DNA from: Haloarchaeobius salinus
Lineage (GTDB): Archaea; Halobacteriota; Halobacteria; Halobacteriales; Natrialbaceae
NCBI RefSeq assembly: GCF_024464185.1
Contig: NZ_JANHAU010000001.1
Coordinates: forward strand, 682,001 to 746,000
Direction: 5' to 3'
Length of the DNA: 64,000 bases
In this document: positions 1-64,000 of the stretch, in pieces
How the letters are laid out: each line of letters begins with the position of its first letter
Numbering within the stretch: the stretch's first letter is position 1
Made by a program: the position numbers and the translations under genes
The notes under the pieces: generated by a model
What the model was told of the DNA's origin: nothing
Database searches by the model: none
Seen by the model: the letters and a program-made list of their open reading frames with translations, nothing else

Positions 1-11
1 GCTCTACGGGC

Positions 12-401
12 ATGAGACGCCGTGCCCTCCTCGCGACGACCGGCGCGCTGGCCTCGTTAGCCGGGTGTTCAGTACTGTCCTCCGGGTCCGCGACTCTCGA
101 TTTGTCCGTATTCAATCACGATGACAGTCCGTACACGGTCCTCATCGAACTGGTACGTCCAGGCGAGAACCGGTCGCGAAGTGAGGCACTCGTTTACGAC
201 GCTCGCTTCGATGTCCCTGCTGACGGCGGTGAGACCCGTGAGGCGGTCGTCGAGAAGCGACCCTACATCGCACGCTACGACGCCTACGAGGACGACAACT
301 TCCTGACCGACCAGGACCACTTCCACTACTACCCTCACGACGACGGCGACGACTTCATCGCCTTCGATATCGACGACCAGGGAACGCTGACGCACCGCTG
401 A
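12..401 (+). CDS. Tat-type lipoprotein, small, function unknown
   Basis: This 129-residue protein starts with a twin/triple arginine n-region (MRRRALLATTG), a short hydrophobic stretch and a lipobox LAGC with the acceptor cysteine at residue 19. It is therefore predicted to be exported by Tat and anchored as a lipoprotein on the outer face of the membrane. The mature part is short, acidic and rich in Asp, His and Tyr towards the C terminus (DQDHFHYYPHDDGDD), a composition that could bind metal, although no recognised domain is visible. It converges on the membrane-protein gene that ends at 415. Only 11 bases lie upstream in the window, so the promoter cannot be judged. Function unknown. Confidence 0.75.
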   Translation: MRRRALLATTGALASLAGCSVLSSGSATLDLSVFNHDDSPYTVLIELVRPGENRSRSEALVYDARFDVPADGGETREAVVEKRPYIARYDAYEDDNFLTDQDHFHYYPHDDGDDFIAFDIDDQGTLTHR

Positions 402-414
402 GCCGCCAGGCGGG

Positions 415-693
415 TCACTCAACCTGCTGGTAGAGAGCTACCGTCACGAGCGCGAAGCCGGCCGCCAGCGCGACGGCCTGTCCCAGTCGCCGCACCGCGG
501 GATCGAGCCCCACCAGCCCGTCCGCGACCCCGAGCGCGCCAGCGGCCGTCAGCGTGGCCAGCCCGACCGCCAGCCAGAGCAGCGGCCGCGAGGCGGTCCG
601 CCGGTGTGCCCGGTAGGCGACGTGCGTGACGACGCCGCCGAGCGCGACCGAGACCGCGTTCGCGAGGACGGCGAACGCTGTCGTGGAGACCAT
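415..693 (-). CDS. Small three-helix membrane protein (DUF7521-like)
   Basis: This 92-residue protein has three predicted membrane helices, at about residues 5-27, 37-57 and 68-88, with a basic loop (YRAHRRTASR) after the first. Haloarchaeal genomes carry many such small three-helix proteins, often next to winged-helix regulators. I recall the family as DUF7521, from memory only. It lies 24 bp downstream of the DoxX gene on the same strand and could be cotranscribed with it. No catalytic motif is visible. Confidence 0.7.
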   Translation of the reverse strand: MVSTTAFAVLANAVSVALGGVVTHVAYRAHRRTASRPLLWLAVGLATLTAAGALGVADGLVGLDPAVRRLGQAVALAAGFALVTVALYQQVE

Positions 694-717
694 CGTGGGA
701 CGGGGACCCCGGTCGGG

Positions 718-1248
718 TCACCCGAGGAGGTACTGGACCGGGCGGTTCTCCCGGACGAAGTCGCGCTCCTCGAGGTAGGCGTCCACGCCGAGGATGCGGC
801 CGGCCCCGAACGCCCCGAGGCCGAACAGCAGCAGCGCGTAGACGATGTGGGAGTCGATGACGATGCCGTTCGCGAGCGGCAGGCTGGCCGCCCAGTAGAA
901 CACCATCATGATCGCGCCCCAGAACGCGCTGAACCGGACGAACGCCCCGAGCAGGAGCGCGAGCCCGACGAGCGTGAGCCCCCAGGCGTTCAGCGGGTCG
1001 ATGAGCCAGAGGTACTCGTTGGCCATGGTCGCCCACATCCCGCCGAAGGGGTTGCCCTCCGGGATGGCGTTCGTGAGGAAGCCACCGGCCGACCAGCTCG
1101 GGTCGAGGACCTTCGTGATGCCCGCGTAGAAGAAGGTCCAGCCCATGATGAGCCGGAGCGCCAGCAGCGAGTAGCCGACCCACGTCTCCGAGTAGTTGAA
1201 CCGGGCGCTACGTCCGAACAGCTCGGTCTCGAGTTCGTTGGTTGCCAT
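718..1248 (-). CDS. DoxX family membrane protein
   Basis: This 176-residue protein has four membrane helices, at about residues 23-45, 85-105, 107-125 and 132-152, and the DoxX signature near the first helix (LRLIMGWTFFYAGITKVLDP). DoxX proteins are small quinone/redox-linked membrane proteins; the role of the haloarchaeal ones is not settled. The open frame extends 53 codons further upstream, but that stretch is basic and unlike haloarchaeal protein, so the ATG at 1248 (MATNELETELFG) was chosen. It diverges from the amidohydrolase gene at 1401, leaving about 150 bp for two promoters. Confidence 0.85.
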   Translation of the reverse strand: MATNELETELFGRSARFNYSETWVGYSLLALRLIMGWTFFYAGITKVLDPSWSAGGFLTNAIPEGNPFGGMWATMANEYLWLIDPLNAWGLTLVGLALLLGAFVRFSAFWGAIMMVFYWAASLPLANGIVIDSHIVYALLLFGLGAFGAGRILGVDAYLEERDFVRENRPVQYLLG

Positions 1249-1400
1249 GGGCCTGTCACCTCTACACGTGAACATGGTCGGGGAAACCCCTTCAACCGGG
1301 GCTCCGGTTCCCAGACGCTGAAAAGCGGGCGCGTAGCAGCGACGAGCAGGAGACCGCCGCATCCGGAACGGTTTTGCCCACGGCAGGCGGGGCAGGGAAC

Positions 1401-2936
1401 ATGACAACAGCGGCTGACCGCGTCCTCACGAACGCGGAGGTACACACGCTCGCGGACCCCGACGAGACGTACGAGGCCGTCGCCATCCGCGACGGTGAAA
1501 TCGTCCGACTCGACAGCGCGTACGAGATCGACTTCCTCGTCGGCGTCGACACCGACGTCGTCGACTGCGGCGGCCGGACCGTGGTTCCGGGCTTCGTCGA
1601 CGCGCACACGCACATGCAGCAGCTCGGGCAGTACCAGGTCCACGCCGACCTCTCCGACGCGGGCTCCGCCGACGAGGCCGTGGAGACGCTCGCCAGCGAC
1701 GCGGCCGACGACGGCGACTGGCTGCTCGGGTTCGGCTGGGACGAGTCCGGGTGGGGCGAGCCGCGCTACCTCACGCGCGAGGATCTCGACCGCGTCAGCG
1801 ACGAGCGTCCGGTCGCCGCGGTCAGAGTGGACATGCACACCGCCGCGCTGAACTCGGTCGCGCTGGAGCGGCTCCGGGACGAGATGCCGGCCGACGACGT
1901 CCGCACCGACGACGGCGAGCCGACCGGTGTCGTCGTCGAGGACGCCGTCGAGCCGGTGTGGGACGCCATCGACCCCGACCCCGCGGAGACGCACGAACTC
2001 CTGACGGCGGCGCGGGACTACGCCCACCGCCACGGCGTCACCGCCGTCCACGACATGGTTCGCCAGTCCCACGCGCCGCGGGTGTACCGCGAGCTCAACC
2101 TCGAGGACGCGCTGGACCTGCGGGTCCGCATCAACTACTGGAGCGACCACCTCGACGCCGTGCGCGAGGCGGGGCTCCGGACGAACCACGGCAGCGAGTT
2201 CGTCCGGACGGGGGCCATCAAGTCGTTCACCGACGGAAGCTTCGGCGGCCGCACCGCGAAGCTCTCCGAGCCCTACGCCGACGACCCGGAGGAGACCGGC
2301 ACCTGGGTCGTCGACCCCGGCGAGCTCCGCGATATAACGACGAAGGCGGACGACGCCGGGCTCCAGTGCACCGTCCACGCCATCGGCGACGAGGCCGTCG
2401 AGGAGACGCTGTCGGCGTTCGAGGCGACGGCGGACCCGGGTGCGGCCCGCCACCGCGTGGAGCACGTCGAGCTCGCGACCGACGAGCACGTCGAGCGCTT
2501 CGCCGAGTCCGGTGTCGTCGCGTCCTGCCAGCCGAACTTCCTCCAGTGGGCCGACGAGGGCGGGCTGTACGACCAGCGCCTCGGCGAGGACCGTCGGAAG
2601 CTGTCGAACCGCTACCGCGACCTGCTCGACGCCGGCGTGCACCTCGCGTTCTCCAGCGACACCATGCCGATGGACCCACTGCTCGGCGTCGGGCTCGCGG
2701 TGAGCGCATCGAGCGAGCACCAGCGCATCTCGGTGACGGAGGCGCTGCGGGCGTACACCCTCGGCGGCGCGTACGCCGGTTTCGACGAGGACCGCATGGG
2801 GACCGTCGAGGTCGGGAAGGTGGCCGACTTCGCGGTGCTGGAGGCGTCGCCGTGGGAGGTCGACGCCGACGAGATCCGCGACATCGACGTGGCGATGACG
2901 GTCGTCGACGGCGAGGTCGTCTACGACGGACGGTAG
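1401..2936 (+). CDS. Amidohydrolase of the YtcJ/amidohydrolase_3 type
   Basis: This 511-residue protein has the metal-dependent hydrolase TIM-barrel layout. An N-terminal beta-sandwich strand runs into VVPGFVDAHTHMQ (about residues 62-74, metal-binding HxH). HAIGDEAV lies near residue 320, RVEHVELA near 350, and the metal-ligand aspartate is in FSSDTMPMDP near 420. The C terminus returns to the sandwich (GKVADFAVLE). Its length fits YtcJ-like enzymes that hydrolyse amide or N-acyl bonds, but the substrate cannot be read from sequence. The ATG at 1401 was chosen over an in-frame start at 1374 because the domain begins directly after it. Confidence 0.88.
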   Translation: MTTAADRVLTNAEVHTLADPDETYEAVAIRDGEIVRLDSAYEIDFLVGVDTDVVDCGGRTVVPGFVDAHTHMQQLGQYQVHADLSDAGSADEAVETLASDAADDGDWLLGFGWDESGWGEPRYLTREDLDRVSDERPVAAVRVDMHTAALNSVALERLRDEMPADDVRTDDGEPTGVVVEDAVEPVWDAIDPDPAETHELLTAARDYAHRHGVTAVHDMVRQSHAPRVYRELNLEDALDLRVRINYWSDHLDAVREAGLRTNHGSEFVRTGAIKSFTDGSFGGRTAKLSEPYADDPEETGTWVVDPGELRDITTKADDAGLQCTVHAIGDEAVEETLSAFEATADPGAARHRVEHVELATDEHVERFAESGVVASCQPNFLQWADEGGLYDQRLGEDRRKLSNRYRDLLDAGVHLAFSSDTMPMDPLLGVGLAVSASSEHQRISVTEALRAYTLGGAYAGFDEDRMGTVEVGKVADFAVLEASPWEVDADEIRDIDVAMTVVDGEVVYDGR

Positions 2937-2954
2937 TCGAGCGGCGCTCTCCGC

Positions 2955-3281
2955 TCAGACCGCCAGCAGCAGCCACAGCGCCCCCATCCCGGCCGCCAGC
3001 GTCCACGCCATGCTCTCGGTTCGCCAGGCGACGACGGTGGCGACCCCGCCGGCGGCGACCTTCGGCGTCAGGACCGCCACGGTGCCTTCGGGTGCGACCA
3101 GCGACGGGAGCACCAGCCCCGCCAGCACCGCGGCGGGGACGAGTTCGAGCGCGCGTTCGGCCAGTCGAGGCACCTCGTCGACGCGCTGGAACAGCACGAT
3201 GAACGACACGCGGACGAGGTAGCTCCCGACGGCGGCCGCGACGAACGCCGCCCAGAGGATCGGGTCGGACAGCGAGGTCAC
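2955..3281 (-). CDS. azlD: AzlD-like subunit of a branched-chain amino acid exporter
   Basis: This 108-residue protein has three or four membrane helices (LWAAFVAAAVGSYLVRVSF, ELVPAAVLAGLVLPSLV and two C-terminal segments), the size and pattern of AzlD. With AzlC it forms a two-component exporter; in Bacillus the pair mediates azaleucine resistance and branched-chain amino acid efflux. It starts with GTG at 3281 and overlaps the azlC stop codon by 4 bp (GTGA), as expected for translationally coupled subunits. The substrate in this organism is inferred only from the family. Confidence 0.87.
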   Translation of the reverse strand: MTSLSDPILWAAFVAAAVGSYLVRVSFIVLFQRVDEVPRLAERALELVPAAVLAGLVLPSLVAPEGTVAVLTPKVAAGGVATVVAWRTESMAWTLAAGMGALWLLLAV

Positions 3282-4036
3282 GGTTCGCCCTCCGTGGTGC
3301 CGTCTGGCGTCCTGTCCGGGCGGTCCGCTGGCGGTTCGTCGTCCGCGCCGTCGGGGTCCGCCACGAGTCCGAGACCGACACCCGCGAGTGCTGCGATGAC
3401 CAGCCCGAGGTCGAACGGGACGTCGAGGCCGGCGGTCGCGCCGACGCCGCCGACGGCCGCCGCGACGACCCCGCCGCGGTCCCGGACGTTCGGGACGAGC
3501 AGCGCGAGGAACAGCAGCGGGATGGCGAACTCCAGGTGCCACGCGGGCGGGAGTCCGGTCCCGAGCGACGCGCCGGCGGTGACGGAGACGGTCCACGTGA
3601 CCCACAGCGGGAGCGCGGTGCCGAAGTAGTACGCCCGCCGGTCGACGGACCCCTCGGCCCGGAACTTCGCCACCGAGAGGGCGTACGTCACGTCCAGCAG
3701 GAAGAAGGAGAGCACGAGCCGCGAGCGGCGGGAGAACGACTGGAGGTAGGGGGCGATGCTCGCGCTGTACATCGCGTAGCGCAGGTTGACGACGATGGCG
3801 GTGAGGACGGCGACGGCGACCGGCGCGTCGCGGGCGAGCAGCTCCATCATGGCGAGCTGGGCGGCCCCGGCGAACAGCAGGGCGGCCGACCAGAGCGCGG
3901 TCACGGGATCGAGACCGAGGTTCGCGGCCGCGACGCCGACGACCAGTCCGAACGGGACGTTCGCCGGCAGTGCCGGGAGGACGGCGCGTGCGCCGTCGAC
4001 GAACGCCGAACGCGCGGTCGAGGTCACGTCTCGCAC
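3278..4036 (-). CDS. azlC: AzlC family permease, branched-chain amino acid exporter
   Basis: This 252-residue membrane protein carries the AzlC signature near the N terminus (LPALPANVPFGLVVGV) followed by the conserved AGAAQLAMMELL and NLRYAMYSASIAPYL segments. Six or more membrane helices are predicted. A charged, proline-rich tail of about 30 residues follows the last helix and is probably cytoplasmic. It is the first gene of a two-gene operon with azlD. The upstream region (4037-4220) is shared with the divergent nadA operon. Confidence 0.88.
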   Translation of the reverse strand: MRDVTSTARSAFVDGARAVLPALPANVPFGLVVGVAAANLGLDPVTALWSAALLFAGAAQLAMMELLARDAPVAVAVLTAIVVNLRYAMYSASIAPYLQSFSRRSRLVLSFFLLDVTYALSVAKFRAEGSVDRRAYYFGTALPLWVTWTVSVTAGASLGTGLPPAWHLEFAIPLLFLALLVPNVRDRGGVVAAAVGGVGATAGLDVPFDLGLVIAALAGVGLGLVADPDGADDEPPADRPDRTPDGTTEGEP

Positions 4037-4220
4037 TCGTCCAGTGGGCCCCTGTCGGTTGTGGTTCCGGCAGTCCGGTCGCCAATACCGTGCGAATATG
4101 TGTCATGAATGGCCGGTAAGAGGGGCTCCCAACCGCCAGTCCGCTCCTTTGAAGAGAAAAGTTATTCAATACCCGGGACAGAGTTGCTAGTCACCCACAG
4201 GTGGACACATCGTGCCAAGA
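4037..4220. promoter_or_regulatory. Divergent azlC / nadA promoter region
   Basis: This 184-bp gap separates the azlC start from the nadA start. An AT-rich block, GAAGAGAAAAGTTATTCAAT at 4150-4169, stands out against the GC-rich background and resembles an archaeal BRE plus TATA box. It lies about 55-65 bp before the nadA ATG at 4221, so a short 5' leader is likely if it is used. No clear riboswitch-like fold was seen. The placement is inferred from base composition. Confidence 0.45.
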
Positions 4221-5345
4221 ATGGAAACTGCGGACTTCGATACGGAGCTCAGTCTCTTCAAGTACGACAACCTGGAACAGCTTCCACCGGAGTACCGCGA
4301 CCTCGACGAGTCCGAACGCACCGAACGGATCGAGGCCGCCAAGACGGCACTCGGCGACGACGTCGTCATCCTCGGCCACAACTACCAGCGCCGGGAGATC
4401 GTCGAGCACGCCGACTTCATCGGCGACTCCTACCAGCTGAGCAAGGAGGCCGCCGCGGCCGACGCGCCATACGTCGTCTTCGGCGGGGTGACGTTCATGG
4501 CGGAGTCCGCCGACATCATCACCGACGACGAGCAGTCCGTCATCCTCCCGTCGATGGAGGCCTCCTGTCCCATGGCCGGGATGGCGGAGGCGCTCCAGGT
4601 CGACGCCGCCTGGGAGGAGATCACGAACGCGGCCCCCGACGCCGACATCGTCCCCATCACGTACATGAACAGCTACGCCGACCTGAAGGCGTTCTGTGCC
4701 GAGCAGGGCGGGCTGGTCTGTACGTCCTCCAACGCCCACCGCGCGTTCGAGTGGGCGTTCGAGCGCGGCGACAAGGTGCTGTTCCTGCCCGACAAGCACC
4801 TCGGCGAGAACACGGCCCACCGGCTCGGCATGGCGGACGACGTCGCCGAGTGGGACCCGTGGGACCCCGAGGGGAAGGACGCCGAGCAGGTCGCCGAATC
4901 GGACATCATCCTCTGGGACGGCTACTGCCAGGTCCACGAGCGCTTCCGGGTCGACCACATCGAGCAGGTGCGCGCGGAGCACGAGGACGCGAAGGTCATC
5001 GTCCACCCCGAGTGCCGCCGCGAGGTCGTTGAGGCCGCCGACGTGGCCGGCTCCACGGCGACCATCACGCAGACCATCGAGGACGCCGACCCCGGCGACA
5101 CCTGGGCCATCGGCACCGAGATACACCTGACGAACCACCTCTCGCGCTGGCACCCCGAGGTGAACGTCCTGCCGCTGTGTGGCGACGCCTGCATGGACTG
5201 CAACGCCATGCGCCAGATCGACCCGAACTACCTCACCTGGGTGCTGGAGGAGCTGGTCGAGGGCCGCGAGCGCAACGTTATCGAGGTCGCACCCGGCGAG
5301 AAGGAGCTCGCGAAGGTCGCCCTCGACCGCATGCTGGAGGTCTGA
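4221..5345 (+). CDS. nadA: Quinolinate synthase NadA
   Basis: This enzyme condenses iminoaspartate with dihydroxyacetone phosphate to give quinolinate, the NAD precursor, using a [4Fe-4S] cluster. The 374-residue product has the three cysteine regions expected for the cluster: Cys116 in EASCPMAG, Cys265 in HPECRREV, and the CGDACMDC segment (Cys320, 324 and 327). DDVVILGHNYQRREI and GDSYQLSKEA are typical NadA motifs. A GTG three codons upstream (4212) is also in frame; the ATG fits the family start better. It is the first gene of nadA-nadB-nadC, 3 bp from nadB. Confidence 0.96.
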   Translation: METADFDTELSLFKYDNLEQLPPEYRDLDESERTERIEAAKTALGDDVVILGHNYQRREIVEHADFIGDSYQLSKEAAAADAPYVVFGGVTFMAESADIITDDEQSVILPSMEASCPMAGMAEALQVDAAWEEITNAAPDADIVPITYMNSYADLKAFCAEQGGLVCTSSNAHRAFEWAFERGDKVLFLPDKHLGENTAHRLGMADDVAEWDPWDPEGKDAEQVAESDIILWDGYCQVHERFRVDHIEQVRAEHEDAKVIVHPECRREVVEAADVAGSTATITQTIEDADPGDTWAIGTEIHLTNHLSRWHPEVNVLPLCGDACMDCNAMRQIDPNYLTWVLEELVEGRERNVIEVAPGEKELAKVALDRMLEV

Positions 5346-5348
5346 TCG

Positions 5349-6845
5349 ATGGCACGAGAGACCGACGTACTCGTGGTCGGCACCGGCATCGCGGGCTGTG
5401 CGGCCGCGCTCGGTGCCGCGCGCGAGGGCGCGGACGTGCTCGTCGTCACGAAAGCGGAGAAGCCCGAGGACGCCTCCTCGGACTGGGCGCAGGGCGGTAT
5501 CTCCACGACGGGCACCGACCCGGAGACGTTCAGGCAGGACATCCTCGACGCCAGCGCCGGCACCGCGGACGAGGCCGCCGTCGATGTACTCGTCGAGAAC
5601 GCAGACGACGCCGTGCAGGACGTGCTCGTGGACACCCTCGACGTGGACTTCGACGTCGACGCGGACACCGACGAGTTCGACTACACGCGCGAGGCCGCCC
5701 ACTCCGAGGAGCGCATCCTCCACGTGGACGCCTCGACCGGCCGGCACATCCTCCGGCCGTTCCTCAACCACCTCGCGAAGCACGACGACGTCGAGATCCT
5801 GGAGGACACCGCCGCGCTCGAACTGATCACCCACGAGGGGCGGGTCCACGGTGCGATGCTCGACACCGAGACGACCGGCGAGCCCGTCTACGCCGGCACC
5901 ACCGTCCTCGCGACGGGCGGCATCGGCGACCTGTTCGGGCGCAGCACGAACCCCACGGGTTCGACCGGCGACGGCATCGCGATGGCCGCCCTGGCGGGAG
6001 CCGACGTCGCGGACATGGAGTTCGTGCAGTTCCACCCGACCGCCTACGCCGGCGACGACCCGTTCCTGCTCTCGGAGGCCATCCGGGGCGAGGGCGGGCT
6101 CCTGCGGAACGGCGACGGCGAGCGGTTCATGCCCGGCTATCACGACGACGCCGAACTCGCGCCCCGCGACGTGGTCGCCCGCGCCGTGCAGGACGAGATC
6201 GGAGACACGGGCGAGGTCACGCTGGACGTGTCGACGCTCGGCGAGCCGTTCGACGAGGCGTTCCCGGGGCTCGCCGCCAAGTGCGCGGAGCGCGACGTCG
6301 ACTGGGAGTCCGGCATCCCGGTCGCCCCCTGCGAGCACTTCCTCTGTGGCGGCGTCGACGTCGACCACGAGGGCAGCGCGAGCCTCGACCGCCTGTACGC
6401 CGTCGGCGAGTGCGCCCGGACCGGCGTCCACGGTGCGAACCGCCTCGCCAGCACGAGCCTGCTGGAAGGGCTGGTCTGGGGCCTGCGCGCCGGTGAGGAC
6501 GCTGTCGGCGTGGAACCCGAGGTCGTCGAGGCCCCGGAGCTGCTCGACCGCGACCCGGACCTACCAGAGCGGTTCGCCGCCGAGAAATTCCACCGGCTCC
6601 GCCGGACCATGGACGAGTACGTCGGCCTGCGCCGGACCCCGACGGACCTCGGCCGCGCACAGGCCGTCCTCCGGCGGCTGAAGGGCGAGGTCGACGCCTA
6701 TGTCCGCACCCGGACCGCGCGGGACCTCTACGAGCTCCGGAACGCGAGCGTCACCGCGCTGCTCGTCGCGCGGGCCGCCAGCGAGAACGACGAGAGCGTC
6801 GGCTGTCACTTCGTCGAGCAGCCGGCGGCGGCCGGCCAGCACTGA
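5349..6845 (+). CDS. nadB: L-aspartate oxidase NadB
   Basis: This FAD enzyme oxidises L-aspartate to iminoaspartate, the substrate of NadA. The 498-residue protein begins with a dinucleotide-binding fold (VVGTGIAGCAAALGA, residues 8-22), then shows SSDWAQGGIS, EFVQFHPTAY and the C-terminal flavin motif GANRLASTSLLEGLVWG. It is slightly shorter than bacterial NadB (about 530-540 residues), with the difference in the C-terminal helical domain. Its stop codon overlaps the nadC start by one base (TGATG), which supports translational coupling. Substrate channelling with NadA is plausible but inferred. Confidence 0.96.
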   Translation: MARETDVLVVGTGIAGCAAALGAAREGADVLVVTKAEKPEDASSDWAQGGISTTGTDPETFRQDILDASAGTADEAAVDVLVENADDAVQDVLVDTLDVDFDVDADTDEFDYTREAAHSEERILHVDASTGRHILRPFLNHLAKHDDVEILEDTAALELITHEGRVHGAMLDTETTGEPVYAGTTVLATGGIGDLFGRSTNPTGSTGDGIAMAALAGADVADMEFVQFHPTAYAGDDPFLLSEAIRGEGGLLRNGDGERFMPGYHDDAELAPRDVVARAVQDEIGDTGEVTLDVSTLGEPFDEAFPGLAAKCAERDVDWESGIPVAPCEHFLCGGVDVDHEGSASLDRLYAVGECARTGVHGANRLASTSLLEGLVWGLRAGEDAVGVEPEVVEAPELLDRDPDLPERFAAEKFHRLRRTMDEYVGLRRTPTDLGRAQAVLRRLKGEVDAYVRTRTARDLYELRNASVTALLVARAASENDESVGCHFVEQPAAAGQH

Positions 6846-7654
6846 TGCTGCACGACAGCCAGGTCGAGGCGTGGCTCCGCGAGGACCTCGGCCACCACGA
6901 CGTGACCAACGAGGTGCCCGGCGAGACGACCGGGCGACTGGTCGCCAGGGAGGGCGGCGTCGCCGCGGGACTCGACGCCGCCGAGCGCGTCTTCGACTAC
7001 CTCGACGTCGACGTGACCGAGCGCGTCGGCGAGGGGAGACAGATAGATTCGGGCGACACCGTGCTCCGCGTCGCCGGCCCCGCGAAGGCCGTCCTCCGGG
7101 GCGAGCGCGTCGCGGTCAACGTCGCCGGCCACGCCTCCGGCGTCGCCACCCGGACCCGGCGCGCGGTCGACGCAGCCCGCGAGGTGGACGACGACGTACG
7201 TATCGCCGCCACCCGGAAGACGACGCCCGGGCTCCGCGAGCTGGAGAAGCGGGCGGTCGTGGCGGGCGGCGGCGACACCCACCGGCTCGACCTCTCGCAC
7301 ATGGTGATGGTGAAGGACAACCACATCGAGGAGCTGGGGCTGGAGGACGCCGTCGCGCACTTCCGCGAGCGCGTCTCCTTCGCCACGAAGGTCGAGGTGG
7401 AGGTCGAGTCGCCGGAGGACGCCCCGCGTGCTGCCGAGGCCGGCGCGGACGTGGTGCTCCTCGACAACATGAGCCCCGAGCGCACGACCGAGGCGGTCGA
7501 CCTGCTGCCCGACGGGGTGCTCGCGGAGGCCTCGGGCGGCATCACCGTCGAGACGGTGGCGGACTACGCGACCACCGGCGTCGACGTCATCTCGATGGGC
7601 TCGCTGACCCACTCGGCGGCGAGTCTGGACTACTCCTTCCGCACCGGCGAGTGA
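6845..7654 (+). CDS. nadC: Nicotinate-nucleotide pyrophosphorylase NadC
   Basis: Quinolinate phosphoribosyltransferase makes nicotinate mononucleotide from quinolinate and PRPP, completing the de novo NAD branch begun by the two upstream genes. The 269-residue protein has the family landmarks RKTTPGLRELEKRAV, HRLDLSHMVMVKDNHI, the acidic VEVEVES strand, VVLLDNMSPE and EASGGITVET. Length and motif order are normal, with no key residue visibly missing. It is the last gene of the operon; 136 bp without an obvious gene follow. Confidence 0.96.
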   Translation: MLHDSQVEAWLREDLGHHDVTNEVPGETTGRLVAREGGVAAGLDAAERVFDYLDVDVTERVGEGRQIDSGDTVLRVAGPAKAVLRGERVAVNVAGHASGVATRTRRAVDAAREVDDDVRIAATRKTTPGLRELEKRAVVAGGGDTHRLDLSHMVMVKDNHIEELGLEDAVAHFRERVSFATKVEVEVESPEDAPRAAEAGADVVLLDNMSPERTTEAVDLLPDGVLAEASGGITVETVADYATTGVDVISMGSLTHSAASLDYSFRTGE

Positions 7655-7801
7655 GGGTGTCGCAGCCGGTCCCCCCCACGACACCCCAGGCACTACACAC
7701 GTAGCGTCCCCGTTCTTCGACCAGCGCTATGTTAGCAACGGACATGGGTACCGGACGGACGGGACTGGAGACGGTCCGCGGACTCGGGGGTGAGTCGACG
7801 G

Positions 7802-8620
7802 ATGGTTCGTAAACACACCTACTACCGGGCGGTGTCGGTGCTCTGGTTCTTCGGGTCGATGGTGGGCTTCATCGCGGTGGGGCTCGGGATGCTCGAGCCG
7901 ACCGTCCCGGCGTCGCTGGTCCCCAGCCGGGCCGTCGCCTTCGGTGGCGGTGTCGGCGTGGGGCTCGCCGGCCTGGCGGTCATCCAGTTGTTCCAGGCGA
8001 GAGCCTGGGTCCGGGCGGGCCGGCGTGCGGACCTCTCGCCCCAGGGTCTCGCGCTGCCCCTCCGGACGCCCGACATGGTGGGCGAGGTCGACGGCCGGCC
8101 CGTCCGAGCGTTCACGGTCAGTCGGTCGACCGGTGGCGGGGAGTCGAGCGGCAAGTCGATGTTCACCCGCATCGAGGCCGACCTGGACGAACCGGCCGGG
8201 ACGGGCTGTCTCCTCTACCCCCACGGCGACGCGAGCGCCGGCGACGAGGCCCTGCGTGACCTCCAGCTGCCGAGCGCCACCGTCGACGGCGTGCTCGCCA
8301 TGGGGCCCTCGGAGGAGTTCGCACGGGCTGTCCTCACGCCGACCGTCGTCGACACCCTCGAGGAGGCCGATTCCGTCGATGCCGTGTACGTGGGCGACGC
8401 CGGCGGACTGGTGGCGGAGATGGTGTCCGCCAACGACAGCTCGTTCCTCGGCGGGCTGGCCAAGCGGGCCATGAAGTCGCTCCCGGGTGGCGAGTCGTCG
8501 GCCGGCATCGAGACGAAGGGGGCGGTCCTCGAAGCCGACATGCTGGCCGAACAGACGCGGGCCGTCGCCGCCGTCGCAGAGGGGTTCGAGCAGGCCGACA
8601 GCACTGCTCCGACAGCGTGA
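7802..8620 (+). CDS. Two-helix membrane protein with soluble C-terminal domain, unknown
   Basis: This 272-residue protein has two membrane helices near the N terminus (about residues 10-31 and 46-64) and a soluble C-terminal region of about 200 residues. The soluble part contains beta-rich stretches such as GEVDGRPVRAFTVSR and GNDSSFLGGLAKRAMKS-like helices. The topology resembles haloarchaeal membrane-anchored proteins of unknown function. The ATG at 7802 was preferred over the GTG at 7790, which would add only MSRR. It converges with the small acidic gene that ends at 8652. I do not recognise the family. Confidence 0.7.
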   Translation: MVRKHTYYRAVSVLWFFGSMVGFIAVGLGMLEPTVPASLVPSRAVAFGGGVGVGLAGLAVIQLFQARAWVRAGRRADLSPQGLALPLRTPDMVGEVDGRPVRAFTVSRSTGGGESSGKSMFTRIEADLDEPAGTGCLLYPHGDASAGDEALRDLQLPSATVDGVLAMGPSEEFARAVLTPTVVDTLEEADSVDAVYVGDAGGLVAEMVSANDSSFLGGLAKRAMKSLPGGESSAGIETKGAVLEADMLAEQTRAVAAVAEGFEQADSTAPTA

Positions 8621-8651
8621 GGAACGCTGGCGACCGCCCACCCGCGACCGC

Positions 8652-8909
8652 CTATCCCTCGCCCTCGGACTGGAACGGCTCGCCGACGGAGCGCCGCGGG
8701 AGCAGGCTCATCACCTCGCTCCTGAGCTCGTCGGCCGAGGCGAAGGTGTCGGCGTCCGATCCCCGGACCGTCTCGCCGAGGTTCGCCTCGCCGTCCGCGA
8801 GCTGGAGGGTCACGTCCTCGCATTCGGTCGCCACCGCGTCCCTGCTGACGGGATAGTCGTACTCCGCGAGGAGCCCGTCGAGTTCGTTGAGTTTGTACTC
8901 GTGTGCCAT
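8652..8909 (-). CDS. Small acidic haloarchaeal protein (DUF5789-like)
   Basis: This 85-residue acidic protein (MAHEYKLNELDGLL...DYPVSRDAV) has the pattern of a widespread haloarchaeal family that I recall as DUF5789: a short N-terminal helix with KLNEL, then YPVSRD, and a C-terminal DELRSEVMSLLPRR segment. Function is unknown in the family. The ATG at 8909 is the only good start. It is followed on the same strand by nothing within 30 bp, and the 74-bp gap upstream separates it from the regulator gene that ends at 8983. Confidence 0.72.
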   Translation of the reverse strand: MAHEYKLNELDGLLAEYDYPVSRDAVATECEDVTLQLADGEANLGETVRGSDADTFASADELRSEVMSLLPRRSVGEPFQSEGEG

Positions 8910-8982
8910 CGTGTCGTGGTTCGGCGGCCGGGCCGATAGCCGTGGTTACCGGTTCCGTACCGTATCGTTGCTCTCGACGGTG

Positions 8983-9885
8983 CTACGACACCTGCACGTC
9001 GACCACGTCGGCCCCCTCGACGCTGGCGACCAGCTCCCCCTCCTCCCCCGGCACCCGGACGGTCACCCGCCACGGCTCGCGCGACTCGATGGTCGTGTAC
9101 CGGTCGCTCACGCAGAGCGCCAGCTCCCAGAACGGCGGCTCGCGCAGATCCTCGCCCCGGTTCCGGTGGAACGCCACCACGTCGGGGTGGTCGAGCAGCA
9201 GCATGCCGAAGGAGGGTAGCACCGAGAAGTCACAGCGCACGCAGTCGAACGCCGGCAGCGCCTCGTAGCCCCACGTCGTCGGGATGTCGGTGGTCACGTG
9301 ACCCTCCATCTTCGCGGTGCACTCCGGGCAGACCCCGTCCACCGCGAAGGAGACGCGGTGGCGGACCAGCCGGTCGAACGCGTGCAGCACGTCCGCCAGT
9401 GAGCGTTCCTCGAAGCCGCCCGGCGGGAAGTCGTTGCTCGTCAGGCCCGTCTCGCAGGCTCCACAGCGAACGTGGAGCTTCTCGTCGGTGTAGGAGACTC
9501 GGAGGTCGGCGTCGCCGCACTGCGGGCACGTCCCGTCGATGGGCTCGTCGGCGAGCGCGGCGCGTTCGGTGAACGTGCCGGCCCTGATGGCGCGGACGAC
9601 CTTCCGGGCCGGGTAGCGTGCGCGGTAGCCGTCCTCGGTCTGCTCGACGAACTGGTCGCGAAGCTCCTGCAGGTGGTAGTTGAAGTGCGCCGAGTCGTCG
9701 GTCTCGACCTGCGCGTGGAGTGCCGAGAACGACACCGGCTCGCTCCCGTAGCCGCTCTCGTCGGTGAGCTCGACGAGCCCCTGGAGCGTCTGCAGGCGCG
9801 TCCCGTCGCTCAGGAGTCTGAACGCCTCCGTCGGCGGGAGCGTGGCGTTTTCGTCGGTTTCGGTGTCGTCTTCCTCGGTCGGCAT
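8983..9885 (-). CDS. Winged-helix transcription factor with C-terminal zinc ribbons
   Basis: This 300-residue protein begins with an acidic tail and an ArsR-like winged helix (LPPTEAFRLLSDGTRLQTL, then FSALHAQVETDDSAHFNYHL, then EDGYRARYPARKVVRAI, about residues 16-100). After it come two zinc-ribbon-like cysteine sets, CPQCGDADLRV...CGAC (about 122-147) and CPEC...CVRC (about 182-216). This architecture is common among haloarchaeal regulators and suggests DNA binding with a structural-zinc sensor or dimerisation domain. The ligand is unknown. The upstream 500 bp contain palindromic element A. Confidence 0.82.
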   Translation of the reverse strand: MPTEEDDTETDENATLPPTEAFRLLSDGTRLQTLQGLVELTDESGYGSEPVSFSALHAQVETDDSAHFNYHLQELRDQFVEQTEDGYRARYPARKVVRAIRAGTFTERAALADEPIDGTCPQCGDADLRVSYTDEKLHVRCGACETGLTSNDFPPGGFEERSLADVLHAFDRLVRHRVSFAVDGVCPECTAKMEGHVTTDIPTTWGYEALPAFDCVRCDFSVLPSFGMLLLDHPDVVAFHRNRGEDLREPPFWELALCVSDRYTTIESREPWRVTVRVPGEEGELVASVEGADVVDVQVS

Positions 9886-9969
9886 CGTCTCTTTCGTCTT
9901 CCGTGTTGGTGTGTGGTCGATAAAGGCGTCCGGGTGGGTTCGGGAGCTGGAACTGGAATCACCAACAGT

Positions 9970-10269
9970 CAGAAAGCCCCGACGTGCTCGTCGGCTGCGA
10001 CTCGCTGTCGTTCGAAAGACGCCGGAGGCGTCTTTCGTGATGACGAGAGGGCTTCGCTCTCTCGAACCACGGTCCTCGTTCCTGCGGTCCTTGCGTCGTC
10101 TCGCTCGACGAGCACGTCGCCCCTTTCAATCCTACCCGCCCGCACAGCACCGCACCTCACACCTCCCCAGCCGACTGCGATGCTCGCTGCGCTTCTCGTC
10201 CCTCGCACGAGCGTCGGCGAGACACGCTCGCTGCGCTCGCGGTCTCGCCAGCCGCGCGCCACCCGGCTG
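9970..10269 (-). repeat. Palindromic intergenic element, copy A (full length, 300 bp)
   Basis: This is the best-preserved copy of a dispersed family in this window. On the minus strand it runs from the end hairpin CAGCCGGGTGGCGCGCGGCT to CTTTCTG. A conserved box GATTGAAAGGGG (about 10117-10128 read in reverse) is followed by a 14-bp arm at 10106-10119 that is perfectly complementary to the arm at 9980-9993. Between the arms lie the conserved core GACCGCAGGAACGAGGA and small perfect hairpins, including one of nine paired bases around 10015-10040 and GAGAGGGCTTCGCTCTCTC near 10045. No plausible haloarchaeal protein is encoded. It sits between two divergent genes. Confidence 0.8.
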
Positions 10270-10393
10270 TTCGGGTTCGTATCACTCTCAGTACAAAATC
10301 GCGCTTCAGGGAACGCCTATGGGGTGCGTGCGTCGAAAGTAGTGTGTGAGCCGCCCAGTCCTCCTCTCCGCTTCGGCCCTCCCCTCCGGCCCC

Positions 10394-11554
10394 GTGGCGA
10401 AGTACTACCTGTACAAGCTGACGGCGACGGCCGGGCTCACGGTCCCCGTCTGGGTGCTGTTCCTGCGTGCCCAGCACCTGACCTACACGGAGATCATGCT
10501 GCTGGACGCCATCTGGTGGGTCGGCCTGACCGCGGGCGAGATCCCGACGGGCTACGTCGGTGACCGGATCGGCTGGCGGAACAGCCTCGTAGCCGGGAAC
10601 GTGCTGCGTGCGGCCGCCGTCGTGGTGATGGGCCTGGTCTCGACGTTCGCGGCGTTCGCCGCCGTCTACCTGCTCTGGGCGCTGGGCTCGACGCTCATGT
10701 CCGGGAGCACGGACGCCTGGCTGTACGAGACGCTGGACCGGCGAGGCGACGTCGACACGTTCGCGCACTGCCGGGGACGCGGGCAGTCGCTGACGCTGGG
10801 GATGGGCGCGCTGGCTGCCGTCGTGGGCGGCTACCTCGGCACGGTGAGCTTCCGGCTCCCGTTCCTGCTGACGGGCGTGCTGTGGGCCGTCGGCGCGGTC
10901 GTGCTGGCGACGATGCCCGTCGTGGAGGTGGAGGACGACGACCGGCTGACCGTACTCGAGGCGATGCCGGTGCTGCGCGAGCGCCTGCTCTCGGTCGAAC
11001 TCCGCGGTGTCGTGCTCTGGGTCGCGGTCGTGCTCGCGGTCGTGAGCGCGACGGGGCGGCTCACCCAGCCCGTCGCGGTCGACCTCGGCGTGCCGGCGGC
11101 GTGGCTCGGCTGGCTCTACGCCGGCTTCACCGTGTTCGCGGCGGTCGCGAGCGACGGGTCCGCGTGGCTCCGGGACCGCTTCGGCTTCGACGGCTGGCTC
11201 GTCCTCGCGCCGGCCGTCCTCGGCGGGTTGCTCGCGCTGGTCTGGCTGGCTCCCGTCGTCGCGCTCCCCGCGTTCGTGCTGCTCCGGGTGGTCCGGTCGC
11301 CGACGGAGACGCTCGCCAACGAGTACGTCAACGACCGCGTGGCGACGGCCGGCCGAGCGACGACGCTCTCGGGCGTCTCGATGGTCAACGCGGTCGTCGC
11401 GATCCCGTTCGGTGTCGCGCTCGGCGCGGTGGCGGACCTGTCGCCGTACCTCGCGCTGGCGGGTATCGGCACGCTGCTGCTCGTGCTCGTGGGCGTGGTC
11501 GGCCTCGGCGGGCTCCTCGCCACAGCCGAGACGGAGCCGCACCCGGCGGACTGA
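10394..11554 (+). CDS. MFS transporter
   Basis: This membrane protein of about 386 residues has roughly 12 predicted helices and begins AKYYLYKLTATAGL, typical of haloarchaeal major-facilitator proteins. An MFS loop motif, GYVGDRIGWRNSL (about residues 54-66), lies between helices 2 and 3. The substrate is unknown; related proteins are often annotated as drug or sugar efflux carriers. A GTG at 10346 would add 16 residues (SRPVLLSASALPSG), which do not look like a signal or helix, so the GTG at 10394 was chosen; the start is uncertain. Element A lies just upstream. Confidence 0.85.
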   Translation: MAKYYLYKLTATAGLTVPVWVLFLRAQHLTYTEIMLLDAIWWVGLTAGEIPTGYVGDRIGWRNSLVAGNVLRAAAVVVMGLVSTFAAFAAVYLLWALGSTLMSGSTDAWLYETLDRRGDVDTFAHCRGRGQSLTLGMGALAAVVGGYLGTVSFRLPFLLTGVLWAVGAVVLATMPVVEVEDDDRLTVLEAMPVLRERLLSVELRGVVLWVAVVLAVVSATGRLTQPVAVDLGVPAAWLGWLYAGFTVFAAVASDGSAWLRDRFGFDGWLVLAPAVLGGLLALVWLAPVVALPAFVLLRVVRSPTETLANEYVNDRVATAGRATTLSGVSMVNAVVAIPFGVALGAVADLSPYLALAGIGTLLLVLVGVVGLGGLLATAETEPHPAD

Positions 11555-11721
11555 GGGTGCACCGCTCTGGACACGGGCGACCGTCACGCTCGCGGGTTGT
11601 TTCGAGCCCGTCAACGGGGAGGGCGACGACCGGGCCGTGCAGCCGGCCCCGCAGGTGGGGCACGTAGCTGACCGGGAACGCCCCGCGGTTCTAACAGTAC
11701 ACTGACATCTTTGTGGCGCGA

Positions 11722-11727
11722 TTTATG
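11722..11727 (+). promoter_or_regulatory. TATA-like box for the PNPOx-fold gene
   Basis: TTTATG at 11722-11727 lies 25-30 bp before the ATG at 11752, the spacing expected for a haloarchaeal leaderless transcript. It is the only AT-rich stretch in the 198-bp gap after the MFS gene, which otherwise shows no gene or repeat. Confidence 0.5.
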
Positions 11728-11751
11728 CGTCCGGACGCCGATATCTCACGT

Positions 11752-12213
11752 ATGGACGACAACAGCCCCGTGACGATGTCCGCGGAGGACCGGGACGCGT
11801 TCCTCGGTACCGGCGGGACCGGCGTGCTATCGCTCTCGACGGACGAGTCCGACGCACCGCACGCGATCCCCGTCTCCTACGGCTACGACCCCGTCGAGTC
11901 CACGTTCTACTTCCGGCTGGCCGTCGGGAAGGACCGCGAGAAGGGCGAGGTGGACGGCCGCGCCGCGACGTTCGTCGTGCACGGACACGACGGCGAGGAC
12001 GGCGAGGGCGACTGGCAGAGCGTCGTCGCGAGGGGGACCCTGACGGACATCGGGCGCGACGAGGTCGCGACCGAGAGCCTGGCGGCGCTCGACCGCGTCG
12101 ACATCCCGCTCGTCGACATCTTCGGCGCGCCGACGAGCGACGTGTCCTTCCAGTTCGTCCGTCTGGTCCCCGACGACCTGTCCGCCCGCGTGGAGAGTCC
12201 GACACCCCGCTGA
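11752..12213 (+). CDS. Pyridoxamine 5'-phosphate oxidase-like flavin-binding protein
   Basis: This 153-residue protein has the split-barrel FMN-binding fold: DRDAFLGTGGTGVLSLS (residues about 11-27), PHAIPVSYGYDPVESTFYFRL (about 34-54) and VVARGTLTDI (about 94-103). Family members bind FMN or F420 and include oxidases and stress proteins; the substrate here is not known. The frame opens at 11713, but the upstream residues overlap the TATA-like box, so the ATG at 11752 (MDDNSPVTMS) is the likely start. It converges with gpmI, which ends at 12232. Confidence 0.85.
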   Translation: MDDNSPVTMSAEDRDAFLGTGGTGVLSLSTDESDAPHAIPVSYGYDPVESTFYFRLAVGKDREKGEVDGRAATFVVHGHDGEDGEGDWQSVVARGTLTDIGRDEVATESLAALDRVDIPLVDIFGAPTSDVSFQFVRLVPDDLSARVESPTPR

Positions 12214-12231
12214 GCAGCCGGTCGCGGCGAC

Positions 12232-13806
12232 TCAGGCGTCGTCCAGCAGCGTTCGGCCGGTCATCGCGGCCGGCTGCTCGACCCCGGCCAGTGCGAGCAG
12301 CGTGGGTGCGACGTCACAGAGCGAGCCGCCCTCGTGGACCCGCTTCCCGCCGTCGTCGCCGTCGGGCGAGAGGTAGACGAACGGGACGTCGTTGTAGGTG
12401 TGGGCGGTGTGTGGATCTTCTTCGGTGCCCATGTCGTCCGCGTTGCCGTGGTCGGCGGTCACGACCGCGTGCCCACCCGCGGCCTCGATCACCGACAGGA
12501 GTCTGCCGAGCTGGGTGTCGACCGTCTCGACGGCCTCGACGGCCGCCCGGTAGTCGCCCGTGTGGCCGACCATATCCGGGTTCGCGTAGTTGAGCACGAG
12601 CACGTCCGGGTCGTCGCGCTCGATGTACCGGATGGCCGTGTCGGTGACCGCTTTCGCGCTCATCCCGGGCGACTCGTCGTACGTCGGCACGTCCGGGCTC
12701 TCGATTATCTCGCGGGACTCGCCGGGGAACTCCACCTCGCGCCCGCCGTTGAGGAAGTAGGTGACGTGGGCGTACTTCTCCGATTCGGCGATGCGGAGCT
12801 GCGTGAGCCCGGCGTTGGAGACGACCTCGCCCAGCGTGTCCGCGGGCTGGCGCGGGGCGAACGCGACGGGCAGGTCGAACGTCTTGTCGTACTCCGTCAT
12901 CGTCACGACTCGTGTCTCGGGTGGCTCCGGCCAGTTTTCGACGGGCTCGTCCTCGGGTTCGATGTCCGCGAGCATGCGGGTCAGCTGGCGCGCGCGGTCG
13001 GACCGGAAGTTGAAGAACAGCACGGCGTCGCCGTCGGCGAGGCCCGCGTGCTCGCCGACCGTCGTCGCCGCGACGAACTCGTCGGTGTCCCCGCGCTCGT
13101 AGCTCGCCTCGACGGCAGCCACCGCCGTCTCGGCGTGGTGCTCGGCCTCGCGGTCGACGATGGCGTCGTACGCCGCCCGGGTGCGCTCCCAGTTCCGGTC
13201 GCGGTCCATCGCGTAGTACCGGCCCGTGACGCTGGTGACGTGGCCCGTCCCGTACTCCTCGATTACGGATTCGAGGTCTGCGAGGGAGCCCGCGCCCGAC
13301 CTCGGCGGCGTGTCCCGCCCGTCGGTGAACGCGTGGGTGACCGCCGGTGTCCCGCGCTCCGCGGCCAACTCGATGAGCGCGTGGAGGTGTTTCTGTGCCG
13401 AGTGGACGCCGCCGTCGCTCACGAGCCCCATCAGGTGCACCCGGCCGTCGTGGGCGTCCGCGTGGTCGAACGCCGACGTGATGGCCGCGTTCTCGTCGAA
13501 CGCGCCGTCGGCCTCGTCCTCGGGCGCGTCCGGCTCCCCGCGCCAGCGTGCGATGGCGTCCTCGATGCGGGTGTACTCCTGCATCACCACCCGGCCCGCG
13601 CCGATGTTCAGGTGCCCGACCTCCGAGTTGCCCATCTGCCCGTCTGGGAGGCCGACGCGCCGGCCCGTCACCGAGAGCCGCCCGTACGCCCCGTCTCGGC
13701 TGATCCGGTCGAACACCGGCGTGTGGGCCGCCGCGACGGCGTCCCTGTGGTCGCCCGGGTCGTCGTTCAGCCCCCAGCCGTCGAGGATCACGAGTGCCGT
13801 CTTCAT
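12232..13806 (-). CDS. gpmI: 2,3-bisphosphoglycerate-independent phosphoglycerate mutase
   Basis: This enzyme interconverts 3- and 2-phosphoglycerate in glycolysis and gluconeogenesis, using two manganese ions and a phosphoserine intermediate. The 524-residue protein starts MKTALVILDGWGLND with the first metal aspartate, and the catalytic serine is Ser61 in GNSEVGHLN. Later come FTDGRDTPP, FFNFRSDRARQL, VLNYANPDMVGHTG and TADHGNADDM with the second set of metal ligands. Length is normal for the family. The frame runs on upstream to 14697, but that extension is repeat-derived and not coding. The upstream gap of over 900 bp holds elements B and C. Confidence 0.95.
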   Translation of the reverse strand: MKTALVILDGWGLNDDPGDHRDAVAAAHTPVFDRISRDGAYGRLSVTGRRVGLPDGQMGNSEVGHLNIGAGRVVMQEYTRIEDAIARWRGEPDAPEDEADGAFDENAAITSAFDHADAHDGRVHLMGLVSDGGVHSAQKHLHALIELAAERGTPAVTHAFTDGRDTPPRSGAGSLADLESVIEEYGTGHVTSVTGRYYAMDRDRNWERTRAAYDAIVDREAEHHAETAVAAVEASYERGDTDEFVAATTVGEHAGLADGDAVLFFNFRSDRARQLTRMLADIEPEDEPVENWPEPPETRVVTMTEYDKTFDLPVAFAPRQPADTLGEVVSNAGLTQLRIAESEKYAHVTYFLNGGREVEFPGESREIIESPDVPTYDESPGMSAKAVTDTAIRYIERDDPDVLVLNYANPDMVGHTGDYRAAVEAVETVDTQLGRLLSVIEAAGGHAVVTADHGNADDMGTEEDPHTAHTYNDVPFVYLSPDGDDGGKRVHEGGSLCDVAPTLLALAGVEQPAAMTGRTLLDDA

Positions 13807-13921
13807 GTCTGTGGGGTCGTGGGACGGGTCAATGAATCGTTCGTTCGCCAGGTGTGCCCGCTGGAATCGGTGCCGCTGGGATGGTAGTCCCCACAACAGG
13901 AACATCCTGGACTGCGAACGG

Positions 13922-13933
13922 CAGAAAGCCCCC
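13922..13933 (-). repeat. Solo terminal motif of the palindromic element family
   Basis: CAGAAAGCCCCC appears here alone, 45 bp before the same motif that ends element B at 13967. No inverted-repeat partner or internal module follows it. It is best read as the decayed stump of a further copy, and it shows that the terminal motif can persist by itself. Confidence 0.5.
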
Positions 13934-13966
13934 GTCATCAGTACGAACTCTCGCACCACGAACAGC

Positions 13967-14297
13967 CAGAAAGCCCCCGACTGCTCGACTACTGCGGCTC
14001 GCTGCGCTCCTCGTGCCTGCGGTGCTTGCTTCGCCTCGAACGTCGAGCAGTCGGCCCCCTTCAGTCCCACCCCACACAGCTCCGCACCTCGACCCTCCCC
14101 AGCCGACTGCGTCCCCGGAAATCGGAGATTTCCGGTGGGCTCACGAGACGCGAGCGTCTCGTGACCGCTCCTCACTGCGTTGCGGTGCCTGAGCGCTACG
14201 CGCTCAGACTCGCGGGAGCTTCGCTCCCGCGTCGCTCGCCCCTCGCGCGCTGAGAGGCTCGCGGCCTTCGGCACGCTCGCCAGCGCGCGCGCCAGCG
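13967..14297 (-). repeat. Palindromic intergenic element, copy B
   Basis: On the minus strand this copy has the conserved box GGTGGGACTGAAGGGGG, the core CACCGCAGGCACGAGGA and the terminus GGGGGCTTTCTG. The two 13-bp arms at 13977-13989 and 14042-14054 are perfectly complementary, but their sequence differs from copies A and F. Distal to the conserved part, 14111-14173 holds a 63-bp palindromic cassette identical to one found inside copy F. Further small hairpins follow (for example GAGCGCTACGCGCTC at about 14197). The distal CAGCC end hairpin was not found, so the outer boundary is approximate. Confidence 0.75.
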
Positions 14298-14300
14298 TCG

Positions 14301-14325
14301 AAAGTTTACAACTTTTGTAAACTTT
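14301..14325. repeat. AT-rich perfect palindrome (11-bp arms, 3-nt spacer)
   Basis: AAAGTTTACAA and TTGTAAACTTT form a perfect 11-bp inverted repeat around CTT. It is the most AT-rich short stretch in several kilobases and lies exactly between elements B and C, 397 bp before the UPF0104 gene. It could be an operator, a hairpin terminator or the scar of an insertion; the sequence alone does not decide. Confidence 0.7.
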
Positions 14326-14328
14326 GGA

Positions 14329-14530
14329 TGGTTCGACGACGCCGCCACCGGCCACACGGCCAAGACACCCCGCGCCGGCAGGCGCGTGGGTGTCGAGGGG
14401 GAGGGCTGGCGCGGTGCGGTCGCGGTGCTGTGCGGGGTGTCCCCGTGAGCGAGCCTGCGAGCGAACGGGGGCTCGTCGGAGCTTGCTCCGACGGTGGGAC
14501 TGAAAGCGGTGACGTGCCCGTCGAGCGAGC
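14329..14530 (+). repeat. Palindromic intergenic element, copy C (right half missing)
   Basis: Copy C lies in the plus orientation. About 150 bp (from CCACACGGCCAAGACACCCC at 14352 onward) match copy D at 27.6 kb almost base for base. At 14438-14494 it carries a 57-bp cassette (CCCCGTGAGCGAGCCTGCGA and its inverted partner, then a hairpin tipped GCTTGC) that copy F also has, and that copies A and B lack at the same junction. The box GGTGGGACTGAAAG follows at about 14492, but the second long arm and CTTTCTG terminus are absent. The remainder up to 14721 shows no gene. Confidence 0.72.
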
Positions 14531-14721
14531 CGACGTAGGCACCGGGACGGAGCGGGGAGTGCAACGGGCCACAGCCGACAATCACGTCGAACCTCGTGCC
14601 TGTCCGCGGCTCCCGCACGTCCCACGACTGTCGGGTCGTCCACCCACCCACACGCCGAGCAACCCACACTCCCGCCCGACCCAGGCGGTGGCTTCAAGCA
14701 TCCGACGGCCGACCTGTCACT

Positions 14722-15753
14722 ATGGCTGGAGACTGGGACTACCGCGCCATCGTGGCCGGCTTCGTGGGTGCGCTGGTCGTCCTCGCCGTCGTGCTCTGGG
14801 TCGTCGGCGTCGGGGAGATCCTCGCCCAGCTCGCAACCGTCGACCTGCGCTTTGCGGCGGTCCTGCCGGTGTTCGCACTCGGCTGGCTGTTCTGCTGGGG
14901 GCTCGCGCTCCGGTCCGTGCTGGGGACACTCGGTATCCAGCTGTCGGTGGCGAAGGCGTTCCTCGTCTTCCTGGCGGCGACGTTCGTCAACAACATCACG
15001 CCGTTCGGACAGGCGGGCGGCGAGCCGTTCACCGCGCTCCTCATCGCCCGCGTCTCCGAGAGCGAGTACGAGACGGGGCTGGCGGCCATCGCGAGCGTCG
15101 ACGCCGTCAACTTCGTCCCCTCCATCGCCATCGCGTTCGTCGCGGTGAGCTACTACGCGGTGACCGTGGCGGTGACCGACCGGCTGGTCGACGTGGCGCT
15201 GGTGATGGTCGGGCTGACGCTCGTCGTGGCCGTCACGGCGGCGCTGGCGTGGCGCTACCGGTACGGGCTCGAGTCGCGTGCGGTCCGCGTGGTCTCACCG
15301 GTGGTCCGCCGAATCGGACACGCCGTCCCCCGGGTGACCCCGCCGAAGCCGCGGGCCATCCGTCGGCGCATCGAGAACTTCTTCGCGACCATCGAGCGCG
15401 TCGCAGGGGACCGGCGCGCGATGGCGACGACGCTCGCCTTCTCGACCGCCGGCTGGCTCATGCTCGTCACCTGTCTCTGGCTCTCCTTTTTCGCACTCGG
15501 GCTCCGGGACCCGAACCTGCTCGCGGCCGCGATGCTCGGGGTGCCACTCGGCGCGCTCGCCAGCGTCACCCCGTTGCCGGGCGGGCTCGGCGGCATCGAG
15601 GCCGTGCTGCTGATGGTGCTCCCGACGGTCACCGGCGTCGGCGCGGCGACCGTCGGCGCGGTCATCCTCGTCCACCGGGTCGCCTCGTACTGGATCCCGA
15701 TGCTCGTCGGCGGCGGTGCCACGGCCGCCCTCGGCACGGCCCAACAGGGTTGA
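14722..15753 (+). CDS. UPF0104 / lysylphosphatidylglycerol synthase TM-region protein
   Basis: This 343-residue integral membrane protein has about eight helices and the family hallmarks: FVNNITPFGQAGGEPFTALLI (about residues 92-112), a central basic loop (RRIGHAVPRVTPPKPRAIRR), and ASVTPLPGGLGGIEAVLLM (about 277-295). Bacterial relatives transfer amino acids to lipids or act as flippases. Archaeal UPF0104 proteins lack the soluble synthase domain, and their role is unresolved. The ATG at 14722 begins directly before the first helix; upstream in-frame codons are repeat-derived. The rps19e gene follows 86 bp downstream. Confidence 0.85.
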   Translation: MAGDWDYRAIVAGFVGALVVLAVVLWVVGVGEILAQLATVDLRFAAVLPVFALGWLFCWGLALRSVLGTLGIQLSVAKAFLVFLAATFVNNITPFGQAGGEPFTALLIARVSESEYETGLAAIASVDAVNFVPSIAIAFVAVSYYAVTVAVTDRLVDVALVMVGLTLVVAVTAALAWRYRYGLESRAVRVVSPVVRRIGHAVPRVTPPKPRAIRRRIENFFATIERVAGDRRAMATTLAFSTAGWLMLVTCLWLSFFALGLRDPNLLAAAMLGVPLGALASVTPLPGGLGGIEAVLLMVLPTVTGVGAATVGAVILVHRVASYWIPMLVGGGATAALGTAQQG

Positions 15754-15807
15754 GAGCCCCCGACGACGCCCGTCTCCGGGACCGCCGGGCCGGCAGGAAG
15801 ACGATGC

Positions 15808-15815
15808 CCTTTTAA
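15808..15815 (+). promoter_or_regulatory. TATA-like box for rps19e
   Basis: CTTTTAAC at 15808-15815 is 25-32 bp before the ATG of rps19e, matching the archaeal TATA position for a leaderless or nearly leaderless mRNA. It is flanked by GC-rich sequence on both sides. Confidence 0.55.
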
Positions 15816-15839
15816 CCTGCGCGAGGGAACCAAGATGCA

Positions 15840-16295
15840 ATGACGACGATGTACGACGTTCCGGCCGACGACCTCATCGAGGCCGTCGCCGCCGAACTCG
15901 AGGATCGACTCGACGAGCCCGACTGGCTCGAATTCAGCAAGACAGGCGTCGACCGCGAGCTCCCGCCGGAGCAGGAGAACTTCTGGGCCATCCGTTCGGC
16001 CTCGCTCCTCCGCAAGGTCGCCGACACCGGCCCCGTCGGTGTCGACCGTCTCTCCACCGAGTACGGTGGCTCGAAGAACGGTTCGACGCGCTACCGCGTC
16101 GCCACCGCCCACCGCACCAACGGCTCGAAGAAGGTCATCCGCGTCGCCCTCCAGCAGCTGGAGGAGGAGGACCTCGTCGAGACCGCCGACGGCGAGGGAC
16201 GTCGTATCACCGCCGAGGGACGCAGCTTCCTCGACAACATCGCCGCCGACGTGATGGAAGAGCTCGACCGGCCGGAGCTCGAGCGCTACGCCTGA
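15840..16295 (+). CDS. rps19e: Ribosomal protein S19e (eS19)
   Basis: This is a small-subunit ribosomal protein shared by archaea and eukaryotes. The 151-residue product shows the family pattern: MYDVPADDLIEAVAAEL, the WLEFSKTGV segment, FWAIRSASLLRKV (winged-helix core), STRYRVATAHRTNGSKKVIR and the C-terminal LVETADGEGRRITAEGRSFL wing. The length is usual. It leads a likely operon with the PDCD5 gene (51 bp gap) and the PP-loop gene, an arrangement common in haloarchaea. Confidence 0.96.
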   Translation: MTTMYDVPADDLIEAVAAELEDRLDEPDWLEFSKTGVDRELPPEQENFWAIRSASLLRKVADTGPVGVDRLSTEYGGSKNGSTRYRVATAHRTNGSKKVIRVALQQLEEEDLVETADGEGRRITAEGRSFLDNIAADVMEELDRPELERYA

Positions 16296-16346
16296 CGGCC
16301 GCGAACAGTCGAAACGATTTTCCTCCGCAATCGACAAACGGGTAGT

Positions 16347-16697
16347 ATGAGCGGCAGTCCCGACGACGACGAACTCGAGGAACTTCGCGAGAAGAAGATG
16401 GAACAGCTGCGCGAACAGCAGGGCGGCGGCACCGACACCGAAGCCCAGGACGCCATGCGCGAGCAGGCCGAGGCACAGAAGCAGGCGCTCCTCCGGCAGT
16501 ACCTCACCGACGGTGCCCGCAAGCGACTCAACTCCGTCAAGATGTCCAAACCCGACTTCGCCGAGCAGGTCGAACAGCAGGTCGTCGCCCTCGCACGGTC
16601 TGGCCGTATCCAGGGCCAGATCGACGAGGAGAAGATGAAGGACCTGCTCCGCGAACTCAAGCCCGACTCCCAGAGCTTCGACATCCGCCGGCGCTGA
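16347..16697 (+). CDS. DNA-binding protein of the PDCD5/TFAR19 family
   Basis: This 116-residue, mostly helical protein is homologous to eukaryotic PDCD5. An N-terminal charged helix rich in Glu, Gln and Lys ([16 protein letters not shown]) is followed by the conserved core [20 protein letters not shown] and a C-terminal helical bundle. The archaeal members are usually labelled DNA-binding proteins; a nucleic-acid or prefoldin-like role is suggested but not settled. Its stop codon overlaps the next start by one base (TGATG), so it is probably translationally coupled with the PP-loop gene. Confidence 0.93.
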
Positions 16698-17287
16698 TGC
16701 GACTGGGGCTGCTCTACAGCGGTGGCAAGGACTCCACGCTCGCCGCGCTGCTCTGTGACGAGTTCTACGACGTCACCCTCGTCACCGGCCACTTCGGCGT
16801 GACCGACGACTGGGAACACGCCCGCGACGCCGCCGAGGCGGTCGGCTTCCCGTTCGAGCGTCTCGAGCTCGACCGCGAGGTCGCCGAGGACGCCATCAGC
16901 CGGATGCGTGCCGACGGCTTCCCCCGCAACGGCATCCAGCAGGTCCACGAGCACGCGCTGGAGCGGCTCGCGGCGCAGGAGTTCGATACCATCGCCGACG
17001 GAACCCGCCGTGACGACCGCGTGCCGACGATCTCCCGCGCGCAGGCCCAGAGCCTGGAGGACCGCCACGACGTCGACTACGTCGCACCGCTCTCCGGCTT
17101 CGGCCGCAACGCCGTCGACAGGATCGTCGAGTCGAAGCTCTCCGTGACGGTCGGGCCGAGCGAGGAGATCCGCCGCGCGGACTACGAGGCAGAGCTCCGG
17201 CCGCTGCTCGCCGAGCTCGACGGGCCGGACGCCGTCAGCGAGGTGTTCCCGGACCACGACCAGACGTACGTCACCGGGACGGACTGA
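16697..17287 (+). CDS. PP-loop ATPase of the asparagine synthase/diphthine ligase type
   Basis: This 196-residue protein has an N-terminal PP-loop, SGGKDS at residues 8-13, which binds ATP and adenylates a substrate carbonyl. FGVTDDWEHARDAAEAVGF and GTRRDDRVPTISRAQAQSL are features of the small archaeal alpha-hydrolase family. It lacks the second domain of diphthamide synthase, so the reaction may be adenylation in tRNA or small-molecule modification; the substrate is unknown. It is coupled to PDCD5 by TGATG and is the third gene of the rps19e operon, hinting at a translation-related role. Confidence 0.82.
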   Translation: MRLGLLYSGGKDSTLAALLCDEFYDVTLVTGHFGVTDDWEHARDAAEAVGFPFERLELDREVAEDAISRMRADGFPRNGIQQVHEHALERLAAQEFDTIADGTRRDDRVPTISRAQAQSLEDRHDVDYVAPLSGFGRNAVDRIVESKLSVTVGPSEEIRRADYEAELRPLLAELDGPDAVSEVFPDHDQTYVTGTD

Positions 17288-17323
17288 GGCGCGCCGTGGT
17301 CGTCCGGTGCCACCTTGATTCGG

Positions 17324-17360
17324 GAACTCTACAGATAATTTTTGATACTACGAAGAGTTC
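17324..17360. promoter_or_regulatory. Inverted repeat upstream of katG
   Basis: GAACTCT at 17324-17330 and AGAGTTC at 17354-17360 form a 7-bp inverted repeat around an AT-rich 23-bp spacer with a run of five T. It lies 50-86 bp upstream of the katG ATG at 17410. It could be an operator for a peroxide-responsive regulator or, read as a hairpin, a terminator for the preceding operon. TTTAGACACTCTTAAC (17370-17385) closer to katG is a possible TATA region. Confidence 0.4.
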
Positions 17361-17391
17361 GTCCCCGGTTTAGACACTCTTAACTGGGTAA

Positions 17392-19557
<2,166 letters not shown>

Positions 19558-19649
19558 GGCCCCGATAGCTGCGGACTGCGGCTCCGTGCCGTCTCGTCAC
19601 GTCGTGACCGTTCCTGCTTGTCTCGAAAGACGACCACCGGCGGGTCCGC

Positions 19650-20366
19650 TCAGCTCACGAGCGTCGTCGTCACGGACGCCACGTCGGCCGCGGGTGCGTC
19701 CCGGAACTCGGGGCGGGCGAGCGCGAACCGGTCGGCCGCGAGGACGCCGGCGGCGGCGAGCTCGTCGCGGTGGTTCGCGACCGTCGCGGGGCTCGCGATG
19801 CCGTTGGTCGCGGCCCAGTACTCGACGGTGGCGACGTCCATGTCGGCGCGGGCGGCGGCGACGAGGGCGACCGTGACCACGTCGGGGCCGGGCCCGTCGC
19901 CGCGGGTGGTCGCCATCGCGGCGTAGAGGGCCTCGAACTCCTCGGCGGTCGGGTCGCCGAGGCTCTCCGCGATGGAGGCGGTGAGGGCGTCGAGAGTCGC
20001 CTGGTCGTCGACGGCGGCCCGACCGGGCACCGGCAGTCCGAGGCGGACGTAGGCCGCGCGGGCGATGAGCATCGCCGCGACGCCGTAGGTGGCGGCGAAG
20101 AGGAGCTTCAGTGCCGGCGAGAGCGCGGTCTCGACCAGGAGGTAGCCGACCAGCACGGCGGCCAGCCCGAGGGCGATGAGTTCGAGCGCGACGATGGCGA
20201 GGTTGGCCGCGGCGTCGCGCCCGACCGGCTCGTCGGGCGTCCGGAACCGGGCGTCGGACAGGAGCTGGTCCCGTCCGTCGCTGGCCGTGAGTCGGCCGCG
20301 CCAGAGCTGGACGAGGCCGACGCCGAGCAGCCCGCAGAGGCCCACCGCGATGACCGGAACCCACAT
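19650..20366 (-). CDS. Membrane protein with soluble C-terminal domain, unknown
   Basis: This 238-residue protein has an N-terminal helix (residues 1-20, MWVPVIAVGLCGLLGVGL), then a two-helix hairpin (about 55-75 and 85-105). The Ala-rich C-terminal domain contains ASPATVANHRDELAAAGVL, which resembles a helix-turn-helix recognition unit. A membrane-bound regulator is possible but not shown. A TATA-like CTATACG at 20394-20400 lies about 30 bp upstream of the ATG at 20366, which supports this start over the in-frame one eight codons further upstream. Confidence 0.7.
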   Translation of the reverse strand: MWVPVIAVGLCGLLGVGLVQLWRGRLTASDGRDQLLSDARFRTPDEPVGRDAAANLAIVALELIALGLAAVLVGYLLVETALSPALKLLFAATYGVAAMLIARAAYVRLGLPVPGRAAVDDQATLDALTASIAESLGDPTAEEFEALYAAMATTRGDGPGPDVVTVALVAAARADMDVATVEYWAATNGIASPATVANHRDELAAAGVLAADRFALARPEFRDAPAADVASVTTTLVS

Positions 20367-20433
20367 CACGGCTGTTGGGTCGCACCACACCGACTATACG
20401 CTTGTGGCCGTCGCCACCGGTGATACCGGCCGC

Positions 20434-21465
20434 TCAGGCGCCCTCGTAGTCGAACGAGCGGTCGGTGTCCCGCAGGATGAACGGGCCGATGGAGAGGGTG
20501 CGCTTGGCGACCGTCGCGATGCGGAGCACGTACGCGAGCAGGATGGCGAACGGGACGACGGCGACGGTGTTGGCGACCGCAAACACCAGCAGCACGTCCG
20601 CGACACCGAGGGTCGAGCCGGCCAGCCACGGCGCGGTCGGGTCGAAGAAGGCGAGTACGGTCGTCGTGACGAGCAGCGCGGGCACGGCGGCGTAGCTCAT
20701 GACCCGCGAGAGATCGACGAGCTCCCACTGGAAGTACAGCGTCTTGATGTGCTCGCGGGCGGGGCCGAACAGCGAGAGCAGGTCGACGAGGTCGTCGAGC
20801 GCCTCCTGTGCCTCGTCGGAGAGCGCATCGCCGTGTTGCGCGCGGAGGCGCTTCGCGGCGTAGAGCTTCCACGAGTAGTTGAAGTCGAGTGCGGCGGACA
20901 CCACCTCGAAGTCACCGAACTCGGTGCCCCGAAGCGAGTCGCTGGTGGTGACGGCGTTCGACCGGACGGCGTCGGTGAGCTCGGTGACGTGATCGGCGAC
21001 CTCGCCGTCGTCGGGCGCGGCGTCCGCGAGTGCCTCGGCGCGCTCGTCGGCGGCGTCGAGCATCGCCGCCAGGAACTCGGCGGGGTCGGCGGGCGCGATG
21101 GCGAGGCCGATCGCGTCGGCGACGTCCTCCCGGAACGTCGTCGCGCCCTCCATGCGCTCGCGCTGGTCGCCCGCCGCCCCGAGCTCCTGGGAGAGCACGA
21201 GCTGGTTGAGCGTCAGGACCAGCGTGACGCCGGTGACGATGGCGGTGACGTGCGCCTGGAACAGCGTCTCGACGGGGTCGCCCGCGGTCAGCTGTGCCGG
21301 GCCGGCGGCGGCCAGGCCGACCACGACGGTGCCGACGAACACGAACGCCGCGATGCCGGCCGCGAGGACGCGTCGGTTCATCTCGAGGAGCACGTGCAGC
21401 TTCCGGCTCGACGCCGGTGCACGACTGCGCATGCTGTCGTCGCTCCCGCCGTCGGCTTCGTCCAT
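20434..21465 (-). CDS. Four-helix haloarchaeal membrane protein, unknown
   Basis: This 343-residue protein has two N-terminal membrane helices (about residues 33-53 and 67-90), a long acidic, helical soluble segment (about 95-255) and two C-terminal helices (about 258-280 and 290-315). The topology suggests a channel or a bestrophin-like scaffold, but no signature was recognised. It lies between the membrane protein above and the PspA gene, all on the minus strand, which may point to a membrane-stress theme. Function unknown. Confidence 0.72.
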   Translation of the reverse strand: MDEADGGSDDSMRSRAPASSRKLHVLLEMNRRVLAAGIAAFVFVGTVVVGLAAAGPAQLTAGDPVETLFQAHVTAIVTGVTLVLTLNQLVLSQELGAAGDQRERMEGATTFREDVADAIGLAIAPADPAEFLAAMLDAADERAEALADAAPDDGEVADHVTELTDAVRSNAVTTSDSLRGTEFGDFEVVSAALDFNYSWKLYAAKRLRAQHGDALSDEAQEALDDLVDLLSLFGPAREHIKTLYFQWELVDLSRVMSYAAVPALLVTTTVLAFFDPTAPWLAGSTLGVADVLLVFAVANTVAVVPFAILLAYVLRIATVAKRTLSIGPFILRDTDRSFDYEGA

Positions 21466-21585
21466 ACCGGTGGCGACGGTGATGACGGTGAAAAGCGTGT
21501 GGTCGAACTCCGTAGGGTTGCCCGTGCGGGCAGGGAGGGGTGGCGGCTCGGGGACGGCGGCGGGATGGGAACTGTCGGCGGGCGG

Positions 21586-22458
21586 CTACGCGTCCGAGTT
21601 CTCCTCGTCTTCGAGCTCCTCGAGGTCGGCCTCGACGGCCTCGTCGCCGGAGCCACCGGATTCGGCGGCGTCCATCTCGGCCTCGAGCTCCTCGAGGTCC
21701 GCGGAGACCTCGTCGTCGCTGCTCCCGGCGTCGGCGGACTCGGCGTCCGCGGAGCCGCCGCCCTTGCCCATGTCGGCCTTGAGCGTGTCGAGTTCGGCCT
21801 CGACGTCGCTCGACGAGCTGAGCTGCTCGAGCTCGCGGTCGATGGAGTCCTTGTCGGAGAGCTGGTCGTCGAACGCGCCCTCGTCGTACAGCTCGTCCAT
21901 GGCGGCCGCGCGGGCCTCCATGTCCTGCGTGCGCTCCTCGGCGCGCTCGATGGCCATCCCGACGTCGTCCATCTCGTCGCCGACGCCGGTCATGGCCTCG
22001 GAGACGCGGTTGCTCGCCTCGGCGGCCTCGTAGCGGGCCTTCATCGACTCCTTCTTCGTGCGGAACTCCTCGATGCGCTGCTGGAGCGTCTCCTTCTTCT
22101 CGACGAGCTGGTCCTGCGTGCCCTGCAGGCGTTCGATCTGGCCGTCGAGCTCCTCCATCTGGCGCATCTTCGTCTTCTTCTTCTCGAGCGCACGGCGGGC
22201 GAGGTCCTCGCGGTCCTGCCGGACGGCCTCGCGGGCCTGCCGGTTGTGCTTCTCGACGTCCTCCTCGAGGCGTCGCTTCTGCATCTCCAGGCGCTTCTTC
22301 TGTGTCGTCAGGTCGGCGATGCCGCGCTTGACCTTCTGGAGCTGGTCGCGCATCTGCTCGTAGGAGTAGTCGAGCGTCTCCGTCGGGTCCTCGGCCCGGT
22401 TCAACAACGAGTTGATCTTCGACTTGAGGACGTACGACGTCCGCGATAGTATTCCCAT
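21586..22458 (-). CDS. pspA: PspA/IM30 (Vipp1) family membrane-stress protein
   Basis: PspA proteins are ESCRT-III-like and polymerise on damaged membranes. The 290-residue product is almost entirely alpha-helical coiled coil from residue 1 to about 200, with the family start MGILSRTSYVLKSKINSLLN and the DPTETLDYSYEQMRDQL segment. A low-complexity acidic C-terminal tail (Ser, Ala, Glu and Asp, about residues 215-290) is a halophilic feature not found in bacterial PspA. The promoter is shared with the divergent hydrolase gene. Confidence 0.92.
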   Translation of the reverse strand: MGILSRTSYVLKSKINSLLNRAEDPTETLDYSYEQMRDQLQKVKRGIADLTTQKKRLEMQKRRLEEDVEKHNRQAREAVRQDREDLARRALEKKKTKMRQMEELDGQIERLQGTQDQLVEKKETLQQRIEEFRTKKESMKARYEAAEASNRVSEAMTGVGDEMDDVGMAIERAEERTQDMEARAAAMDELYDEGAFDDQLSDKDSIDRELEQLSSSSDVEAELDTLKADMGKGGGSADAESADAGSSDDEVSADLEELEAEMDAAESGGSGDEAVEADLEELEDEENSDA

Positions 22459-22480
22459 GTTGGTTTATTTCACTCCGTGA

Positions 22481-22490
22481 ACTTAAAAAC
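22481..22490. promoter_or_regulatory. Shared bidirectional TATA box, pspA / hydrolase
   Basis: ACTTAAAAAC reads as a TATA-like box on both strands (CTTAAAAA and TTTTTAAG). Its centre lies midway between the two start codons: 24-31 bp from the pspA ATG at 22458 and 24-31 bp from the hydrolase GTG at 22513. Each distance fits leaderless transcription, and it is the only AT-rich block in the 54-bp gap. Confidence 0.6.
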
Positions 22491-22512
22491 GTCACTCTCC
22501 GAAGGTGTAGGT

Positions 22513-23115
22513 GTGACAGCCGAAACAGTTCTCGTACCCGGGGCCAGGGAGGTCCGTGCGAGCCTCGACGAATCGGTAGCCGACGCCGACGCCTGCGTCG
22601 TCGCGTGCCCGCCGCACCCACAGCACCGCGGCCACCGCGGCGACAAGCGACTGGTCGCCGTCGCCGACGCGGTGACAGCGGGTGGCGTCGACTGCCTGCG
22701 CATCGACTACGGCGACTGGGACGAGGGCTACGGCGAACGCGAGGACGTGCGCAACGCCGTGCGCTGGGCGGCCGACCGCTACGACCGCGTCGGACTGTTC
22801 GGGTTCAGCTTCGGCGGCTGTCTCTCCATCCTCGCCGCCGCGAGCGTCGACGTCCCCGTCACCGCGGTCAGCGCGCTCGCCCCCGCCGACCGCCTCGCCG
22901 ACGACCTCGACGCGGTCGCCGCGCTTACGGACATCGACTGCCCGGTGCAGATCTGCTACGGCGAGCGCGACGACGTCGTCGACTGGGAGCGCATCGTCGA
23001 GCGTGCGGAGGAGCTCGGCATCGAGACAGTGCGCTTCGGCGCGGACCACTTCTTCGTCGGCCAGCACGGGAAGGTCGCGGACGCGGTGTCGGAGTTCCTG
23101 CTGCGGGAGCTCTGA
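22513..23115 (+). CDS. Alpha/beta hydrolase (dienelactone hydrolase-like)
   Basis: This 200-residue protein has the alpha/beta-hydrolase triad. The nucleophile is the Ser in GLFGFSFGGCLS (about residue 103), the acid is in ICYGERDDVVDW (about 157), and the base is the His in FGADHFFVG (about 177). Small hydrolases of this type act on dienelactones or esters, and the substrate is unknown. The GTG at 22513 was chosen because it lies at leaderless distance from the shared TATA box; the frame continues upstream to a GTG at 22477 that would overlap that box. It converges with the kinase gene. Confidence 0.82.
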   Translation: MTAETVLVPGAREVRASLDESVADADACVVACPPHPQHRGHRGDKRLVAVADAVTAGGVDCLRIDYGDWDEGYGEREDVRNAVRWAADRYDRVGLFGFSFGGCLSILAAASVDVPVTAVSALAPADRLADDLDAVAALTDIDCPVQICYGERDDVVDWERIVERAEELGIETVRFGADHFFVGQHGKVADAVSEFLLREL

Positions 23116-23116
23116 G

Positions 23117-23638
23117 TCACTCCCCCGCCGGCACGCCCGACGGCTCCGCCACCGGGAACAGCTCGTCGACCCGGGCGAGCGTCGCCTCGAGGTCGCCGGA
23201 GTTGTCGACGACGACGTGGTCGCACTCGACGGGGTCGAACAGCTCGCGGAACCGCGAGTGCAGCTCCGGGTCGGCGTCGCTCTCGTCGTCGGTGCGCTCG
23301 CGGATGCGCCGACGTGCGACGGCCTCGTCGCACTCGACCTTCACGAGCCGGAAGTCGACGCCGAGGTCGGCCGCGAGGTCGACGACGTCCTCACGGAAGC
23401 GGGCCTCCTTGAACGTGCCGTCGAGCACCGCCGTCTCGCCGTCCTCGACGGCCTCGCGGCCGCGGGCGAGGAGTTCGGCGTACACCGCCAGCTTCTCGGC
23501 CTCCGTGTACTCGGGGTCGGGGAAGAGGTCCTTGCGCACCACGTCGGTGCGGACGAGCCGGCCGTCGACGCGGTCGGCCACCGCCTCCGCGATGGTCGTC
23601 TTGCCCGCACCGGGCAGGCCACAGACGACTAGCAACAT
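23117..23638 (-). CDS. AAA family P-loop kinase
   Basis: This 173-residue protein starts with a Walker A motif, VCGLPGAGKTTIAEAV (residues 4-19). RTDVVRKDLFPDPEYTEAEK follows, and the base-binding or LID-like region is RRRIRERTDDESDADPE. This layout matches small nucleotide/gluconate-type kinases or predicted kinases of the Zeta-toxin/chloramphenicol-phosphotransferase group. The substrate cannot be decided. The frame opens at 23842, but the first 68 codons encode an Arg-rich stretch without domain sense, so the ATG at 23638 is taken. Confidence 0.8.
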   Translation of the reverse strand: MLLVVCGLPGAGKTTIAEAVADRVDGRLVRTDVVRKDLFPDPEYTEAEKLAVYAELLARGREAVEDGETAVLDGTFKEARFREDVVDLAADLGVDFRLVKVECDEAVARRRIRERTDDESDADPELHSRFRELFDPVECDHVVVDNSGDLEATLARVDELFPVAEPSGVPAGE

Positions 23639-23825
23639 CGGCCACCGTCGCATCCTGTGTGGGGTGTGGTCGTCCGCGAGCGCGCGGTGGTTCGTCGGTC
23701 CGCCCATCCGTGTCCGGCAGTGTCCCCGTGCCCGGCCGTCATTGGGAGACAGACGACGCCGAGCGCACATGAAACTGTGGTATCCGGTTCGCGACGCGGG
23801 CGGGACTGACCGGGCCGCAGTGCCC

Positions 23826-25649
23826 TCACGTCCCGATGTCACCCGGAGCCTGGTAGATATCCGCGTACGCGTCGGCGAAGATCTTGAACGTGACCGTCAT
23901 CACGTACTTGATCTTCAACGGCGTCAGGACCACGGTGATGAGCTGGACGACCGGAATGATTGCGATGACCACCGAGATCGTCCCCGCGATGGACGTGACG
24001 ACCCACACCTTCAGCCACGCGATGAACCAGGTCCCGCTGACGAGGACCTTGGCCAGTTTCGGCGAGAAGCCCGACAGCATCGAACCGGTGTCGGCGAACC
24101 TGGCGAGCCCGGCGAAGCCCGCGTAGCTGAACAGCGCCGTCAGCCCGAGCCAGATGAGGACCCCGGTCAGCAGGCTCCCGAGCCCCTGCTGGAAGTTGCC
24201 GTTCAGGATCGCCGTGATGCTCCCCAGCACGAACACGACGAACGCGACGATCGGGATGACGCTGTACATGCCGGCGATGATGGTACCCTTGAGGCCGTCG
24301 ACCAGGAGCTCGCCCGGGTCCGAGAACGACGGCGGCTCCGGGTCCCCGGCGAGGCGCTGTCGTATCACGCGGACGTAGTACCCCAGCAGCAGCAAGGCCG
24401 GGAGGAGGAAGATACTCAGGTACTCCAGGACGGTCCCGATGGCGATGGTCTTCCACCAGCCCTCCTCGTTCATCGGGTACTTCATGTCGGTGCCGAGGCT
24501 GTCCGTCCCCCGGGTGTTGGGCTCGTGGCCCGCCGGACGGTCCACGTCCTCGGTGGCTGCCCGGACCTGTGCCCCGCCGCCACCGCCTGTGGCCTTCCGG
24601 GGCGGCTCGCCGTCGTGCCGCCGCTGCTCCGTCCCGGACGCCTGCTCCCGGGGCGGTGACCGCTCCTCGTGGTCGACGGGCTCCGTCCGCGTCGTCGTCC
24701 CACTGCCGGTTGTCCCGTCGTCGACGGGCTCCTCGCGTGGCCGCCGGTTGTCGGTCTCCGGTCGGCCGCTCGAGGCCGGTGGACTGTCGGTGCGCTGGTC
24801 CCGACGGTCGTCACGGCGCGCCGGCTCGTCGCGCCGGTCGCGGTCCCGATGTCTCGGCTCCGGGTCCGTGTCGTGACGGGGCGGCTCGGGTTCGTCGTCC
24901 CGCCGTCGACCGTCCGACCCGTGCGCCCGACGCTCGTCGTCGTGCGGTCGGCCGCGGTCGGTGGACCGCTCACGGCGGTCGCGGGCCTCGCGACGGTCGT
25001 CGCGACGGTTCGCGTCGCTCTCCCGGCGTCGACGGGTGTCGCCACGGGGCTGGCCGTGGTCGTCGCTGCGTCGACCGTCCCGACCCTGGTCCGCGCTCCG
25101 CCCGTCCGTCCGGCCCGTCCGTCCGCCCTGCCGCCCGCCCCGTTCGTTCGCCCGACTGTCGTCGTTGCGCCGGTCGCCACGTCGTCCCGACCGGTCCCTG
25201 TTCGACTCCCGTCTGTCCGTGCTGGCGGACGCCGACTGGCCCCCGTCCCGGTCACGCCGACCCCGGTTCGAGTCCGGCGACGTCTTCCCGGTCTGGTCGA
25301 CCCCACAGCGGGGACAGACGTCGGTCGACGGGTCGAGACTCACACCGCAGTTGCGGCAGTCGCGCTGACCGCTCCCGCCGCCGTCGTCCCGCGACCGACC
25401 GTCGCCCCTCGAACCGTCGTCGCTCCGCCGACGGGTCGAGCGAGCCGCCCTGTCCCGACCGCCGCCGCTCCCGCGGCGTCCAGATCCCGACCCGCGGTCG
25501 GACGACCCTCGACGCCGGGCGTCTGCCTGTTCCGCCCCACAGCGGGGACAGACGTCGGTCGACGGGTCGAGACCCACACCGCAGTTCGTACACTCCCGAC
25601 GCCCCCCGTCTGTCCGCCGGCCATCTCCATCGTAATCCCTCGGTGACAT
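23826..25649 (-). CDS. Double zinc-ribbon, Arg/Asp-rich linker, DUF4013 membrane protein
   Basis: This 607-residue protein has three parts. Residues about 18-40 and 95-120 each hold a zinc ribbon (CTNCGVGLDPSTDVCPRCG and CRNCGVSLDPSTDVCPRCG). From about 120 to 380 there is a low-complexity linker rich in Arg, Asp, Gly and Ser. The last 220 residues form a DUF4013 domain with about five membrane helices (WWKTIAIGTVLEYLSIFLLP onward). DUF4013 function is unknown. The two ribbons are encoded by nearly identical DNA, so the domain was duplicated recently. The ATG at 25649 gives MSPRDYDGDG. Confidence 0.78.
   Translation of the reverse strand: MSPRDYDGDGRRTDGGRRECTNCGVGLDPSTDVCPRCGAEQADARRRGSSDRGSGSGRRGSGGGRDRAARSTRRRSDDGSRGDGRSRDDGGGSGQRDCRNCGVSLDPSTDVCPRCGVDQTGKTSPDSNRGRRDRDGGQSASASTDRRESNRDRSGRRGDRRNDDSRANERGGRQGGRTGRTDGRSADQGRDGRRSDDHGQPRGDTRRRRESDANRRDDRREARDRRERSTDRGRPHDDERRAHGSDGRRRDDEPEPPRHDTDPEPRHRDRDRRDEPARRDDRRDQRTDSPPASSGRPETDNRRPREEPVDDGTTGSGTTTRTEPVDHEERSPPREQASGTEQRRHDGEPPRKATGGGGGAQVRAATEDVDRPAGHEPNTRGTDSLGTDMKYPMNEEGWWKTIAIGTVLEYLSIFLLPALLLLGYYVRVIRQRLAGDPEPPSFSDPGELLVDGLKGTIIAGMYSVIPIVAFVVFVLGSITAILNGNFQQGLGSLLTGVLIWLGLTALFSYAGFAGLARFADTGSMLSGFSPKLAKVLVSGTWFIAWLKVWVVTSIAGTISVVIAIIPVVQLITVVLTPLKIKYVMTVTFKIFADAYADIYQAPGDIGT
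25301..25352. repeat. 52-bp direct repeat, copy 1 (zinc-ribbon exon)
   Basis: This 52-bp stretch, starting CCCCACAGCGGGGACAGACG, recurs at 25535-25586 with one mismatch. Both lie in the gene for the double zinc-ribbon DUF4013 protein and encode the LDPSTDVCPRCG part of each ribbon, 234 bp apart. The near identity at synonymous sites implies a recent tandem duplication or gene conversion. Confidence 0.85.
25535..25586. repeat. 52-bp direct repeat, copy 2 (zinc-ribbon exon)
   Basis: This is the partner of the repeat at 25301-25352, differing only at one base (GAGACCCACACC here, GAGACTCACACC there). It encodes the first zinc ribbon of the protein. Homologous exchange between the two would delete one ribbon in frame, since the spacing is a multiple of three. 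Confidence 0.85.
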
Positions 25650-25707
25650 TCGCAACTGGTACCCACTGCGCGAAGCTGTCACTTGGGCGTACTGGCCGCG
25701 GCAGCCC

Positions 25708-26103
25708 TCAGGGCTCGGGTGCGACCGCACCCTGGGTATGCTTCCGCTCGTCGAACGTCGCCAGGTCCACACCGATATTCGCCGCCATCGCGAGCAGCGT
25801 CCAGTCGTTGTTCGTCAGGTCCTCACCGCGGTCGGTGCCGTCGCGCATCGCCTTCGCCAGCCCGAAGTCGTCCATGTCCGCCTCGTACACGTCTATCTCG
25901 TCCACGATGTCCGCACAGGCCTCCTTGACCGCCGCCTCGTCCATACCCGCACCGTCGACGAGGATCGACTGCAGCTCGAGCATCGTCAGCGTCGACGTGG
26001 CGATGTCGTCGGTCCCCTCGAGGAACCCCCGAGCCGTCTCCCCGTGCTCGTCGTCGGCGACCAGCGCGGCGAGGAAGACATCGGTGTCCACGAGGGTCAT
26101 CAT
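25708..26103 (-). CDS. PIN-domain ribonuclease, VapC-like toxin
   Basis: This 131-residue protein has the PIN-domain acidic cluster: Asp6 in LVDTDVFLAALVADD, Glu in MLELQSILV (about residue 43), and the C-terminal aspartates in NNDWTLLAMAANIGVDLATFD. VapC toxins cleave tRNA or rRNA. The start codon overlaps the stop of the small upstream gene by 4 bp (ATGA), the usual antitoxin-toxin layout. A start one codon later (25708-26100) is also possible. It lies about 220 bp downstream of a tRNA-Pro gene on the same strand. Confidence 0.8.
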   Translation of the reverse strand: MMTLVDTDVFLAALVADDEHGETARGFLEGTDDIATSTLTMLELQSILVDGAGMDEAAVKEACADIVDEIDVYEADMDDFGLAKAMRDGTDRGEDLTNNDWTLLAMAANIGVDLATFDERKHTQGAVAPEP

Positions 26104-26219
26104 AGCCGTTCCTCCCTGACCGCCTCGACCGGGTCGACGTCGGCGTCGGCGAAGCGACCGAACAGGCTGTCGCCGAGTGACTCGTCTGACGTGGCGTCGT
26201 CGTCGGCTGACTCGTCCAT
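26100..26219 (-). CDS. Small acidic VapB-like antitoxin partner (39 aa)
   Basis: This 39-residue acidic peptide (MDESADDDATSDESLGD...FADADVDPVEAVREERL) is coupled by ATGA overlap to the PIN gene. No AbrB-type or RHH DNA-binding motif is visible, so it is identified as an antitoxin by position only. It could be a peptide that wraps the PIN active site, as VapB C termini do. The frame extends to 26378, but that part overlaps the tRNA gene and is not credible. Confidence 0.6.
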   Translation of the reverse strand: MDESADDDATSDESLGDSLFGRFADADVDPVEAVREERL

Positions 26220-26321
26220 GGCTGGGGATGGGTGGGCGGTAGAGGAAAAGGGTTCGGCCCTGGAACGTGTGGGACGTCGTAGACGTGACGCACGGCTCGT
26301 CGGTGCAGAATGCGGGAAAAG

Positions 26322-26394
26322 TGGGCCGGCGCGAATTTGAATCGCGGTTACGGCCACCCGAAGGCCGAAGGATACCAAGCTACCCCACCGGCCC
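26322..26394 (-). tRNA. tRNA-Pro (anticodon CGG)
   Basis: This 73-base cloverleaf is on the minus strand. The acceptor stem GGGCCGG pairs with CCGGCCC. The D arm carries GGTAGCTTGGTATCC, as is typical of archaeal proline tRNA. The anticodon stem CGGCC/GGCCG encloses the loop TTCGGGT, giving CGG (codon CCG). The T arm is CGCGA-TTCAAAT-TCGCG and the discriminator base is A. No CCA is encoded and no intron is seen. CCG is a common codon in this GC-rich genome. Confidence 0.93.
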
Positions 26395-26447
26395 GCATTC
26401 GAGATAGACGGGTGGGCGACTTTTAACGCTTCCGAAACGCCGGACGA

Positions 26448-26771
26448 CTAGCGGTCGACGCGGAGTTCGTCGAGGTGGCCCTCGAACCGGAGGTCGTGGC
26501 CGTGGACGGTGGTCACGCGCACCGCATCGGAGGAGAAGCTGGATTCGACGCGGTACTCCTCGCCGTCGTCGCCGGCGACGTAGATGGTGGAGCCGCCGAT
26601 GTAGCTGGTGTCGGCGCTGGTGACGTCGCCGGAGACGGTCTCGGTGGGGGCGGAGCCGTCGCCGGTGTCGCGCTGGAGATCGAAGTGGACGCGGTCGTTC
26701 TCCTCGACGTCGTCGAGGCCGGAGTCGAGGACGGTGCCGAGGTCTGTCGGGTCGGAGTCGTCGGCTGGCAT
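26448..26771 (-). CDS. Acidic haloarchaeal protein, unknown
   Basis: This 107-residue acidic protein (MPADDSDPTDLGTVLDSGLD...) appears mostly beta-rich, with SADTSYIGGSTIYVAGDDG and DAVRVTTVHGHDLRFEGHL. It resembles small single-domain haloarchaeal proteins of unknown role. It lies between the tRNA-Pro gene and trmY on the same strand, separated by 39 bp from trmY's end. An AT-rich stretch at 26792-26805 (ACTTAATTTCG) lies 21-34 bp upstream and may hold its promoter. Confidence 0.7.
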   Translation of the reverse strand: MPADDSDPTDLGTVLDSGLDDVEENDRVHFDLQRDTGDGSAPTETVSGDVTSADTSYIGGSTIYVAGDDGEEYRVESSFSSDAVRVTTVHGHDLRFEGHLDELRVDR

Positions 26772-26810
26772 CGTCCGACCGTCTCTCCCGCGAGTACTTA
26801 ATTTCGACCC

Positions 26811-27407
26811 TCAGAACGTCGTATAGCCGTCGGTGTCGAGGTAGTGGTGTGCGACCGTGACGGCGTGGTCGGCGTGCAGCAGCGTCGGCCCCAGCCGGAG
26901 CCGCTCCTCCGCAGTCTCGCCGAGCAGCTCCGCCTCCGCGTCGGTGAAGTCGCGGTGGTCCGAGAGCACGAACGTCGGGTTCTCCGGTGGTTCGGCCTCG
27001 TTGGCGGGCTCGCCGTCCTCGTGGAGCTGGACGACGGTCCCGTCGCGAGCGCACTCCTCGAGCACGACATCGAGCCCCACCCGCCGGATACTGATGCCCG
27101 GGGACGACTCGGCGGGCTGGTGGCCGATGGCATCCTCGCGGTGCTCCAGCGCGGTGCGAATCAGTGCCGCCGTCGACCGCTCGTCCGGGTGCAGGTTCCG
27201 TACCGACCCGCCGTCGACGGTCACCGTGAATTCGTCCTGCAGCACGAGGTGGACCCGGACCGCCTCGCGCAGGCCGTGACTCGTGAGGAACGCCGCGTTC
27301 AGACACCGACAGAGCAGGTCCAGCCGGCCCGCATCGCTCGCCAGCGCGTCCAGCGAGAAGTCGGGGGTCGTGGGCACCTCGTGACCGCAGATGACGAACT
27401 GTCGCAT
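26811..27407 (-). CDS. trmY: tRNA pseudouridine(54) N1-methyltransferase TrmY
   Basis: TrmY methylates pseudouridine at tRNA position 54 to give N1-methylpseudouridine, using S-adenosylmethionine and a SPOUT knot fold. The 198-residue protein has the family features MRQFVICGHEVPTTPDFSLD, GRLDLLCRCLNAAFLTSHGLR, the substrate-region motif LHPDERSTAALI, and NPTFVLSDHRDFTDAEAELL near the knot. Its substrate is made by Pus10, which is encoded divergently at 27810. The ATG at 27407 starts at the conserved MRQF; longer frames run into element D. Confidence 0.93.
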   Translation of the reverse strand: MRQFVICGHEVPTTPDFSLDALASDAGRLDLLCRCLNAAFLTSHGLREAVRVHLVLQDEFTVTVDGGSVRNLHPDERSTAALIRTALEHREDAIGHQPAESSPGISIRRVGLDVVLEECARDGTVVQLHEDGEPANEAEPPENPTFVLSDHRDFTDAEAELLGETAEERLRLGPTLLHADHAVTVAHHYLDTDGYTTF

Positions 27408-27540
27408 AGCATCGAGTGTGGCCGGTGTGGGTTTAGTCGCGTCGAACCCGCTCTCGAAGTGTGGCGTGTAGCCTGTCCCTGCTCGTGATGCTGCGGGGTC
27501 AGTTCCGGCAGCGTGAGAACACGCTCGAACCGCGCATATC

Positions 27541-27745
27541 CAGGAAGCCCCGCGACGCTCGACTCGGGGGGCTCGCTCTGGTCCTCGTTCCTGCGGTCCG
27601 ACGAGCCCCCGTTCGTTCGCAGGCTCGCTCACGGGGACACCCACCGCGACGGCACCGCGCCAGCCCTCCCCCTCGACACCCACGCGCCTGCCGGCGCGGG
27701 GTGTCTTGGCCGTGTGGCTGGTGACCGCGTCGCCGAACCAGCCAG
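27541..27745 (-). repeat. Palindromic intergenic element, copy D
   Basis: Copy D lies between trmY and pus10 on the minus orientation. It shares about 150 bp with copy C, including CCACACGGCCAAGACACC and the paired CCCCGTGAGCGAGCC cassette half. It retains the core GACCGCAGGAACGAGGA and a modified terminus GGGGCTTCCTGG, but the GGTGGGACTGAAAG box and one long arm are deleted. The open frames through it (for example one reading SDEPPFVRRLAHGD) recur in copies C and F because the DNA recurs, not because a protein is conserved. Confidence 0.72.
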
Positions 27746-27809
27746 CACCGACGACGAACGGGACACGGGAGATAGCAAGGCACTAACGCACAGCGCCGCA
27801 CGCACAGGT

Positions 27810-29129
27810 ATGGACGACTTCGACGACGCGGTCCGGGCCATCCTGGCGACCGGGCCGGTCTGTGACGCCTGTCTGGGGCGGCCGTTCGCGGACCGCAGCT
27901 TCGGGCTGACGAACGCCGAACGGGGGAAGGGGCTGCGCGTCTCGCTCGCGCTCGCCGAGGACGAGCCGTACGAGCCCGTCGACGCCGACGGGTGCTGGGT
28001 CTGCGAGGGACTCTGCGACCGCTTCGACGAGTACGCGGAGCTGGTCGCCGACGGCCTCGCTGACATCGAGTTCGAGACGTACCAGGTCGGGACGCGCGCG
28101 CCGCCGCTGGTGGAGGAGAACGACCGCCTGCTGCGGGAGGACGCCGGACTCGAACCCGACGCGGGCGAGCTGTTCAAGAGCGAGTTCAACCGCGAGGTCG
28201 GCAAGCGCGTCGGTCGCCTGACCGACACCGAGGTCGACTTCGAACGTCCGGACGTGCTCGCGCTGGTGAACCTCGACGCGGCCGCCGAGGAACCCTCCAG
28301 CCACGCCGTCGAGGTGCAGGTCAACCCGGCGTTCGTCTACGGGCGCTACCGCAAGCTCGAACGCGACATCCCCCAGACCGAGTGGCCCTGCCGCGAGTGC
28401 GGCGGCTCCGGCGTCCAGCTCGGCGACGACGGCGAGGAGCCCTGCGACCACTGCGGCGGCTCGGGCTACCTCTACGACATGAGCGTCGAGGAGCACGTCA
28501 CGCCGCACGTGCTGGAGGCCATGGACGGCGACGAGGCGCTGTTCCACGGCGCGGGCCGGGAGGACGTCGACGCGCTCATGCTCGGGACGGGCCGGCCCTT
28601 CGTCGCCGAGGTCAAGCACCCCCGGAGCCGCGAGCCCGACGTCGAGGCGCTGGAGGAGCGAATCAACGAGGACGCCGCAGGCGCAATCGAGGTCGAGGGA
28701 CTCCGGCTGGCCACCCACGAGATGGTCGAGCGCGTGAAGGAGCTCGACGCCTCGAAGACCTACCGTGCCGCCGTCGAGTTCGACGAGCCCGTGGACGAGG
28801 ACGCGCTCGCCGACGCCATCGCCACGCTCGACGGAGCCACCGTCCGCCAGCACACCCCTCACAGGGTCGACCACCGGCGCGCCAAGCTGGACCGCGAACG
28901 CACCGTCTACGAGATCTCGGCCGAACTCGACGACGACGACCGCCACGCCACCGTCGACGTCCACGGCGAGGGCGGCCTCTACATCAAGGAGCTCATCAGC
29001 GGCGACGAGGGCCGCACCGAGCCCTCGCTCGCCGGTCTGCTGGGCGTCGGCGCGACGGTCACCGCGCTCGACGTGCTCGCCGTCGAGGGCGAGGACGAGC
29101 CGTTCGACGACCCCGAGTTCCTGCGATAG
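27810..29129 (+). CDS. pus10: tRNA pseudouridine synthase Pus10
   Basis: Pus10 makes pseudouridine at tRNA positions 54 and 55 in archaea. The 439-residue protein has the N-terminal zinc/THUMP-like module with CDACLGRPF (about residues 21-29) and CWVCEGLC (about 60-67). A second cysteine set CRECGGSG...CDHCGGSG lies near 195-217. The catalytic region is GREDVDALMLGTGRPFVAEV (about 249-268), with the nucleophile Asp in REDVDA, and a C-terminal domain follows. The ATG at 27810 lies just after element D. It pairs functionally with trmY. Confidence 0.94.
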   Translation: MDDFDDAVRAILATGPVCDACLGRPFADRSFGLTNAERGKGLRVSLALAEDEPYEPVDADGCWVCEGLCDRFDEYAELVADGLADIEFETYQVGTRAPPLVEENDRLLREDAGLEPDAGELFKSEFNREVGKRVGRLTDTEVDFERPDVLALVNLDAAAEEPSSHAVEVQVNPAFVYGRYRKLERDIPQTEWPCRECGGSGVQLGDDGEEPCDHCGGSGYLYDMSVEEHVTPHVLEAMDGDEALFHGAGREDVDALMLGTGRPFVAEVKHPRSREPDVEALEERINEDAAGAIEVEGLRLATHEMVERVKELDASKTYRAAVEFDEPVDEDALADAIATLDGATVRQHTPHRVDHRRAKLDRERTVYEISAELDDDDRHATVDVHGEGGLYIKELISGDEGRTEPSLAGLLGVGATVTALDVLAVEGEDEPFDDPEFLR

Positions 29130-29183
29130 CTCCCAAACTGTTTTCGTCGTGGGGTTCGTTGACACGGCACGAGGGGTCACCCA

Positions 29184-29300
29184 ATGTGCCACCATGATAT
29201 CGAGATAGAACACACCGCCATCGAGGACATCGAGGACGACAGCTCCGACGAGGACGCCGACAACGAACTGGCGGAGATGCCCACCGCCGCCGACGACTGA
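29184..29300 (+). CDS. Tiny acidic protein with N-terminal MCHH (38 aa)
   Basis: This 38-residue frame begins MCHHDIEIEHTAIEDIEDD and ends ELAEMPTAADD, with halophile-like acidic composition (12 of 38 residues Asp or Glu in one stretch). The Cys-His-His start could bind metal or a cofactor. It starts 54 bp after pus10 and stays in frame up to TGA at 29298. It is shorter than most ORF cut-offs. Codon use is GC-rich and haloarchaeal, unlike the adjacent element. The function is unknown and the coding status needs transcript data. Confidence 0.6.
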   Translation: MCHHDIEIEHTAIEDIEDDSSDEDADNELAEMPTAADD

Positions 29301-29355
29301 GTACACCTGCACTTCTTTCGAGACGCGAACTGACGGTGAGCGATTGCTATCTGAC

Positions 29356-29538
29356 CAGCCGGGTGGCGCGCGGCTGTCTCGGAATCGCGGAGCGATTCCG
29401 ATGGCCAGTGAGAGCTTGCTCTCACGCTGGCGAGCGTGCCGAGCGCAGCGAGTTCTCCGCGAACGCAGTGAGTGGAGGGCAGCGAGACGACGGAGGAGTC
29501 TCGCCAGTCTCCCGAGTCGAGACGGCCGGGGCTTTCTG
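29356..29538 (+). repeat. Palindromic intergenic element, copy E (short)
   Basis: Copy E runs from the end hairpin CAGCCGGGTGGCGCGCGGCT (identical to copy A's) to GGGGCTTTCTG, on the plus orientation. It is about 183 bp because the GGTGGGACTGAAAG box and the core are missing. Internal hairpins such as GGAATCGCGGAGCGATTCC and GTGAGAGCTTGCTCTCAC remain. The right arm GTCGAGACGGCC matches copy F's right arm, but no complementary left arm is left. It lies between the 38-residue gene and rnhB. Confidence 0.68.
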
Positions 29539-29622
29539 GCTGTTCCCGTCACCAGTCCACGACGAAACACAGCAACAAGCAACGAAAACGACCAAGAGAC
29601 CACACACGGAAACCCAGTACAG

Positions 29623-30264
29623 ATGCGATTCGGTGTCGACGAGGCCGGCAAGGGACCGGTGTTCGGCTCGATGTGGGCGGCGGCGGTGGTCGTCCCGCGA
29701 GCCGCCGTGCTCCCGGACGGTGTGGACGACTCGAAGCGGCTCGCACCGGCGCGACGCGAGGAACTCGCCACCGAGATCCGCGAGGACGACCGGATCCGTG
29801 TCGGCATCGCGGAACTCACCCCCGAACGGATCGACGACCCGGAAACGGACATGAACTCGCTGACGGTCGCGGTGCAGGCGGAGGCGCTGGACGACGCGGG
29901 CGTGGACGGGGCTCGCGGCGTCGTGGACGCGGGCGACACCGACGCCGCGAGGTTCGGCCGGCGGGTCGCGGACGCGGCCGGGGGTGACCTCCACGTCGTC
30001 CCGGCCCATCGCGCCGACGAATCGGACGCCGTCGTCGCCGCGGCGAGCATCGTCGCGAAGGTCGCCCGCGACGCTCAGATGGCCGCACTGGCCGACGAGT
30101 ACGGCCCTGTGGGCTCCGGATACCCGAGCGACAACACCACCCGCGAGTTCCTGGCGGACTACGTCGAGGAGACGGGCGAGCTACCGCCGTTCGCCCGCGA
30201 GTCGTGGTCCACCTGCGCCGACGCCCTGGCCGCCGCCGAGCAGGCCGCGCTGGACGAGTTCTGA
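29623..30264 (+). CDS. rnhB: Ribonuclease HII
   Basis: RNase HII degrades RNA in RNA-DNA hybrids and excises misincorporated ribonucleotides. The 213-residue protein has the catalytic start RFGVDEAGKGPVFGSMW (Asp6, Glu7), VDDSKRLAPARREEL, and the central acidic site in VHVVPAHRADESDAVVAAASIVAKV-like sequence, with ESDAVVAAASIVAKVARD clearly visible. The length is usual for archaeal RNase HII. The ATG at 29623 starts at the conserved MRFGVDEAG; the frame upstream is element E. Confidence 0.94.
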   Translation: MRFGVDEAGKGPVFGSMWAAAVVVPRAAVLPDGVDDSKRLAPARREELATEIREDDRIRVGIAELTPERIDDPETDMNSLTVAVQAEALDDAGVDGARGVVDAGDTDAARFGRRVADAAGGDLHVVPAHRADESDAVVAAASIVAKVARDAQMAALADEYGPVGSGYPSDNTTREFLADYVEETGELPPFARESWSTCADALAAAEQAALDEF

Positions 30265-30300
30265 GCGACCCCTCTGACGCTGGCGAGGCAGCGTCGGGCC

Positions 30301-30474
30301 AGGTACGTCGCCATCCTCCCGACCGACGGCAGCGAGCCCAGCATGGAAGCGTTCGAGTACGCCGTCGACCTGGCGAAGTGGTACGGTGCGACACTGCGTA
30401 CGTCGCCGACACGAACCGCGACAGCGTCACGACCGTCGTCGATGCCGGTGCTGGCGGTCAACAGCGGCGAGTAG
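30301..30474 (+). pseudogene. Universal stress protein (Usp) remnant
   Basis: A frame with no start encodes RYVAILPTDGSEPSMEAFEYAVDLAKWYGATL-type sequence, the first beta strand and helix of a Usp domain. A few bases on, the second frame reads YVADTNRDSVTTVVD, which in intact Usp proteins directly follows that helix; the strands are offset, so a small deletion or frameshift separates them. The ATP-binding end is missing and a stop follows at 30472. It is a decayed gene, convergent with the secD end at 30489. Confidence 0.65.
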
Positions 30475-30488
30475 GAAAACGAGCGTTC

Positions 30489-32060
30489 TCAGTCCTCGAC
30501 GGACAGCCAGCGCAGGATGTCACCGTAGGCGGGCCGGGTGACGAGCACCCCGATGAGCACGCCCAGGATGGTGACGATGGCGAACCCGCGCAGGTCGCCG
30601 AGGCTCAGCACAGCCAGCGGCGACATCGCGATGATGGTCGTCGCCGCCGCCGCGCCGATCACCCAGAACGCCTTACGGAAGCGCGACTGGAACACCCGCG
30701 TCGAGTTCACCTCGCCCTCCGCCATCACCTCGTCGGCGATGATGATGAGGTCGTCCACCCCCGTCCCGATGACGGCGATGAAGCCGGCCATGTGCGAGAG
30801 GTCGAGGGGGAGTCGCACCCCGGCGACGAACGCGAGCAGGAGCACGACCTCCGCCAGCGCGGTCAGCACCATCGGGACCGCGACGCGGGGCTTCCCGTAG
30901 CGCAGGTAGACCACGCCGCTGACCGCGAGCACCGCGACGATACCGGTGATGAGCGAGTTCAGCTTGAATCGGTCCGCGAGCGCGGGCTCCAGCGTGTAGA
31001 CCTGCCGGCCTTCGGTGTCGAGCGGGGCTCGCAGTGCGCCGGCGCGCAGGCTGACCGCGATGGTCTGTGCCTCGCTACGGTTCTGTGCGCCCATCACGAA
31101 CCGGGGGTCCTCCTGGAACTGCCCCGAGCGGATGGAGTCCGCGAGACTCGCGCCGAGCGAGTGCGAGGACGCCACCTCGCCGTCGACGACGGTCAGCAGA
31201 CAGTACCCCTGGTCGTTCTTCTGTGCCCCGCCGCAGGTGCGGGACTCGACGCCCGTGGTCGTGAAGTCGTTCTGGTTCAGCACCCGGGCGAACTGGTTCG
31301 CCGCGTCCTGCTTGAGCACGACCGGTACCTCGTAGGGACTGCTCTGGCCGGCCTCGGGGCTGTCGACGTTGTCGATCCCGTCCTCGGTCACCAGCGTCGT
31401 CTCCTCCATCGTCCCGTTGTCGCCGGGGTAGCGGGCGACGAGCTGGACGGAGCCACGCTGGCTCACCAGCTGCTCGAGCTCCTCGGCACCCTGGTTCGGG
31501 GCCTCGATGACGATGTAGTTCTGCCCCTGGGGGGTCGTCGCGACGCGTGCCGACCCCGCCGTGAGGCCGGATTCGGCCAGCTTCCGGTCGAGCGTGTCGA
31601 CGATCTGCTGGCGGGTGGCATCGGTCACGCCGTCGCGGATGTCGTTCTCGGTGAACTGCTCGCCGTCGGCGGTCCGGAAGCCGACCCCGTTCAGGGCGCT
31701 CGCGAACTCGGACTCGCTGACGGACTTGTTGAACACCTCGACGGTGCCCTGCTCGGGCTGGAAGTAGACGTCCTGCGTCGGGACGCCCAGGTCCGTGGCC
31801 ATGCCCTGCCGTCGCTGGCTCTCTTCCACACCGTCCATCCCGGCGAAGCTCACGTCCTCCGCGGTCATCCCGACGACCGGGGCGCGAAGCCGCGTCCCGC
31901 CGTCGAGCTCGATGCCGTACTGGAGGTTCGTCATCCCCTGCGAGGCGGTGTCGCCGTCACCGCCACCGCCGCCGACGACGCCCGGCACGAACAGGATGAC
32001 GCCGCTGGCGACGAGCATCACGGCGAGCAGGAGCACCCGCCAGTTCTCGCGGACGTTCAT
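30489..32060 (-). CDS. secD: Preprotein translocase subunit SecD
   Basis: SecD and SecF assist protein export through SecYEG. The 523-residue protein has an N-terminal helix, a large periplasm-like P1 domain (about residues 35-340), and five further helices with the RND-type transmembrane block (LSHMAGFIAVIGTGVDDLIIIADEV). GTGVDDLIIIAD corresponds to the conserved proton/ion-path region. Archaeal SecD has a reduced P1 domain and this one fits. Its ATG overlaps the secF stop by 4 bp, so the two are cotranscribed with secF first. Confidence 0.95.
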   Translation of the reverse strand: MNVRENWRVLLLAVMLVASGVILFVPGVVGGGGGDGDTASQGMTNLQYGIELDGGTRLRAPVVGMTAEDVSFAGMDGVEESQRRQGMATDLGVPTQDVYFQPEQGTVEVFNKSVSESEFASALNGVGFRTADGEQFTENDIRDGVTDATRQQIVDTLDRKLAESGLTAGSARVATTPQGQNYIVIEAPNQGAEELEQLVSQRGSVQLVARYPGDNGTMEETTLVTEDGIDNVDSPEAGQSSPYEVPVVLKQDAANQFARVLNQNDFTTTGVESRTCGGAQKNDQGYCLLTVVDGEVASSHSLGASLADSIRSGQFQEDPRFVMGAQNRSEAQTIAVSLRAGALRAPLDTEGRQVYTLEPALADRFKLNSLITGIVAVLAVSGVVYLRYGKPRVAVPMVLTALAEVVLLLAFVAGVRLPLDLSHMAGFIAVIGTGVDDLIIIADEVMAEGEVNSTRVFQSRFRKAFWVIGAAAATTIIAMSPLAVLSLGDLRGFAIVTILGVLIGVLVTRPAYGDILRWLSVED

Positions 32061-32962
32061 TCCGGCGTCACCTCCCCGAGCTTGTACCAGCGAAGCAGAC
32101 TCAGGTTCAGCATGTAGGTGTTCATGAGGTCGGCCGTCAGCCCGAGCACCAGCACCAGTCCGATGGAGGCCATCAGGTCGATGCCGAACAGCGTCGCCGT
32201 GAGGGCCATGACAGCCATCGCGGATATCGACGTGAGCGTCATCGTCACGCCGGTGTCCATCGCCCGCTTCGTGCTCTCGTAGAACCCACCCGACCGCCGG
32301 AGGATGTGGTTGTTCAGCAGGATGTCGGAGTCGACGGAGTAGCCGACGAGCATCAACAGCGCGGCGACGGTCCCCAGCGAGAGCTCGATGCCCAGCAGGT
32401 TCATCACCGCGAGCGGGATGACGATGTCGGAGAACGCGGAGATGACGATGGCCGCGGACGGGACGAACGTCCGGAACAGCCCGAACGCGAGCAGGCTCAT
32501 CCCGGTGAACGCGACGACGAGGCCGAGGAGGGCCGTGCTCTGTGCACCGGACGCGAACGCGGGCGACACGGTCTGTCTGGAGAGGACGATCTCACACTCC
32601 TCGGGGTTCGAACACGCTGGCTCCAGATTGTCCGTCGCCTGCTGGTCGAGCGCCGAGCCGTCGGCCTCCGGCCCGAACGTGACGACGTAGGTCGGGTTGT
32701 TCGAGGTCGGGTCGCGGACCTGCTGTGTCGACAGCACCTCGGCGTCGAACGCCTGCTCGATCTCGCCTCTCGGCGTGTCTGTCTGTACCGTGAGTTCGGT
32801 CCCGCCGGTGAAGTCCGTTCCCAGCGACACCGGCGTTCCGAACATGACGTACCACCCGGCGATAACCACCAGCGCGACGGCGAGGACGGCGAGGGGCACC
32901 GCCGCGAGCTGGCGATTCGAGTACCGGGTGTAGTCGACTTCCGGTACCTCGAACTTGCTCAT
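32057..32962 (-). CDS. secF: Preprotein translocase subunit SecF
   Basis: This 301-residue SecF partner of SecD has the N-terminal helix (LAAVPLAVLAVALVVIAGWY), the GTDFTGGTELTVQTDTP motif of the P1 segment, five C-terminal helices, and the pore-lining LMLVGYSVDSDILLNNHILRR, with the conserved Asp pair of SecF. The frame continues to 33211, but the added residues are not protein-like; the ATG at 32962 (MSKFEVPEVDYTRYSNRQ) was taken. It precedes secD in an operon. Confidence 0.95.
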   Translation of the reverse strand: MSKFEVPEVDYTRYSNRQLAAVPLAVLAVALVVIAGWYVMFGTPVSLGTDFTGGTELTVQTDTPRGEIEQAFDAEVLSTQQVRDPTSNNPTYVVTFGPEADGSALDQQATDNLEPACSNPEECEIVLSRQTVSPAFASGAQSTALLGLVVAFTGMSLLAFGLFRTFVPSAAIVISAFSDIVIPLAVMNLLGIELSLGTVAALLMLVGYSVDSDILLNNHILRRSGGFYESTKRAMDTGVTMTLTSISAMAVMALTATLFGIDLMASIGLVLVLGLTADLMNTYMLNLSLLRWYKLGEVTPE

Positions 32963-33134
32963 GAAGCCCGCTCGGACATCAGCCCACCTAAGCCTTCTTA
33001 TCTTTGCCGGGTCCGTTTGTCGAAAAGACCCCGTTACGGCGGGCGTAACCCCACATCGTCGGGTCGCCCGCGGGTGGACGCCCGCCGTACCGACCCGGGT
33101 CACGCTTTTGGGCGGCTGGCACCTGTGTTCGAGT

Positions 33135-33452
33135 ATGAGCACGCACGCCACCCGCGTCGTCCTCTCGTACCCCACGAACCTCTCGGACTGGAGCCGCCAG
33201 CAGGTCGACACCGGTCACTACCACGCCTGGCTCCGGCGCACCCACGACGAGATCCACGTCGGCGACGTCTGGGAGGAGTTCGTCGACGTCGGCTGCTGTG
33301 GCAGTACCTACGACGTCCCCCTCCGCGTCGAGGAGGTCGAGGGGGGCTCCACGATGGGTCCCGACACCGAGATCGAGTACACCGTCCGCGAGGCCTGCGA
33401 GATCGGCGGCGGCTGGAAGGTCCAGAGCGCCGCCGGCCCCGCCGGCGAGTAG
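33135..33452 (+). CDS. Small acidic protein with VGCCGSTYDV motif, unknown
   Basis: This 105-residue protein starts MSTHATRVVLSYPTNLSDW and contains a paired-cysteine motif VGCCGSTYDVPL (about residues 51-62), then a third cysteine in VREACEIGGGW. These might bind metal or form a disulphide. The acidic, compact fold suggests a single domain. I do not recognise the family. The ATG at 33135 lies 173 bp from the secF start in the divergent gap, which includes CTTTTGGG at 33110 as a possible promoter element. Confidence 0.7.
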   Translation: MSTHATRVVLSYPTNLSDWSRQQVDTGHYHAWLRRTHDEIHVGDVWEEFVDVGCCGSTYDVPLRVEEVEGGSTMGPDTEIEYTVREACEIGGGWKVQSAAGPAGE

Positions 33453-33457
33453 GAGAG

Positions 33458-33931
33458 CTAGTCCGGCAGGTACCGCACGTTCAACACGCCCGCGTCGGCG
33501 TCGCTGCGCACCTCGACCCGCACGGCCCCCACGCGGGCCGCCCGCGCGACCGTCTCCTCGTCCTCCAGCACGTCCTCGACGGCGTCGGGAACCTGTTCCG
33601 GCGGCACCGAGAGCACGTGGATCTCGCCCGTCCCGGCGCGCTCGACCCGCTCGAGCTCGCCGACCGCCTGCTCCTCGGCGATCTCCATCGCCTGCTGGGT
33701 CGGCGAGAGGTCGCTGTCGACCAGCTCGACGGTCCGGCGGTACGACTCCTCGACGACCGTCCAGACGACCTCCATCGGCGGCTCCGCTTCGAGTGTCGCG
33801 CCGACGACCTCCCGCTGCTCGTAGCCGTCGTGCTCGGCGAGCGTGTGAATCTGGCCCGTCTCCACGTCCCGCAGGATGGCCGACTCGTCGTCGGCCTCCG
33901 TCACGAGGAACGTCCCCGTCTTCTCGGTCAT
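33458..33931 (-). CDS. Haloarchaeal protein with beta-rich N terminus (DUF5812-like)
   Basis: This 157-residue acidic protein begins MTEKTGTFLVTEADDESAILRDVETGQIHTL, a beta-hairpin pattern, followed by a linker, a helical QAMEIAEEQAVGELERV segment, and a C-terminal strand VEVRSDADAGVLNVRYLPD. I recall this as a haloarchaeal DUF5812 family from memory. The function is unknown. It converges with the gene ending at 33452, leaving only 5 bp between the stop codons. Confidence 0.7.
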   Translation of the reverse strand: MTEKTGTFLVTEADDESAILRDVETGQIHTLAEHDGYEQREVVGATLEAEPPMEVVWTVVEESYRRTVELVDSDLSPTQQAMEIAEEQAVGELERVERAGTGEIHVLSVPPEQVPDAVEDVLEDEETVARAARVGAVRVEVRSDADAGVLNVRYLPD

Positions 33932-34000
33932 ACCTCCCGCTAGTCGGTCGAGGCATTTCCGGATTTCGTCACGGGCCAGCCACCGGAGCGGCGACGCCGG

Positions 34001-34519
34001 TCACCGCGCCAGCCGCTCCACCGCGACGATACCGGCCACGCCGACCACCGGCGGCACGAACGCGTAGACGGGGTCCAGCGCGTAGCAGAACTCCACGAAC
34101 GCACCGAGCAGCGGCACGTCCGGTGCCGGGTCGCGGTACTCCGACGGGGCCGACACTAGAAGCGTCACGTACAGCGACGCGAGGAACGCGAACCCGGAGA
34201 GCCCGAGGAGGAAGTCGGTCCGGCGGCTGCTGCCCCCGCGCCCGGCGCGCCGGGCCGCGTAGAACGGTGGCGCGAGCAGCGGCCCGACCAGCAGCATCCC
34301 CAGCCACGGCAGCATCGCCCGCGAGAACGTGTTCAGCTCCCCCTGCCCGAGCGTCCACGACACCCACTGTGGGATGGCCAGCACGAGGAGGAGCGCGATG
34401 AACGCCGACGCGAGCGTCCCGAGCACCGTGTAGGCGCGCAGGAGGTACGACTCGCTCCTGACACCCGTCGCGACCGAGCGTCTGACGACGCTGTACCTGC
34501 CGGTCGACTGCTCGCTCAT
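34001..34519 (-). CDS. Small multi-helix membrane protein, unknown
   Basis: This 172-residue protein has four or five predicted membrane helices (TVLGTLASAFIALLLVLAIP, AMLPWLGMLLVGPLLAPPFY, SGFAFLASLYVTLLVS, and VPPVVGVAGIVAV). A basic cytoplasmic loop contains RRAGRGGSSRRTDF. No enzymatic signature was seen. The ATG at 34519 was chosen over the 34-codon upstream extension. It lies next to the low-GC stretch 34600-34680. Confidence 0.65.
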   Translation of the reverse strand: MSEQSTGRYSVVRRSVATGVRSESYLLRAYTVLGTLASAFIALLLVLAIPQWVSWTLGQGELNTFSRAMLPWLGMLLVGPLLAPPFYAARRAGRGGSSRRTDFLLGLSGFAFLASLYVTLLVSAPSEYRDPAPDVPLLGAFVEFCYALDPVYAFVPPVVGVAGIVAVERLAR

Positions 34520-34638
34520 TGGTGGGGGTTTGGGTCCCGCCGAGATAAGCCCCGCGACAAGTATCGCAGACAGGACGGGCCCTAGTAGACACCCATCTTC
34601 ATCAGTGATTACTGTAAGCAATAAACGAGAGACACCAA

Positions 34639-34650
34639 ATAATTTAAATC
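34639..34650 (+). promoter_or_regulatory. TATA-like box for the 46-residue gene
   Basis: ATAATTTAAATC spans 34639-34650 in one of the most AT-rich stretches of the window. TTTAAA at 34643-34648 lies 28-33 bp before the ATG at 34676, as expected for a near-leaderless transcript. GGAG at 34666-34669 may also act as a ribosome binding site. Confidence 0.6.
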
Positions 34651-34675
34651 CGCGTTCGGACTACCGGAGAACGAA

Positions 34676-34816
34676 ATGTGGGGGCTAAGTGCTGAATGCA
34701 GACAACACCTGGAGGAAGCGTTACAGAACGAGGACCCATCGGAGAAGGACTTCCACGTCCGACAGGTACTGCAGGCGTATGCCGAGGACGACCGTCCGAA
34801 CGACCGAACGAGCTGA
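34676..34816 (+). CDS. Small protein, 46 aa, unknown
   Basis: This 46-residue frame begins MWGLSAECRQHLEEALQNED and continues to a DDRPNDRTS end, stopping at TGA 34814. It is helical, mixed-charge and acidic (LEEALQNEDPSEKDFHVRQVLQAYAEDD). A strong TATA-like box and GGAG lie at correct spacing upstream. It falls below the usual ORF length cut-off. Whether it binds a partner or acts alone is unknown. The rest of the 34816-34962 gap shows no gene. Confidence 0.65.
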   Translation: MWGLSAECRQHLEEALQNEDPSEKDFHVRQVLQAYAEDDRPNDRTS

Positions 34817-34962
34817 AGTAGAGCACCCGGTTCCTCATCTGGTCGCTCTGTAGGTGGCGAACCGAGCGTCCGCTGCATCACGGCTACCGAACTCCGCTCC
34901 GCGTCGAGAGCGGTCGAGCCGGAACGGATGGCTTTACGTCCGACCGAGGCGAACCCGGAGCC

Positions 34963-36210
34963 ATGAACCCAGGCGACCGCGTCCGCGTCGAGCGGGCGGA
35001 CAGAGAGTACGAGGGCGTGTTGCTCCCGTCGTCGACGGCCGACCAGCTCGTCGTGAAGCTCGACGGCGGCTACAACGTCGGTATCGAGCGCGAGGGGGCC
35101 GAGACCGAGGTGCTGGAATCGGACGTGTACCAGATCGATGCGGCAGGGGACGAGACGGCGTCGTCGGCGGTGGAGTTCGACGAGGACCTGCCCACCGTCG
35201 CGCTCATCTCGACGGGTGGCACCATCGCGTCGACGGTGGACTACCGCACCGGCGCGGTGACCGCACGCTTCGACGCCGAGGACGTGCTGCGTGCCGTGCC
35301 GGACCTGGCGGGCCGGGCGAACTACCGGGGTCGGGTCGTCGCGAACATCCTCTCCGAGAACATGGAGGTACCCATCTGGCGGGACCTCGCCGAGGCCGTC
35401 CACGAGGAGATCGAGAACGGGGCCGACGGCGTGGTCGTGATGCACGGCACCGACACGATGCAGTTCTCGGCGTCGGCGCTCTCCTTTATGCTCGACACGC
35501 CGGTCCCCATCGTCTTCACCGGCAGCCAGCGCTCGGCCGACCGGCCGTCCTCGGACAACGTGATGAACGCGGTCTGTGCCGTCGAGGCGGCGAAGGCCGA
35601 CGCCGCGGAGGTCATGGTCTGCATGCACGCCACAGAGAGCGACGACGTCTGTGCGCTCCACCGCGGGACCCGCGTCCGGAAGAACCACACCTCGCGCCGG
35701 GACGCCTTCGAGACCGTCGGCGCGGAGCCGCTCGGAACCGTGGACTACGACACCGAGACGGTCGCGTTCCACGGCGAGTACGAGGAGCGCGGCGCGACCG
35801 ACCTCGACATCCAGCCGGACCTCGCCGAGGACGTCGAGCTGGTGAAGTTCACGCCCGGGATGGACCCCGCGTTCTTCGAGGCCTGCGAGGGCAAATCCGG
35901 CCTCGTCATCGAGGGCACCGGGCTCGGACACGTCCACAGCGACCGCATCGAGCAGCTGGAGTCGCTGGTCGACGACGGCACGACCGTCGTGATGACCAGC
36001 CAGTGCATCGAGGGCCGGGTCTGCGACCGCGTGTACGACACCGGCCGCGACCTGCTCGACGCGGGCGTCGTGGAGGGCGAGGACATGCTCCCCGGCACCG
36101 CGAAGGTGAAGCTGATGTGGGCGCTCGCGAACGCCGACGACGTGGCGAAGACGATGCGGACGCCGCTGGCCGGCGAGATAACCGAGCAGTCGCGGCCGTG
36201 GCAGGCGTGA
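34963..36210 (+). CDS. gatD: Glu-tRNA(Gln) amidotransferase subunit D
   Basis: GatD, with GatE (not in this window), converts Glu-tRNA(Gln) to Gln-tRNA(Gln) by releasing ammonia from glutamine. The 415-residue protein has an N-terminal beta-barrel AnPSA-like domain (NPGDRVRVERADREYEGVLLP) and then an asparaginase-like domain. The latter carries VALISTGGTIASTVDYRTG (about residues 83-101) and VVMHGTDTMQFSASALSFM (about 159-177) with the catalytic Thr pair, and Lys/Asp in the FTGSQRSADRPSSDN region. It is followed 2 bp later by the GNAT gene. Confidence 0.95.
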   Translation: MNPGDRVRVERADREYEGVLLPSSTADQLVVKLDGGYNVGIEREGAETEVLESDVYQIDAAGDETASSAVEFDEDLPTVALISTGGTIASTVDYRTGAVTARFDAEDVLRAVPDLAGRANYRGRVVANILSENMEVPIWRDLAEAVHEEIENGADGVVVMHGTDTMQFSASALSFMLDTPVPIVFTGSQRSADRPSSDNVMNAVCAVEAAKADAAEVMVCMHATESDDVCALHRGTRVRKNHTSRRDAFETVGAEPLGTVDYDTETVAFHGEYEERGATDLDIQPDLAEDVELVKFTPGMDPAFFEACEGKSGLVIEGTGLGHVHSDRIEQLESLVDDGTTVVMTSQCIEGRVCDRVYDTGRDLLDAGVVEGEDMLPGTAKVKLMWALANADDVAKTMRTPLAGEITEQSRPWQA

Positions 36211-36212
36211 CG

Positions 36213-37163
36213 ATGGACATCGACCGCCGCGCGGACGTCACCTACCGCCGCGCCACGCCCGAGGACCACGACGACGTCGTCGCGTTCACCAGCGACACCT
36301 GGGCCGACCGCGACGGGAGCGACTACATCCCGCGCATCTACCACGACTGGATCGAGACCGAGGACGAGTACGACGAGCAGTTCACCTGCGTCGCCGCGGT
36401 CGACGGAACGGTCGTCTCCATCGCCCAGACCGTCCTCCTCTCCGAGCGCGAGGCCTGGTGCCAGGGGATGCGCACCCACCCCGACTACCGCGGCGTCGGC
36501 ATCGGCCTGGAACTGACCCACGAGATGTGGGACTGGGCGCGCGAGCAGGGCGCGACCGTCGCCCGGAACATGGTGTTCTCGTGGAACGTCATGGGGCTGG
36601 GCCACTCCCGCGGCGTCGGCTTCGCCCCCGAGACCGAGTTCCGCTGGCTCGAACCCGAGCCCGACGCCGACGCCGAGGGACCCCTCGGGGTCACCGACGA
36701 CCCGAACGCCGCCTGGAGCTACTGGACCGACTGCGGCGCGCGCGACCACCTCGCGGGACTCGGCCTCGCGATGGACGAGTCGTGGTCCGTCGTCGAGCTC
36801 ACCCCCCAGCTCTTCGAGCGCGCCGCCGACGAGACGGCCCTGGCCGCCGTCACCTCCGGGGACGGCACCCGCGGCGTCACCTACCGCGTCCGCGACTACG
36901 AGCGCGAGGACGACGACGGCGAGAGCTACCACATGGCCGAGTACGGCGTCGCCGCCTGGGACGACATCGACGCGGCGAGAACGCTGGTCGCCGCCATCCG
37001 GCGCGACGCCGCCGACATCGGTGCCGACCGGATTCGCGTCCTCATCCCGGAGACCGTCGACTACGTCAGCGACGGCTCCCTGCTCCGCTCGGGCATCTCT
37101 GACGAACCCGATTTCGTGATGGCCGCGGACCTGACCGCCGACTACCGCGAGAACCACGGCTAG
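36213..37163 (+). CDS. GNAT family acetyltransferase
   Basis: This 316-residue protein has a GNAT fold. Motif A, YRGVGIGLELTHEM (about residues 92-105), contains the acetyl-CoA-binding RxxGIGxxL. It is preceded by strands with FTCVAAVDGTVVSIAQ and MRTHPD. The C-terminal half (RRDAADIGADRIRVLIPETVDYV) looks like a second, degenerate GNAT lobe. The substrate is unknown. The start at 36213 is 2 bp after the gatD stop and an ORF start is available at GTG 36206 too. It is probably cotranscribed with gatD. Confidence 0.82.
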   Translation: MDIDRRADVTYRRATPEDHDDVVAFTSDTWADRDGSDYIPRIYHDWIETEDEYDEQFTCVAAVDGTVVSIAQTVLLSEREAWCQGMRTHPDYRGVGIGLELTHEMWDWAREQGATVARNMVFSWNVMGLGHSRGVGFAPETEFRWLEPEPDADAEGPLGVTDDPNAAWSYWTDCGARDHLAGLGLAMDESWSVVELTPQLFERAADETALAAVTSGDGTRGVTYRVRDYEREDDDGESYHMAEYGVAAWDDIDAARTLVAAIRRDAADIGADRIRVLIPETVDYVSDGSLLRSGISDEPDFVMAADLTADYRENHG

Positions 37164-37185
37164 TCGCTGGATCTCGTTTTCTCAT

Positions 37186-37591
37186 CAGCCGGCAGGCGCG
37201 CGGCTGTGCTGCGTGTCGAGCACCGCGAGACCGCAGCACGAACTCGTGCGAGGTCTTCGGGAGTGCGAGCGACCGAAGGCTTGTGAGAGCTTGCTCTCAC
37301 AGTGGATGAGCGAGGGAGCCTGCGACCGAGCGAAGAGGCTGGGGAGCCGTGAGGTGCGGAACGGTTGCGGTCGGGGGTCCCCGTGAGCGAGCCTGCGAGC
37401 GAACGGGGGCTCGTCGGACCGCAGGTCCGACGGTGGGACTGAAAGGGGCGGCCGTCTCGACGGAGGCGGCCGAAGCAAGCACCGCAGGCACGAGGAGCGG
37501 TCACGAGACGCTCGCGTCTCGTGAGCCCACCGGAAATCTCCGATTTCCGGGGACGCAGCGAGGCCCCCGAGTCGAGACGGCGGGGGCTTTC
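37186..37591 (+). repeat. Palindromic intergenic element, copy F (406 bp, longest)
   Basis: Copy F runs from hairpin CAGCCGGCAGGCGCGCGGCT to CTTTC on the plus strand. Key parts are GGTGGGACTGAAAG (ending 37445), arm GCCGTCTCGAC at 37451-37461 pairing with GTCGAGACGGC at 37571-37581, and GAAAG 37441-37445 pairing with CTTTC 37587-37591. These enclose 5-base internal segments GGGCG and GGGGG. Cassette P (37378-37433) precedes the box, and the 63-bp cassette identical to copy B's sits at 37492-37554 inside the loop. It lies between the GNAT and SAMP1 genes. Confidence 0.8.
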
Positions 37592-37658
37592 GAGATGGTT
37601 CCAGTCCTCAGTCAGTCGTCTACCGAGTCGCATCTCGAACTACCAGAACCCTCTGAAT

Positions 37659-37961
37659 CTAGCCGCCACTCACGGGCGGAAACAGCGCCAGCTCCGCACC
37701 CCCACCGAGTTCGGTCGCCAGTCCATCGGCCGTCGTGAACACGTCCACGCCATCCAGGAGGACGTTCACGTCCGGCGCAATGCCGTCGCGGGACGCCGAC
37801 CCGACTTCGTCGTCTGCCAGCACGCGCTCGCGGAGTTCGGGGTGGGCCTCGAAGAGGGCGTCGAGCGCGTCGCCGACGGTCGGGTCGTCGCTCGGGACCC
37901 GGACGACGACCTCGTCGGTGCCGGCGCGCTCCGCGATGTCCGCGAACAGCTTCCACTGCAT
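37659..37961 (-). CDS. samp1: SAMP1-like ubiquitin-fold small archaeal modifier protein
   Basis: SAMPs are ubiquitin-like proteins attached to lysines by an E1-like UbaA, and also act in molybdopterin or tRNA sulphur transfer. The 100-residue protein starts MQWKLFADIAERAGTDEVVV, has a beta-grasp pattern with VGDALDALFEAHPELRERVL and NVLLDGVD, and ends in the diglycine tail LALFPPVSGG needed for conjugation. It lies 20 bp after the TrkA-C gene and is probably cotranscribed with it. Confidence 0.92.
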   Translation of the reverse strand: MQWKLFADIAERAGTDEVVVRVPSDDPTVGDALDALFEAHPELRERVLADDEVGSASRDGIAPDVNVLLDGVDVFTTADGLATELGGGAELALFPPVSGG

Positions 37962-37981
37962 GAGAGTACCGTACGACGCCG

Positions 37982-39172
37982 TCAGGAAAGCGGTTTCGCC
38001 TCCTCCCCGCGGGCGCGGGCCTCGAAGCGCCGGAGCGCCTCGGGGCGTTCGACGACGTACAGCGTCGAGCCCGCGAGGAGTTCGGTGCCCCGGGGTGGCG
38101 TCGCGGTGACCCCGCCGTCGGGGCCGCGGATGGCCGCCAGCGTCACGTCCAGGTCGCCGACGCGCCTGCCGACGAGCTCGCTCCCCTCTGCGAGTTCGAC
38201 CGCGCCCATCGTCTCGTCGGCGGCGCGCAGCAGCGACGCGAACTCCCGGTCGGCGGCGGGCTCGGTCGGGAGCGTGACGAGCCGGTACGTCGTCGCGTCG
38301 TCGAGCGTTTCGGCGTCGGTCTCGTCGACGGCGAGCGTGACCACGTCCTTCTCGGTCGTCGCCCGGAGCTCGCCGGTCGCGCGCCGGACCAGCCCCTCCT
38401 CGGCGGTGCGCTCCCAGAGCTGCACGACGTCGCCGGGACTGGCTGCGTTGGCGGGGTCGGCGGTCACGGCGACGGCGACGGTGCCGGGCGCGAGCGTCGG
38501 GCCGAGCCCGGCCGCGCGGGACCCCACCGCGAGGTAGTCGACGCTGCCGTCGGCCTCCAGCTCCACGTCGACGTGGCCGACACCGTAGTCGTCCTTCAGC
38601 CGGGTGACGACCCGGTCGTGCAGGTCAGCGACGGTGATGCGCCGCGGGAAGACAAACGTCGTGCCCGCGAGCTCCTCCTTCACCTCGGGTTCGACCGGGT
38701 CGTAGCCGTCGATGTCGTCGATGTCGTCGGGGAGCGTGACGGTGACGACCCGCCCGACCGCACGCACGAGCTGGGAGACCTCGCGGTCGAGTTTCGCCGT
38801 CCCGGTCACGGCGAAGGCGTTCGACGCGAAACTGTCGCCGATACGACGACCGAGTCCGGTGCCGAACGCGGCGGCGACGAACGTCGCGACGGTGACGAGA
38901 GCGGTCGTCTCGGCCGGCAGACCGTCCCGACCGGGCTGCATGACGAGCTTGAGCGTCTCCTCCGTGTTGAGCACGAGGGCGACGGCGCTGACCCCGAGCA
39001 GGATGGAGACCCCCTCCGGGACCCGCTCGCGGGTGTACCAGCGGTAGACGACGGCGGCGACGAGCGAGATCGCCGTCGCCAGTCCCGTGAGTGCGGCGAT
39101 GCGTGCGGTCTCGGCGACGGGGTCGAACGAGCCGAGATCGACCTGCGCGACGACGAACGTCTCGACCGTCAC
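37982..39172 (-). CDS. TrkA-C domain membrane protein (second gene of the pair)
   Basis: This 396-residue protein has three N-terminal membrane helices and a soluble part of about 300 residues. TrkA-C-like segments appear near the C terminus (GSELVGRRVGDLDVTLAAIRG, then GTELLAGSTLYVVERPEALRRF). TrkA-C (RCK_C) domains bind nucleotides or ions and regulate K+ transport or other transporters. It is encoded with its paralogue, which it overlaps by 4 bp, and the SAMP1 gene follows. A GTG start at 39172 is implied by the GTGA overlap. Confidence 0.8.
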   Translation of the reverse strand: MTVETFVVAQVDLGSFDPVAETARIAALTGLATAISLVAAVVYRWYTRERVPEGVSILLGVSAVALVLNTEETLKLVMQPGRDGLPAETTALVTVATFVAAAFGTGLGRRIGDSFASNAFAVTGTAKLDREVSQLVRAVGRVVTVTLPDDIDDIDGYDPVEPEVKEELAGTTFVFPRRITVADLHDRVVTRLKDDYGVGHVDVELEADGSVDYLAVGSRAAGLGPTLAPGTVAVAVTADPANAASPGDVVQLWERTAEEGLVRRATGELRATTEKDVVTLAVDETDAETLDDATTYRLVTLPTEPAADREFASLLRAADETMGAVELAEGSELVGRRVGDLDVTLAAIRGPDGGVTATPPRGTELLAGSTLYVVERPEALRRFEARARGEEAKPLS

Positions 39173-40428
39173 GCGACCACCTCCGTGAACGCCGCGAGCG
39201 CGGCCTGCCGGCCGACGACGAACAGCTCGTCGCCGGCGGACAGTTCGGCGTCGCCGCGCGGCGAGAACGACCAGCGACGGTCGCCACTGGTCTCGTCGGG
39301 TGGGTGCCGGAGCGCGAGGACGGTCACGTCGTAGCTGTCGCGGATTGTCGCCGCCCCGATGGTCGTCCCGTCGAGCGGGCCGTCCGCGCGCACGGACACC
39401 TTCTGGAACCGCCGCCCGGAGCGACGCAGGAGCGAGACGAGCTCGAACTCGCGGCGGGTCCCACGGGAGGTGACCGCGACCTGTGCCCGGTCGACGTCGA
39501 GCAACGTCCGGGCCTGCTCGCGGGTGACCGCGGCCGTGAGGCGGCCCTCGCCGCCGGTCGTCGTCGGTGCGGTCGTCGGGGGGATCGGTACCTCCTCGGT
39601 CCCGCCGTCGGTCGCCACGCCGCCTCCATCGCCGGGCGGGTCCGGCTTCGGCGGCGCTGGTGGCTTCGACCCGTCGCTCTTCGCGCTCAGGAGCATGCCC
39701 GCGACCCGCGTCTCGTCCGTCCGGATGACGACGGAGTCACCCCGCGCCGCACCGGTCGGCAGCAGTGCGGACACCGATACCGCGCGCTTGCCCGGTGGAA
39801 CCCGTCGGGAGAGCCCGCTCGCGGGTGGGGCGGCCGCGATGGTCGCCCGGCCCTGCGTGTCGAGTGTCACCGCCGCGTCCGCGAGGTCGTATTCGGTCTT
39901 GAGCCGGTCGACGAGCCGGCTCTCCAGTTCGGCCAGCGGGAGGTCCGCCGGGAGCGCCCACGAGCCCTCGCTGATCGTCCGTCGGAGTTCCGTGGGCAGC
40001 GGCGGGTACCCCTCCATGTCCCGGACGGGGCCGACCGGCCGTAGCGTCACCTTGCCGACGCCGCCGACGATGTCGACCACGTCCGCGGAGATGTTGCGCC
40101 GGCGGAGCGACGCGAGCGTCACCCGCTTGGGCATCGACACGCCGAGCCTGTCGCCCTGGCTGTGCGCCCACAGCGAGAGCATCATGATGACGACGACCGC
40201 GACGAGCAGCCGGGGCGAACTCGACACCGTCGGGTCGAGCAGCCCCATCAGTCCGCCGTTGACCCCCGCGATGGCGACTGACAGCACCACCACCCCGAGC
40301 CCGGGGAGGGTGACGCCCGTGACGTACTTGAACAGGAACCCGAGCGTGCCCGAGACGAGTGCGGGGATGATTCCCGTGAGCAGCCCGAGGTAGATGCCGT
40401 AGAGAACTTCGACGGGAAGCGATGCCAT
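39169..40428 (-). CDS. TrkA-C domain membrane protein (first gene of the pair)
   Basis: This 419-residue paralogue of the next gene starts with three membrane helices (LYGIYLGLLTGIIPALVSG, GLGVVVLSVAIAGVNGGLMG, LVAVVVIMMLSLWAHSQG). It has two soluble TrkA-C-like regions separated by a Pro-rich, Thr-rich linker (PPAPPKPDPPGDGGG), ending GDAELSAGDELFVVGRQAALAAF. The two proteins together may form a regulator of an ion transporter. The gene is the first of a three-gene unit ending in samp1, and its upstream gap (40429-40535) is shared with the divergent K+ channel gene. Confidence 0.8.
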   Translation of the reverse strand: MASLPVEVLYGIYLGLLTGIIPALVSGTLGFLFKYVTGVTLPGLGVVVLSVAIAGVNGGLMGLLDPTVSSSPRLLVAVVVIMMLSLWAHSQGDRLGVSMPKRVTLASLRRRNISADVVDIVGGVGKVTLRPVGPVRDMEGYPPLPTELRRTISEGSWALPADLPLAELESRLVDRLKTEYDLADAAVTLDTQGRATIAAAPPASGLSRRVPPGKRAVSVSALLPTGAARGDSVVIRTDETRVAGMLLSAKSDGSKPPAPPKPDPPGDGGGVATDGGTEEVPIPPTTAPTTTGGEGRLTAAVTREQARTLLDVDRAQVAVTSRGTRREFELVSLLRRSGRRFQKVSVRADGPLDGTTIGAATIRDSYDVTVLALRHPPDETSGDRRWSFSPRGDAELSAGDELFVVGRQAALAAFTEVVA

Positions 40429-40535
40429 GTCCCTGCCCTCGGAGGCCGACGGTAAATCGGTGTCGCCGACGGAGGTGCCTGCCCGGACACTCCGACACCG
40501 CGAGCCTTTTCAGCCATCCCGTCCACTCCCGGCGT

Positions 40536-41723
40536 ATGGGACTGCTGGGTCGGTGGACGGGCGCACGCCTCACGGTGACGCTCACCGGTGTCTCGGCGGT
40601 GCTCTCCATCGCGACGGGCATCGCGAACATCGGGGCCGGTCGGACCGGGCCGCTCTCGCCGTACGTTCCCGAGGCAGTCCAGCAGACCGCCGGGTTCACC
40701 GGGACGATGACCGGCTTCCTGCTGCTGTTGAGCGCCTACGCACTCCGACGGCGACGACGCGGCGCGCTGTACTCGGCACTGCTGTTGCTCCCCCTGACCG
40801 CCATCCAGGGCGTCATCCAGTCGAGCCTGTACTCCTACCCGCTGGTGGTCGTGTCGGTGGTCGCGCTCCCGGGGTTGCTGCTCAACCGCAAGCGGTTCGA
40901 CCGGAAGTTCTCGCTGTCCACCTCGCAGCTCGCCGCCGGGCTCATCCTCGCCAGCGTGCAGGTCTACGGCACCGTCGGTGCGTACGCACTCCGCGACGAG
41001 TTCCCCGCCATCCGGGAGGGCTCCGCGGGACTGGTCGACGCGTTCTACTACACCATCGTCACCGCGAGCACGGTCGGCTACGGAGACGTGACGCCCGGTC
41101 CGACCTCGACCCAGGGGAAGCTGTTCGGCCTCTCGGTCGTCGTCCTCGGCGTCGTGAGCTTCACGGTCGCGCTGGGGACGCTGCTCGCACCGCTGCTCGA
41201 AGCCCGGTTCCAACGCGCACTTGGGAGAATGACAGAGACACAGCTCGACCTGCTCGAGGACCACGTCATCGTCCTCGGCTACGGGGACCTGACAGAACCG
41301 ATCCTGAACGAACTCACCGACGTCGGCGTCCCGTTCGTCGTCATCGTGCCCGACCAGGCGCGTGCCGCCGAGCTCTCGGACCGCGGGATGAACGTTATCA
41401 CCGCCGACCCGAGCGACGAGGACCCGCTCCGGCGGGCCCAGCTGGCCGACGCCACCGCCGTCGTCACCGCGACGAACAACGACGCCGAGGACGCGCTGGC
41501 GGTGCTGACCGCCCGCCAGCTCCGTCCGGACGTCCGCATCGTCGCGGCGGCGACCGACCGCGAGAACGTCAAGAAGCTCAAGCGCGCCGGCGCGGACACC
41601 GTCATCAGCCCGGCGGCCATCGGCGGCCACCTGCTCGTCGAATCGGCGCTCGGCCGGGCCGACACCGAGGACGTGGCCGGGAAGATACTGGGGGACGAGG
41701 GCACGGAGGACGGGGAGCGGTAG
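40536..41723 (+). CDS. Potassium channel with RCK (TrkA-N) domain
   Basis: This 395-residue protein has about four to six N-terminal membrane helices, then a pore loop and helix with the selectivity-filter signature TASTVGYGDVTPGP (about residues 174-187). The cytosolic TrkA-N domain follows, with a dinucleotide-binding strand HVIVLGYGDLTEPILNEL (about 240-257) and NDAEDALAVLTARQLRPDVRIV. It gates K+ in response to NAD(H) or similar. It is divergent from the TrkA-C pair. The ATG at 40536 begins MGLLGRWTG, before the first helix. Confidence 0.9.
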   Translation: MGLLGRWTGARLTVTLTGVSAVLSIATGIANIGAGRTGPLSPYVPEAVQQTAGFTGTMTGFLLLLSAYALRRRRRGALYSALLLLPLTAIQGVIQSSLYSYPLVVVSVVALPGLLLNRKRFDRKFSLSTSQLAAGLILASVQVYGTVGAYALRDEFPAIREGSAGLVDAFYYTIVTASTVGYGDVTPGPTSTQGKLFGLSVVVLGVVSFTVALGTLLAPLLEARFQRALGRMTETQLDLLEDHVIVLGYGDLTEPILNELTDVGVPFVVIVPDQARAAELSDRGMNVITADPSDEDPLRRAQLADATAVVTATNNDAEDALAVLTARQLRPDVRIVAAATDRENVKKLKRAGADTVISPAAIGGHLLVESALGRADTEDVAGKILGDEGTEDGER

Positions 41724-41742
41724 CGACGACACCGCACTCGCC

Positions 41743-43206
41743 TCACCCGCCCCGGTGGACGATCGCCACGTCGCAGTCCACGTCACGTATCTTCTCGAAC
41801 GTCGGCGGTGCGAGGAAGCGCGAGGCGGCGGTCCGGTCGGTGCTCGCGCCGACGACGACGAGGTCGTGCGACGGCGCGTTCGCGCTGAGGAACCTCTGGA
41901 TGGAGTCCCGCGAGACGCGCGTCTCGAACGTGCCGTCGAACGGCTCGACGAGGTTCAACAGCATGGACTCCGCGCGTCGGCGGTGGCTCTCGGTGTCGAT
42001 GCAGGTGCAGACGCTCACGGTCCCCGCCGCACGCGAGACCCGCTGGGCGAAGTCGAGCATCGCGTGGGCGTTGTCGCCGGGGCGGGCCACCGCGACGAGC
42101 ACCCGCCGCCAGCGGGTCCGCCCCGACACCGACCGGAACGCGACCACGTCGATGGGGTCGTCGAACAGCGATTTGACGAACGGCGAGAGGCTGCCGTGGC
42201 GCTCCTCGTACGGCGTCACGACGAGGTCGCAGTTCGCCTCCGTCGCGGTCTGGAGCACCACGCTGGCGGGGCTGCCGGACTCGCTCGCGACGACGACCTC
42301 GCAGGGGACGCCGACCCTGGTCTGGATACGGCCGGCGAGGCGCTCCAGCCGCATCGCGGCCTGTCCGGCGACCTGTTCCTGTGCCTCGGTCGCCGGATCC
42401 TTCCCGACAGTCTCGTCGACGGCGGTCTCGTCTTCGTCCCGGCGGATGCCCGCCTCGGCCTCGACGATCTCGCTCTCGGCCACCAGGTCGAGCAGGACGA
42501 CCTTCCCCGCGTCGTGGGCGGCCGCGATGCGGGCGGCGAACATCGCCGTCTCGTCGGCGGTCTCGCCACGGACCGGGACGAGCACGTGGTCGTCGCCCTG
42601 CGTCGTCCGGTAGAGGTACTCGGCGCGCCGGTCGTAGAACAGCTCGCGCCAGGCGTAGAACGCCGTGGCGACGAACGCCGTCGAGAGCACGACGCTCAGG
42701 ACGTACTCGCCGCGTGCACCGCCCGTGAGCAGGGTCAACAGCGCGGTCGAGAACGCCGTCGGCTCCTCCAGGTCGAGCGCCCACGTCACCGCACCGGTGA
42801 GGAAGATGCTCACCCCGGCGTCGAGCGCGCTCACCTGCACGCCCGCGCTCGTCGCCCCGCCGACGCCAGCGAGGCCGGTCAGCTCGATGGCGAGGAAGCC
42901 ACACACCGCGCCGGCGGTCATCCCGCCGACGAACTTCGACGGAGAGGCGTACTTCCCCTCCGGGTCCGAGAACAGGGTGTACGTCCCCGAGGCCAGCGGC
43001 GGGAACAGCAGGAACGACAGCAGCGTCGACGCGTTCGAGATGTACGTCACGAGCGTGATGAGCAGCGGGACGAACAGCAGCACCGAGAGGTGCAGCAGGT
43101 TGTTGGTGTGCTCGACCCAGCGCCGGAACTCCCGTAGCTCGCGGCGTTCGACGCGACGGATGCGAGCGGGGAGCCGGTCGAGGCGTGCCCGCAGATCCGA
43201 GAGCAT
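41743..43206 (-). CDS. HPP-domain membrane protein fused to two universal stress domains
   Basis: This 487-residue protein has an N-terminal membrane block of about five helices of the HPP type (PPLASGTYTLFSDPEGKYASPSKFVGGMTAG carries the HPP-like turn as PEGKYASP). Two Usp-like domains follow, from about residues 200-345 (DDHVLVPVRGETADETAMFAARIAA) and 345-487 (RRVLVAVARPGDNAHAML). HPP proteins transport nitrite or related ions in plants. Coupling to Usp domains suggests nucleotide-dependent control. It converges with the K+ channel gene. Confidence 0.83.
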   Translation of the reverse strand: MLSDLRARLDRLPARIRRVERRELREFRRWVEHTNNLLHLSVLLFVPLLITLVTYISNASTLLSFLLFPPLASGTYTLFSDPEGKYASPSKFVGGMTAGAVCGFLAIELTGLAGVGGATSAGVQVSALDAGVSIFLTGAVTWALDLEEPTAFSTALLTLLTGGARGEYVLSVVLSTAFVATAFYAWRELFYDRRAEYLYRTTQGDDHVLVPVRGETADETAMFAARIAAAHDAGKVVLLDLVAESEIVEAEAGIRRDEDETAVDETVGKDPATEAQEQVAGQAAMRLERLAGRIQTRVGVPCEVVVASESGSPASVVLQTATEANCDLVVTPYEERHGSLSPFVKSLFDDPIDVVAFRSVSGRTRWRRVLVAVARPGDNAHAMLDFAQRVSRAAGTVSVCTCIDTESHRRRAESMLLNLVEPFDGTFETRVSRDSIQRFLSANAPSHDLVVVGASTDRTAASRFLAPPTFEKIRDVDCDVAIVHRGG

Positions 43207-43307
43207 GGGACGGCGTTCCCCCGCCAGCGAGAAAACCGTTCTGTCGTCCGGGGACCGCGTCCCCCGGTAGCCGACCGCTTTTGCCGCCGTCGACCCAACG
43301 CTCCGCC

Positions 43308-44042
43308 ATGGCCGCCGTCGACCACGACGACCCCGTCGCCCTCGCCGCCGCCTTCCTCCGCGCGGTGAGGACGGGTGGAGCGACGCGGGAGCTCCGCCGG
43401 ACGCTCGCCGACTTCGACGACGTGGTGCTCGCCCGGCGGCTCGGCAGCGACGCCCTCCGGACCGCCTTCTGGCTGGACGTGTACAACGGCTACGCGCAGT
43501 ACCTCCTCGAATCGGACCCCGACCTGTGGCAGAAGCGCCGGCTCCCGCCGACCCGGCCCATCTTCACCGACGAGCTGTTCACCGTCGCCGGACACGAACT
43601 GAGTCTCGACGACGTGGAACACGGCATCCTCCGTGGCTCGCGGTCCGGCGTCGGGCTGGGCTACCTGCCCCGGGTCCGGGTCGACGGCTTCGAGCGCCGG
43701 CACCGCGTCGACGAGCCGGACCCACGCATCCACTTCGCGCTGAACTGCGGTGCCGCCTCGTGCCCGCCCGTCGCGGTGTACACCCGCGACGGCGTCGACG
43801 ACGAGCTCGATTCCGCGACGGCATCGTACCTGGGGACGGAGTGCAGCTACGACGCTGGCGCGACCGTCGTGTGCGTCCCGAAGCTGTTCTCGTGGTACCG
43901 CGGCGACTTCGGCGGGAAGTCGGGTGTGGTGCGGTTCCTGAAGCGGTACGGCGTGGTTCCCGAGGACGCGTCGCCGTCGCTGGCGTACGCCGACTACGAC
44001 TGGTCGATGAAGCTCGGCGAGTTCGTCGAGCTGGAGGCGTAG
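43308..44042 (+). CDS. DUF547 family protein
   Basis: This 244-residue protein has the DUF547 pattern RTAFWLDVYNGYAQYLLE (about residues 47-64), ARPI-type FTDELFTVAGHELSLDDVEHGILRG (about 83-107) and IHFALNCGAASCPPVAVYT (about 139-157), with a conserved Cys pair. DUF547 folds resemble transglutaminase-like proteins, and a Cys/His-based activity is conceivable but untested. The ATG at 43308 gives MAAVDHDD; the upstream frame is Pro-rich and rejected. The divergent HPP gene shares the 101-bp gap. Confidence 0.82.
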   Translation: MAAVDHDDPVALAAAFLRAVRTGGATRELRRTLADFDDVVLARRLGSDALRTAFWLDVYNGYAQYLLESDPDLWQKRRLPPTRPIFTDELFTVAGHELSLDDVEHGILRGSRSGVGLGYLPRVRVDGFERRHRVDEPDPRIHFALNCGAASCPPVAVYTRDGVDDELDSATASYLGTECSYDAGATVVCVPKLFSWYRGDFGGKSGVVRFLKRYGVVPEDASPSLAYADYDWSMKLGEFVELEA

Positions 44043-44069
44043 CCCCCGAGAACGAAGGTGTGAGACGCC

Positions 44070-44807
44070 CTACTCCTGCAGCGAGCGTACCGCTTCCAGC
44101 GAGATGTCGATCGCGCGGCCGACGTTGTTCTTCGCCTTCTCGGGCAGCTCCTCGTCCTCGGTGTCGGTGCCCTTCTGGGTGCCCTTCACGAGGTTCCCGT
44201 CGACGGTGCAGATCGCCCCGGCGGCGAGACCCTTCCGGCGGGCGAGCGTGAACACGGTCGCGGCCTCCATCTCGACGCTCAGGATGCCCGCCTCCTCCCA
44301 GTCCTCGACGTACTCGTCGGTCTCGGCGTAGTAGGCGTCGTCGCTGGCGATGGGGCCGACGTGGACGTCCTCGTCGTTCGCCTCCGCGCCGTGGACGAGC
44401 GCGGTCATCACGTCGAAATCGGGCACGGCGGGGTACTCGACGGCCTCGTACCGTTTGCTCGTGCCCTCGTTCTTCGCCGCGCCGGTGGCGACGATCATGT
44501 CGCCGATCTCCACGTCGTGCTGGAGCGCGCCGGTCGTGCCGACCCGGATGAACGTCTCGACGCCGACGTTGCTCAGCTCCTCGACGGCGATGGCGGCGGA
44601 GGGGCAGCCGATACCGGTCGAGCAGATGGTGAGGTCGACGCCCCCGTAGGTCGCGTTGACGAGCTTGTACTCGCGGTTCTCGGCGACGACCTCGCTGTCG
44701 TCGCAGTGGCCCGCGATGCGGTCCACGCGGCCCGGGTCGCCCGGGATGAGCGCGATGTCGTGTACGTCTCCCTCCTCGACGAGCAGGTGCGGCTGTGTCA
44801 TACCCAC
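44070..44807 (-). CDS. udp: Uridine phosphorylase
   Basis: Uridine phosphorylase cleaves uridine with phosphate to uracil and ribose-1-phosphate. The 245-residue protein has PNP/UDP family motifs: DIALIPGDPGRVDRIAGH (phosphate binding), ICSTGIGCPSAAIAVEEL, RVGTTGALQHDVEIGDMIV, and VEMEAATVFTLARRKG, with the ribose-binding Glu. Deoxyuridine or other pyrimidine nucleosides may also be substrates. It heads a set of nucleoside/pentose genes on the minus strand (with the kinase and R15P isomerase below), supporting nucleoside catabolism. Confidence 0.92.
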   Translation of the reverse strand: MGMTQPHLLVEEGDVHDIALIPGDPGRVDRIAGHCDDSEVVAENREYKLVNATYGGVDLTICSTGIGCPSAAIAVEELSNVGVETFIRVGTTGALQHDVEIGDMIVATGAAKNEGTSKRYEAVEYPAVPDFDVMTALVHGAEANDEDVHVGPIASDDAYYAETDEYVEDWEEAGILSVEMEAATVFTLARRKGLAAGAICTVDGNLVKGTQKGTDTEDEELPEKAKNNVGRAIDISLEAVRSLQE

Positions 44808-44838
44808 GGCTTCGCCGGAGCGCGAGAAAAAACGTTCG

Positions 44839-45276
44839 TCACGCGCCGAGCCCGAACAACGCGACCGTCGTCAGCACGACCCCGTAGACGACCGCCGAGA
44901 ACGTCCACTGGAGGAACGTCGTCTCCCGCCGGTCCTCGTCGAAACCCGCCGTGGGGAGGACGACGAAGCCGAAGAGGTTCATGACGAACACCGTCAGCAC
45001 CGTCGCCGGGAGCACCACCGCCGCCCACGTCCCGAGCCGCGGTTCGAGCGCGACGACGGCGACCCCGAGCCCGAGCCCGCCGACCAGCCCGGTCGCGTGG
45101 TGGACGACCTGCGCCGCGAGCGTCGACACCTCCTCGACCGGGCGACGCTGGAGCTTCGACGCCGCGACGGACGCGGGCGTGAACCCCTCCGACAGGAGCG
45201 CCATCGGCACGTCCATCACCAGTGCGCCGGCGAGCCCGGCGGCGGCGCACACGACGAGCGTCTCGGCGACTGCCAT
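44839..45276 (-). CDS. Four-helix membrane protein, unknown
   Basis: This 145-residue protein has four predicted helices (LVVCAAAGLAGALVMDVPMAL, TGLVGGLGLGVAVVALE, AAVVLPATVLTVFVMNLFGFVV and FSAVVYGVVLTTVALFGLG). A DVPMAL segment follows helix one. No family is recognised. It lies 31 bp upstream of the uridine phosphorylase gene on the same strand and could be part of the nucleoside operon as an uptake or membrane helper, but this is position-based inference only. Confidence 0.65.
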   Translation of the reverse strand: MAVAETLVVCAAAGLAGALVMDVPMALLSEGFTPASVAASKLQRRPVEEVSTLAAQVVHHATGLVGGLGLGVAVVALEPRLGTWAAVVLPATVLTVFVMNLFGFVVLPTAGFDEDRRETTFLQWTFSAVVYGVVLTTVALFGLGA

Positions 45277-45316
45277 GGGCGGGGCGACGGGCGGGGTGGT
45301 CTAAAGTCTCGGGGAG

Positions 45317-45718
45317 TCAGTCGTCGAGCGGAAACCCGGGGTTCCAGGCGACCTCCCAGAGGAAGCCGTCCGGGTCCGCGAAGTAGCCGGAGTAGCCGCC
45401 CCAGAACACCTCCCCAGCTGGTTTGACGATCTCGCCACCGGCCGCTTCGGCCTCCGCGAGCACGGCGTCGACGCGTTCCTCGGATTCGACGTTCTGCGCC
45501 AGCGTGAAGCCGCGAAAGCCCGAGCCTTCGGCCGGGACGGTCGCGTCGTCGGCCAGCGCCTCGCGGGGGTACAGCGCGAGCCAGGTGCTCGCCGTCTCGA
45601 AGAACGCGATGTCGCCCTCGGGTTCGCACTCGGGCAGACCGAGGCCGTCGCGGTAGAACTCGGTCGCGCGGTCGAGGTCCGCGACGCCCAGCGTCACCAT
45701 GCTGATTCGTGGGTCCAT
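45317..45718 (-). CDS. VOC (glyoxalase/bleomycin resistance) family protein
   Basis: This 133-residue protein contains the VOC fold: ISMVTLGVADLDRATEFYRD, ALYPREALADD, and GGEIVKPAGEVFWGGYSGYFADPDGFLWEV near the C terminus with the metal-binding Glu (YFADPDGFLWEVAWNP). It is a single VOC module and would act as a dimer. Substrate unknown; the family includes glyoxalases, dioxygenases and antibiotic-binding proteins. The ATG at 45718 (MDPRISMVTLG) was taken, since the frame upstream to 45943 is Ser/Arg-rich shadow sequence. Confidence 0.85.
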   Translation of the reverse strand: MDPRISMVTLGVADLDRATEFYRDGLGLPECEPEGDIAFFETASTWLALYPREALADDATVPAEGSGFRGFTLAQNVESEERVDAVLAEAEAAGGEIVKPAGEVFWGGYSGYFADPDGFLWEVAWNPGFPLDD

Positions 45719-45770
45719 GTCGGAGGGACGGTCGACACCAGCGTAGGCGTTACGCCAGGATGCGGACGGC

Positions 45771-46652
45771 TCAGAACTGCTCGTCGAGGAACGTCGCCAG
45801 CTCCGCCGCAGTCGGCGCGGCGCGGGCACCTTCCTCGGCGGCGGCGAGCGCCCCGCAGGCGTTGCCTCGCTCGACGGCCCGCTCGTAGTCCTCGGACTCG
45901 AGCAGCGCCGCGACGAAGCCGGCGGCGAAGGCGTCGCCCGCACCGGTCGTGTCGACGGGGTCGACGCCGAAGCCCGGATGTTCGTATGTCGCCTCGGGCG
46001 TGTGGACGACCGCGCCGGCGCTGCCGCGCTTGACGACGAGCACCCGGTCGGCGAACGCGGAGCCGGGGTACTCGGACTCGAGCACGCTCTCGGCCTCGCG
46101 GTCGTTCAGGAACAGGACGTCCGCGGCGTCGAGCGCGGCCGAGAAGTCGCGGTCGGCGAGCCGTCGTCCGGGGTCGAAGCTGACACGGACGCCCGCGTCG
46201 GCAGCGGTCTCAGCGATGTACGCCGCGGTGTCGGGGCGCTGGCTCGTCAGGTGGATGTGGTCGGCCGCGCGGACGTAGTCGGGCTCCACGTCCTGCGGCG
46301 TGACGGCCTCGTTCGCGCCGTCGTTGCCGAGGACCGCCACCTCGCCCTGCTCGTCGACCAGCAGGTACTTCACGGCGGTCTGGCCGTCAGGCACCGTCAG
46401 CAGGCCGTCGAGGTCGACGCCCGCGTCGTCGAGCTCGCGCCGCGCGAGCAGCCCGTTCTCGTCGTCGCCGACGCTCCCGACGAGCCCGGTGTCGACGCCC
46501 AGCCCGGAGAGCGCGACGGCGACGTTTGCCGCGCTCCCGCCACCGGAGGAGCGCAGCGAGCTGATGCGTGACTCGCCGTCGGGTTCGGGGAGCCGGTCGA
46601 CCCGGAGGGTCACGTCCCAGTTGACGTGGCCCGCGGTGAGCACCCGCGGCAC
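45771..46652 (-). CDS. PfkB family sugar kinase, candidate ribose-1-phosphate kinase
   Basis: This 293-residue protein is of the ribokinase/PfkB fold: VNWDVTLRVDRLPEPDGESRI (N-terminal), GGGSAANVAVALSGLGV, and the C-terminal GVDPVDTTGAGDAFAAGFVAAL with the catalytic Asp of DTTGAGD. Its gene lies between uridine phosphorylase and R15P isomerase. In halophilic archaea a PfkB enzyme phosphorylates ribose-1-phosphate to ribose-1,5-bisphosphate, and the neighbours make that the best guess, though ribokinase or adenosine kinase-like activity cannot be excluded. It starts with GTG at 46652. Confidence 0.85.
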   Translation of the reverse strand: MPRVLTAGHVNWDVTLRVDRLPEPDGESRISSLRSSGGGSAANVAVALSGLGVDTGLVGSVGDDENGLLARRELDDAGVDLDGLLTVPDGQTAVKYLLVDEQGEVAVLGNDGANEAVTPQDVEPDYVRAADHIHLTSQRPDTAAYIAETAADAGVRVSFDPGRRLADRDFSAALDAADVLFLNDREAESVLESEYPGSAFADRVLVVKRGSAGAVVHTPEATYEHPGFGVDPVDTTGAGDAFAAGFVAALLESEDYERAVERGNACGALAAAEEGARAAPTAAELATFLDEQF

Positions 46653-47528
46653 TCAGGCCACCCCCGCGGCGTGTGCGACGGCGAGCGGTACGTCGGCGGC
46701 CGTCACGTCGCCCGAGACCATGAACAGCAGCAGGTTGTGCAGGCCGGGGCCGAGCCCGACCGCGGCGACGAACGCCAGCGCGAGCCGGCCGTAGCGGGGC
46801 TGTTCGTCGATGTACTCCTTGAACGCCGCGACGACGACGAGCGCCAGCAGTACCTTCACGAGGACGAACAGCCAGCCAGCGCCGATGGCGTCGTACGTCG
46901 GGAGCTGCTCGCCGGCCTGCAGGATGTACTTCGAGAGGACGACGCGCTCGCCGCCGCCGAGGAAGTCGTAGCCGATGGCGGTCGTGATGCCGTCGAGCGT
47001 GTGCGCGAAGACGACGACCGCGCCGGTCCGGCCGGCCTTGGCGGCGACCTCGGTGTAGCGCAGGCTCAACAGCACCCAGGCGACGGCCGCGACGGCGGCC
47101 GCGACGACGGCACCGATGACCGACCAGAACGGGGTGAACGTCCCGTTCTCGACCGACGTGAGGATGGCGAACATGACGAACGTCACGCCGAAGCCGGTGC
47201 CGACGGTCCCCAGTCCGCGGTCGGCGTCGAAGTGCTGGCGGACCGCCGCGAGGAACGTCACCAGTATCCAGGCGAGGCCCGCGGCCGTCGCCGTCGTGAT
47301 GTAGACGGTGAGCGTACCGAACAGGGGTGCGATCCACTCGGGGTACACATCGAGCACGTGGAGGACGTGGAGTATCGCCCCCGTGAGCATCCACGGGACG
47401 AACGCGACCGCCGTCCAGTCCGTGACGGGCGGGTGGACCGCCCAGAGCAACGCCACCACCCCGAGGAAGGCGAGCACGAGCGGCACCGCGTACAGCAGCG
47501 GTGGGAGCTCTGCCCCTGCGAGTACCAT
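46653..47528 (-). CDS. DUF63 family integral membrane protein
   Basis: This 291-residue protein has about seven to nine helices with the DUF63 layout: AFVPWMLTGAILHVLHVLDVYPEW (about 52-75), and VVFAHTLDGITTAIGYDFLGGGERVVLSKYI (about 184-214). DUF63 is found only in archaea, often next to polar-lipid or Ribose-related genes, and its function is not known to me. The stop (TGA at 46653-46655) is adjacent to the kinase start, suggesting an operon. The ATG at 47528 was chosen in place of 47552. Confidence 0.82.
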   Translation of the reverse strand: MVLAGAELPPLLYAVPLVLAFLGVVALLWAVHPPVTDWTAVAFVPWMLTGAILHVLHVLDVYPEWIAPLFGTLTVYITTATAAGLAWILVTFLAAVRQHFDADRGLGTVGTGFGVTFVMFAILTSVENGTFTPFWSVIGAVVAAAVAAVAWVLLSLRYTEVAAKAGRTGAVVVFAHTLDGITTAIGYDFLGGGERVVLSKYILQAGEQLPTYDAIGAGWLFVLVKVLLALVVVAAFKEYIDEQPRYGRLALAFVAAVGLGPGLHNLLLFMVSGDVTAADVPLAVAHAAGVA

Positions 47529-47611
47529 GCTCGCATATCGTGAGAGCAACACGAAAGAAGGTTCCGGTCGGCTGCGGGCGGAAAGTTAACAGCAGGTTCG
47601 CTCGCGGCGGC

Positions 47612-48571
47612 TCAGGCCTCCCACGGGCGGTCGGTGTCACGGCCGAACAGTTCGCGCATGAGCACGACGATGCTCTCGGGCGGGAACTGTCCGCGCTCGG
47701 TGACGATGGCGTCGACGTATCGCGGCGGTGTCACGTCGAACGCCGGGTTCTCGACGGTGAAGCCGTCGGGGTCGCCCTGGATGCGCTCGCGTTCGGCCTC
47801 GCCGATGACCTCCGACTCGTCGCGCATCTCGATCTCGACGGTGTGTCCCGTCAGCGTGTCCGGGTGGAGCTTGATGGTCTGTGCGCCGACCATGATGGGC
47901 ACACCGCGGTCCCGTGCGTTGACGGCCAGTCCGGAGGTGCCGATCTTGTTGATGACGCTCCCGTCCGCGGCGATGGAGTCCGCACCGACGACGACGTGGT
48001 CGACCCGGTCGAGGTAGCGCCGTGCGGCGCTGTCGACGATCAGGGTGACCGGGACGCCCCAGTCGCGCAGCTGTTCGGCGGTGATGTGGCCCTGCTTGCG
48101 TGGCCGGGTCTCCTTCACGATGGCCTCTATGTGCTTGCCCTGGTCGAGCGCGGCCTTCACGCACGACAGCGCGTCGGTCGAGTGGCAGTGGGTCATCACC
48201 ACGTCGCCGTCCCGGAGGCGGTTCGCGCCGACCTCGCCGAGGCGCTCCTGTGCCTGGTCGAGCTCGCGCTGGAACGCCTCGGCGCTGGCGACGGCGGACT
48301 CGCGTAGCTCCGCGACGGTGTCGCCCGTCACGTCGGCCATGACGAACCGGAGCGCGTTCGGCAGGCTCACCGCCGTCGGGCGCGTCTCGTACAGCGTCTT
48401 CGCCGCCTTCCGGAGGTCCTCGTGGAACGCCGCGGGCGACTCCGCATCGGACTCCCGCGCCGCCGTCGCGAGCGCCCCGGCGGCCGCGTCGGCGATGGTC
48501 GCCGCACCGCGGATCTCCATCGTCGCGATGTCGTCGGCGGTGTCGGCGACGGCCGGATGTACGTCGGTCAT
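47612..48571 (-). CDS. Ribose-1,5-bisphosphate isomerase (eIF-2B alpha-like)
   Basis: This 319-residue protein belongs to the eIF-2B/R15P isomerase family, which turns ribose-1,5-bisphosphate into ribulose-1,5-bisphosphate. Motifs include [21 protein letters not shown] near the N terminus, [18 protein letters not shown] with the catalytic cysteine (about residue 130), [18 protein letters not shown], and [20 protein letters not shown]. The same residues distinguish R15P isomerases from true eIF-2B. In halophilic archaea it forms part of a pentose bisphosphate route for nucleoside ribose. It neighbours kinase and uridine phosphorylase genes. Confidence 0.87.
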
Positions 48572-48738
48572 ATCCTCCACCTCGACCGCGACGACACAAA
48601 AATGGCGCGGCGCGAGGCGGCGTCTCGGGAGAGCTACGGAGGCGTGTGGACGGCCACGAACCGGTCCGAGGCCCGGCCCTGGTGACCCGACTGCCGCCGA
48701 CCGGCGACTACTATACCCCTGGCCCACAACGGGGAGCC

Positions 48739-49380
48739 ATGAACCGCGCAGACCTCGCCGCGAGCATCGACCACACCGTGCTCGGCCCGGAGACGACGCT
48801 CGACGATGTCGAGCGCGTCCTCGACGAGGCCGCCGAGTACGGGATGAACGCCTGCATCCCGCCCTGTTTCGTCGAGGAGGCGAAAGAGTACGCACCCGAC
48901 GTGACCGTCGCGACGGTCATCGGCTTCCCGCACGGGAACAACACCTCCGAGGTGAAGCGCGACGAGGGCGTCGACGCCTGGGACACCGGCGCGGACGAGC
49001 TCGACGTCGTCATCAACGTCGGACGGCTGAAGGCGGGCGATTCGGGTGCGGTCCACGACGAGCTGGAGGAGCTGGTCGCCGCGGTGCCGGTGCCGGTGAA
49101 GGTCATCATCGAGACGGCGCTGCTCACCGACGAGGAGAAGCACGCCGCCTGCAAGGCCGCCGCGGACGCCGACGCCGACATGGTGAAGACCTCGACGGGC
49201 TTCGCCGACGGCGGCGCGGTGGTCGAGGACGTCGAACTGATGAGCGAGTACCTGCCGGTGAAAGCGAGCGGCGGCGTCGGCTCGTGGGCCGACGCGAAGG
49301 CGATGTTCGACGCCGGCGCGGTGCGCATCGGCGCGTCCAGCGGCGTCGCTATCGTCGAGGACTTCGAAGAAAGCGAGTAG
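48739..49380 (+). CDS. deoC: Deoxyribose-phosphate aldolase DeoC
   Basis: DeoC splits 2-deoxyribose-5-phosphate into glyceraldehyde-3-phosphate and acetaldehyde, finishing deoxynucleoside breakdown. The 213-residue protein has [36 protein letters not shown] (with the conserved Asp/Lys), [13 protein letters not shown] and [14 protein letters not shown], with the Schiff-base Lys in MVKTSTGF. It is divergent from the R15P isomerase gene and fits the same nucleoside theme. The ATG at 48739 follows GGGGAGCC, a possible ribosome binding site. Confidence 0.94.
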
Positions 49381-49398
49381 ACGGAGAGCGGTTCTTCC

Positions 49399-51315
49399 TT
49401 ATTCGGCGCGCCGGCGGCCGAACAGCGCGAGCGCGACGAGCGCGACGAGCGCGACGGCCGGGCCGAAGCCGGGCATGCCGCCGAGCAGGCCACCGCCGTC
49501 GTCGTCGACGTTCAGGTAGTTACGGGCCTCCTGGGTGTCCATCTCGGGGAACTCCTTCTCGTCGGGGTCCCAGTCGCCGGGCATGTAGACGTCGGTCTCG
49601 GCACCGACGACCGCGAGCTCGCGAACGTCGGACTCGCCGGCGTCGCCGGAGACGGCACCGGAGAGCCGGACGTAGGTGACGCTCTCGTCACCGGAGAGCT
49701 CGCCGTAGGCGCTGGCGACGCTCAGGTTCCCGCCGTACTCCTCCGCCATCACGTCACGGAAGGCGGAGACGTTGTCGAAGCTCGCACCGGCCTCGAAGGT
49801 GACGGTGCGGTCCTCCATCGAGACGTCCATCTTGGCCGTCTCGAACTCGGAGCGCTGGAACGCCTCGAGCATCGCGCGGGACTGGTCGCTCCCCGCGCCC
49901 TCGCTCGACTGGAGCATGCTGTCGATGGCTCCGCTCACGAGCTCGTCCTGGCTGAACGTGGCGGACATATCGGCGGTCAGCTCGCCGCCCTCGGTCTGTG
50001 CGTTGGCCGAGAACTCGGTGCTGCCGGACCACTCGACGTCCCGGCTCTCGAGCTCGTCGACGTAGGTCGCCCAGTTCTCGGTCGCGTAGTCCGCCGAGAA
50101 CTCGACCTCGGCGGTGTCCTGGTCGGGCGAGGAGAGCGAGCCGCTCCAGGTGAACTCCTGCTGGAGGTCGGCGGCGGTCTGTGCCTCGATGCGCGCGCGG
50201 CTCTCCTCGAGGTTCAGCTGCTCGCTGCTCATCTCGGAGGACTCCATGATGTCGAGCATCGCCAGCGAGGCCTCGTCGTAGTCGTCGATCTGGACCGACC
50301 AGCTCGCGCTGGCCTCCTCGCTCGTCACGTCGACGGACGCGGAGAGCTCGGTCAGCTCGACGGACTGGAGCCGCTCGGCGAGATCTGCGGCCTCGCTCTC
50401 GGAGAGGTCCATCTGCTGGGAGGAGGCGAGGGCGTTCGTCAGCTGCTCGGAGACGGCCTCGTCGACGCCGGTGAACTCGACCGTGTAGCTCACGTCGACG
50501 CGGTTGGTGTCGCTGTCGAACGAGTGCGAGTCGACCGTGACGCTCACGTCACCGTCGAGCTGGCGGGCGACGGCCCCGAACTGCGATTCGAGACTCCGAC
50601 GGGCGCTCTCGCGGGTGTTCCACGAGTCGGCGCTGTAGGAGCCGACGACGTAGTCCTGCTCGCCGGAGAGGACGTAGCTGTCCTCGCGCTCCTCGAGCGT
50701 GAACGCGAAGTGCATCTCGTCGACGCCGGGGTCCTCACCGAACGTCGCGCTGACGGAGCCCTCGGTGGCGAACGAGCTGCCGGTCGTCGTCATCGAGCCC
50801 TCGGTCGAGAGGGACTCGAGCATCGAGGTGCCGGTCTCGGTCGTGCTCGACTCGCCGGTGAACGTCCCGTCGAACGAGACGGAGCCCTGGGCGTTCTCGC
50901 GGGTCTGCTCGCCCGAGGCCTCGAACGAGAGGTCCTCGATGGAGTCCGGCGTGTCCATGGCGAACGAACCGTCGCCCGTCATCGACTCGGGCGTGAGTTC
51001 GAACGAGGCGTCGCCGGAGAAGTTGTCCTCGGGGGCCTCGTCCATCGTGTCGTTGAGGAACACGTGGAACAGCCCCTCGGAGAGGTCGGCTCCGTAGTGG
51101 CCGGTGCCGGTTTCGCTCGTGTCGTCGCGGTAGACGAGGACGGCGTCACCGTCGTCCTCGACGTAGATTTCGTCTGCCGATTCGAGGTTGTCTTGCTCCT
51201 GCGTGCCGTTCAGGGCGGACAGCGAGGAGCTCCCCACTGCGACCGCGCCGACGCTGCTCATGACGAGCAGAGCGGCGAACGCGACCGCGAGGAGTGCGCG
51301 GGTCTGTGTTCGCAT
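49399..51315 (-). CDS. Large secreted surface protein with PGF-CTERM-like anchor
   Basis: This 638-residue protein has an N-terminal Sec signal peptide (RALLAVAFAALLVMSSVGAVAV), a long acidic Ser/Thr/Glu-rich ectodomain with many beta strands and little obvious repetition, and a C-terminal anchor GGMPGFGPAVALVALVALAL followed by FGRRRAE. The PGF motif and Arg tail are recognised by archaeosortase A, which attaches lipid to the C terminus. It is probably a surface or S-layer-associated protein. A GTG one codon upstream (51318) is an alternative start; it precedes ATG directly. Confidence 0.85.
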   Translation of the reverse strand: MRTQTRALLAVAFAALLVMSSVGAVAVGSSSLSALNGTQEQDNLESADEIYVEDDGDAVLVYRDDTSETGTGHYGADLSEGLFHVFLNDTMDEAPEDNFSGDASFELTPESMTGDGSFAMDTPDSIEDLSFEASGEQTRENAQGSVSFDGTFTGESSTTETGTSMLESLSTEGSMTTTGSSFATEGSVSATFGEDPGVDEMHFAFTLEEREDSYVLSGEQDYVVGSYSADSWNTRESARRSLESQFGAVARQLDGDVSVTVDSHSFDSDTNRVDVSYTVEFTGVDEAVSEQLTNALASSQQMDLSESEAADLAERLQSVELTELSASVDVTSEEASASWSVQIDDYDEASLAMLDIMESSEMSSEQLNLEESRARIEAQTAADLQQEFTWSGSLSSPDQDTAEVEFSADYATENWATYVDELESRDVEWSGSTEFSANAQTEGGELTADMSATFSQDELVSGAIDSMLQSSEGAGSDQSRAMLEAFQRSEFETAKMDVSMEDRTVTFEAGASFDNVSAFRDVMAEEYGGNLSVASAYGELSGDESVTYVRLSGAVSGDAGESDVRELAVVGAETDVYMPGDWDPDEKEFPEMDTQEARNYLNVDDDGGGLLGGMPGFGPAVALVALVALALFGRRRAE

Positions 51316-51484
51316 CACAAATCATGTGTTGAAACTGAGAGGATATAACCCCATCGCCTTGGTTTCAGAGTGTGAAACTACGGCAAGAAGGACACCGGAC
51401 GGGACCGCACGAGAACCCCACGCACACCGACGTGCGGGGCCTATCGTCGCGCTTTTGAACGCGCACCGGCAACAGGGGATAGGA

Positions 51485-52741
51485 ATGGCCCGATACCACA
51501 TCGAGACGTACGGCTGCACCTCCAACAGGGGCGAGAGCCGACAGATCGAGTCGGCGCTCCGTGACGCGGGTCACTACCGCGTCGACGGCCCCGAGGCGGC
51601 CGACGTCGCGATACTGAACACCTGTACGGTGGTCGAGAAGACGGAGCGGAACATGCTCCGTCGGGCCAAAGAGCTCGAATCGGAGACCGCGGACCTCATC
51701 GTCACGGGCTGCATGGCGCTGGCCCAGGGCGAGGAGTTCCGCGACGAGGCCGTCGACGCACAGATACTCCACTGGGACGACGTCCCCACGGCGGTGACGA
51801 ACGGCGAGTGCCCGACGCCCGGTCCCGGTGTGGAGCCGGTGCTCGACGGCGTCGTCGGCATCCTCCCCATCGCACGCGGCTGCATGAGCGACTGCTCGTA
51901 CTGCATCACGAAGCAGGCGACGGGCAAGATCGACTCGCCGTCGGTCGAGGAAAACCTCGAGAAGGCCCGCGCGCTCGTCCACGCCGGCGCGAGGGAGCTC
52001 CGCATCACCGGCCAGGACACGGGTGTCTACGGCTGGGACACGGGCGAGCGGAAGCTGCACACGCTGCTCGACCGCATCTGCACCGAGATAGACGGCGAGT
52101 TCCGGGTCCGTGTGGGCATGGCGAACCCGAAGGGCGTCCACGGCATCCGCGAGGAGCTGGCCGAGGTGTTCGCCGCACACGACGAGCTGTACGACTTCCT
52201 GCACGCGCCGGTGCAGTCCGGCAGCGACGACGTGCTCGGCGACATGCGCCGCCAGCACCAGGTCTCCGAGTATCTCGAGGTCGTCGAGGCGTTCGACGAC
52301 GCGCTCGACTACTGGACCCTCAGCACGGACTTCATCGTCGGCTTCCCGACGGAGACCGACGAGGACCACGCACAGAGCATGGCGCTGCTGCGCGAGACCC
52401 GGCCCGAGAAGATCAACGTCACGCGCTTCTCGAAGCGTCCGGGCACCGACGCCGCCGAGATGAAGGGCCTCGGCGGGCAGACGAAGAAGGACCGCTCGAA
52501 GGCGATGTCCGAGCTGAAGATGGACGTCGTCGGCGACGCCTACGCCGCGATGGTCGGCGAGACGAAGCCGGACTGCCTCGTCGTCGAGCACGGCACCGGC
52601 GACTCGGTGAAGTGCCGCGACTCGGCGTACCGGCAGATCATCGTCCGGAACGCCACGGAGCACGACCTCGAACCGGGCGACTTCGTCGACCTCGAGGTGA
52701 CCGGGCAGAACACCGTCTACGCGTTCGGGACGCCGGTCTGA
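51485..52741 (+). CDS. tRNA N6-threonylcarbamoyladenosine methylthiotransferase (MtaB/CDKAL1 type)
   Basis: This radical-SAM enzyme adds a methylthio group to t6A37 in tRNA. The 418-residue protein has the N-terminal UPF0004 domain with three cysteines (YGCTSNRGE, NTCTVVEKTE, TGCMALAQGE) binding one [4Fe-4S] cluster. The radical SAM motif CMSDCSYCITKQATGKIDSP and a C-terminal TRAM domain (YAAMVGETKPDCLVVEHG...) follow. It ends with TGATG, entering a short chain of reinitiation signals before the MoaB/CinA-like gene. Confidence 0.94.
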   Translation: MARYHIETYGCTSNRGESRQIESALRDAGHYRVDGPEAADVAILNTCTVVEKTERNMLRRAKELESETADLIVTGCMALAQGEEFRDEAVDAQILHWDDVPTAVTNGECPTPGPGVEPVLDGVVGILPIARGCMSDCSYCITKQATGKIDSPSVEENLEKARALVHAGARELRITGQDTGVYGWDTGERKLHTLLDRICTEIDGEFRVRVGMANPKGVHGIREELAEVFAAHDELYDFLHAPVQSGSDDVLGDMRRQHQVSEYLEVVEAFDDALDYWTLSTDFIVGFPTETDEDHAQSMALLRETRPEKINVTRFSKRPGTDAAEMKGLGGQTKKDRSKAMSELKMDVVGDAYAAMVGETKPDCLVVEHGTGDSVKCRDSAYRQIIVRNATEHDLEPGDFVDLEVTGQNTVYAFGTPV

Positions 52742-52777
52742 TGTGGGGTCCAGCCTGATGGGAGGCCCAGTCTGATG
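52739..52777 (+). promoter_or_regulatory. Chain of three TGATG overlaps with two five-codon mini-ORFs
   Basis: The stop of the methylthiotransferase (TGA 52739-52741) overlaps an ATG that opens MWGPA, whose TGA (52756-52758) overlaps an ATG opening MGGPV, whose TGA (52773-52775) overlaps the ATG of the next gene at 52775. The two intervals are both 17 nt and similar in sequence, so it looks like a tandem duplication of a coupling signal. A terminating ribosome could restart at each point. Confidence 0.7.
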
Positions 52778-53515
52778 CAGGTCGCCATCCTGACCGTCGG
52801 CGACGAGGTGCTCGCCGGCGAGACGACGAACACGAACGCCTCGTGGCTCGCCACCCAGTTGACCGAGCGGGGCGTCACCGTCGCACGAATCCTCACCGTG
52901 CCCGACGACGAGGCGGTCATCGCCGAGTGGGTCCGCGCGTTCTCGGAGGCGTTCGACGCCGTCGTCGTTACCGGCGGCATCGGCGGCACCCCGGACGACG
53001 TGACAGTCGAGGCCGTCGCGCGAGCCTTCGACCGCGAGATGATCGTCCGCGCGGACCAGCGCGAGCGGCTGGTACAGCGCGCCGAGGCCTTCAGGGAGGC
53101 GAACCCCGACCTCGCCGACGACTACGAGTTCGACGTGGACTTCGACGCGGTGGCGTCGCTTCCGGAGGGAGCCCGCACGCTGGTGACCGACGAGAGCTGG
53201 GCCCCCGGCTGCGTCGTCGCGAACGTCTACGTACTGCCGGGTATCCCGGACGAGATGGAGGCGATGTTCGCCGTCGTCGCCGACGAGTTCGCCGGCGACC
53301 GGACCAGCGAGACCGTCTACACGCCGACGCCGGAGGGCGCACTCGGCGGCGCGCTCGCCGAGGTCCGCGAGCGGTTCGACGTGGCCGTCGGGAGCTACCC
53401 CGCGCCGGTGGACGAACCCGGACGGATTCGGGTATCGGGGTCGGACCCCGACGCGGTCGCTGGAGCGGTGGCGTGGCTCCGCGAGCGCGTCGAGACGTGC
53501 GAACGGTCGGAGTGA
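52775..53515 (+). CDS. Molybdopterin-binding (MoaB/Mog/CinA-N) family protein
   Basis: This 246-residue protein has the MoCF-binding fold: AILTVGDEVLAGETTNTNASWLATQLTERG (residues 4-33), VVVTGGIGGTPDDVTVEAVAR (about 69-89), and a C-terminal domain with VLPGIPDEMEAMFAVV. CinA N-terminal domains act in competence-associated or nucleotide metabolism, while Mog proteins activate molybdopterin. The C terminus carries no PncC (amidohydrolase) domain, so it is a stand-alone competence/molybdopterin domain. It is translationally coupled to the methylthiotransferase through the TGATG chain. Confidence 0.85.
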   Translation: MQVAILTVGDEVLAGETTNTNASWLATQLTERGVTVARILTVPDDEAVIAEWVRAFSEAFDAVVVTGGIGGTPDDVTVEAVARAFDREMIVRADQRERLVQRAEAFREANPDLADDYEFDVDFDAVASLPEGARTLVTDESWAPGCVVANVYVLPGIPDEMEAMFAVVADEFAGDRTSETVYTPTPEGALGGALAEVRERFDVAVGSYPAPVDEPGRIRVSGSDPDAVAGAVAWLRERVETCERSE

Positions 53516-53521
53516 TGGAGG

Positions 53522-54274
53522 TCACTGCTCCGAGACGACGGTCGAGTCCGGGTTGGGCTCCAGCGACTCGAGGACGTGGCGCATAGCGGCCGCCAGGTCC
53601 TCTCCGCAGTCGTCTGCGACCGATTCCATCACTCCAACCCCCACGTTGAGCACGAACCCGGTCCTGAAGTAGCGGGTCTCTCCCTCCACCTCGTAGGGGA
53701 GGTCCGTAAACGTCCGGAGACTGCTGTCCGACTCCAACATCGCGTTCCTCCCGACCGCCACCGTCTCGCCGCCGAACTGCACGGTCGCGAACTCCTCGGC
53801 TTCGGACCCCAGCCCCTCCGGAGACCGGCTCCCGCGAAGCTCCTGCGTGACGACGAGGGTCAACTCGGTGTCGCCGTCGTCGGCGACCGCCGTGACCACG
53901 ACCTCGGTGCGGTCGCTCTCGTAGGTCGATTCGCCGAGGACAGATGGGCGCTCCCATCGCGAGACGAGCGGGCGACCGGCCGTGTCGACCGCCGTGTAGT
54001 CCCCGGCGAGGTCGGCGCACGCGAAGTCGCCGCTCGAACCACCGCTCTCCGTGGCCTCGGCATCTCCGTCCCCGGCATCGGTCGTCCCCCTGTCGGTCCC
54101 CGCCATACTGTCGTCGGTGTCGGCGGGCCCACCGTCCGTCGGGGTCGGGCCGTCGGTCGCATCACCGCCGTCACCGCCGAGACAGCCGGCGAGCCCGGCG
54201 ATGGTCGTGCTCCCGATAGCCGCGAGTATTTGTCGTCGCTCCACGCGCCGTGCTCCCATTCGTCGGTCAGGCAT
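53522..54274 (-). CDS. Tat lipoprotein, DUF6517-like, unknown function
   Basis: This 250-residue protein has a twin-arginine signal (ARRVERRQILAAIGS) and lipobox LAGC with Cys31, then an acidic, Asp/Gly/Ser/Thr-rich linker of about 60 residues. The soluble domain of about 155 residues shows VVVTAVADDGDTELTLVVTQE and TVQFGGETVAVGRN strands and a cysteine pair (FACADLAGD...VADDCGEDL). It is predicted membrane-anchored on the cell surface. Substrate or function unknown. An ATG five codons downstream (54259) is an alternative start. It converges with the MoaB-like gene. Confidence 0.78.
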   Translation of the reverse strand: MPDRRMGARRVERRQILAAIGSTTIAGLAGCLGGDGGDATDGPTPTDGGPADTDDSMAGTDRGTTDAGDGDAEATESGGSSGDFACADLAGDYTAVDTAGRPLVSRWERPSVLGESTYESDRTEVVVTAVADDGDTELTLVVTQELRGSRSPEGLGSEAEEFATVQFGGETVAVGRNAMLESDSSLRTFTDLPYEVEGETRYFRTGFVLNVGVGVMESVADDCGEDLAAAMRHVLESLEPNPDSTVVSEQ

Positions 54275-54381
54275 GGACGGGACTGCAGGGCGATGGAGCA
54301 AAAGCCACGTGTCTAGACACGACAGGTCGTGGACAGACCAACCCCAGGACCGGCGTTCGACGGCGTCGGCGTGCCCGGGCC

Positions 54382-55692
54382 TCAGTCGAGCAGCGTGTCG
54401 AGCACGCGCCGCTGGGCCTCGCGAAGGTGGAGGTGGAACGTCGAGGAGGCGATTCCGAGCTCCGGCGCGGTCTCCTCGGCACTGTTCCGGCGGGGCCACT
54501 CGAAGTAGCCCGCCCGGTACGCCGTCTCGAGGGTCTCCCGCTGGCGGTCAGTCAGTCCGTCGAGTACACCCGTCGCCGCGGTCGGCTCCGCAGCCTGCCG
54601 GTCGAGCTCCCGGCACGAGAGGAAGTCGAGATCGGGGAACGGAACCCGGAGCGACGCCACGACCTCCCTGCTGTCGGCCGACCGGGGGAGCTCGAGGGTC
54701 ACCCGGCAGGCCCCGTGGTCCGCGACCGCCGAGCGGACTGTCGCCCCGACTGCGACCGTCCGGTTCAGCACCGGGAGCGTGGTTGCTTCGATCTCGACCC
54801 GTCCCCCGGTGCTCCGCTCGACGATGCTCCGGCTGTCGGCGACTGCCGGGTCCGCGGTCACGCAGTCGGCGAACTCCCCCAGCTCGGTTCCGGCCACATC
54901 GCAGTAGAGCCGCCAGTCGCCCTCCGCCGCGGCGTACCCCTCGAGGGAGATGCGGCAGTCGTGTGCTGCCGAGGCGCGCACGAGCGGCGAGTCGTCGTCC
55001 GTGACCCGGAGCTCGAGCTCGACGACGCCGTCGGCGAAGAACAGCTCCCGACCTCTGATGGCATCGACGGTCAGCCCGAGCGTCGTCCCGAGCGCCTCGA
55101 GGCCAGTCCGTTCGAGCTCGCCGAATGCGTTCCGGCGGCGGGTGTGGACGGCGAACACACTGTCGACGGTGTCGGCCGACCCGACGGGAACCGCTGCGAC
55201 CAGCCCCTCGTCGGGGGCGTGCTCGGGGACCGGCCACCCCTCCGCGGTGATCGACCCGGCGTCGGCGACCGCCGTCTCCCCGGACCGGAGCGCACTGACC
55301 GCTGGGTGCGTAGCGTCCGGTGGCGTGACCGCGGCGGAGAGCCCGTCCGTTCGTCCGCTCTCGCCGCCGTCCCCGGCGCTGGTCCGGGCCGCGAGCCCGC
55401 CGCCGTCGAGCGAGCGGACGCCGACCCAGACGGACTCGTAGAGCCCCGAGTCGACGAGCCCGCGACAGAGCGTGCGCTCGGCATCGTCGCGGCAGCCGCA
55501 GTCGCCGACTCCGCGGCCGAGGCCCACGAGCAGTCGGTTGATGCCCCGTGCGGTGCCCGGCGTCTCGTCGGGATGGGGTCTCCGGTGGCTCGCTCCTTCC
55601 GACTCCACGGAGTCGTCGGTATCCACGCCAGCCACCGCCCGGACGTGCGCGTCGGTCGGTCCGGTGCTGACAGGCTCGGTATCGTCGGTCAT
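54382..55692 (-). CDS. Bat-type regulator with GAF-like and HTH-10 domains
   Basis: This 436-residue protein ends in an HTH-10 (bacterio-opsin activator) domain, LTDRQRETLETAYRAGYFEW, then SAEETAPELGIASSTFHLHL (about 380-435). The middle (about residues 220-370) matches the Bat-associated domain, and the N-terminal region (about 50-210) resembles a GAF sensor. Bat-type proteins respond to light, oxygen or small ligands and activate genes such as bop; the target here is unknown. It is divergent from the STAND gene at 55877, and may regulate it. Confidence 0.87.
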   Translation of the reverse strand: MTDDTEPVSTGPTDAHVRAVAGVDTDDSVESEGASHRRPHPDETPGTARGINRLLVGLGRGVGDCGCRDDAERTLCRGLVDSGLYESVWVGVRSLDGGGLAARTSAGDGGESGRTDGLSAAVTPPDATHPAVSALRSGETAVADAGSITAEGWPVPEHAPDEGLVAAVPVGSADTVDSVFAVHTRRRNAFGELERTGLEALGTTLGLTVDAIRGRELFFADGVVELELRVTDDDSPLVRASAAHDCRISLEGYAAAEGDWRLYCDVAGTELGEFADCVTADPAVADSRSIVERSTGGRVEIEATTLPVLNRTVAVGATVRSAVADHGACRVTLELPRSADSREVVASLRVPFPDLDFLSCRELDRQAAEPTAATGVLDGLTDRQRETLETAYRAGYFEWPRRNSAEETAPELGIASSTFHLHLREAQRRVLDTLLD

Positions 55693-55876
55693 CGGCCCCG
55701 CCCCCCTGCATCGGTCGTCCGCCGTAGTTCTGTGCGTTCCATGCCTCTACTCCGAGGTGAGAGGGGCAATATGCCACCGACTGGCACGTTGCGTCAGTCG
55801 GTGGAAGGGTGGGGTGGTTGATCGGGTTCATCGGTCGTTTTATAGAAATTTGGACTGATGACTACGACGAGAGCCA

Positions 55877-58800
55877 ATGGACGAGTTCCCCCGCGACCAA
55901 CGGACCCTCGACGTACTCACGAAGCGACTCGGTGTACTCCGTCGCCTCTGTGAGGGTGCGGCGTACAAGCGGGACCTGGTCGGCGAGCTCGACCAGTCCC
56001 GGTCGACCATCAACAGGGCCATCGACGACCTGGCGTCGGTCGACCTCGTCGAGCGCACGGACGACGGGTTCACCGCGACCCTCGCCGGGCGGCTGGCGCT
56101 GGAGCGGCTCGGGGCGTTCCAGATCGACCTCGACGACATCGTCGCCGCCGAGGCGGTCGTGGACCCGCTCCCGTTCGACGCGCCGCTCGACACCGCGGCC
56201 GTCGCCGGCAGCAGAGCGGTCCCCGCGACCGACCCCGCCCCGTACCGCCCGCTGGAGGGGTTCCACGACGACCTGGCGACCGCCACTCGCTACCGGGCGC
56301 TGCTGCCGTCGCTTGACGACCCCAGACACGTGCGGTTGCTGTACGAGCACGTCGCCACCGACGGGCGACCGGCCGAGCTGGTCGTCGCCCCCGAGGTGCT
56401 CGACACCCTCCGGTCGGAGTTCCCCCGGCGGATGGCGGCGATGGCCGAGGCTGACGGGTTCCGGTTGTTCGTCGGCGACGTCCCACCGTTCGCCCTCGCG
56501 CTTGTCGAGGACGAAGCCCCGACCGACGACGGAGCGCCGGTAGGTGGGTATCCCACCGACCCGGAGACGACCGTCCACGTCGTGGTGTTCGCCGAACGTG
56601 GCGGCGTCCACGGGACGCTGGCGAACGAGACCCACGAAGCGGTTCGGTGGGCGACGGAGCGGTACGATGCGGTCAGGGCCGATGCAGATGACCGGACGGA
56701 CGCGTTCCTCGCGGCCGACGCGACGACGCCTGTGGTCGACGCCGACGGCGGGGCAGTCGAGGGAGCGCCCGACACCGGTCTCCGCAATCAGCTGTCCGTC
56801 GCGCTCGAACGGGAAGGGTTCGTCCAGCTCGACGTCTCCTACTTCCGACACGAACCGGTCGCCGATCCACCGACCGCATGGCGGGCCGGACTCACACTCC
56901 CCGAGGTCCACACCGGCTACGCCGTCGCACGGACGCTACCCGACGGCGACGCCGACATGACCGAGCGGTTGCTCGGGGACCTGACCGCGGGGACGGACGT
57001 CGTGGTCGTCGGGCCGCCTGGGTCGGGCAAGAGCACCGTCTGCAAACACGTCGCCTGCGAGTGGTACGAGCGCGACCGCGGATCCGTCCTCTACCGTGAA
57101 GGGGGACGGGGCCGTCCGTTCGAATCCGTCGACGACCTCGCCGTGACCGCCGACATCGCCGACGGCCACACGCTCGTCGTCGTCGAGGACGCGGTGCGGT
57201 CGGACGCAGACGCGGTCTTCGACGCCCTCGAGCGGTTCGCCGACCGCGACGATGTGAGCGTCCTGCTCGACGCCCGCACGGCCGAGTGGCGGGACCCGCC
57301 CGGCGACGTCCGCGACCCGACCGGGCTGTCGGTTCACCACATGCCGACGCTGGGGGAAGCCGACGTCGAGCGGTTCGTCGAGGGATTCGAGCGGACAACC
57401 GACGAGGGGGTCGGCGCGTCGGTGGACGAACTACGGGCGGAGATCGCGGACGCGCCGGCCGACGACGCGGGCGCGCCCGGCGAGGTGCTCTTGCTGTTGC
57501 ACCGGCTGGCGACCTTCGCCGACCCGCTCGCCGAGGGGCCGACGTCGCTGGAGGCCGCCGTCGCCTCGGTACACGAGTCGCTCGCGGGTGACGACCTCGC
57601 GCTGGACGTCTGCACCCTCGTGAACGTGCTGAACGCGGCGGGAATCGGGGTACCGCCGCACGCGCTGTACGCTGTCGCCGACCCCGAGGAGTTCGACGGC
57701 GTCGACGCGGCCATCGAGCGCCTGGAGGGCCGTGTACTGTTCCCCCGCGACGACGGCAGCTACCGGACGGTCCACGAGTCGTGGTCGGTGACGTTCCTGG
57801 CCTACCTGCTCGACGCCGAGGGCGAGGCCCTCGCCGCCGAGCGGTTCGGCGACTGCCTCACCGCGCTCCTCTCGCTGGCGGACCACCCAGGCAGGCGCGA
57901 CCGGATCGCCCGCCACCACGACGAGGCACTCGCCCTCCCCGGACTCGTCGACGACCCCGGCGACTGGGCCGACGAGACGGCGGCGGCGCTCTACGCGCTC
58001 GGCCGGGAGCACCCAAAGCTCGCGCCGCTGTACGGCGGCGAGCGCGACAGCGTCGCCCTCCCGACCGCGTGCTCGGAGGACGTCGCCGAGGACCGCCCGA
58101 TCTGGGTCGGTCGGATGTTCCTCGACGCGGGTCGCTTCGACGACGCCGAACGCGCGTTCGAGCGCCTCCCCGCCGACGAGACCCGACACGCGTTCGAGCG
58201 GGCGTTCGGTCTCTCCCGGGTCGCCGACGGGCGCGGGAGGTACGACGCGGCCGTCGCCCACGCCGAGGAATGCCTCTCGCTGGCCGAGGAGCTGGGTGAC
58301 CGCGAACTCGGGGGACGAGCGGAGCGACGACTCGGCCGCGCGCTGGCCAACCGCGAGGAGTACGAGGCGGCGGACCCGCACCTCCGTCGGGCGCTCGAAT
58401 CCTTCGACTCGCTCGGGGACCGTCGCCGGGCGGCGACGACGCTCGACTACCTCGGCTCGGTCGCCCAGAGTCGCTCCGAGTACGGGACTGCCCGGGAGTA
58501 TCACCGGCGGAGCCTGGAGCTCTCGCGCGAGCTCGGCGACCGCCACGGCGAGGCCCGCAGCCTGGCGAACCTGGGGTCGGTCGCCCTGGGCCACACCGAG
58601 TTCGAGACCGCCCGAAAGCAGTACGAACGGAGCCTCGACATCCACCGCCGCCTCGGCAACCGCGACGCGGTCGCATCCGTACTCGAGAACATCGGGCTGG
58701 TCGCGCGTCACCAGGGCGAGTACGCCACCGCCGAGGAGTACCACGAGCGGAGCCTGGCAGTGAGCGAGGAGCTCGGTGACGCCCACGGGGAGGCTCGGAG

Positions 58801-59443
58801 CCTCGGGAACCTCGGGCTGCTCGCGAAGAAGCGCGACGAGTACGACGACGCGGTCGACTACTACGAGCGCACCCTCGAGATCCATCGGGAACTCGGGCTG
58901 CGCCACGGCGAGGCGAAGGCCTGCTGCAACCTGGCCGAGGCCGCGGTCCAGCAGGGCGACGCCGAGACGGCCCGGGAGTACGTCGAGCGCGCGAACGACG
59001 TCATGGAGGAGCTGGGCGACCGGAAGGGGCTGGCGATAACCGCGAACGTCCTCGGGGCGGCCCACCGCGAGGACGGCGCGTACGACGACGCCTGCGAGGA
59101 GTTCCGCCGGAGCATCGAGCTGTTCAGGTCGGTCGAGATTCCGCAGGGGCGGGCGGTCGCGCGCCGGAATCTCGGCGAGACACTGGCTGCGACCGGCGAG
59201 GTAGACGCGGCACGCGACCACTGGCGGACAGCCCTCGAGACGTTCGAGGCGGTCGCCGTCCCACAGGACGCTCTGGAGACGCTGGAACTGCTCGTCTGGA
59301 CCTGTCGTGTCGAGGACGACGACGAGACGGCCCTGCAGTGGTGCGAGCGCTCCCGGGAGCTCCTCGCAGATGCCTCCGACGCCGTCGTCGAGCGCCACCG
59401 GGGCTGGGTCGACCGGCAGCTCGACGACCTCGACGGAGACTGA
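55877..59443 (+). CDS. HTH-FilR1-STAND ATPase-TPR fusion protein
   Basis: This 1188-residue protein has a winged helix (about 1-80, SRSTINRAIDDLASVDLVER), a FilR1/DUF1724-like middle domain (about 120-260), a P-loop NTPase with Walker A GPPGSGKST at 379-387 and Walker B LVVVEDA near 432-438, then a winged-helix-like linker and about ten TPR units (about 740-1150, each with EYxxAxxYxxRSLxLxxELGD). The layout is MalT/AfsR-like: a STAND switch that binds DNA and senses ligands or partners through TPRs. It may regulate genes or act in defence. Confidence 0.88.
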   Translation: MDEFPRDQRTLDVLTKRLGVLRRLCEGAAYKRDLVGELDQSRSTINRAIDDLASVDLVERTDDGFTATLAGRLALERLGAFQIDLDDIVAAEAVVDPLPFDAPLDTAAVAGSRAVPATDPAPYRPLEGFHDDLATATRYRALLPSLDDPRHVRLLYEHVATDGRPAELVVAPEVLDTLRSEFPRRMAAMAEADGFRLFVGDVPPFALALVEDEAPTDDGAPVGGYPTDPETTVHVVVFAERGGVHGTLANETHEAVRWATERYDAVRADADDRTDAFLAADATTPVVDADGGAVEGAPDTGLRNQLSVALEREGFVQLDVSYFRHEPVADPPTAWRAGLTLPEVHTGYAVARTLPDGDADMTERLLGDLTAGTDVVVVGPPGSGKSTVCKHVACEWYERDRGSVLYREGGRGRPFESVDDLAVTADIADGHTLVVVEDAVRSDADAVFDALERFADRDDVSVLLDARTAEWRDPPGDVRDPTGLSVHHMPTLGEADVERFVEGFERTTDEGVGASVDELRAEIADAPADDAGAPGEVLLLLHRLATFADPLAEGPTSLEAAVASVHESLAGDDLALDVCTLVNVLNAAGIGVPPHALYAVADPEEFDGVDAAIERLEGRVLFPRDDGSYRTVHESWSVTFLAYLLDAEGEALAAERFGDCLTALLSLADHPGRRDRIARHHDEALALPGLVDDPGDWADETAAALYALGREHPKLAPLYGGERDSVALPTACSEDVAEDRPIWVGRMFLDAGRFDDAERAFERLPADETRHAFERAFGLSRVADGRGRYDAAVAHAEECLSLAEELGDRELGGRAERRLGRALANREEYEAADPHLRRALESFDSLGDRRRAATTLDYLGSVAQSRSEYGTAREYHRRSLELSRELGDRHGEARSLANLGSVALGHTEFETARKQYERSLDIHRRLGNRDAVASVLENIGLVARHQGEYATAEEYHERSLAVSEELGDAHGEARSLGNLGLLAKKRDEYDDAVDYYERTLEIHRELGLRHGEAKACCNLAEAAVQQGDAETAREYVERANDVMEELGDRKGLAITANVLGAAHREDGAYDDACEEFRRSIELFRSVEIPQGRAVARRNLGETLAATGEVDAARDHWRTALETFEAVAVPQDALETLELLVWTCRVEDDDETALQWCERSRELLADASDAVVERHRGWVDRQLDDLDGD

Positions 59444-59554
59444 CTGCCAGATCTGTCGCTGGGTCTCGGCCGACACCTCGGATGACCCCACCGGCCCCTC
59501 GGCTCTAGAGGTCTAGAACTGCCAACTATCCGTCTCCCGTCACCCTCCTCCGGC

Positions 59555-62110
59555 ATGACGATGGATCGGGATCGAACCACGGCACCGGATTCTGACGACG
59601 GCGGAGATGCTCCGACGGGACCGACGACGGGTCGCCGACGGCTGCTCGACCTGCTCGGAACCGCCGGAATCGCGGGACTCGCCGGCTGCAGCGCGCTCGG
59701 CGGTGGCGACTCCATCCCGGGTGGCGGAGCCACAGGCGGTGGCAGCGGAACCACGGCCAGTGACGGGGGGAGCGGTAGCGACGGTGGCTCCGTGAACGTC
59801 ACTGCGAAGGCCCTCTCGGCCCTCCCGGCGGGTCCCTGCGAACAGTCGAGCAGGGGCGACCAGCGACACCTCGACACCGTTCGGGTCGAGTCGGACACCA
59901 CGCTCGGGGTGGACGCGAACGTCGTCGTCGTGCGCCGAGGACTCCAGGTGACCGGTGGGACGACGCTCACCGTCGAGCCGGGGACGACGCTCGTCTTCGG
60001 CGAGAGCGGGAGCCTGTCGGTCGCGGGGACGCTGTCGGCCGCGGGCACCTGTTCGGCACCCATCGCATTCGTCGGCGAGGCGGGCTCCTGGCGCGGCGTC
60101 ACCTTCGAGTCGAACGGTGGTGGAACGCTCGACCACGTACTCCTCGAGGGCGCGGGCGGCGAGCGGACCGCCGCGGTGACGGTGCGATCGGACGGTGCGG
60201 TCGACCTGACGAACACCGAGGTCCGCGGCGGTCCGGGCGACGCCGTCGCCGTAGCGGACGGCGGCTCGTTCGGGACGTTCGACCGCAACGCGCTCGCTGG
60301 GTCCGACGGGCCGGCGGTCCGGGGTCCAGTCGGTGCGCTGGACGCGCTGGACGCCGGGACGAGCTACGGGTCGGCGGGCGAGTCGCCGGTCGTCGTCGAG
60401 TCGTCGACCGTCGGGGAGGGAGAGACCGTCGAACTGGAGGCCCTCGGCGTCCCGTACGACGTCGCGCCAGCGGGTCGTGGGGGCATCGCCGTCGCGGGGA
60501 GCCTCACGGTCGCTCCGGGGGCCACGCTGCGGTTCGGACAGAACGGGCAGCTGGTCGTCGAGGGCCGCGGGGAACTCGTCGCCGACGCTGGCGGCGGCGA
60601 CCCGATCCGGTTCGTCGGCGGACAGGACGTGCGCGGGGCCTGGGCTGGTCTCCGGTTCCGGGATGCGACCTCGACCGAGAACGTACTCCGGAACGTCGTG
60701 GTCGCAGCCGCCGGTGCCGGCGACGGGGGACAGGGCCTCCTGCTGGCGGGAGAGAGCCGCGTCAGCGTCGCCGACAGCGAGTTCCGCGGCAACGAGAACT
60801 ACGCCGTCCGCCTCCAGCAGAACGCGACCATGGAGAGTTTCGACGGCAACCGGTTCGTCGACAACGACGCGACGGTGTGGACCTCCGCACGGACCGCGCG
60901 GTTCGTCGGTCCGGCCAACGAGTTCGAGGACAACGACGACGACCGTGTCGTCGTCTACGCCGGGGAGTTCGACGGTCACGTCGTCCCGGAGGGCGAGGAC
61001 CACACCTGGTCGAACCCCGGCGTGCCGCTGTTCGTAGAGCCCGCACGGGGCGGTTCGTTCGGTGTCTACGGCTCACTGACGCTCTCGGAAGGGCTGACCC
61101 TCCAGTTCGGGCAGGACAACGGCATCTACGTCACTGGTTCGCTGGCGACTGACGTGGACGCCGAGGGGCTCCCGGAGGAGATCGACGCCACGGACCCCCC
61201 GGGGGCGTACGTCACGTTCGAAGGCGACCAGGCCACCGCCGGCTTCTGGAAGGGGATCGCGTACGATGGCACCCGGAGCACCGACAACGTCCTGGAGTTC
61301 GTGGAGATTCGCCATGCCGGCGGTGGGCGCGCACCGGCGTCGACCGGGCAGCGCGACGCCGCAGTGAAGGTCCTCCAGGGTGCACGGCTCCGGTTCCAGG
61401 CCGCACTCGTCGAGGAGACCGCCGGCTACGGCCTGTTCGCCCAGCGTGAGAACGCGCTCGACACGGTCGCTGGGGTCCACTTCCGGAACAACGAGGCACC
61501 GATGTTCCTCTACGCCGACTCGGTGAGCCAGGTCGGTGCCGGGCTGGGATTCGAAGGCAACGAGACGGAGATGGTGTTCGTCCGGCCGCCCGTCGAAGCT
61601 GTCACCGACGACATCTCGTGGGCAGCCATCGACGTCCCGTATCGCGTGCTTCCGAGCCAGGTTGGCCCCCAGCTCACCATCGGGTCCAACGCGGTGATCC
61701 AGGACGGGACCGAGATCCGGTTCGAGCAGGACGTGGGTGTGCTCGTCGAGGGCGACGGGAGCCTCAGGTGCGTCGGACTCGGCGAGGAGCCGACAGATCC
61801 CAACACGATCCTCCGCGGCGTTGAGGCGGTCCCCGGCCACTGGGACGGGGTCCGGTACACAGAAACCACGTCACCGGAGAACCGCATCGACGGCACCGGC
61901 ATCTACCACACGGGCGCGGCGTCATGGCCCCGTCTCCCGGGGGAGGATGCGACGGCTGCCGTCGCCGCGACCAAGGGGGCGGAGGCGACCGTCGCCGGCA
62001 GCCACGTCGCAGAGTTCGACGGCGTCGCCTTCGCCGCCGAGTCCAGAGACAACCCGAACAGGCAGGAGGACAACGCGACGCTGAACCTGCAGGGCAACGT
62101 CGTGGAGTGA
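59555..62110 (+). CDS. Secreted right-handed beta-helix lipoprotein (851 aa)
   Basis: This 851-residue protein has a Tat signal (TTGRRRLLDLLGTAGIAG) and lipobox LAGC with Cys45, a Gly/Ser/Thr-rich linker, and a long right-handed parallel beta-helix. Recurring blocks read like LTVEPGTTLVFGESGSLSV, APGATLRFGQNGQLVVEGRG and ENVLRNVVVAAAGAG with DNDATVW turns. Such helices bind or cleave polysaccharides or act as adhesins; no catalytic residues are identified. It lies 111 bp after the STAND gene on the same strand, and the two may be functionally linked. Confidence 0.84.
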   Translation: MTMDRDRTTAPDSDDGGDAPTGPTTGRRRLLDLLGTAGIAGLAGCSALGGGDSIPGGGATGGGSGTTASDGGSGSDGGSVNVTAKALSALPAGPCEQSSRGDQRHLDTVRVESDTTLGVDANVVVVRRGLQVTGGTTLTVEPGTTLVFGESGSLSVAGTLSAAGTCSAPIAFVGEAGSWRGVTFESNGGGTLDHVLLEGAGGERTAAVTVRSDGAVDLTNTEVRGGPGDAVAVADGGSFGTFDRNALAGSDGPAVRGPVGALDALDAGTSYGSAGESPVVVESSTVGEGETVELEALGVPYDVAPAGRGGIAVAGSLTVAPGATLRFGQNGQLVVEGRGELVADAGGGDPIRFVGGQDVRGAWAGLRFRDATSTENVLRNVVVAAAGAGDGGQGLLLAGESRVSVADSEFRGNENYAVRLQQNATMESFDGNRFVDNDATVWTSARTARFVGPANEFEDNDDDRVVVYAGEFDGHVVPEGEDHTWSNPGVPLFVEPARGGSFGVYGSLTLSEGLTLQFGQDNGIYVTGSLATDVDAEGLPEEIDATDPPGAYVTFEGDQATAGFWKGIAYDGTRSTDNVLEFVEIRHAGGGRAPASTGQRDAAVKVLQGARLRFQAALVEETAGYGLFAQRENALDTVAGVHFRNNEAPMFLYADSVSQVGAGLGFEGNETEMVFVRPPVEAVTDDISWAAIDVPYRVLPSQVGPQLTIGSNAVIQDGTEIRFEQDVGVLVEGDGSLRCVGLGEEPTDPNTILRGVEAVPGHWDGVRYTETTSPENRIDGTGIYHTGAASWPRLPGEDATAAVAATKGAEATVAGSHVAEFDGVAFAAESRDNPNRQEDNATLNLQGNVVE

Positions 62111-62330
62111 CCGCGCTCGCTACGGCTCTCCCCCGGCCAGATGGCCGGAACAGTGGCGACCAGGACGCTCTCCGCAGACCTTCGGGAGTTGCACTGTCTC
62201 GGCTTCATCGACCGTGCTGTCCACGCCACGACGCCGCCGACCACGACGTACCGGCTCACCGACCACGGCGCGCGGCTGGCGACCATCCTCGACGACGTAG
62301 CCAACCTCGTCCTGCTGAGGATTCGGGCTC
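62111..62330 (+). pseudogene. HxlR-type winged-helix regulator remnant
   Basis: In the frame of 62141 the sequence reads TVATRTLSADLRELHCLGFIDR, then a short loop and TTTYRLTDHGARLATILDDVANL. This matches the second half of HxlR-family proteins (SPRTLS-RLRELE-GLV-R ... Y-LT--G--L). The recognition helix and wing are therefore recognisable, but the N-terminal helices are missing and no credible start is present upstream. It is a truncated remnant directly after the beta-helix gene. The part after 62330 overlaps the next gene on the other strand. Confidence 0.58.
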
Positions 62331-62341
62331 GTCCCGCCCAT

Positions 62342-62686
62342 CTACGACACTTCCTCCAGTACCGATGCGCCACGGCCCGGCTTCGACTCCCACTCCCACT
62401 CGTCCTCCACGCGGACGCGCCCGTCGTCGAGCAGGGCCACGTCGCCGACGGAGTGACCCGTCGCCGTCTCGCCGTCCTCGTTGAGCTGGACGTAGCGGAT
62501 GTCCCACCGGCCGTCCGTGAGGGTGCCGACGAGGTGCCCCTCGACGATGCTGCCGCCCGCGTAGTGGGCGTGGATGCGGTCGCCGTCCTGTTCGAACTCG
62601 AACCGGGTGTCGCCGCTGACCTCGCCCGATTCGTCGTTCGCGACGCCGACGAGCGTCCGCCCGTCGAGCGAGAGCTGTTCGCTCAT
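62342..62686 (-). CDS. Small beta-rich protein, often misannotated as N-acetylglutamate synthase
   Basis: This 114-residue protein begins MSEQLSLDGRTLVGVANDES and continues as beta strands (TRFEFEQDGDRIHAHYAGGS, IVEGHLVGTLTDGRWDIRYV, DGETATGHSVGDVALLDDGR). The family is common in bacteria and haloarchaea and is sometimes labelled N-acetylglutamate synthase, but it lacks a GNAT fold, so that label is doubtful. Function unknown. The ATG at 62686 was taken over 62710. It overlaps the HxlR remnant's downstream neighbourhood on the opposite strand. Confidence 0.78.
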   Translation of the reverse strand: MSEQLSLDGRTLVGVANDESGEVSGDTRFEFEQDGDRIHAHYAGGSIVEGHLVGTLTDGRWDIRYVQLNEDGETATGHSVGDVALLDDGRVRVEDEWEWESKPGRGASVLEEVS

Positions 62687-62751
62687 ACGTCCAGCGCGTC
62701 GCACGAGCACCTAACTGTTCGCTCCCGGCGAAACCGGAGACGGTCGCGTCG

Positions 62752-63222
62752 CTACGCGGGGTCCGTGGCTTCGGCGTCCGTCGACTCGTCCTCCGACGCC
62801 GGGTCGAGTCGGAGCGGTTCCGCGTCCCACGTGGTGTCGAGGCGGCCCCGTGTGACGTACGGTGCGAGCGTGCCGCGGGTGACGACGCCGTGGTACTCCC
62901 CGTCACCGTCGACGACGGGAAGGACACCGATGCCGGCCTTCCGCATCCGGTCGGCCGCCAGTCCGACCGGCATCGTCGGCCGGACCGTCACGACGGGAGT
63001 GGACATGACCTCGCCCACCGGGAGGGTGAAGCCCTCCTCGGCGACGGCGGCGACGAGGTCCGATTCGGTGACGATACCCGCCACGCCGTCGGGTCCGTCC
63101 CGGACGACCAGCGCCGGGACGTCGGGGTCGCGGAGGTACCCCGCGGCCTCGGGGAGCGAACAGTCCGGCCGGGCCACCACCGCGCCGTCGGTCAGCGCCC
63201 CGTGAACTGGGATCTCTATCAT
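62752..63222 (-). CDS. CBS-pair domain protein
   Basis: This 156-residue protein consists of one CBS pair: MIEIPVHGALTDGAVVARPDCSLPEAAGYL, ALVVRDGPDGVAGIVTESDLVAAVAEEG (first CBS), VMSTPVVTVRPTMPVGLAADRMRKAGIGVLPVVDGDG and EYHGVVTRGTLAPYV (second), then an acidic tail. CBS pairs bind AMP, ATP or SAM and regulate partner enzymes or channels; this stand-alone form may regulate a transporter in trans. The ATG at 63222 is taken, since upstream in-frame sequence is basic and unlikely. Confidence 0.88.
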   Translation of the reverse strand: MIEIPVHGALTDGAVVARPDCSLPEAAGYLRDPDVPALVVRDGPDGVAGIVTESDLVAAVAEEGFTLPVGEVMSTPVVTVRPTMPVGLAADRMRKAGIGVLPVVDGDGEYHGVVTRGTLAPYVTRGRLDTTWDAEPLRLDPASEDESTDAEATDPA

Positions 63223-63362
63223 CGTCCGTGACAACAGCTCGCACGACTTAGCAGTACCGTACAAAGGGATGGATATTCCTAGAATGCTTCCCACACCGAA
63301 ACGAGGTTCGAGAGGCGTTCCGGGCACGTCCCCGGCGGTTCTTGAGACGTTCGTCCAGAGCC

Positions 63363-64000
63363 TCACTCCCCGGAGTTGCCGACCAGCCGCTCGGCCTCCT
63401 CGTCCGCCTTCCACTCGCCGAGTTCCTTCGGGTCGACGTGGACGAACACGTCGTCGACCTCCGGTAGCTCGCGGATGGCCTGGACGACGTCGCTCTCGAT
63501 GTCGTGGGCCTCGAACAGCGTGTGGTCGCCCTCGACCTCGATGTGGAGGCTCACGTCGATCTCCGGGCCGACGTAGTGGGCGACGACGTCGTGGACGCCC
63601 TCGACCTCGGGGTGGGCGGTGGCGCGCTCGACGATCTCCGCCCGGAGGTCGTCCGGCGGTGCCCCGCCGACGAGGTAGTTGACGTTGTCGCGGACGATCT
63701 CGACACCGGTCCAGAGGATGCCGAGCGAGACGACCGCGGCGGCCAGCGGGTCGAGCACCGGGTAGCCCGCGGTCGCACCGAGGACGCCGACGAGCGCCGC
63801 CAGCGCGGTGAGCACGTCGTTGCGGTTGTCGAGCGCCGTCGCGACCAGTGCGGGGGAGTTCGCGTCCGAGCCCCGTGTCAGACAGTAGCGGTAGAGCCCG
63901 AGCTTGATTACGGCCGAGCCCGCGAGCACGCCGATACCGGCCGGTGTCGCGTTGACGGCGATGTCGCCGGCCAGCAACGTCGTGCTCGACTGCCAGAAGA
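63363..64000 (-). CDS. Cation diffusion facilitator transporter (5' end beyond window)
   Basis: This partial protein, cut at the window's right edge, includes helices from the CDF transmembrane block (LVATALDNRNDVLTALAALVGVLG with the metal-site HxxxD-like DNRNDV, and LDPLAAAVVSLGILWTGVEIV). A C-terminal cytoplasmic domain (VEGVHDVVAHYVGPEIDVSLHIEV, VQAIRELPEVDDVFVHVDP) binds zinc or other divalent metals and forms dimers. At least the first two helices are missing from this window. It probably exports Zn, Co, Mn or Fe. Confidence 0.88.
   Translation of the reverse strand, partial: FWQSSTTLLAGDIAVNATPAGIGVLAGSAVIKLGLYRYCLTRGSDANSPALVATALDNRNDVLTALAALVGVLGATAGYPVLDPLAAAVVSLGILWTGVEIVRDNVNYLVGGAPPDDLRAEIVERATAHPEVEGVHDVVAHYVGPEIDVSLHIEVEGDHTLFEAHDIESDVVQAIRELPEVDDVFVHVDPKELGEWKADEEAERLVGNSGE

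Follow-up and report, generated by a model that had tools for sequence, protein, structure and literature searches.

The window analysed here, 64 kb of a Haloarchaeobius salinus contig, contains three copies (F, A and B) of a structured repeat. Copy F lies between two genes arranged tail to tail, one for a GNAT-domain protein (34854-37163) and one of the ThiS family (37659-37961, minus strand), and the CTAG that ends its tail overlaps the stop codon of the latter. A sequence-only reading of this DNA had proposed a long-range stem in all three copies, and its coordinates and letters proved right when the window was read again. The arms are 11 bp long in F, 13 bp in B (CCGACTGCTCGAC/GTCGAGCAGTCGG) and 14 bp in A (CGACGTGCTCGTCG/CGACGAGCACGTCG), unlike one another between copies and complementary within each. 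A covariance model of the hairpin (R1) recovers F, A and B in the 64-kb window, together with two weak matches that look decayed (Table 1), and the E-values of B, F and A indicate that the likeness of the three copies is not due to chance. The insert found in F between the left domain and TGGGACTGAAAG also occurs in the copies L010, L018, L035 and L046.

Table 1. Parts of the repeat copies in the window (positions are those of the window)
Feature	Position	Strand	Evidence or remark
Copy F, left-end domain CAGCCGG..GGCGCGCGG..GAGGCTGGGGAG..; layout as in other copies	37186-37374	+	By-eye alignment; boundaries approximate
Copy F, nested double-hairpin insert between left domain and TGGGACTGAAAG	37378-37433	+	Boundaries approximate
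Copy F, right-end hairpin: GAAAG/CTTTC foot, GGG/GGG internal loop, variable shaft, inner stems	37440-37591	+	R1 match, E 5.8e-16
Copy F, GAAAG foot	37441-37445	+	Window letters
Copy F, variable 5' arm GCCGTCTCGAC, 11 bp	37451-37461	+	Window letters, covariation
Copy F, nested double-hairpin insert inside apex, GTCACGAGACGCTCGCGTCTCGTGAGC and CCGGAAATCTCCGATTTCCGG	37499-37553	+	Window letters, copy alignment
Copy F, variable 3' arm GTCGAGACGGC, exact reverse complement of 5' arm	37571-37581	+	Window letters
Copy F, CTTTC foot	37587-37591	+	Window letters
Copy F, heterogeneous right-terminal tail	37592-37662	+	Ends with CTAG (37659-37662)
Copy A, hairpin, apex with nested insert	9972-10128	-	R1 match, E 7.8e-13
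Copy A, left-end domain, approximate	10129-10270	-	Locus L042 in copy alignment
Copy B, second, tandem right-end tail, 45 bp from first	13924-13968	-	Motif positions
Copy B, hairpin, short form without insert	13969-14063	-	R1 match, E 9e-22
Copy B, left-end domain with nested inserts, approximate	14064-14290	-	Locus L011 in copy alignment
Possible decayed copy, weak	14501-14595	+	R1 match, E 0.0035
Probable decayed copy, interior retained, arms gone	27544-27631	-	R1 match, E 5e-5

We have used RNAalifold to derive a consensus structure from 22 copies of this genome. The result is a single coaxial hairpin of 31 pairs, in which a GGG/GGG internal loop separates a foot of 5 bp from a shaft of 13 bp and inner stems reach up to a conserved apex; the stem seen in the letters is there, and the pairing extends to the apex, a part that had escaped the first reading. 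The loop is invariant, 12 of the 13 shaft positions are variable and the inner stems covary. Within these 22 copies 96.0% of the cells are paired, compared with 76.5% when arms are re-dealt (none of 500 re-deals was as high), and sliding the arms by 1-3 columns lowers the pairing to 35-46%. Two-sided changes are found in 19 of the 31 pairs, with a covariation score of 0.475 against 0.117 for the control.

For a wider set, end motifs alone served to pick the copies, which were afterwards required to pair at 8 or more of 12 positions, a filter that favours pairing, but which 207 out of 222 copies passed. The outcome named in the sequence-only reading as refuting it, mismatched arms in most other copies, thus did not occur, and the covariation holds in other genomes. 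The 207 copies contain 163 distinct arm pairs, Watson-Crick at 95.3% of positions versus 49.2% (sd 1.1) when re-dealt. Along the same lines, a tree-preserving null built on the R-scape principle (substitutions are scattered over the columns, with the tree and their number on each branch unchanged) gave significant covariation, over 182 distinct sequences, for 17 of the 31 helix pairs and for no other pair of columns, a result that is strong rather than perfect because the tree was drawn from short paralogues, between which segments may be exchanged. The compensatory change proposed from three copies therefore stands, far above background. The pairing of GAAAG with CTTTC is present as well, although the foot is near-invariant in this genus and so provides no covariation there; in another family (G022) it reads CGAAG/CTTCG. 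As for selection on the pairing, also part of the original proposal, the covariation makes it likely without proving it, since template switching between the arms could keep them complementary too. Covariation does not tell RNA from single-stranded DNA.

In the dispersed element to which it belongs, the hairpin forms the right end. A typical short copy consists of a left-end domain (CAGCCGGGTGGCGCGCGGCTGGCGAG...GCGCGAGGGACGAG...GGCTGGGGAGG), followed by TGGGACTGAAAGGGGC. After these come a variable arm and its complement, enclosing a conserved interior (GCAAGCACCGCAGGNACGAGGAGCGCAGCGAG), and then GGGGCTTTCTGGCTGTT with a variable tail. Both GGGRCTGAAAGGGGC, the motif of the left side, and GGGGCTTTCTGGCTGTT, that of the right, have dozens of occurrences in this genome, about 4-10 times those of reversed controls. 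Most copies are a few hundred bp long, too short for a transposase gene. The left and right ends are unlike in the half forms of the element, and in Haloarcula there are inverted pairs, composites with two opposed hairpins. Other variants include stemless copies, which fit a deletion between the GGGGC repeats flanking the hairpin, and one copy (L043) in which the interior is inverted between the arms. Double-hairpin modules are nested in the loops of the element, and their hairpins also vary in letters yet stay paired; one such module is present in one and absent in the other of the orthologues L033 and L249.

Some peculiarities were apparent at the borders. Right ends may stand in tandem, exactly 45 bp apart and sometimes 54 or 63 bp, with differing tails between them (for example G000:C1:766512/766557 and L126 1494-1674). 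In the tails past the right end, CTAG falls in a single one of the three phases in 63/71 cases, mainly in the Haloarcula-type loci L105-L184, where this tetranucleotide is far above its background frequency. The sequences of these tails differ and have stops in all frames, although their base composition has a three-base rhythm; we have rejected a protein-coding origin, as the rhythm lacks haloarchaeal codon bias and every frame is interrupted. A motif, CTTAACTAAACACTRCC, recurs in Haloarcula-type tails (L120, L130, L135 and others). On the opposite side, an AT-rich palindrome, AAAGTTTACAATATTTGTAAACTTT, is found some 50-60 bp ahead of the left end in a fair share of copies, such as L016, L017, L022, L024, L025 and L033, and at 14300-14326 of the window.

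A BLAST search with F found 45 places in this genome and the covariance model 38 matches. Of 31 relatives, 24 also gave matches to the model, the richest having 76 copies, and a sample of 197 genomes from the phylum gave matches in 34, every one of them belonging to the same order. Counts were 1-76 in most other Halobacteria tested, and the search gave none in the 157 other genomes of the phylum, outside Halobacteria. Copies with exact ends were found in Haloarcula, Halomicroarcula, Haloarchaeobius, Natrinema, Halorhabdus, Halovenus and other Halobacteriales, and the best-scoring named copies come from Haloarchaeobius iranensis. Viral contigs had neither exact hairpins nor relatives of the OB-fold protein described below. 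Two orthologous loci differ between relatives in the presence of the element: G002 and G004 lack F, their two convergent genes being separated by about 20 bp (F is reduced in G005), and the site of the copy L019 is empty in G002. Other orthologous sites retain the element and differ in arms, nested hairpin modules or terminal tails; one of them (L032/L253) has two compensatory pairs. No target-site duplication could be resolved at the orthologous sites.

Matches of the hairpin on plasmids, six in the first instance, led to a gene on the other strand coding for a protein of ~300 aa, whose C-terminal part matches OB-fold, SSB and archaeal RPA models. In the same domain-model search the N-terminal ~200 residues had no match, and no known catalytic domain was found in the protein. 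The start of the gene lies 460-565 bp from the hairpin, and homology from plasmid to plasmid is confined to ~1.7 kb, extending from the hairpin to a left end ~100-180 bp past the stop of the gene. This unit has sharp borders, outside which the genes are unrelated and differ from plasmid to plasmid. Among 12 further plasmid records, seven show the hairpin at its usual place and an eighth a fragment of it, and the protein is conserved on 152 plasmid records. The units have three kinds of left end, and one of these, that of G007 and G006, shares homology with the left end of the dispersed elements; the match (L324, E 3e-9; L325, E 6e-7) reaches significance in just two of some two dozen units, the majority having other left ends. 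There is also a second hairpin type, in many units of which the arms as taken pair poorly, probably due to a differing register. In G003 all three hairpins adjoin OB-fold genes. Of the 24 hairpin-bearing genomes tested, 17 encode the full-length protein, which the four genomes without the hairpin all lack (Fisher-type probability ~0.016, calculated by hand and ignoring relatedness); the seven hairpin-bearing genomes that miss it include the copy-rich G020 and G025, both incomplete. Halobacterium salinarum carries the protein at 80-82% identity on pNRC100 and PHS2. The minichromosomes of this species have duplicated SSB-type genes, rfa5 and rfa6, whose deletion leads to mitomycin C sensitivity (PMC5924565), and, judging from their fit to that description, the OB-fold genes on pNRC100 and PHS2 may well be these two. 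The available text of that article does not link Rfa5/Rfa6 to repeats or mobile elements, unlike the unit described here.

The closest described elements are the PATEs and SMR-A repeats of Haloquadratum walsbyi (Dyall-Smith et al., 2011; PMC3119063), likewise haloarchaeal and transposase-free, with palindromes near the ends, heterogeneous tails and small repeats inserted into the palindromes. A variable tail with a terminal oligonucleotide is a PATE-type trait also seen here (CTAG is enriched in Haloarcula-type copies), and the nested double-hairpin modules resemble SMR-A repeats in habit. However, PATE palindromes resemble IS605 transposons (PMC3119063), whereas for our element no tie to TnpA/TnpB was found and the related unit encodes an OB-fold protein. 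Arm covariation is not mentioned for PATEs in the available text (PMC3119063), and it is by such descriptions, not by sequence, that the element is set apart. REPINs with their RAYT are also dispersed hairpins with frequent inverted pairs, polarity and a relation to a single-gene unit, but here several copy-rich genomes are without a Y1 transposase, and the hairpin is long (~95 nt), variable in letters and conserved in fold. In the attC sites of integrons it is a folded single strand that matters, with foot, unpaired bases and fold conserved rather than the letters; the likeness to our hairpin would be one of working principle only.

A way to approach the nature of the folded molecule is to look at the mismatches in the arms. 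Read from left to right, G.T mismatches exceed A.C by 42:9, a bias not expected of a double-stranded cruciform, which would show none, and therefore probably a single strand folds, either of DNA or RNA. The single data sets are smaller, and for the genus of the window by itself the bias does not reach significance. In the inverted-pair composites the pooled ratio is 22:6 (p = 0.004) in place of the 1:1 predicted by one through-going transcript, and this favours single-stranded DNA of fixed polarity in each hairpin or else two opposed transcripts. The sequence-only reading had left the choice between RNA and extruded DNA open; the evidence now leans to one strand of single-stranded DNA. Empty orthologous sites, defined ends, nested insertions, the inverted interior and the lack of a constant gene orientation likewise favour an element of DNA. 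Genes around the half forms have mixed orientations, and none of 18 composites lies between convergent genes; a bidirectional terminator for convergent genes was rejected because the composites avoid such pairs.

A structured non-coding RNA family (for instance protein-binding or regulatory), whose copies spread as mobile or duplicated genes, would account for the RNA-like architecture with its internal loops and covarying inner stems, and for the tolerance of G.T above A.C, as for G-U pairs. In G022, 7 of 22 copies have a TATA-like sequence 10-25 bp ahead of the left end (e.g., L258, L263, L266, L275). In the genus of the window, however, no consistent promoter was found (5/45), there is no strong gene orientation, the opposed hairpins of the composites together retain the G.T excess, G.T pairs make up only ~2% of arm positions and an Rfam search of the window gave no match above the curated threshold, so that we hold this RNA family to be unlikely, if still to be reckoned with. 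Complementarity might also be kept by mutation without selection, if template switching during replication copied one arm onto the other. The scarcity of single-sided changes among many two-sided ones, the two compensatory pairs at L032/L253 and the ability of the interior to flip between the arms (L043) all agree with this. Such a process predicts no asymmetry of G.T versus A.C, though, and it leaves unexplained the invariant GGG/GGG loop and the covarying inner stems with conserved mismatches; we judge it quite improbable.

Hairpin ends handled in trans by a Y1 (HUH) transposase, in the manner of REPIN/RAYT, IS200/IS605 or PATE-like elements, would fit the polarity of the folded single strand, the inverted pairs and the heterogeneous tails past the palindrome, as in Haloquadratum PATEs (PMC3119063). 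Yet no Y1 transposase was found in G022 (76 copies), G025 (57) or G004 (18), and in the tnpB loci examined (six genomes) no copy forms a transposon end. This explanation is largely refuted and highly improbable for the present element, an ancestral role being possible. IS605/TnpB ends were also discarded as a source, as the two hairpins near tnpB fall outside the shared IS unit; the one in G005 is explained by the OB-fold unit. Finally, the gene and the hairpin may belong to plasmids and the chromosomal copies be scattered debris, considering the conservation of the gene on so many plasmid records, its constant distance to the hairpin and the similarity of the protein to RPA/SSB proteins. Against this, the unit is sharply bordered while the flanking genes differ among plasmids, and chromosomal copies retain both ends and their pairing; debris is distinctly unlikely.

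We consider it on balance probable, by a modest degree, that Halobacteria harbour a small, MITE-like mobile element that is non-autonomous, derived from OB-fold units and recognised by its fold, and that the stem makes up its right end. Against this explanation, conservation on 152 plasmid records is also what would be expected of a plasmid maintenance gene, and the G.T excess suits RNA equally. The elements of the window would descend from the units by internal deletion. Their hairpin end would be recognised in one single strand, with left-to-right polarity, when the folding strand becomes exposed during replication, transfer or repair, presumably as a single-stranded intermediate. Since recognition would be by fold rather than by letters, the shaft would be free to drift, provided that both arms change together, and the OB-fold protein may help by binding the folded strand. 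A bolder version, which we put forward only tentatively and think rather doubtful, is a transposable system whose only protein is an OB-fold single-stranded DNA-binding protein and whose ends are folded single strands, with arms that drift yet remain complementary, cutting and joining being left to the replication and repair enzymes of the host.

The repeat is a clear natural case of an intergenic sequence maintained by fold and not by letters, and with paralogues by the dozen in a genome and a wide choice of genera it lends itself to tests. Should the OB-fold unit be the parent, this would point to movement of DNA without a recognised transposase and might explain why SSB-type genes are duplicated on the minichromosomes of haloarchaea. 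The repeat also serves as a model in which single-strand-specific recognition of ends in archaea can be tested.

Follow-up and report, generated by a model that had tools for sequence, protein, structure and literature searches.

Two intergenic elements within a 64,000-nucleotide stretch of the Haloarchaeobius salinus genome (the window), named copies B and F, carry an identical 56-bp unit. This unit is probably a small non-coding mobile repeat of two hairpins that inserts into a larger modular hairpin element, with homologous exchange spreading the modules. The identity of the unit in the two copies, its fixed target, its clean presence or absence at orthologous sites, its unrelated surroundings in other genera and the nesting of further units were demonstrated directly. 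The remainder of the mechanism is inferred. The two-hairpin repeat, widespread in Halobacteria, would enter G-[G/C]-A-N-C^GC in the hairpin core of the larger repeat, exactly and without duplication, and most events would be insertions rather than losses. Recombination among the many copies would then spread both the cassette and whole domains, while template switching at DNA palindromes may keep the arms complementary and flip the loops.

The cassette and its insertion site

Positions 37492-37558 of the window (plus strand) were identical over 67 bp to 14173-14107 on the minus strand (self-BLAST, E = 2e-23). The 63-bp identity between 37492-37554 and the reverse complement of 14111-14173, described in an earlier note on this DNA, was thus exact and ran four bases further. 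Outside the shared stretch there were no further matching bases on the left, and the 40-bp flanks of B and F matched at only 14/40 and 14/40 ungapped positions, so that the identity ended abruptly. Since the same query matched nine places in the genome over 67-75 bp each (E < 1e-15), the identity between B and F is not due to chance. Side-by-side comparison of the copies placed the edges of the movable unit at 37499-37554 in F (plus strand) and 14111-14166 in B (minus strand), giving a unit of 56 bp instead of the 63 bp first assigned to it. The remaining bases, GAGGAGC on the left (37492-37498, plus strand, in agreement with the target consensus of 30 copies) and GCAG on the right, are shared insertion context, because relatives lacking the unit read GAGGA[G/C]C-GCAG; these empty relatives also defined the junction in F. 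We labelled this cassette m1, and the labels m2, m3, e and S1 for other kinds were likewise coined in this analysis. The cassette had been called palindromic; it does form hairpins, though not as one palindrome but as two consecutive hairpins (CACGAGACG/CGTCTCGTG and CCGGAAATC/GATTTCCGG). According to sequence and folds, hairpin 1 spans 37502-37523 and hairpin 2 spans 37530-37550 (both plus strand), and in B and F alike their apices are CTCG and TCC, respectively. What the two ends of the cassette have in common is limited to GCG/CGC in this genus and to GCGT/ACGC in other genera.

In both B and F the cassette follows GGAGC and precedes GC. GGAGC forms one side of a conserved stem of 5 bp that contains an A.A mismatch and is present in each of the element's two domains. 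In copy F the right-hand domain carries the cassette, 3′ to the GGAGC arm; in copy B the left-hand domain carries it, following GAGGAGC and just ahead of GGCTGGGGAGG. The two insertions therefore do lie at different places of the element, as had been claimed, but the local sequence is equivalent. The earlier note had proposed listing the insertion points in search of a fixed target motif or of repeats at the junctions. In 30 copies, taken from four genomes that belong to a single genus, the insertion points shared the motif G-[GC]-A-N-C^GC, with G at -5 (30/30), G or C at -4 (30/30), A at -3 (29/30), C at -1 (30/30), G at +1 (29/30) and C at +2 (27/30). No target-site duplication was seen at the clean junctions, either between full and empty orthologous sites or in the 30 insertion points. 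The proposal that the element takes up or exchanges small cassettes with a clean junction is supported by this fixed motif together with the full and empty orthologous sites, and we infer that cassettes additionally travel with whole domains through recombination. With no target duplication and no long terminal repeats, the cassette does not fit the description of a MITE, a judgement made without comparison to the resident transposons.

The host repeat and its hairpins

The host is a dispersed, intergenic, modular and hairpin-rich repeat family. Its motifs run from an optional AT-rich palindrome p through a gap of about 40 bp to hairpin A (GGCGCGCGGCTGG), a variable loop, GGCTGGGGAGG, motif K (GTGGGACTGAAAGGGGC), a long stem P1, a conserved core, P1′ and motif T (GGGGCTTTCTGGCTG). 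The stretch between two stop codons in which copy F lies spans 37164-37657 (plus strand, from comparison with G002, G004 and G005). Copy F comprises motif K (GTGGGACTGAAAGGGGC, 37433-37449, supported by matches in the genome collection), the 5′ arm of P1 (37450-37461, covarying helix 2), the 3′ arm of P1 (37571-37581, by covariation) and motif T (GGGGGCTTTC, 37582-37591), whose CTTTC pairs with GAAAG of K. The intergenic stretch with copy B (13853-14657, minus strand) consists of an inverted half-element joined to a full element. Its right domain (K to T, 13969-14070) has no cassette, and a palindrome p (AAAGTTTACAAAAGTTGTAAACTTT) was recognised by sequence at 14301-14325. The window also holds copy A (9953-10275, minus strand), with the different two-hairpin cassette m2, the partial copy C (27519-27744, minus strand), which matches copy B in inverted orientation over 156 bp (90%), and the partial copy E (29350-29565, plus strand), with a cassette of type m3. 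The predicted fold of copy B reached z = -11.2; that of copy F alone (z = -2.8) was little informative.

Several further features of the family were observed. The palindrome GTTTACAA..TTGTAAAC (window 14301-14325 and many other loci) is AT-rich in a genome of 70% GC, precedes motif A by about 40 bp in some of the copies, and could be a promoter or a protein site. Some elements are paired head to head (L059, L062, L068 and window 13853-14657), and p lies near the centre of some pairs (L062, copy B). A second type of left domain (..CACGGCCAAGACACCCCGCGCC..GGGGGAGGGCTGG) is joined to the usual right domain at window 14330-14430 (minus strand), L051, L059, L062 and G002 C3 ~157900-158300. A 45-bp T unit (GGGGCTTTCTGGCTGTT..) is doubled, with a spacing, at the right end of some elements (L061/L308, window 13930-13990, L043 and L050).

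Motif K was present in at least 120 stretches of the genome collection, and nearly all of the 80 matches listed were titled Halobacteria. K may perhaps resemble the end of haloarchaeal CRISPR repeats. A model of the right domain matched 122 of 145 Halobacteria genomes and 51 of 59 genera; in a phylum-wide draw it matched 15 of 16 Halobacteria (our own genome being included in both searches) and none of the 84 genomes of other classes. As at most 28 candidates per genome were scored in the 145-genome search and at most 40 in the phylum-wide draw, copy numbers are minimum values, and copies that contain large inserts receive lower scores. Rfam gave no match in the window, and the best match in three further loci (E = 0.86) was far below the gathering score, which ruled out a known RNA. 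A structured repeat family has thus spread through Halobacteria without being covered by any Rfam model. Among open-licence PMC papers we found no description of it, an earlier account elsewhere remaining possible, and the available passages of PMC12306157 and PMC2841640 do not mention the family. A virus-borne element was ruled out, as no match was found in a phage collection. Separately, four viral-contig stretches (L260-L263) matched a pattern built on motif K.

In the right domain (24 copies), 19 of 31 pairs showed changes on both sides, and 96.1% of the cells were paired, compared with 76.7% after shuffling and 35-47% after sliding. This covariation, together with invariant internal loops and the position of p some 40 bp upstream of motif A in some copies, where it could act as a promoter, would be expected if the elements encoded a structured regulatory RNA with peripheral hairpins that are free to vary. 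We regard such a role as improbable, since G-U pairs are almost absent, the loops occur in both orientations, whole copies are missing in sister species, Rfam offers no counterpart and the copies have no preferred orientation to genes. The genes flanking 36 copies were convergent in 11 cases, divergent in 9, tandem in 10 and undetermined in 6; these mixed orientations also ruled out a terminator or gene-end signal. Among the 30 cassette copies, hairpin-2 apices came as reverse-complement pairs (TCC/GGA in 10 and 3 copies, TTC/GAA in 4 and 3, TCT/AGA in 6 and 2), with one GTA and one that could not be read. In the right domain, 5 of the 715 paired cells were G-T, and in the m1 cassettes (28 of the 30 copies) there were 4 G-T against 490 Watson-Crick pairs. 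As a control, 18 of 237 pairs in 11 tRNAs were G-U; because ARAGORN brackets omit mismatches, only this G-U share, and not the mismatch count, provides a fair comparison. Template switching at inverted repeats is described in PMC8604942 and PMC8794818 as homogenising the arms and inverting the spacers. The loops found in both orientations point to template switching at DNA palindromes, and flipped loops with few G-T pairs fit this process, so that covariation is less convincing as proof of a functional RNA. The homogenised arms and inverted loops described there are alike in our repeats, although those accounts (PMC8794818, PMC8604942) concern RNA genes and a yeast coding sequence, and the process explains the hairpins but not the insertion of cassettes. 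More generally, such DNA-level evidence means that strong covariation need not imply a functional RNA.

Turnover, exchange and spread of the cassette

At the locus of copy F, only 20 bp separate the flanking genes in G002 and G004, and only the ends of the element are found in G005. Beside the genes next to copy B, the element of G002 and G004 contains no such cassette, and that of G005 carries a longer one, located in the other domain. A cassette present at both sites in all relatives would have refuted the idea of uptake, according to the earlier note. This was not the case, F being absent or reduced in three sisters and the B-locus cassette missing or differently placed. Between the orthologues L070 (without) and L287 (with), the cassette is the only difference at the site, both 20-bp flanks being identical. 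L064 and L288 are distinguished by the cassette and also by both P1 arms, which change together, as if the whole domain had been replaced, and L056/L307 and others are further orthologous pairs with and without a cassette. Comparison of orthologous loci gave 34 indels with a length of at least 35 bp, and in nine of them each flank (up to 20 bp) was identical at 95% or more of its positions. Eight of these nine contained two or four predicted hairpins, and the ninth was a second copy of the 45-bp T unit. Gain or loss of cassettes between sister species is therefore real, even though the events are unrooted, the polarity is unproved and some cases may be losses.

The host repeat thus differs in its make-up from species to species through gain or loss of the cassette. 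Across the four genomes, m1, or a variant close to it, was present in 14 of 27 orthologous groups, and just one of these 14 had it in two genomes. The loci had been picked by similarity to F, so that those bearing m1 are over-represented, and the genus relatives are mostly draft genomes. The same pattern could arise from an ancestral cassette that was repeatedly and precisely deleted, and L070 (G000) does lack a cassette that both its orthologue L287 and the near-identical domain L042 (G000) carry. We consider this very improbable, because orthologous sharing is so rare and because one site holds different cassettes in different species: at the same point of the L042 locus, G000 has m1, G005 has m2, and the site is empty in G002 and G004. 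Moreover, exact loss at the same edges would need a mechanism of its own, and no direct repeat fits the junction.

Cassettes were nested as well. A further hairpin pair lay between the two hairpins of m2 (L047, L308 and L310) and of m1 (L322), and m2 exists with and without the inner pair. It is possible, though we advance it only tentatively, that Halobacteria carry a class-wide set of nested DNA-hairpin cassettes, in which several two-hairpin kinds occupy fixed motifs in a conserved frame, receive further units between their hairpins and turn over faster than species divide. If this is true, nested cassettes would constitute a self-similar (recursive) mobile architecture that is read as folded single-stranded DNA. 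They would then be loosely comparable to integron attC sites.

Recombination between copies has also shaped the family. The window segment at ~14.65-27.6 kb is inverted in G004 between the same neighbours and is rearranged relative to G002 and G005. The ends of the inversion lie in copies B and C, which share the 156-bp inverted match, indicating that the repeats act as crossover points. Whole right domains were exchanged between loci, the domain of L042 (G000) resembling that of L287, which lies at another locus in G002. Nearest-neighbour cassettes lay in the same context in 16.3 of 30 cases, compared with 9.3 when labels were shuffled (6 of 1000 shuffles reached the observed value). Part of the cassette spread is hence inheritance or exchange within one context, and the test shows exchange within a context along with many moves across contexts. 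These observations could be taken to mean that there is no mobile cassette at all, and that the repeats are mosaics made by gene conversion between copies through flanking homology. Domains swapped as a whole (both P1 arms in L064/L288; L042 being like L287), flanks conserved within one context, neighbours sharing a context above chance and an inversion (14.65-27.7 kb) ending in copies B and C are all what such conversion would produce. Gene conversion as the sole process nevertheless seems unlikely, as the cassettes of B and F share only 7 + 4 bp of flank, and cassettes also occur where the neighbouring sequence is unrelated, as well as in four genomes that the right-domain model does not match (G038, G059, G088 and G089).

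A 75-bp cassette query found related cassettes in 28 of 97 Halobacteria and 23 of 45 genera, and many matches ended at the cassette edges. The surroundings read at 11 loci were mostly unrelated to the host repeat, traces of which were present in two (L368 and L371). From its occurrence in such surroundings and in the four genomes with no right-domain match, we conclude on sequence grounds that the cassette would be mobile in its own right.

Neighbouring transposons and known small mobile elements

The enzyme that would move the cassette was not identified. TnpB of IS605 type (Pfam) accounted for 4 of the 10 neighbouring proteins scanned, the ends of those elements not having been mapped. A query of one cassette with its flanks matched 46 plasmid records, and six of these regions were opened. 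In one, from Haladaptatus, a cassette-like hairpin pair adjoins a tnpA of ISHmu6 type, and in another the cassette adjoins an IS605 transposase gene. The other four had no IS605 gene annotated beside the cassette; one of them has an unspecified transposase ~1.3 kb away and one a transposase of IS6 type. Insertion that is exact, causes no duplication and takes place beside a fixed 5′ motif, along with the hairpins and the TnpB neighbourhood, suggests, as a first candidate, a Y1 (IS200/IS605-type) single-strand transposase acting in trans. The corresponding domain, PF01797, which a Y1-mobilised repeat of the REP/RAYT type would require in its host genomes, was present in 11 of 18 genomes, including G000, G002 and G005, but it was not found in the draft assemblies of G004 and G019, though both carry repeats. 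Consequently, transposition of this type remains no more than a guess, and one that we would not rate as the expected outcome.

The small mobile repeats SMR-A and SMR-B of Haloquadratum walsbyi (PMC3119063) measure ~80-110 bp and bear inverted repeats at their termini, which are prominent in SMR-A. SMR-A inserts into palindromes of IS605-type elements and of PATEs, by an unknown mode of movement. SMRs and our cassette are alike in being short and non-coding, in having neither a transposase of their own nor target duplication, in an apparent preference for other mobile elements and in moving by unknown means. The cassette differs in its length of 56-60 bp, its two hairpins, its ends sharing 3-4 bp, its fixed G-S-A-N-C^GC target and its host, which is another repeat family. 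It meets the SMR-A criteria of being too short for a transposase (56 bp) and of lacking target duplication. The prominent inverted terminal repeats, however, are absent from its ends, and for this reason we do not file it as a member of the SMRs, although it works like one. PATEs and IS200/IS605-type elements (PMC3119063) have near-terminal palindromes and no target duplication, as the cassette does; unlike them, the cassette has no gene and no proven IS605 end, its relation to IS605 resting on neighbourhood only. How gene-less mobile repeats move, and why they aim at mobile elements, is the puzzle raised by Haloquadratum. It becomes testable here, since orthologous sites are available both with and without the unit, together with a target motif and recent copies that are almost identical.

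BIME and ERIC are likewise modular interspersed repeats. BOX elements of streptococci (PMC3049150) and REP elements (PMC12306157) resemble the present family in their many intergenic copies, strong hairpins and variable number of modules in a conserved frame. The family described here stands apart in that several kinds of cassette enter fixed points, nest and differ between orthologues of sister species, and in that it spans a class.

Finally, self-BLAST of the window revealed diverged direct repeats at 58240-59217, about 57% alike over several hundred bases and located inside a long open frame.
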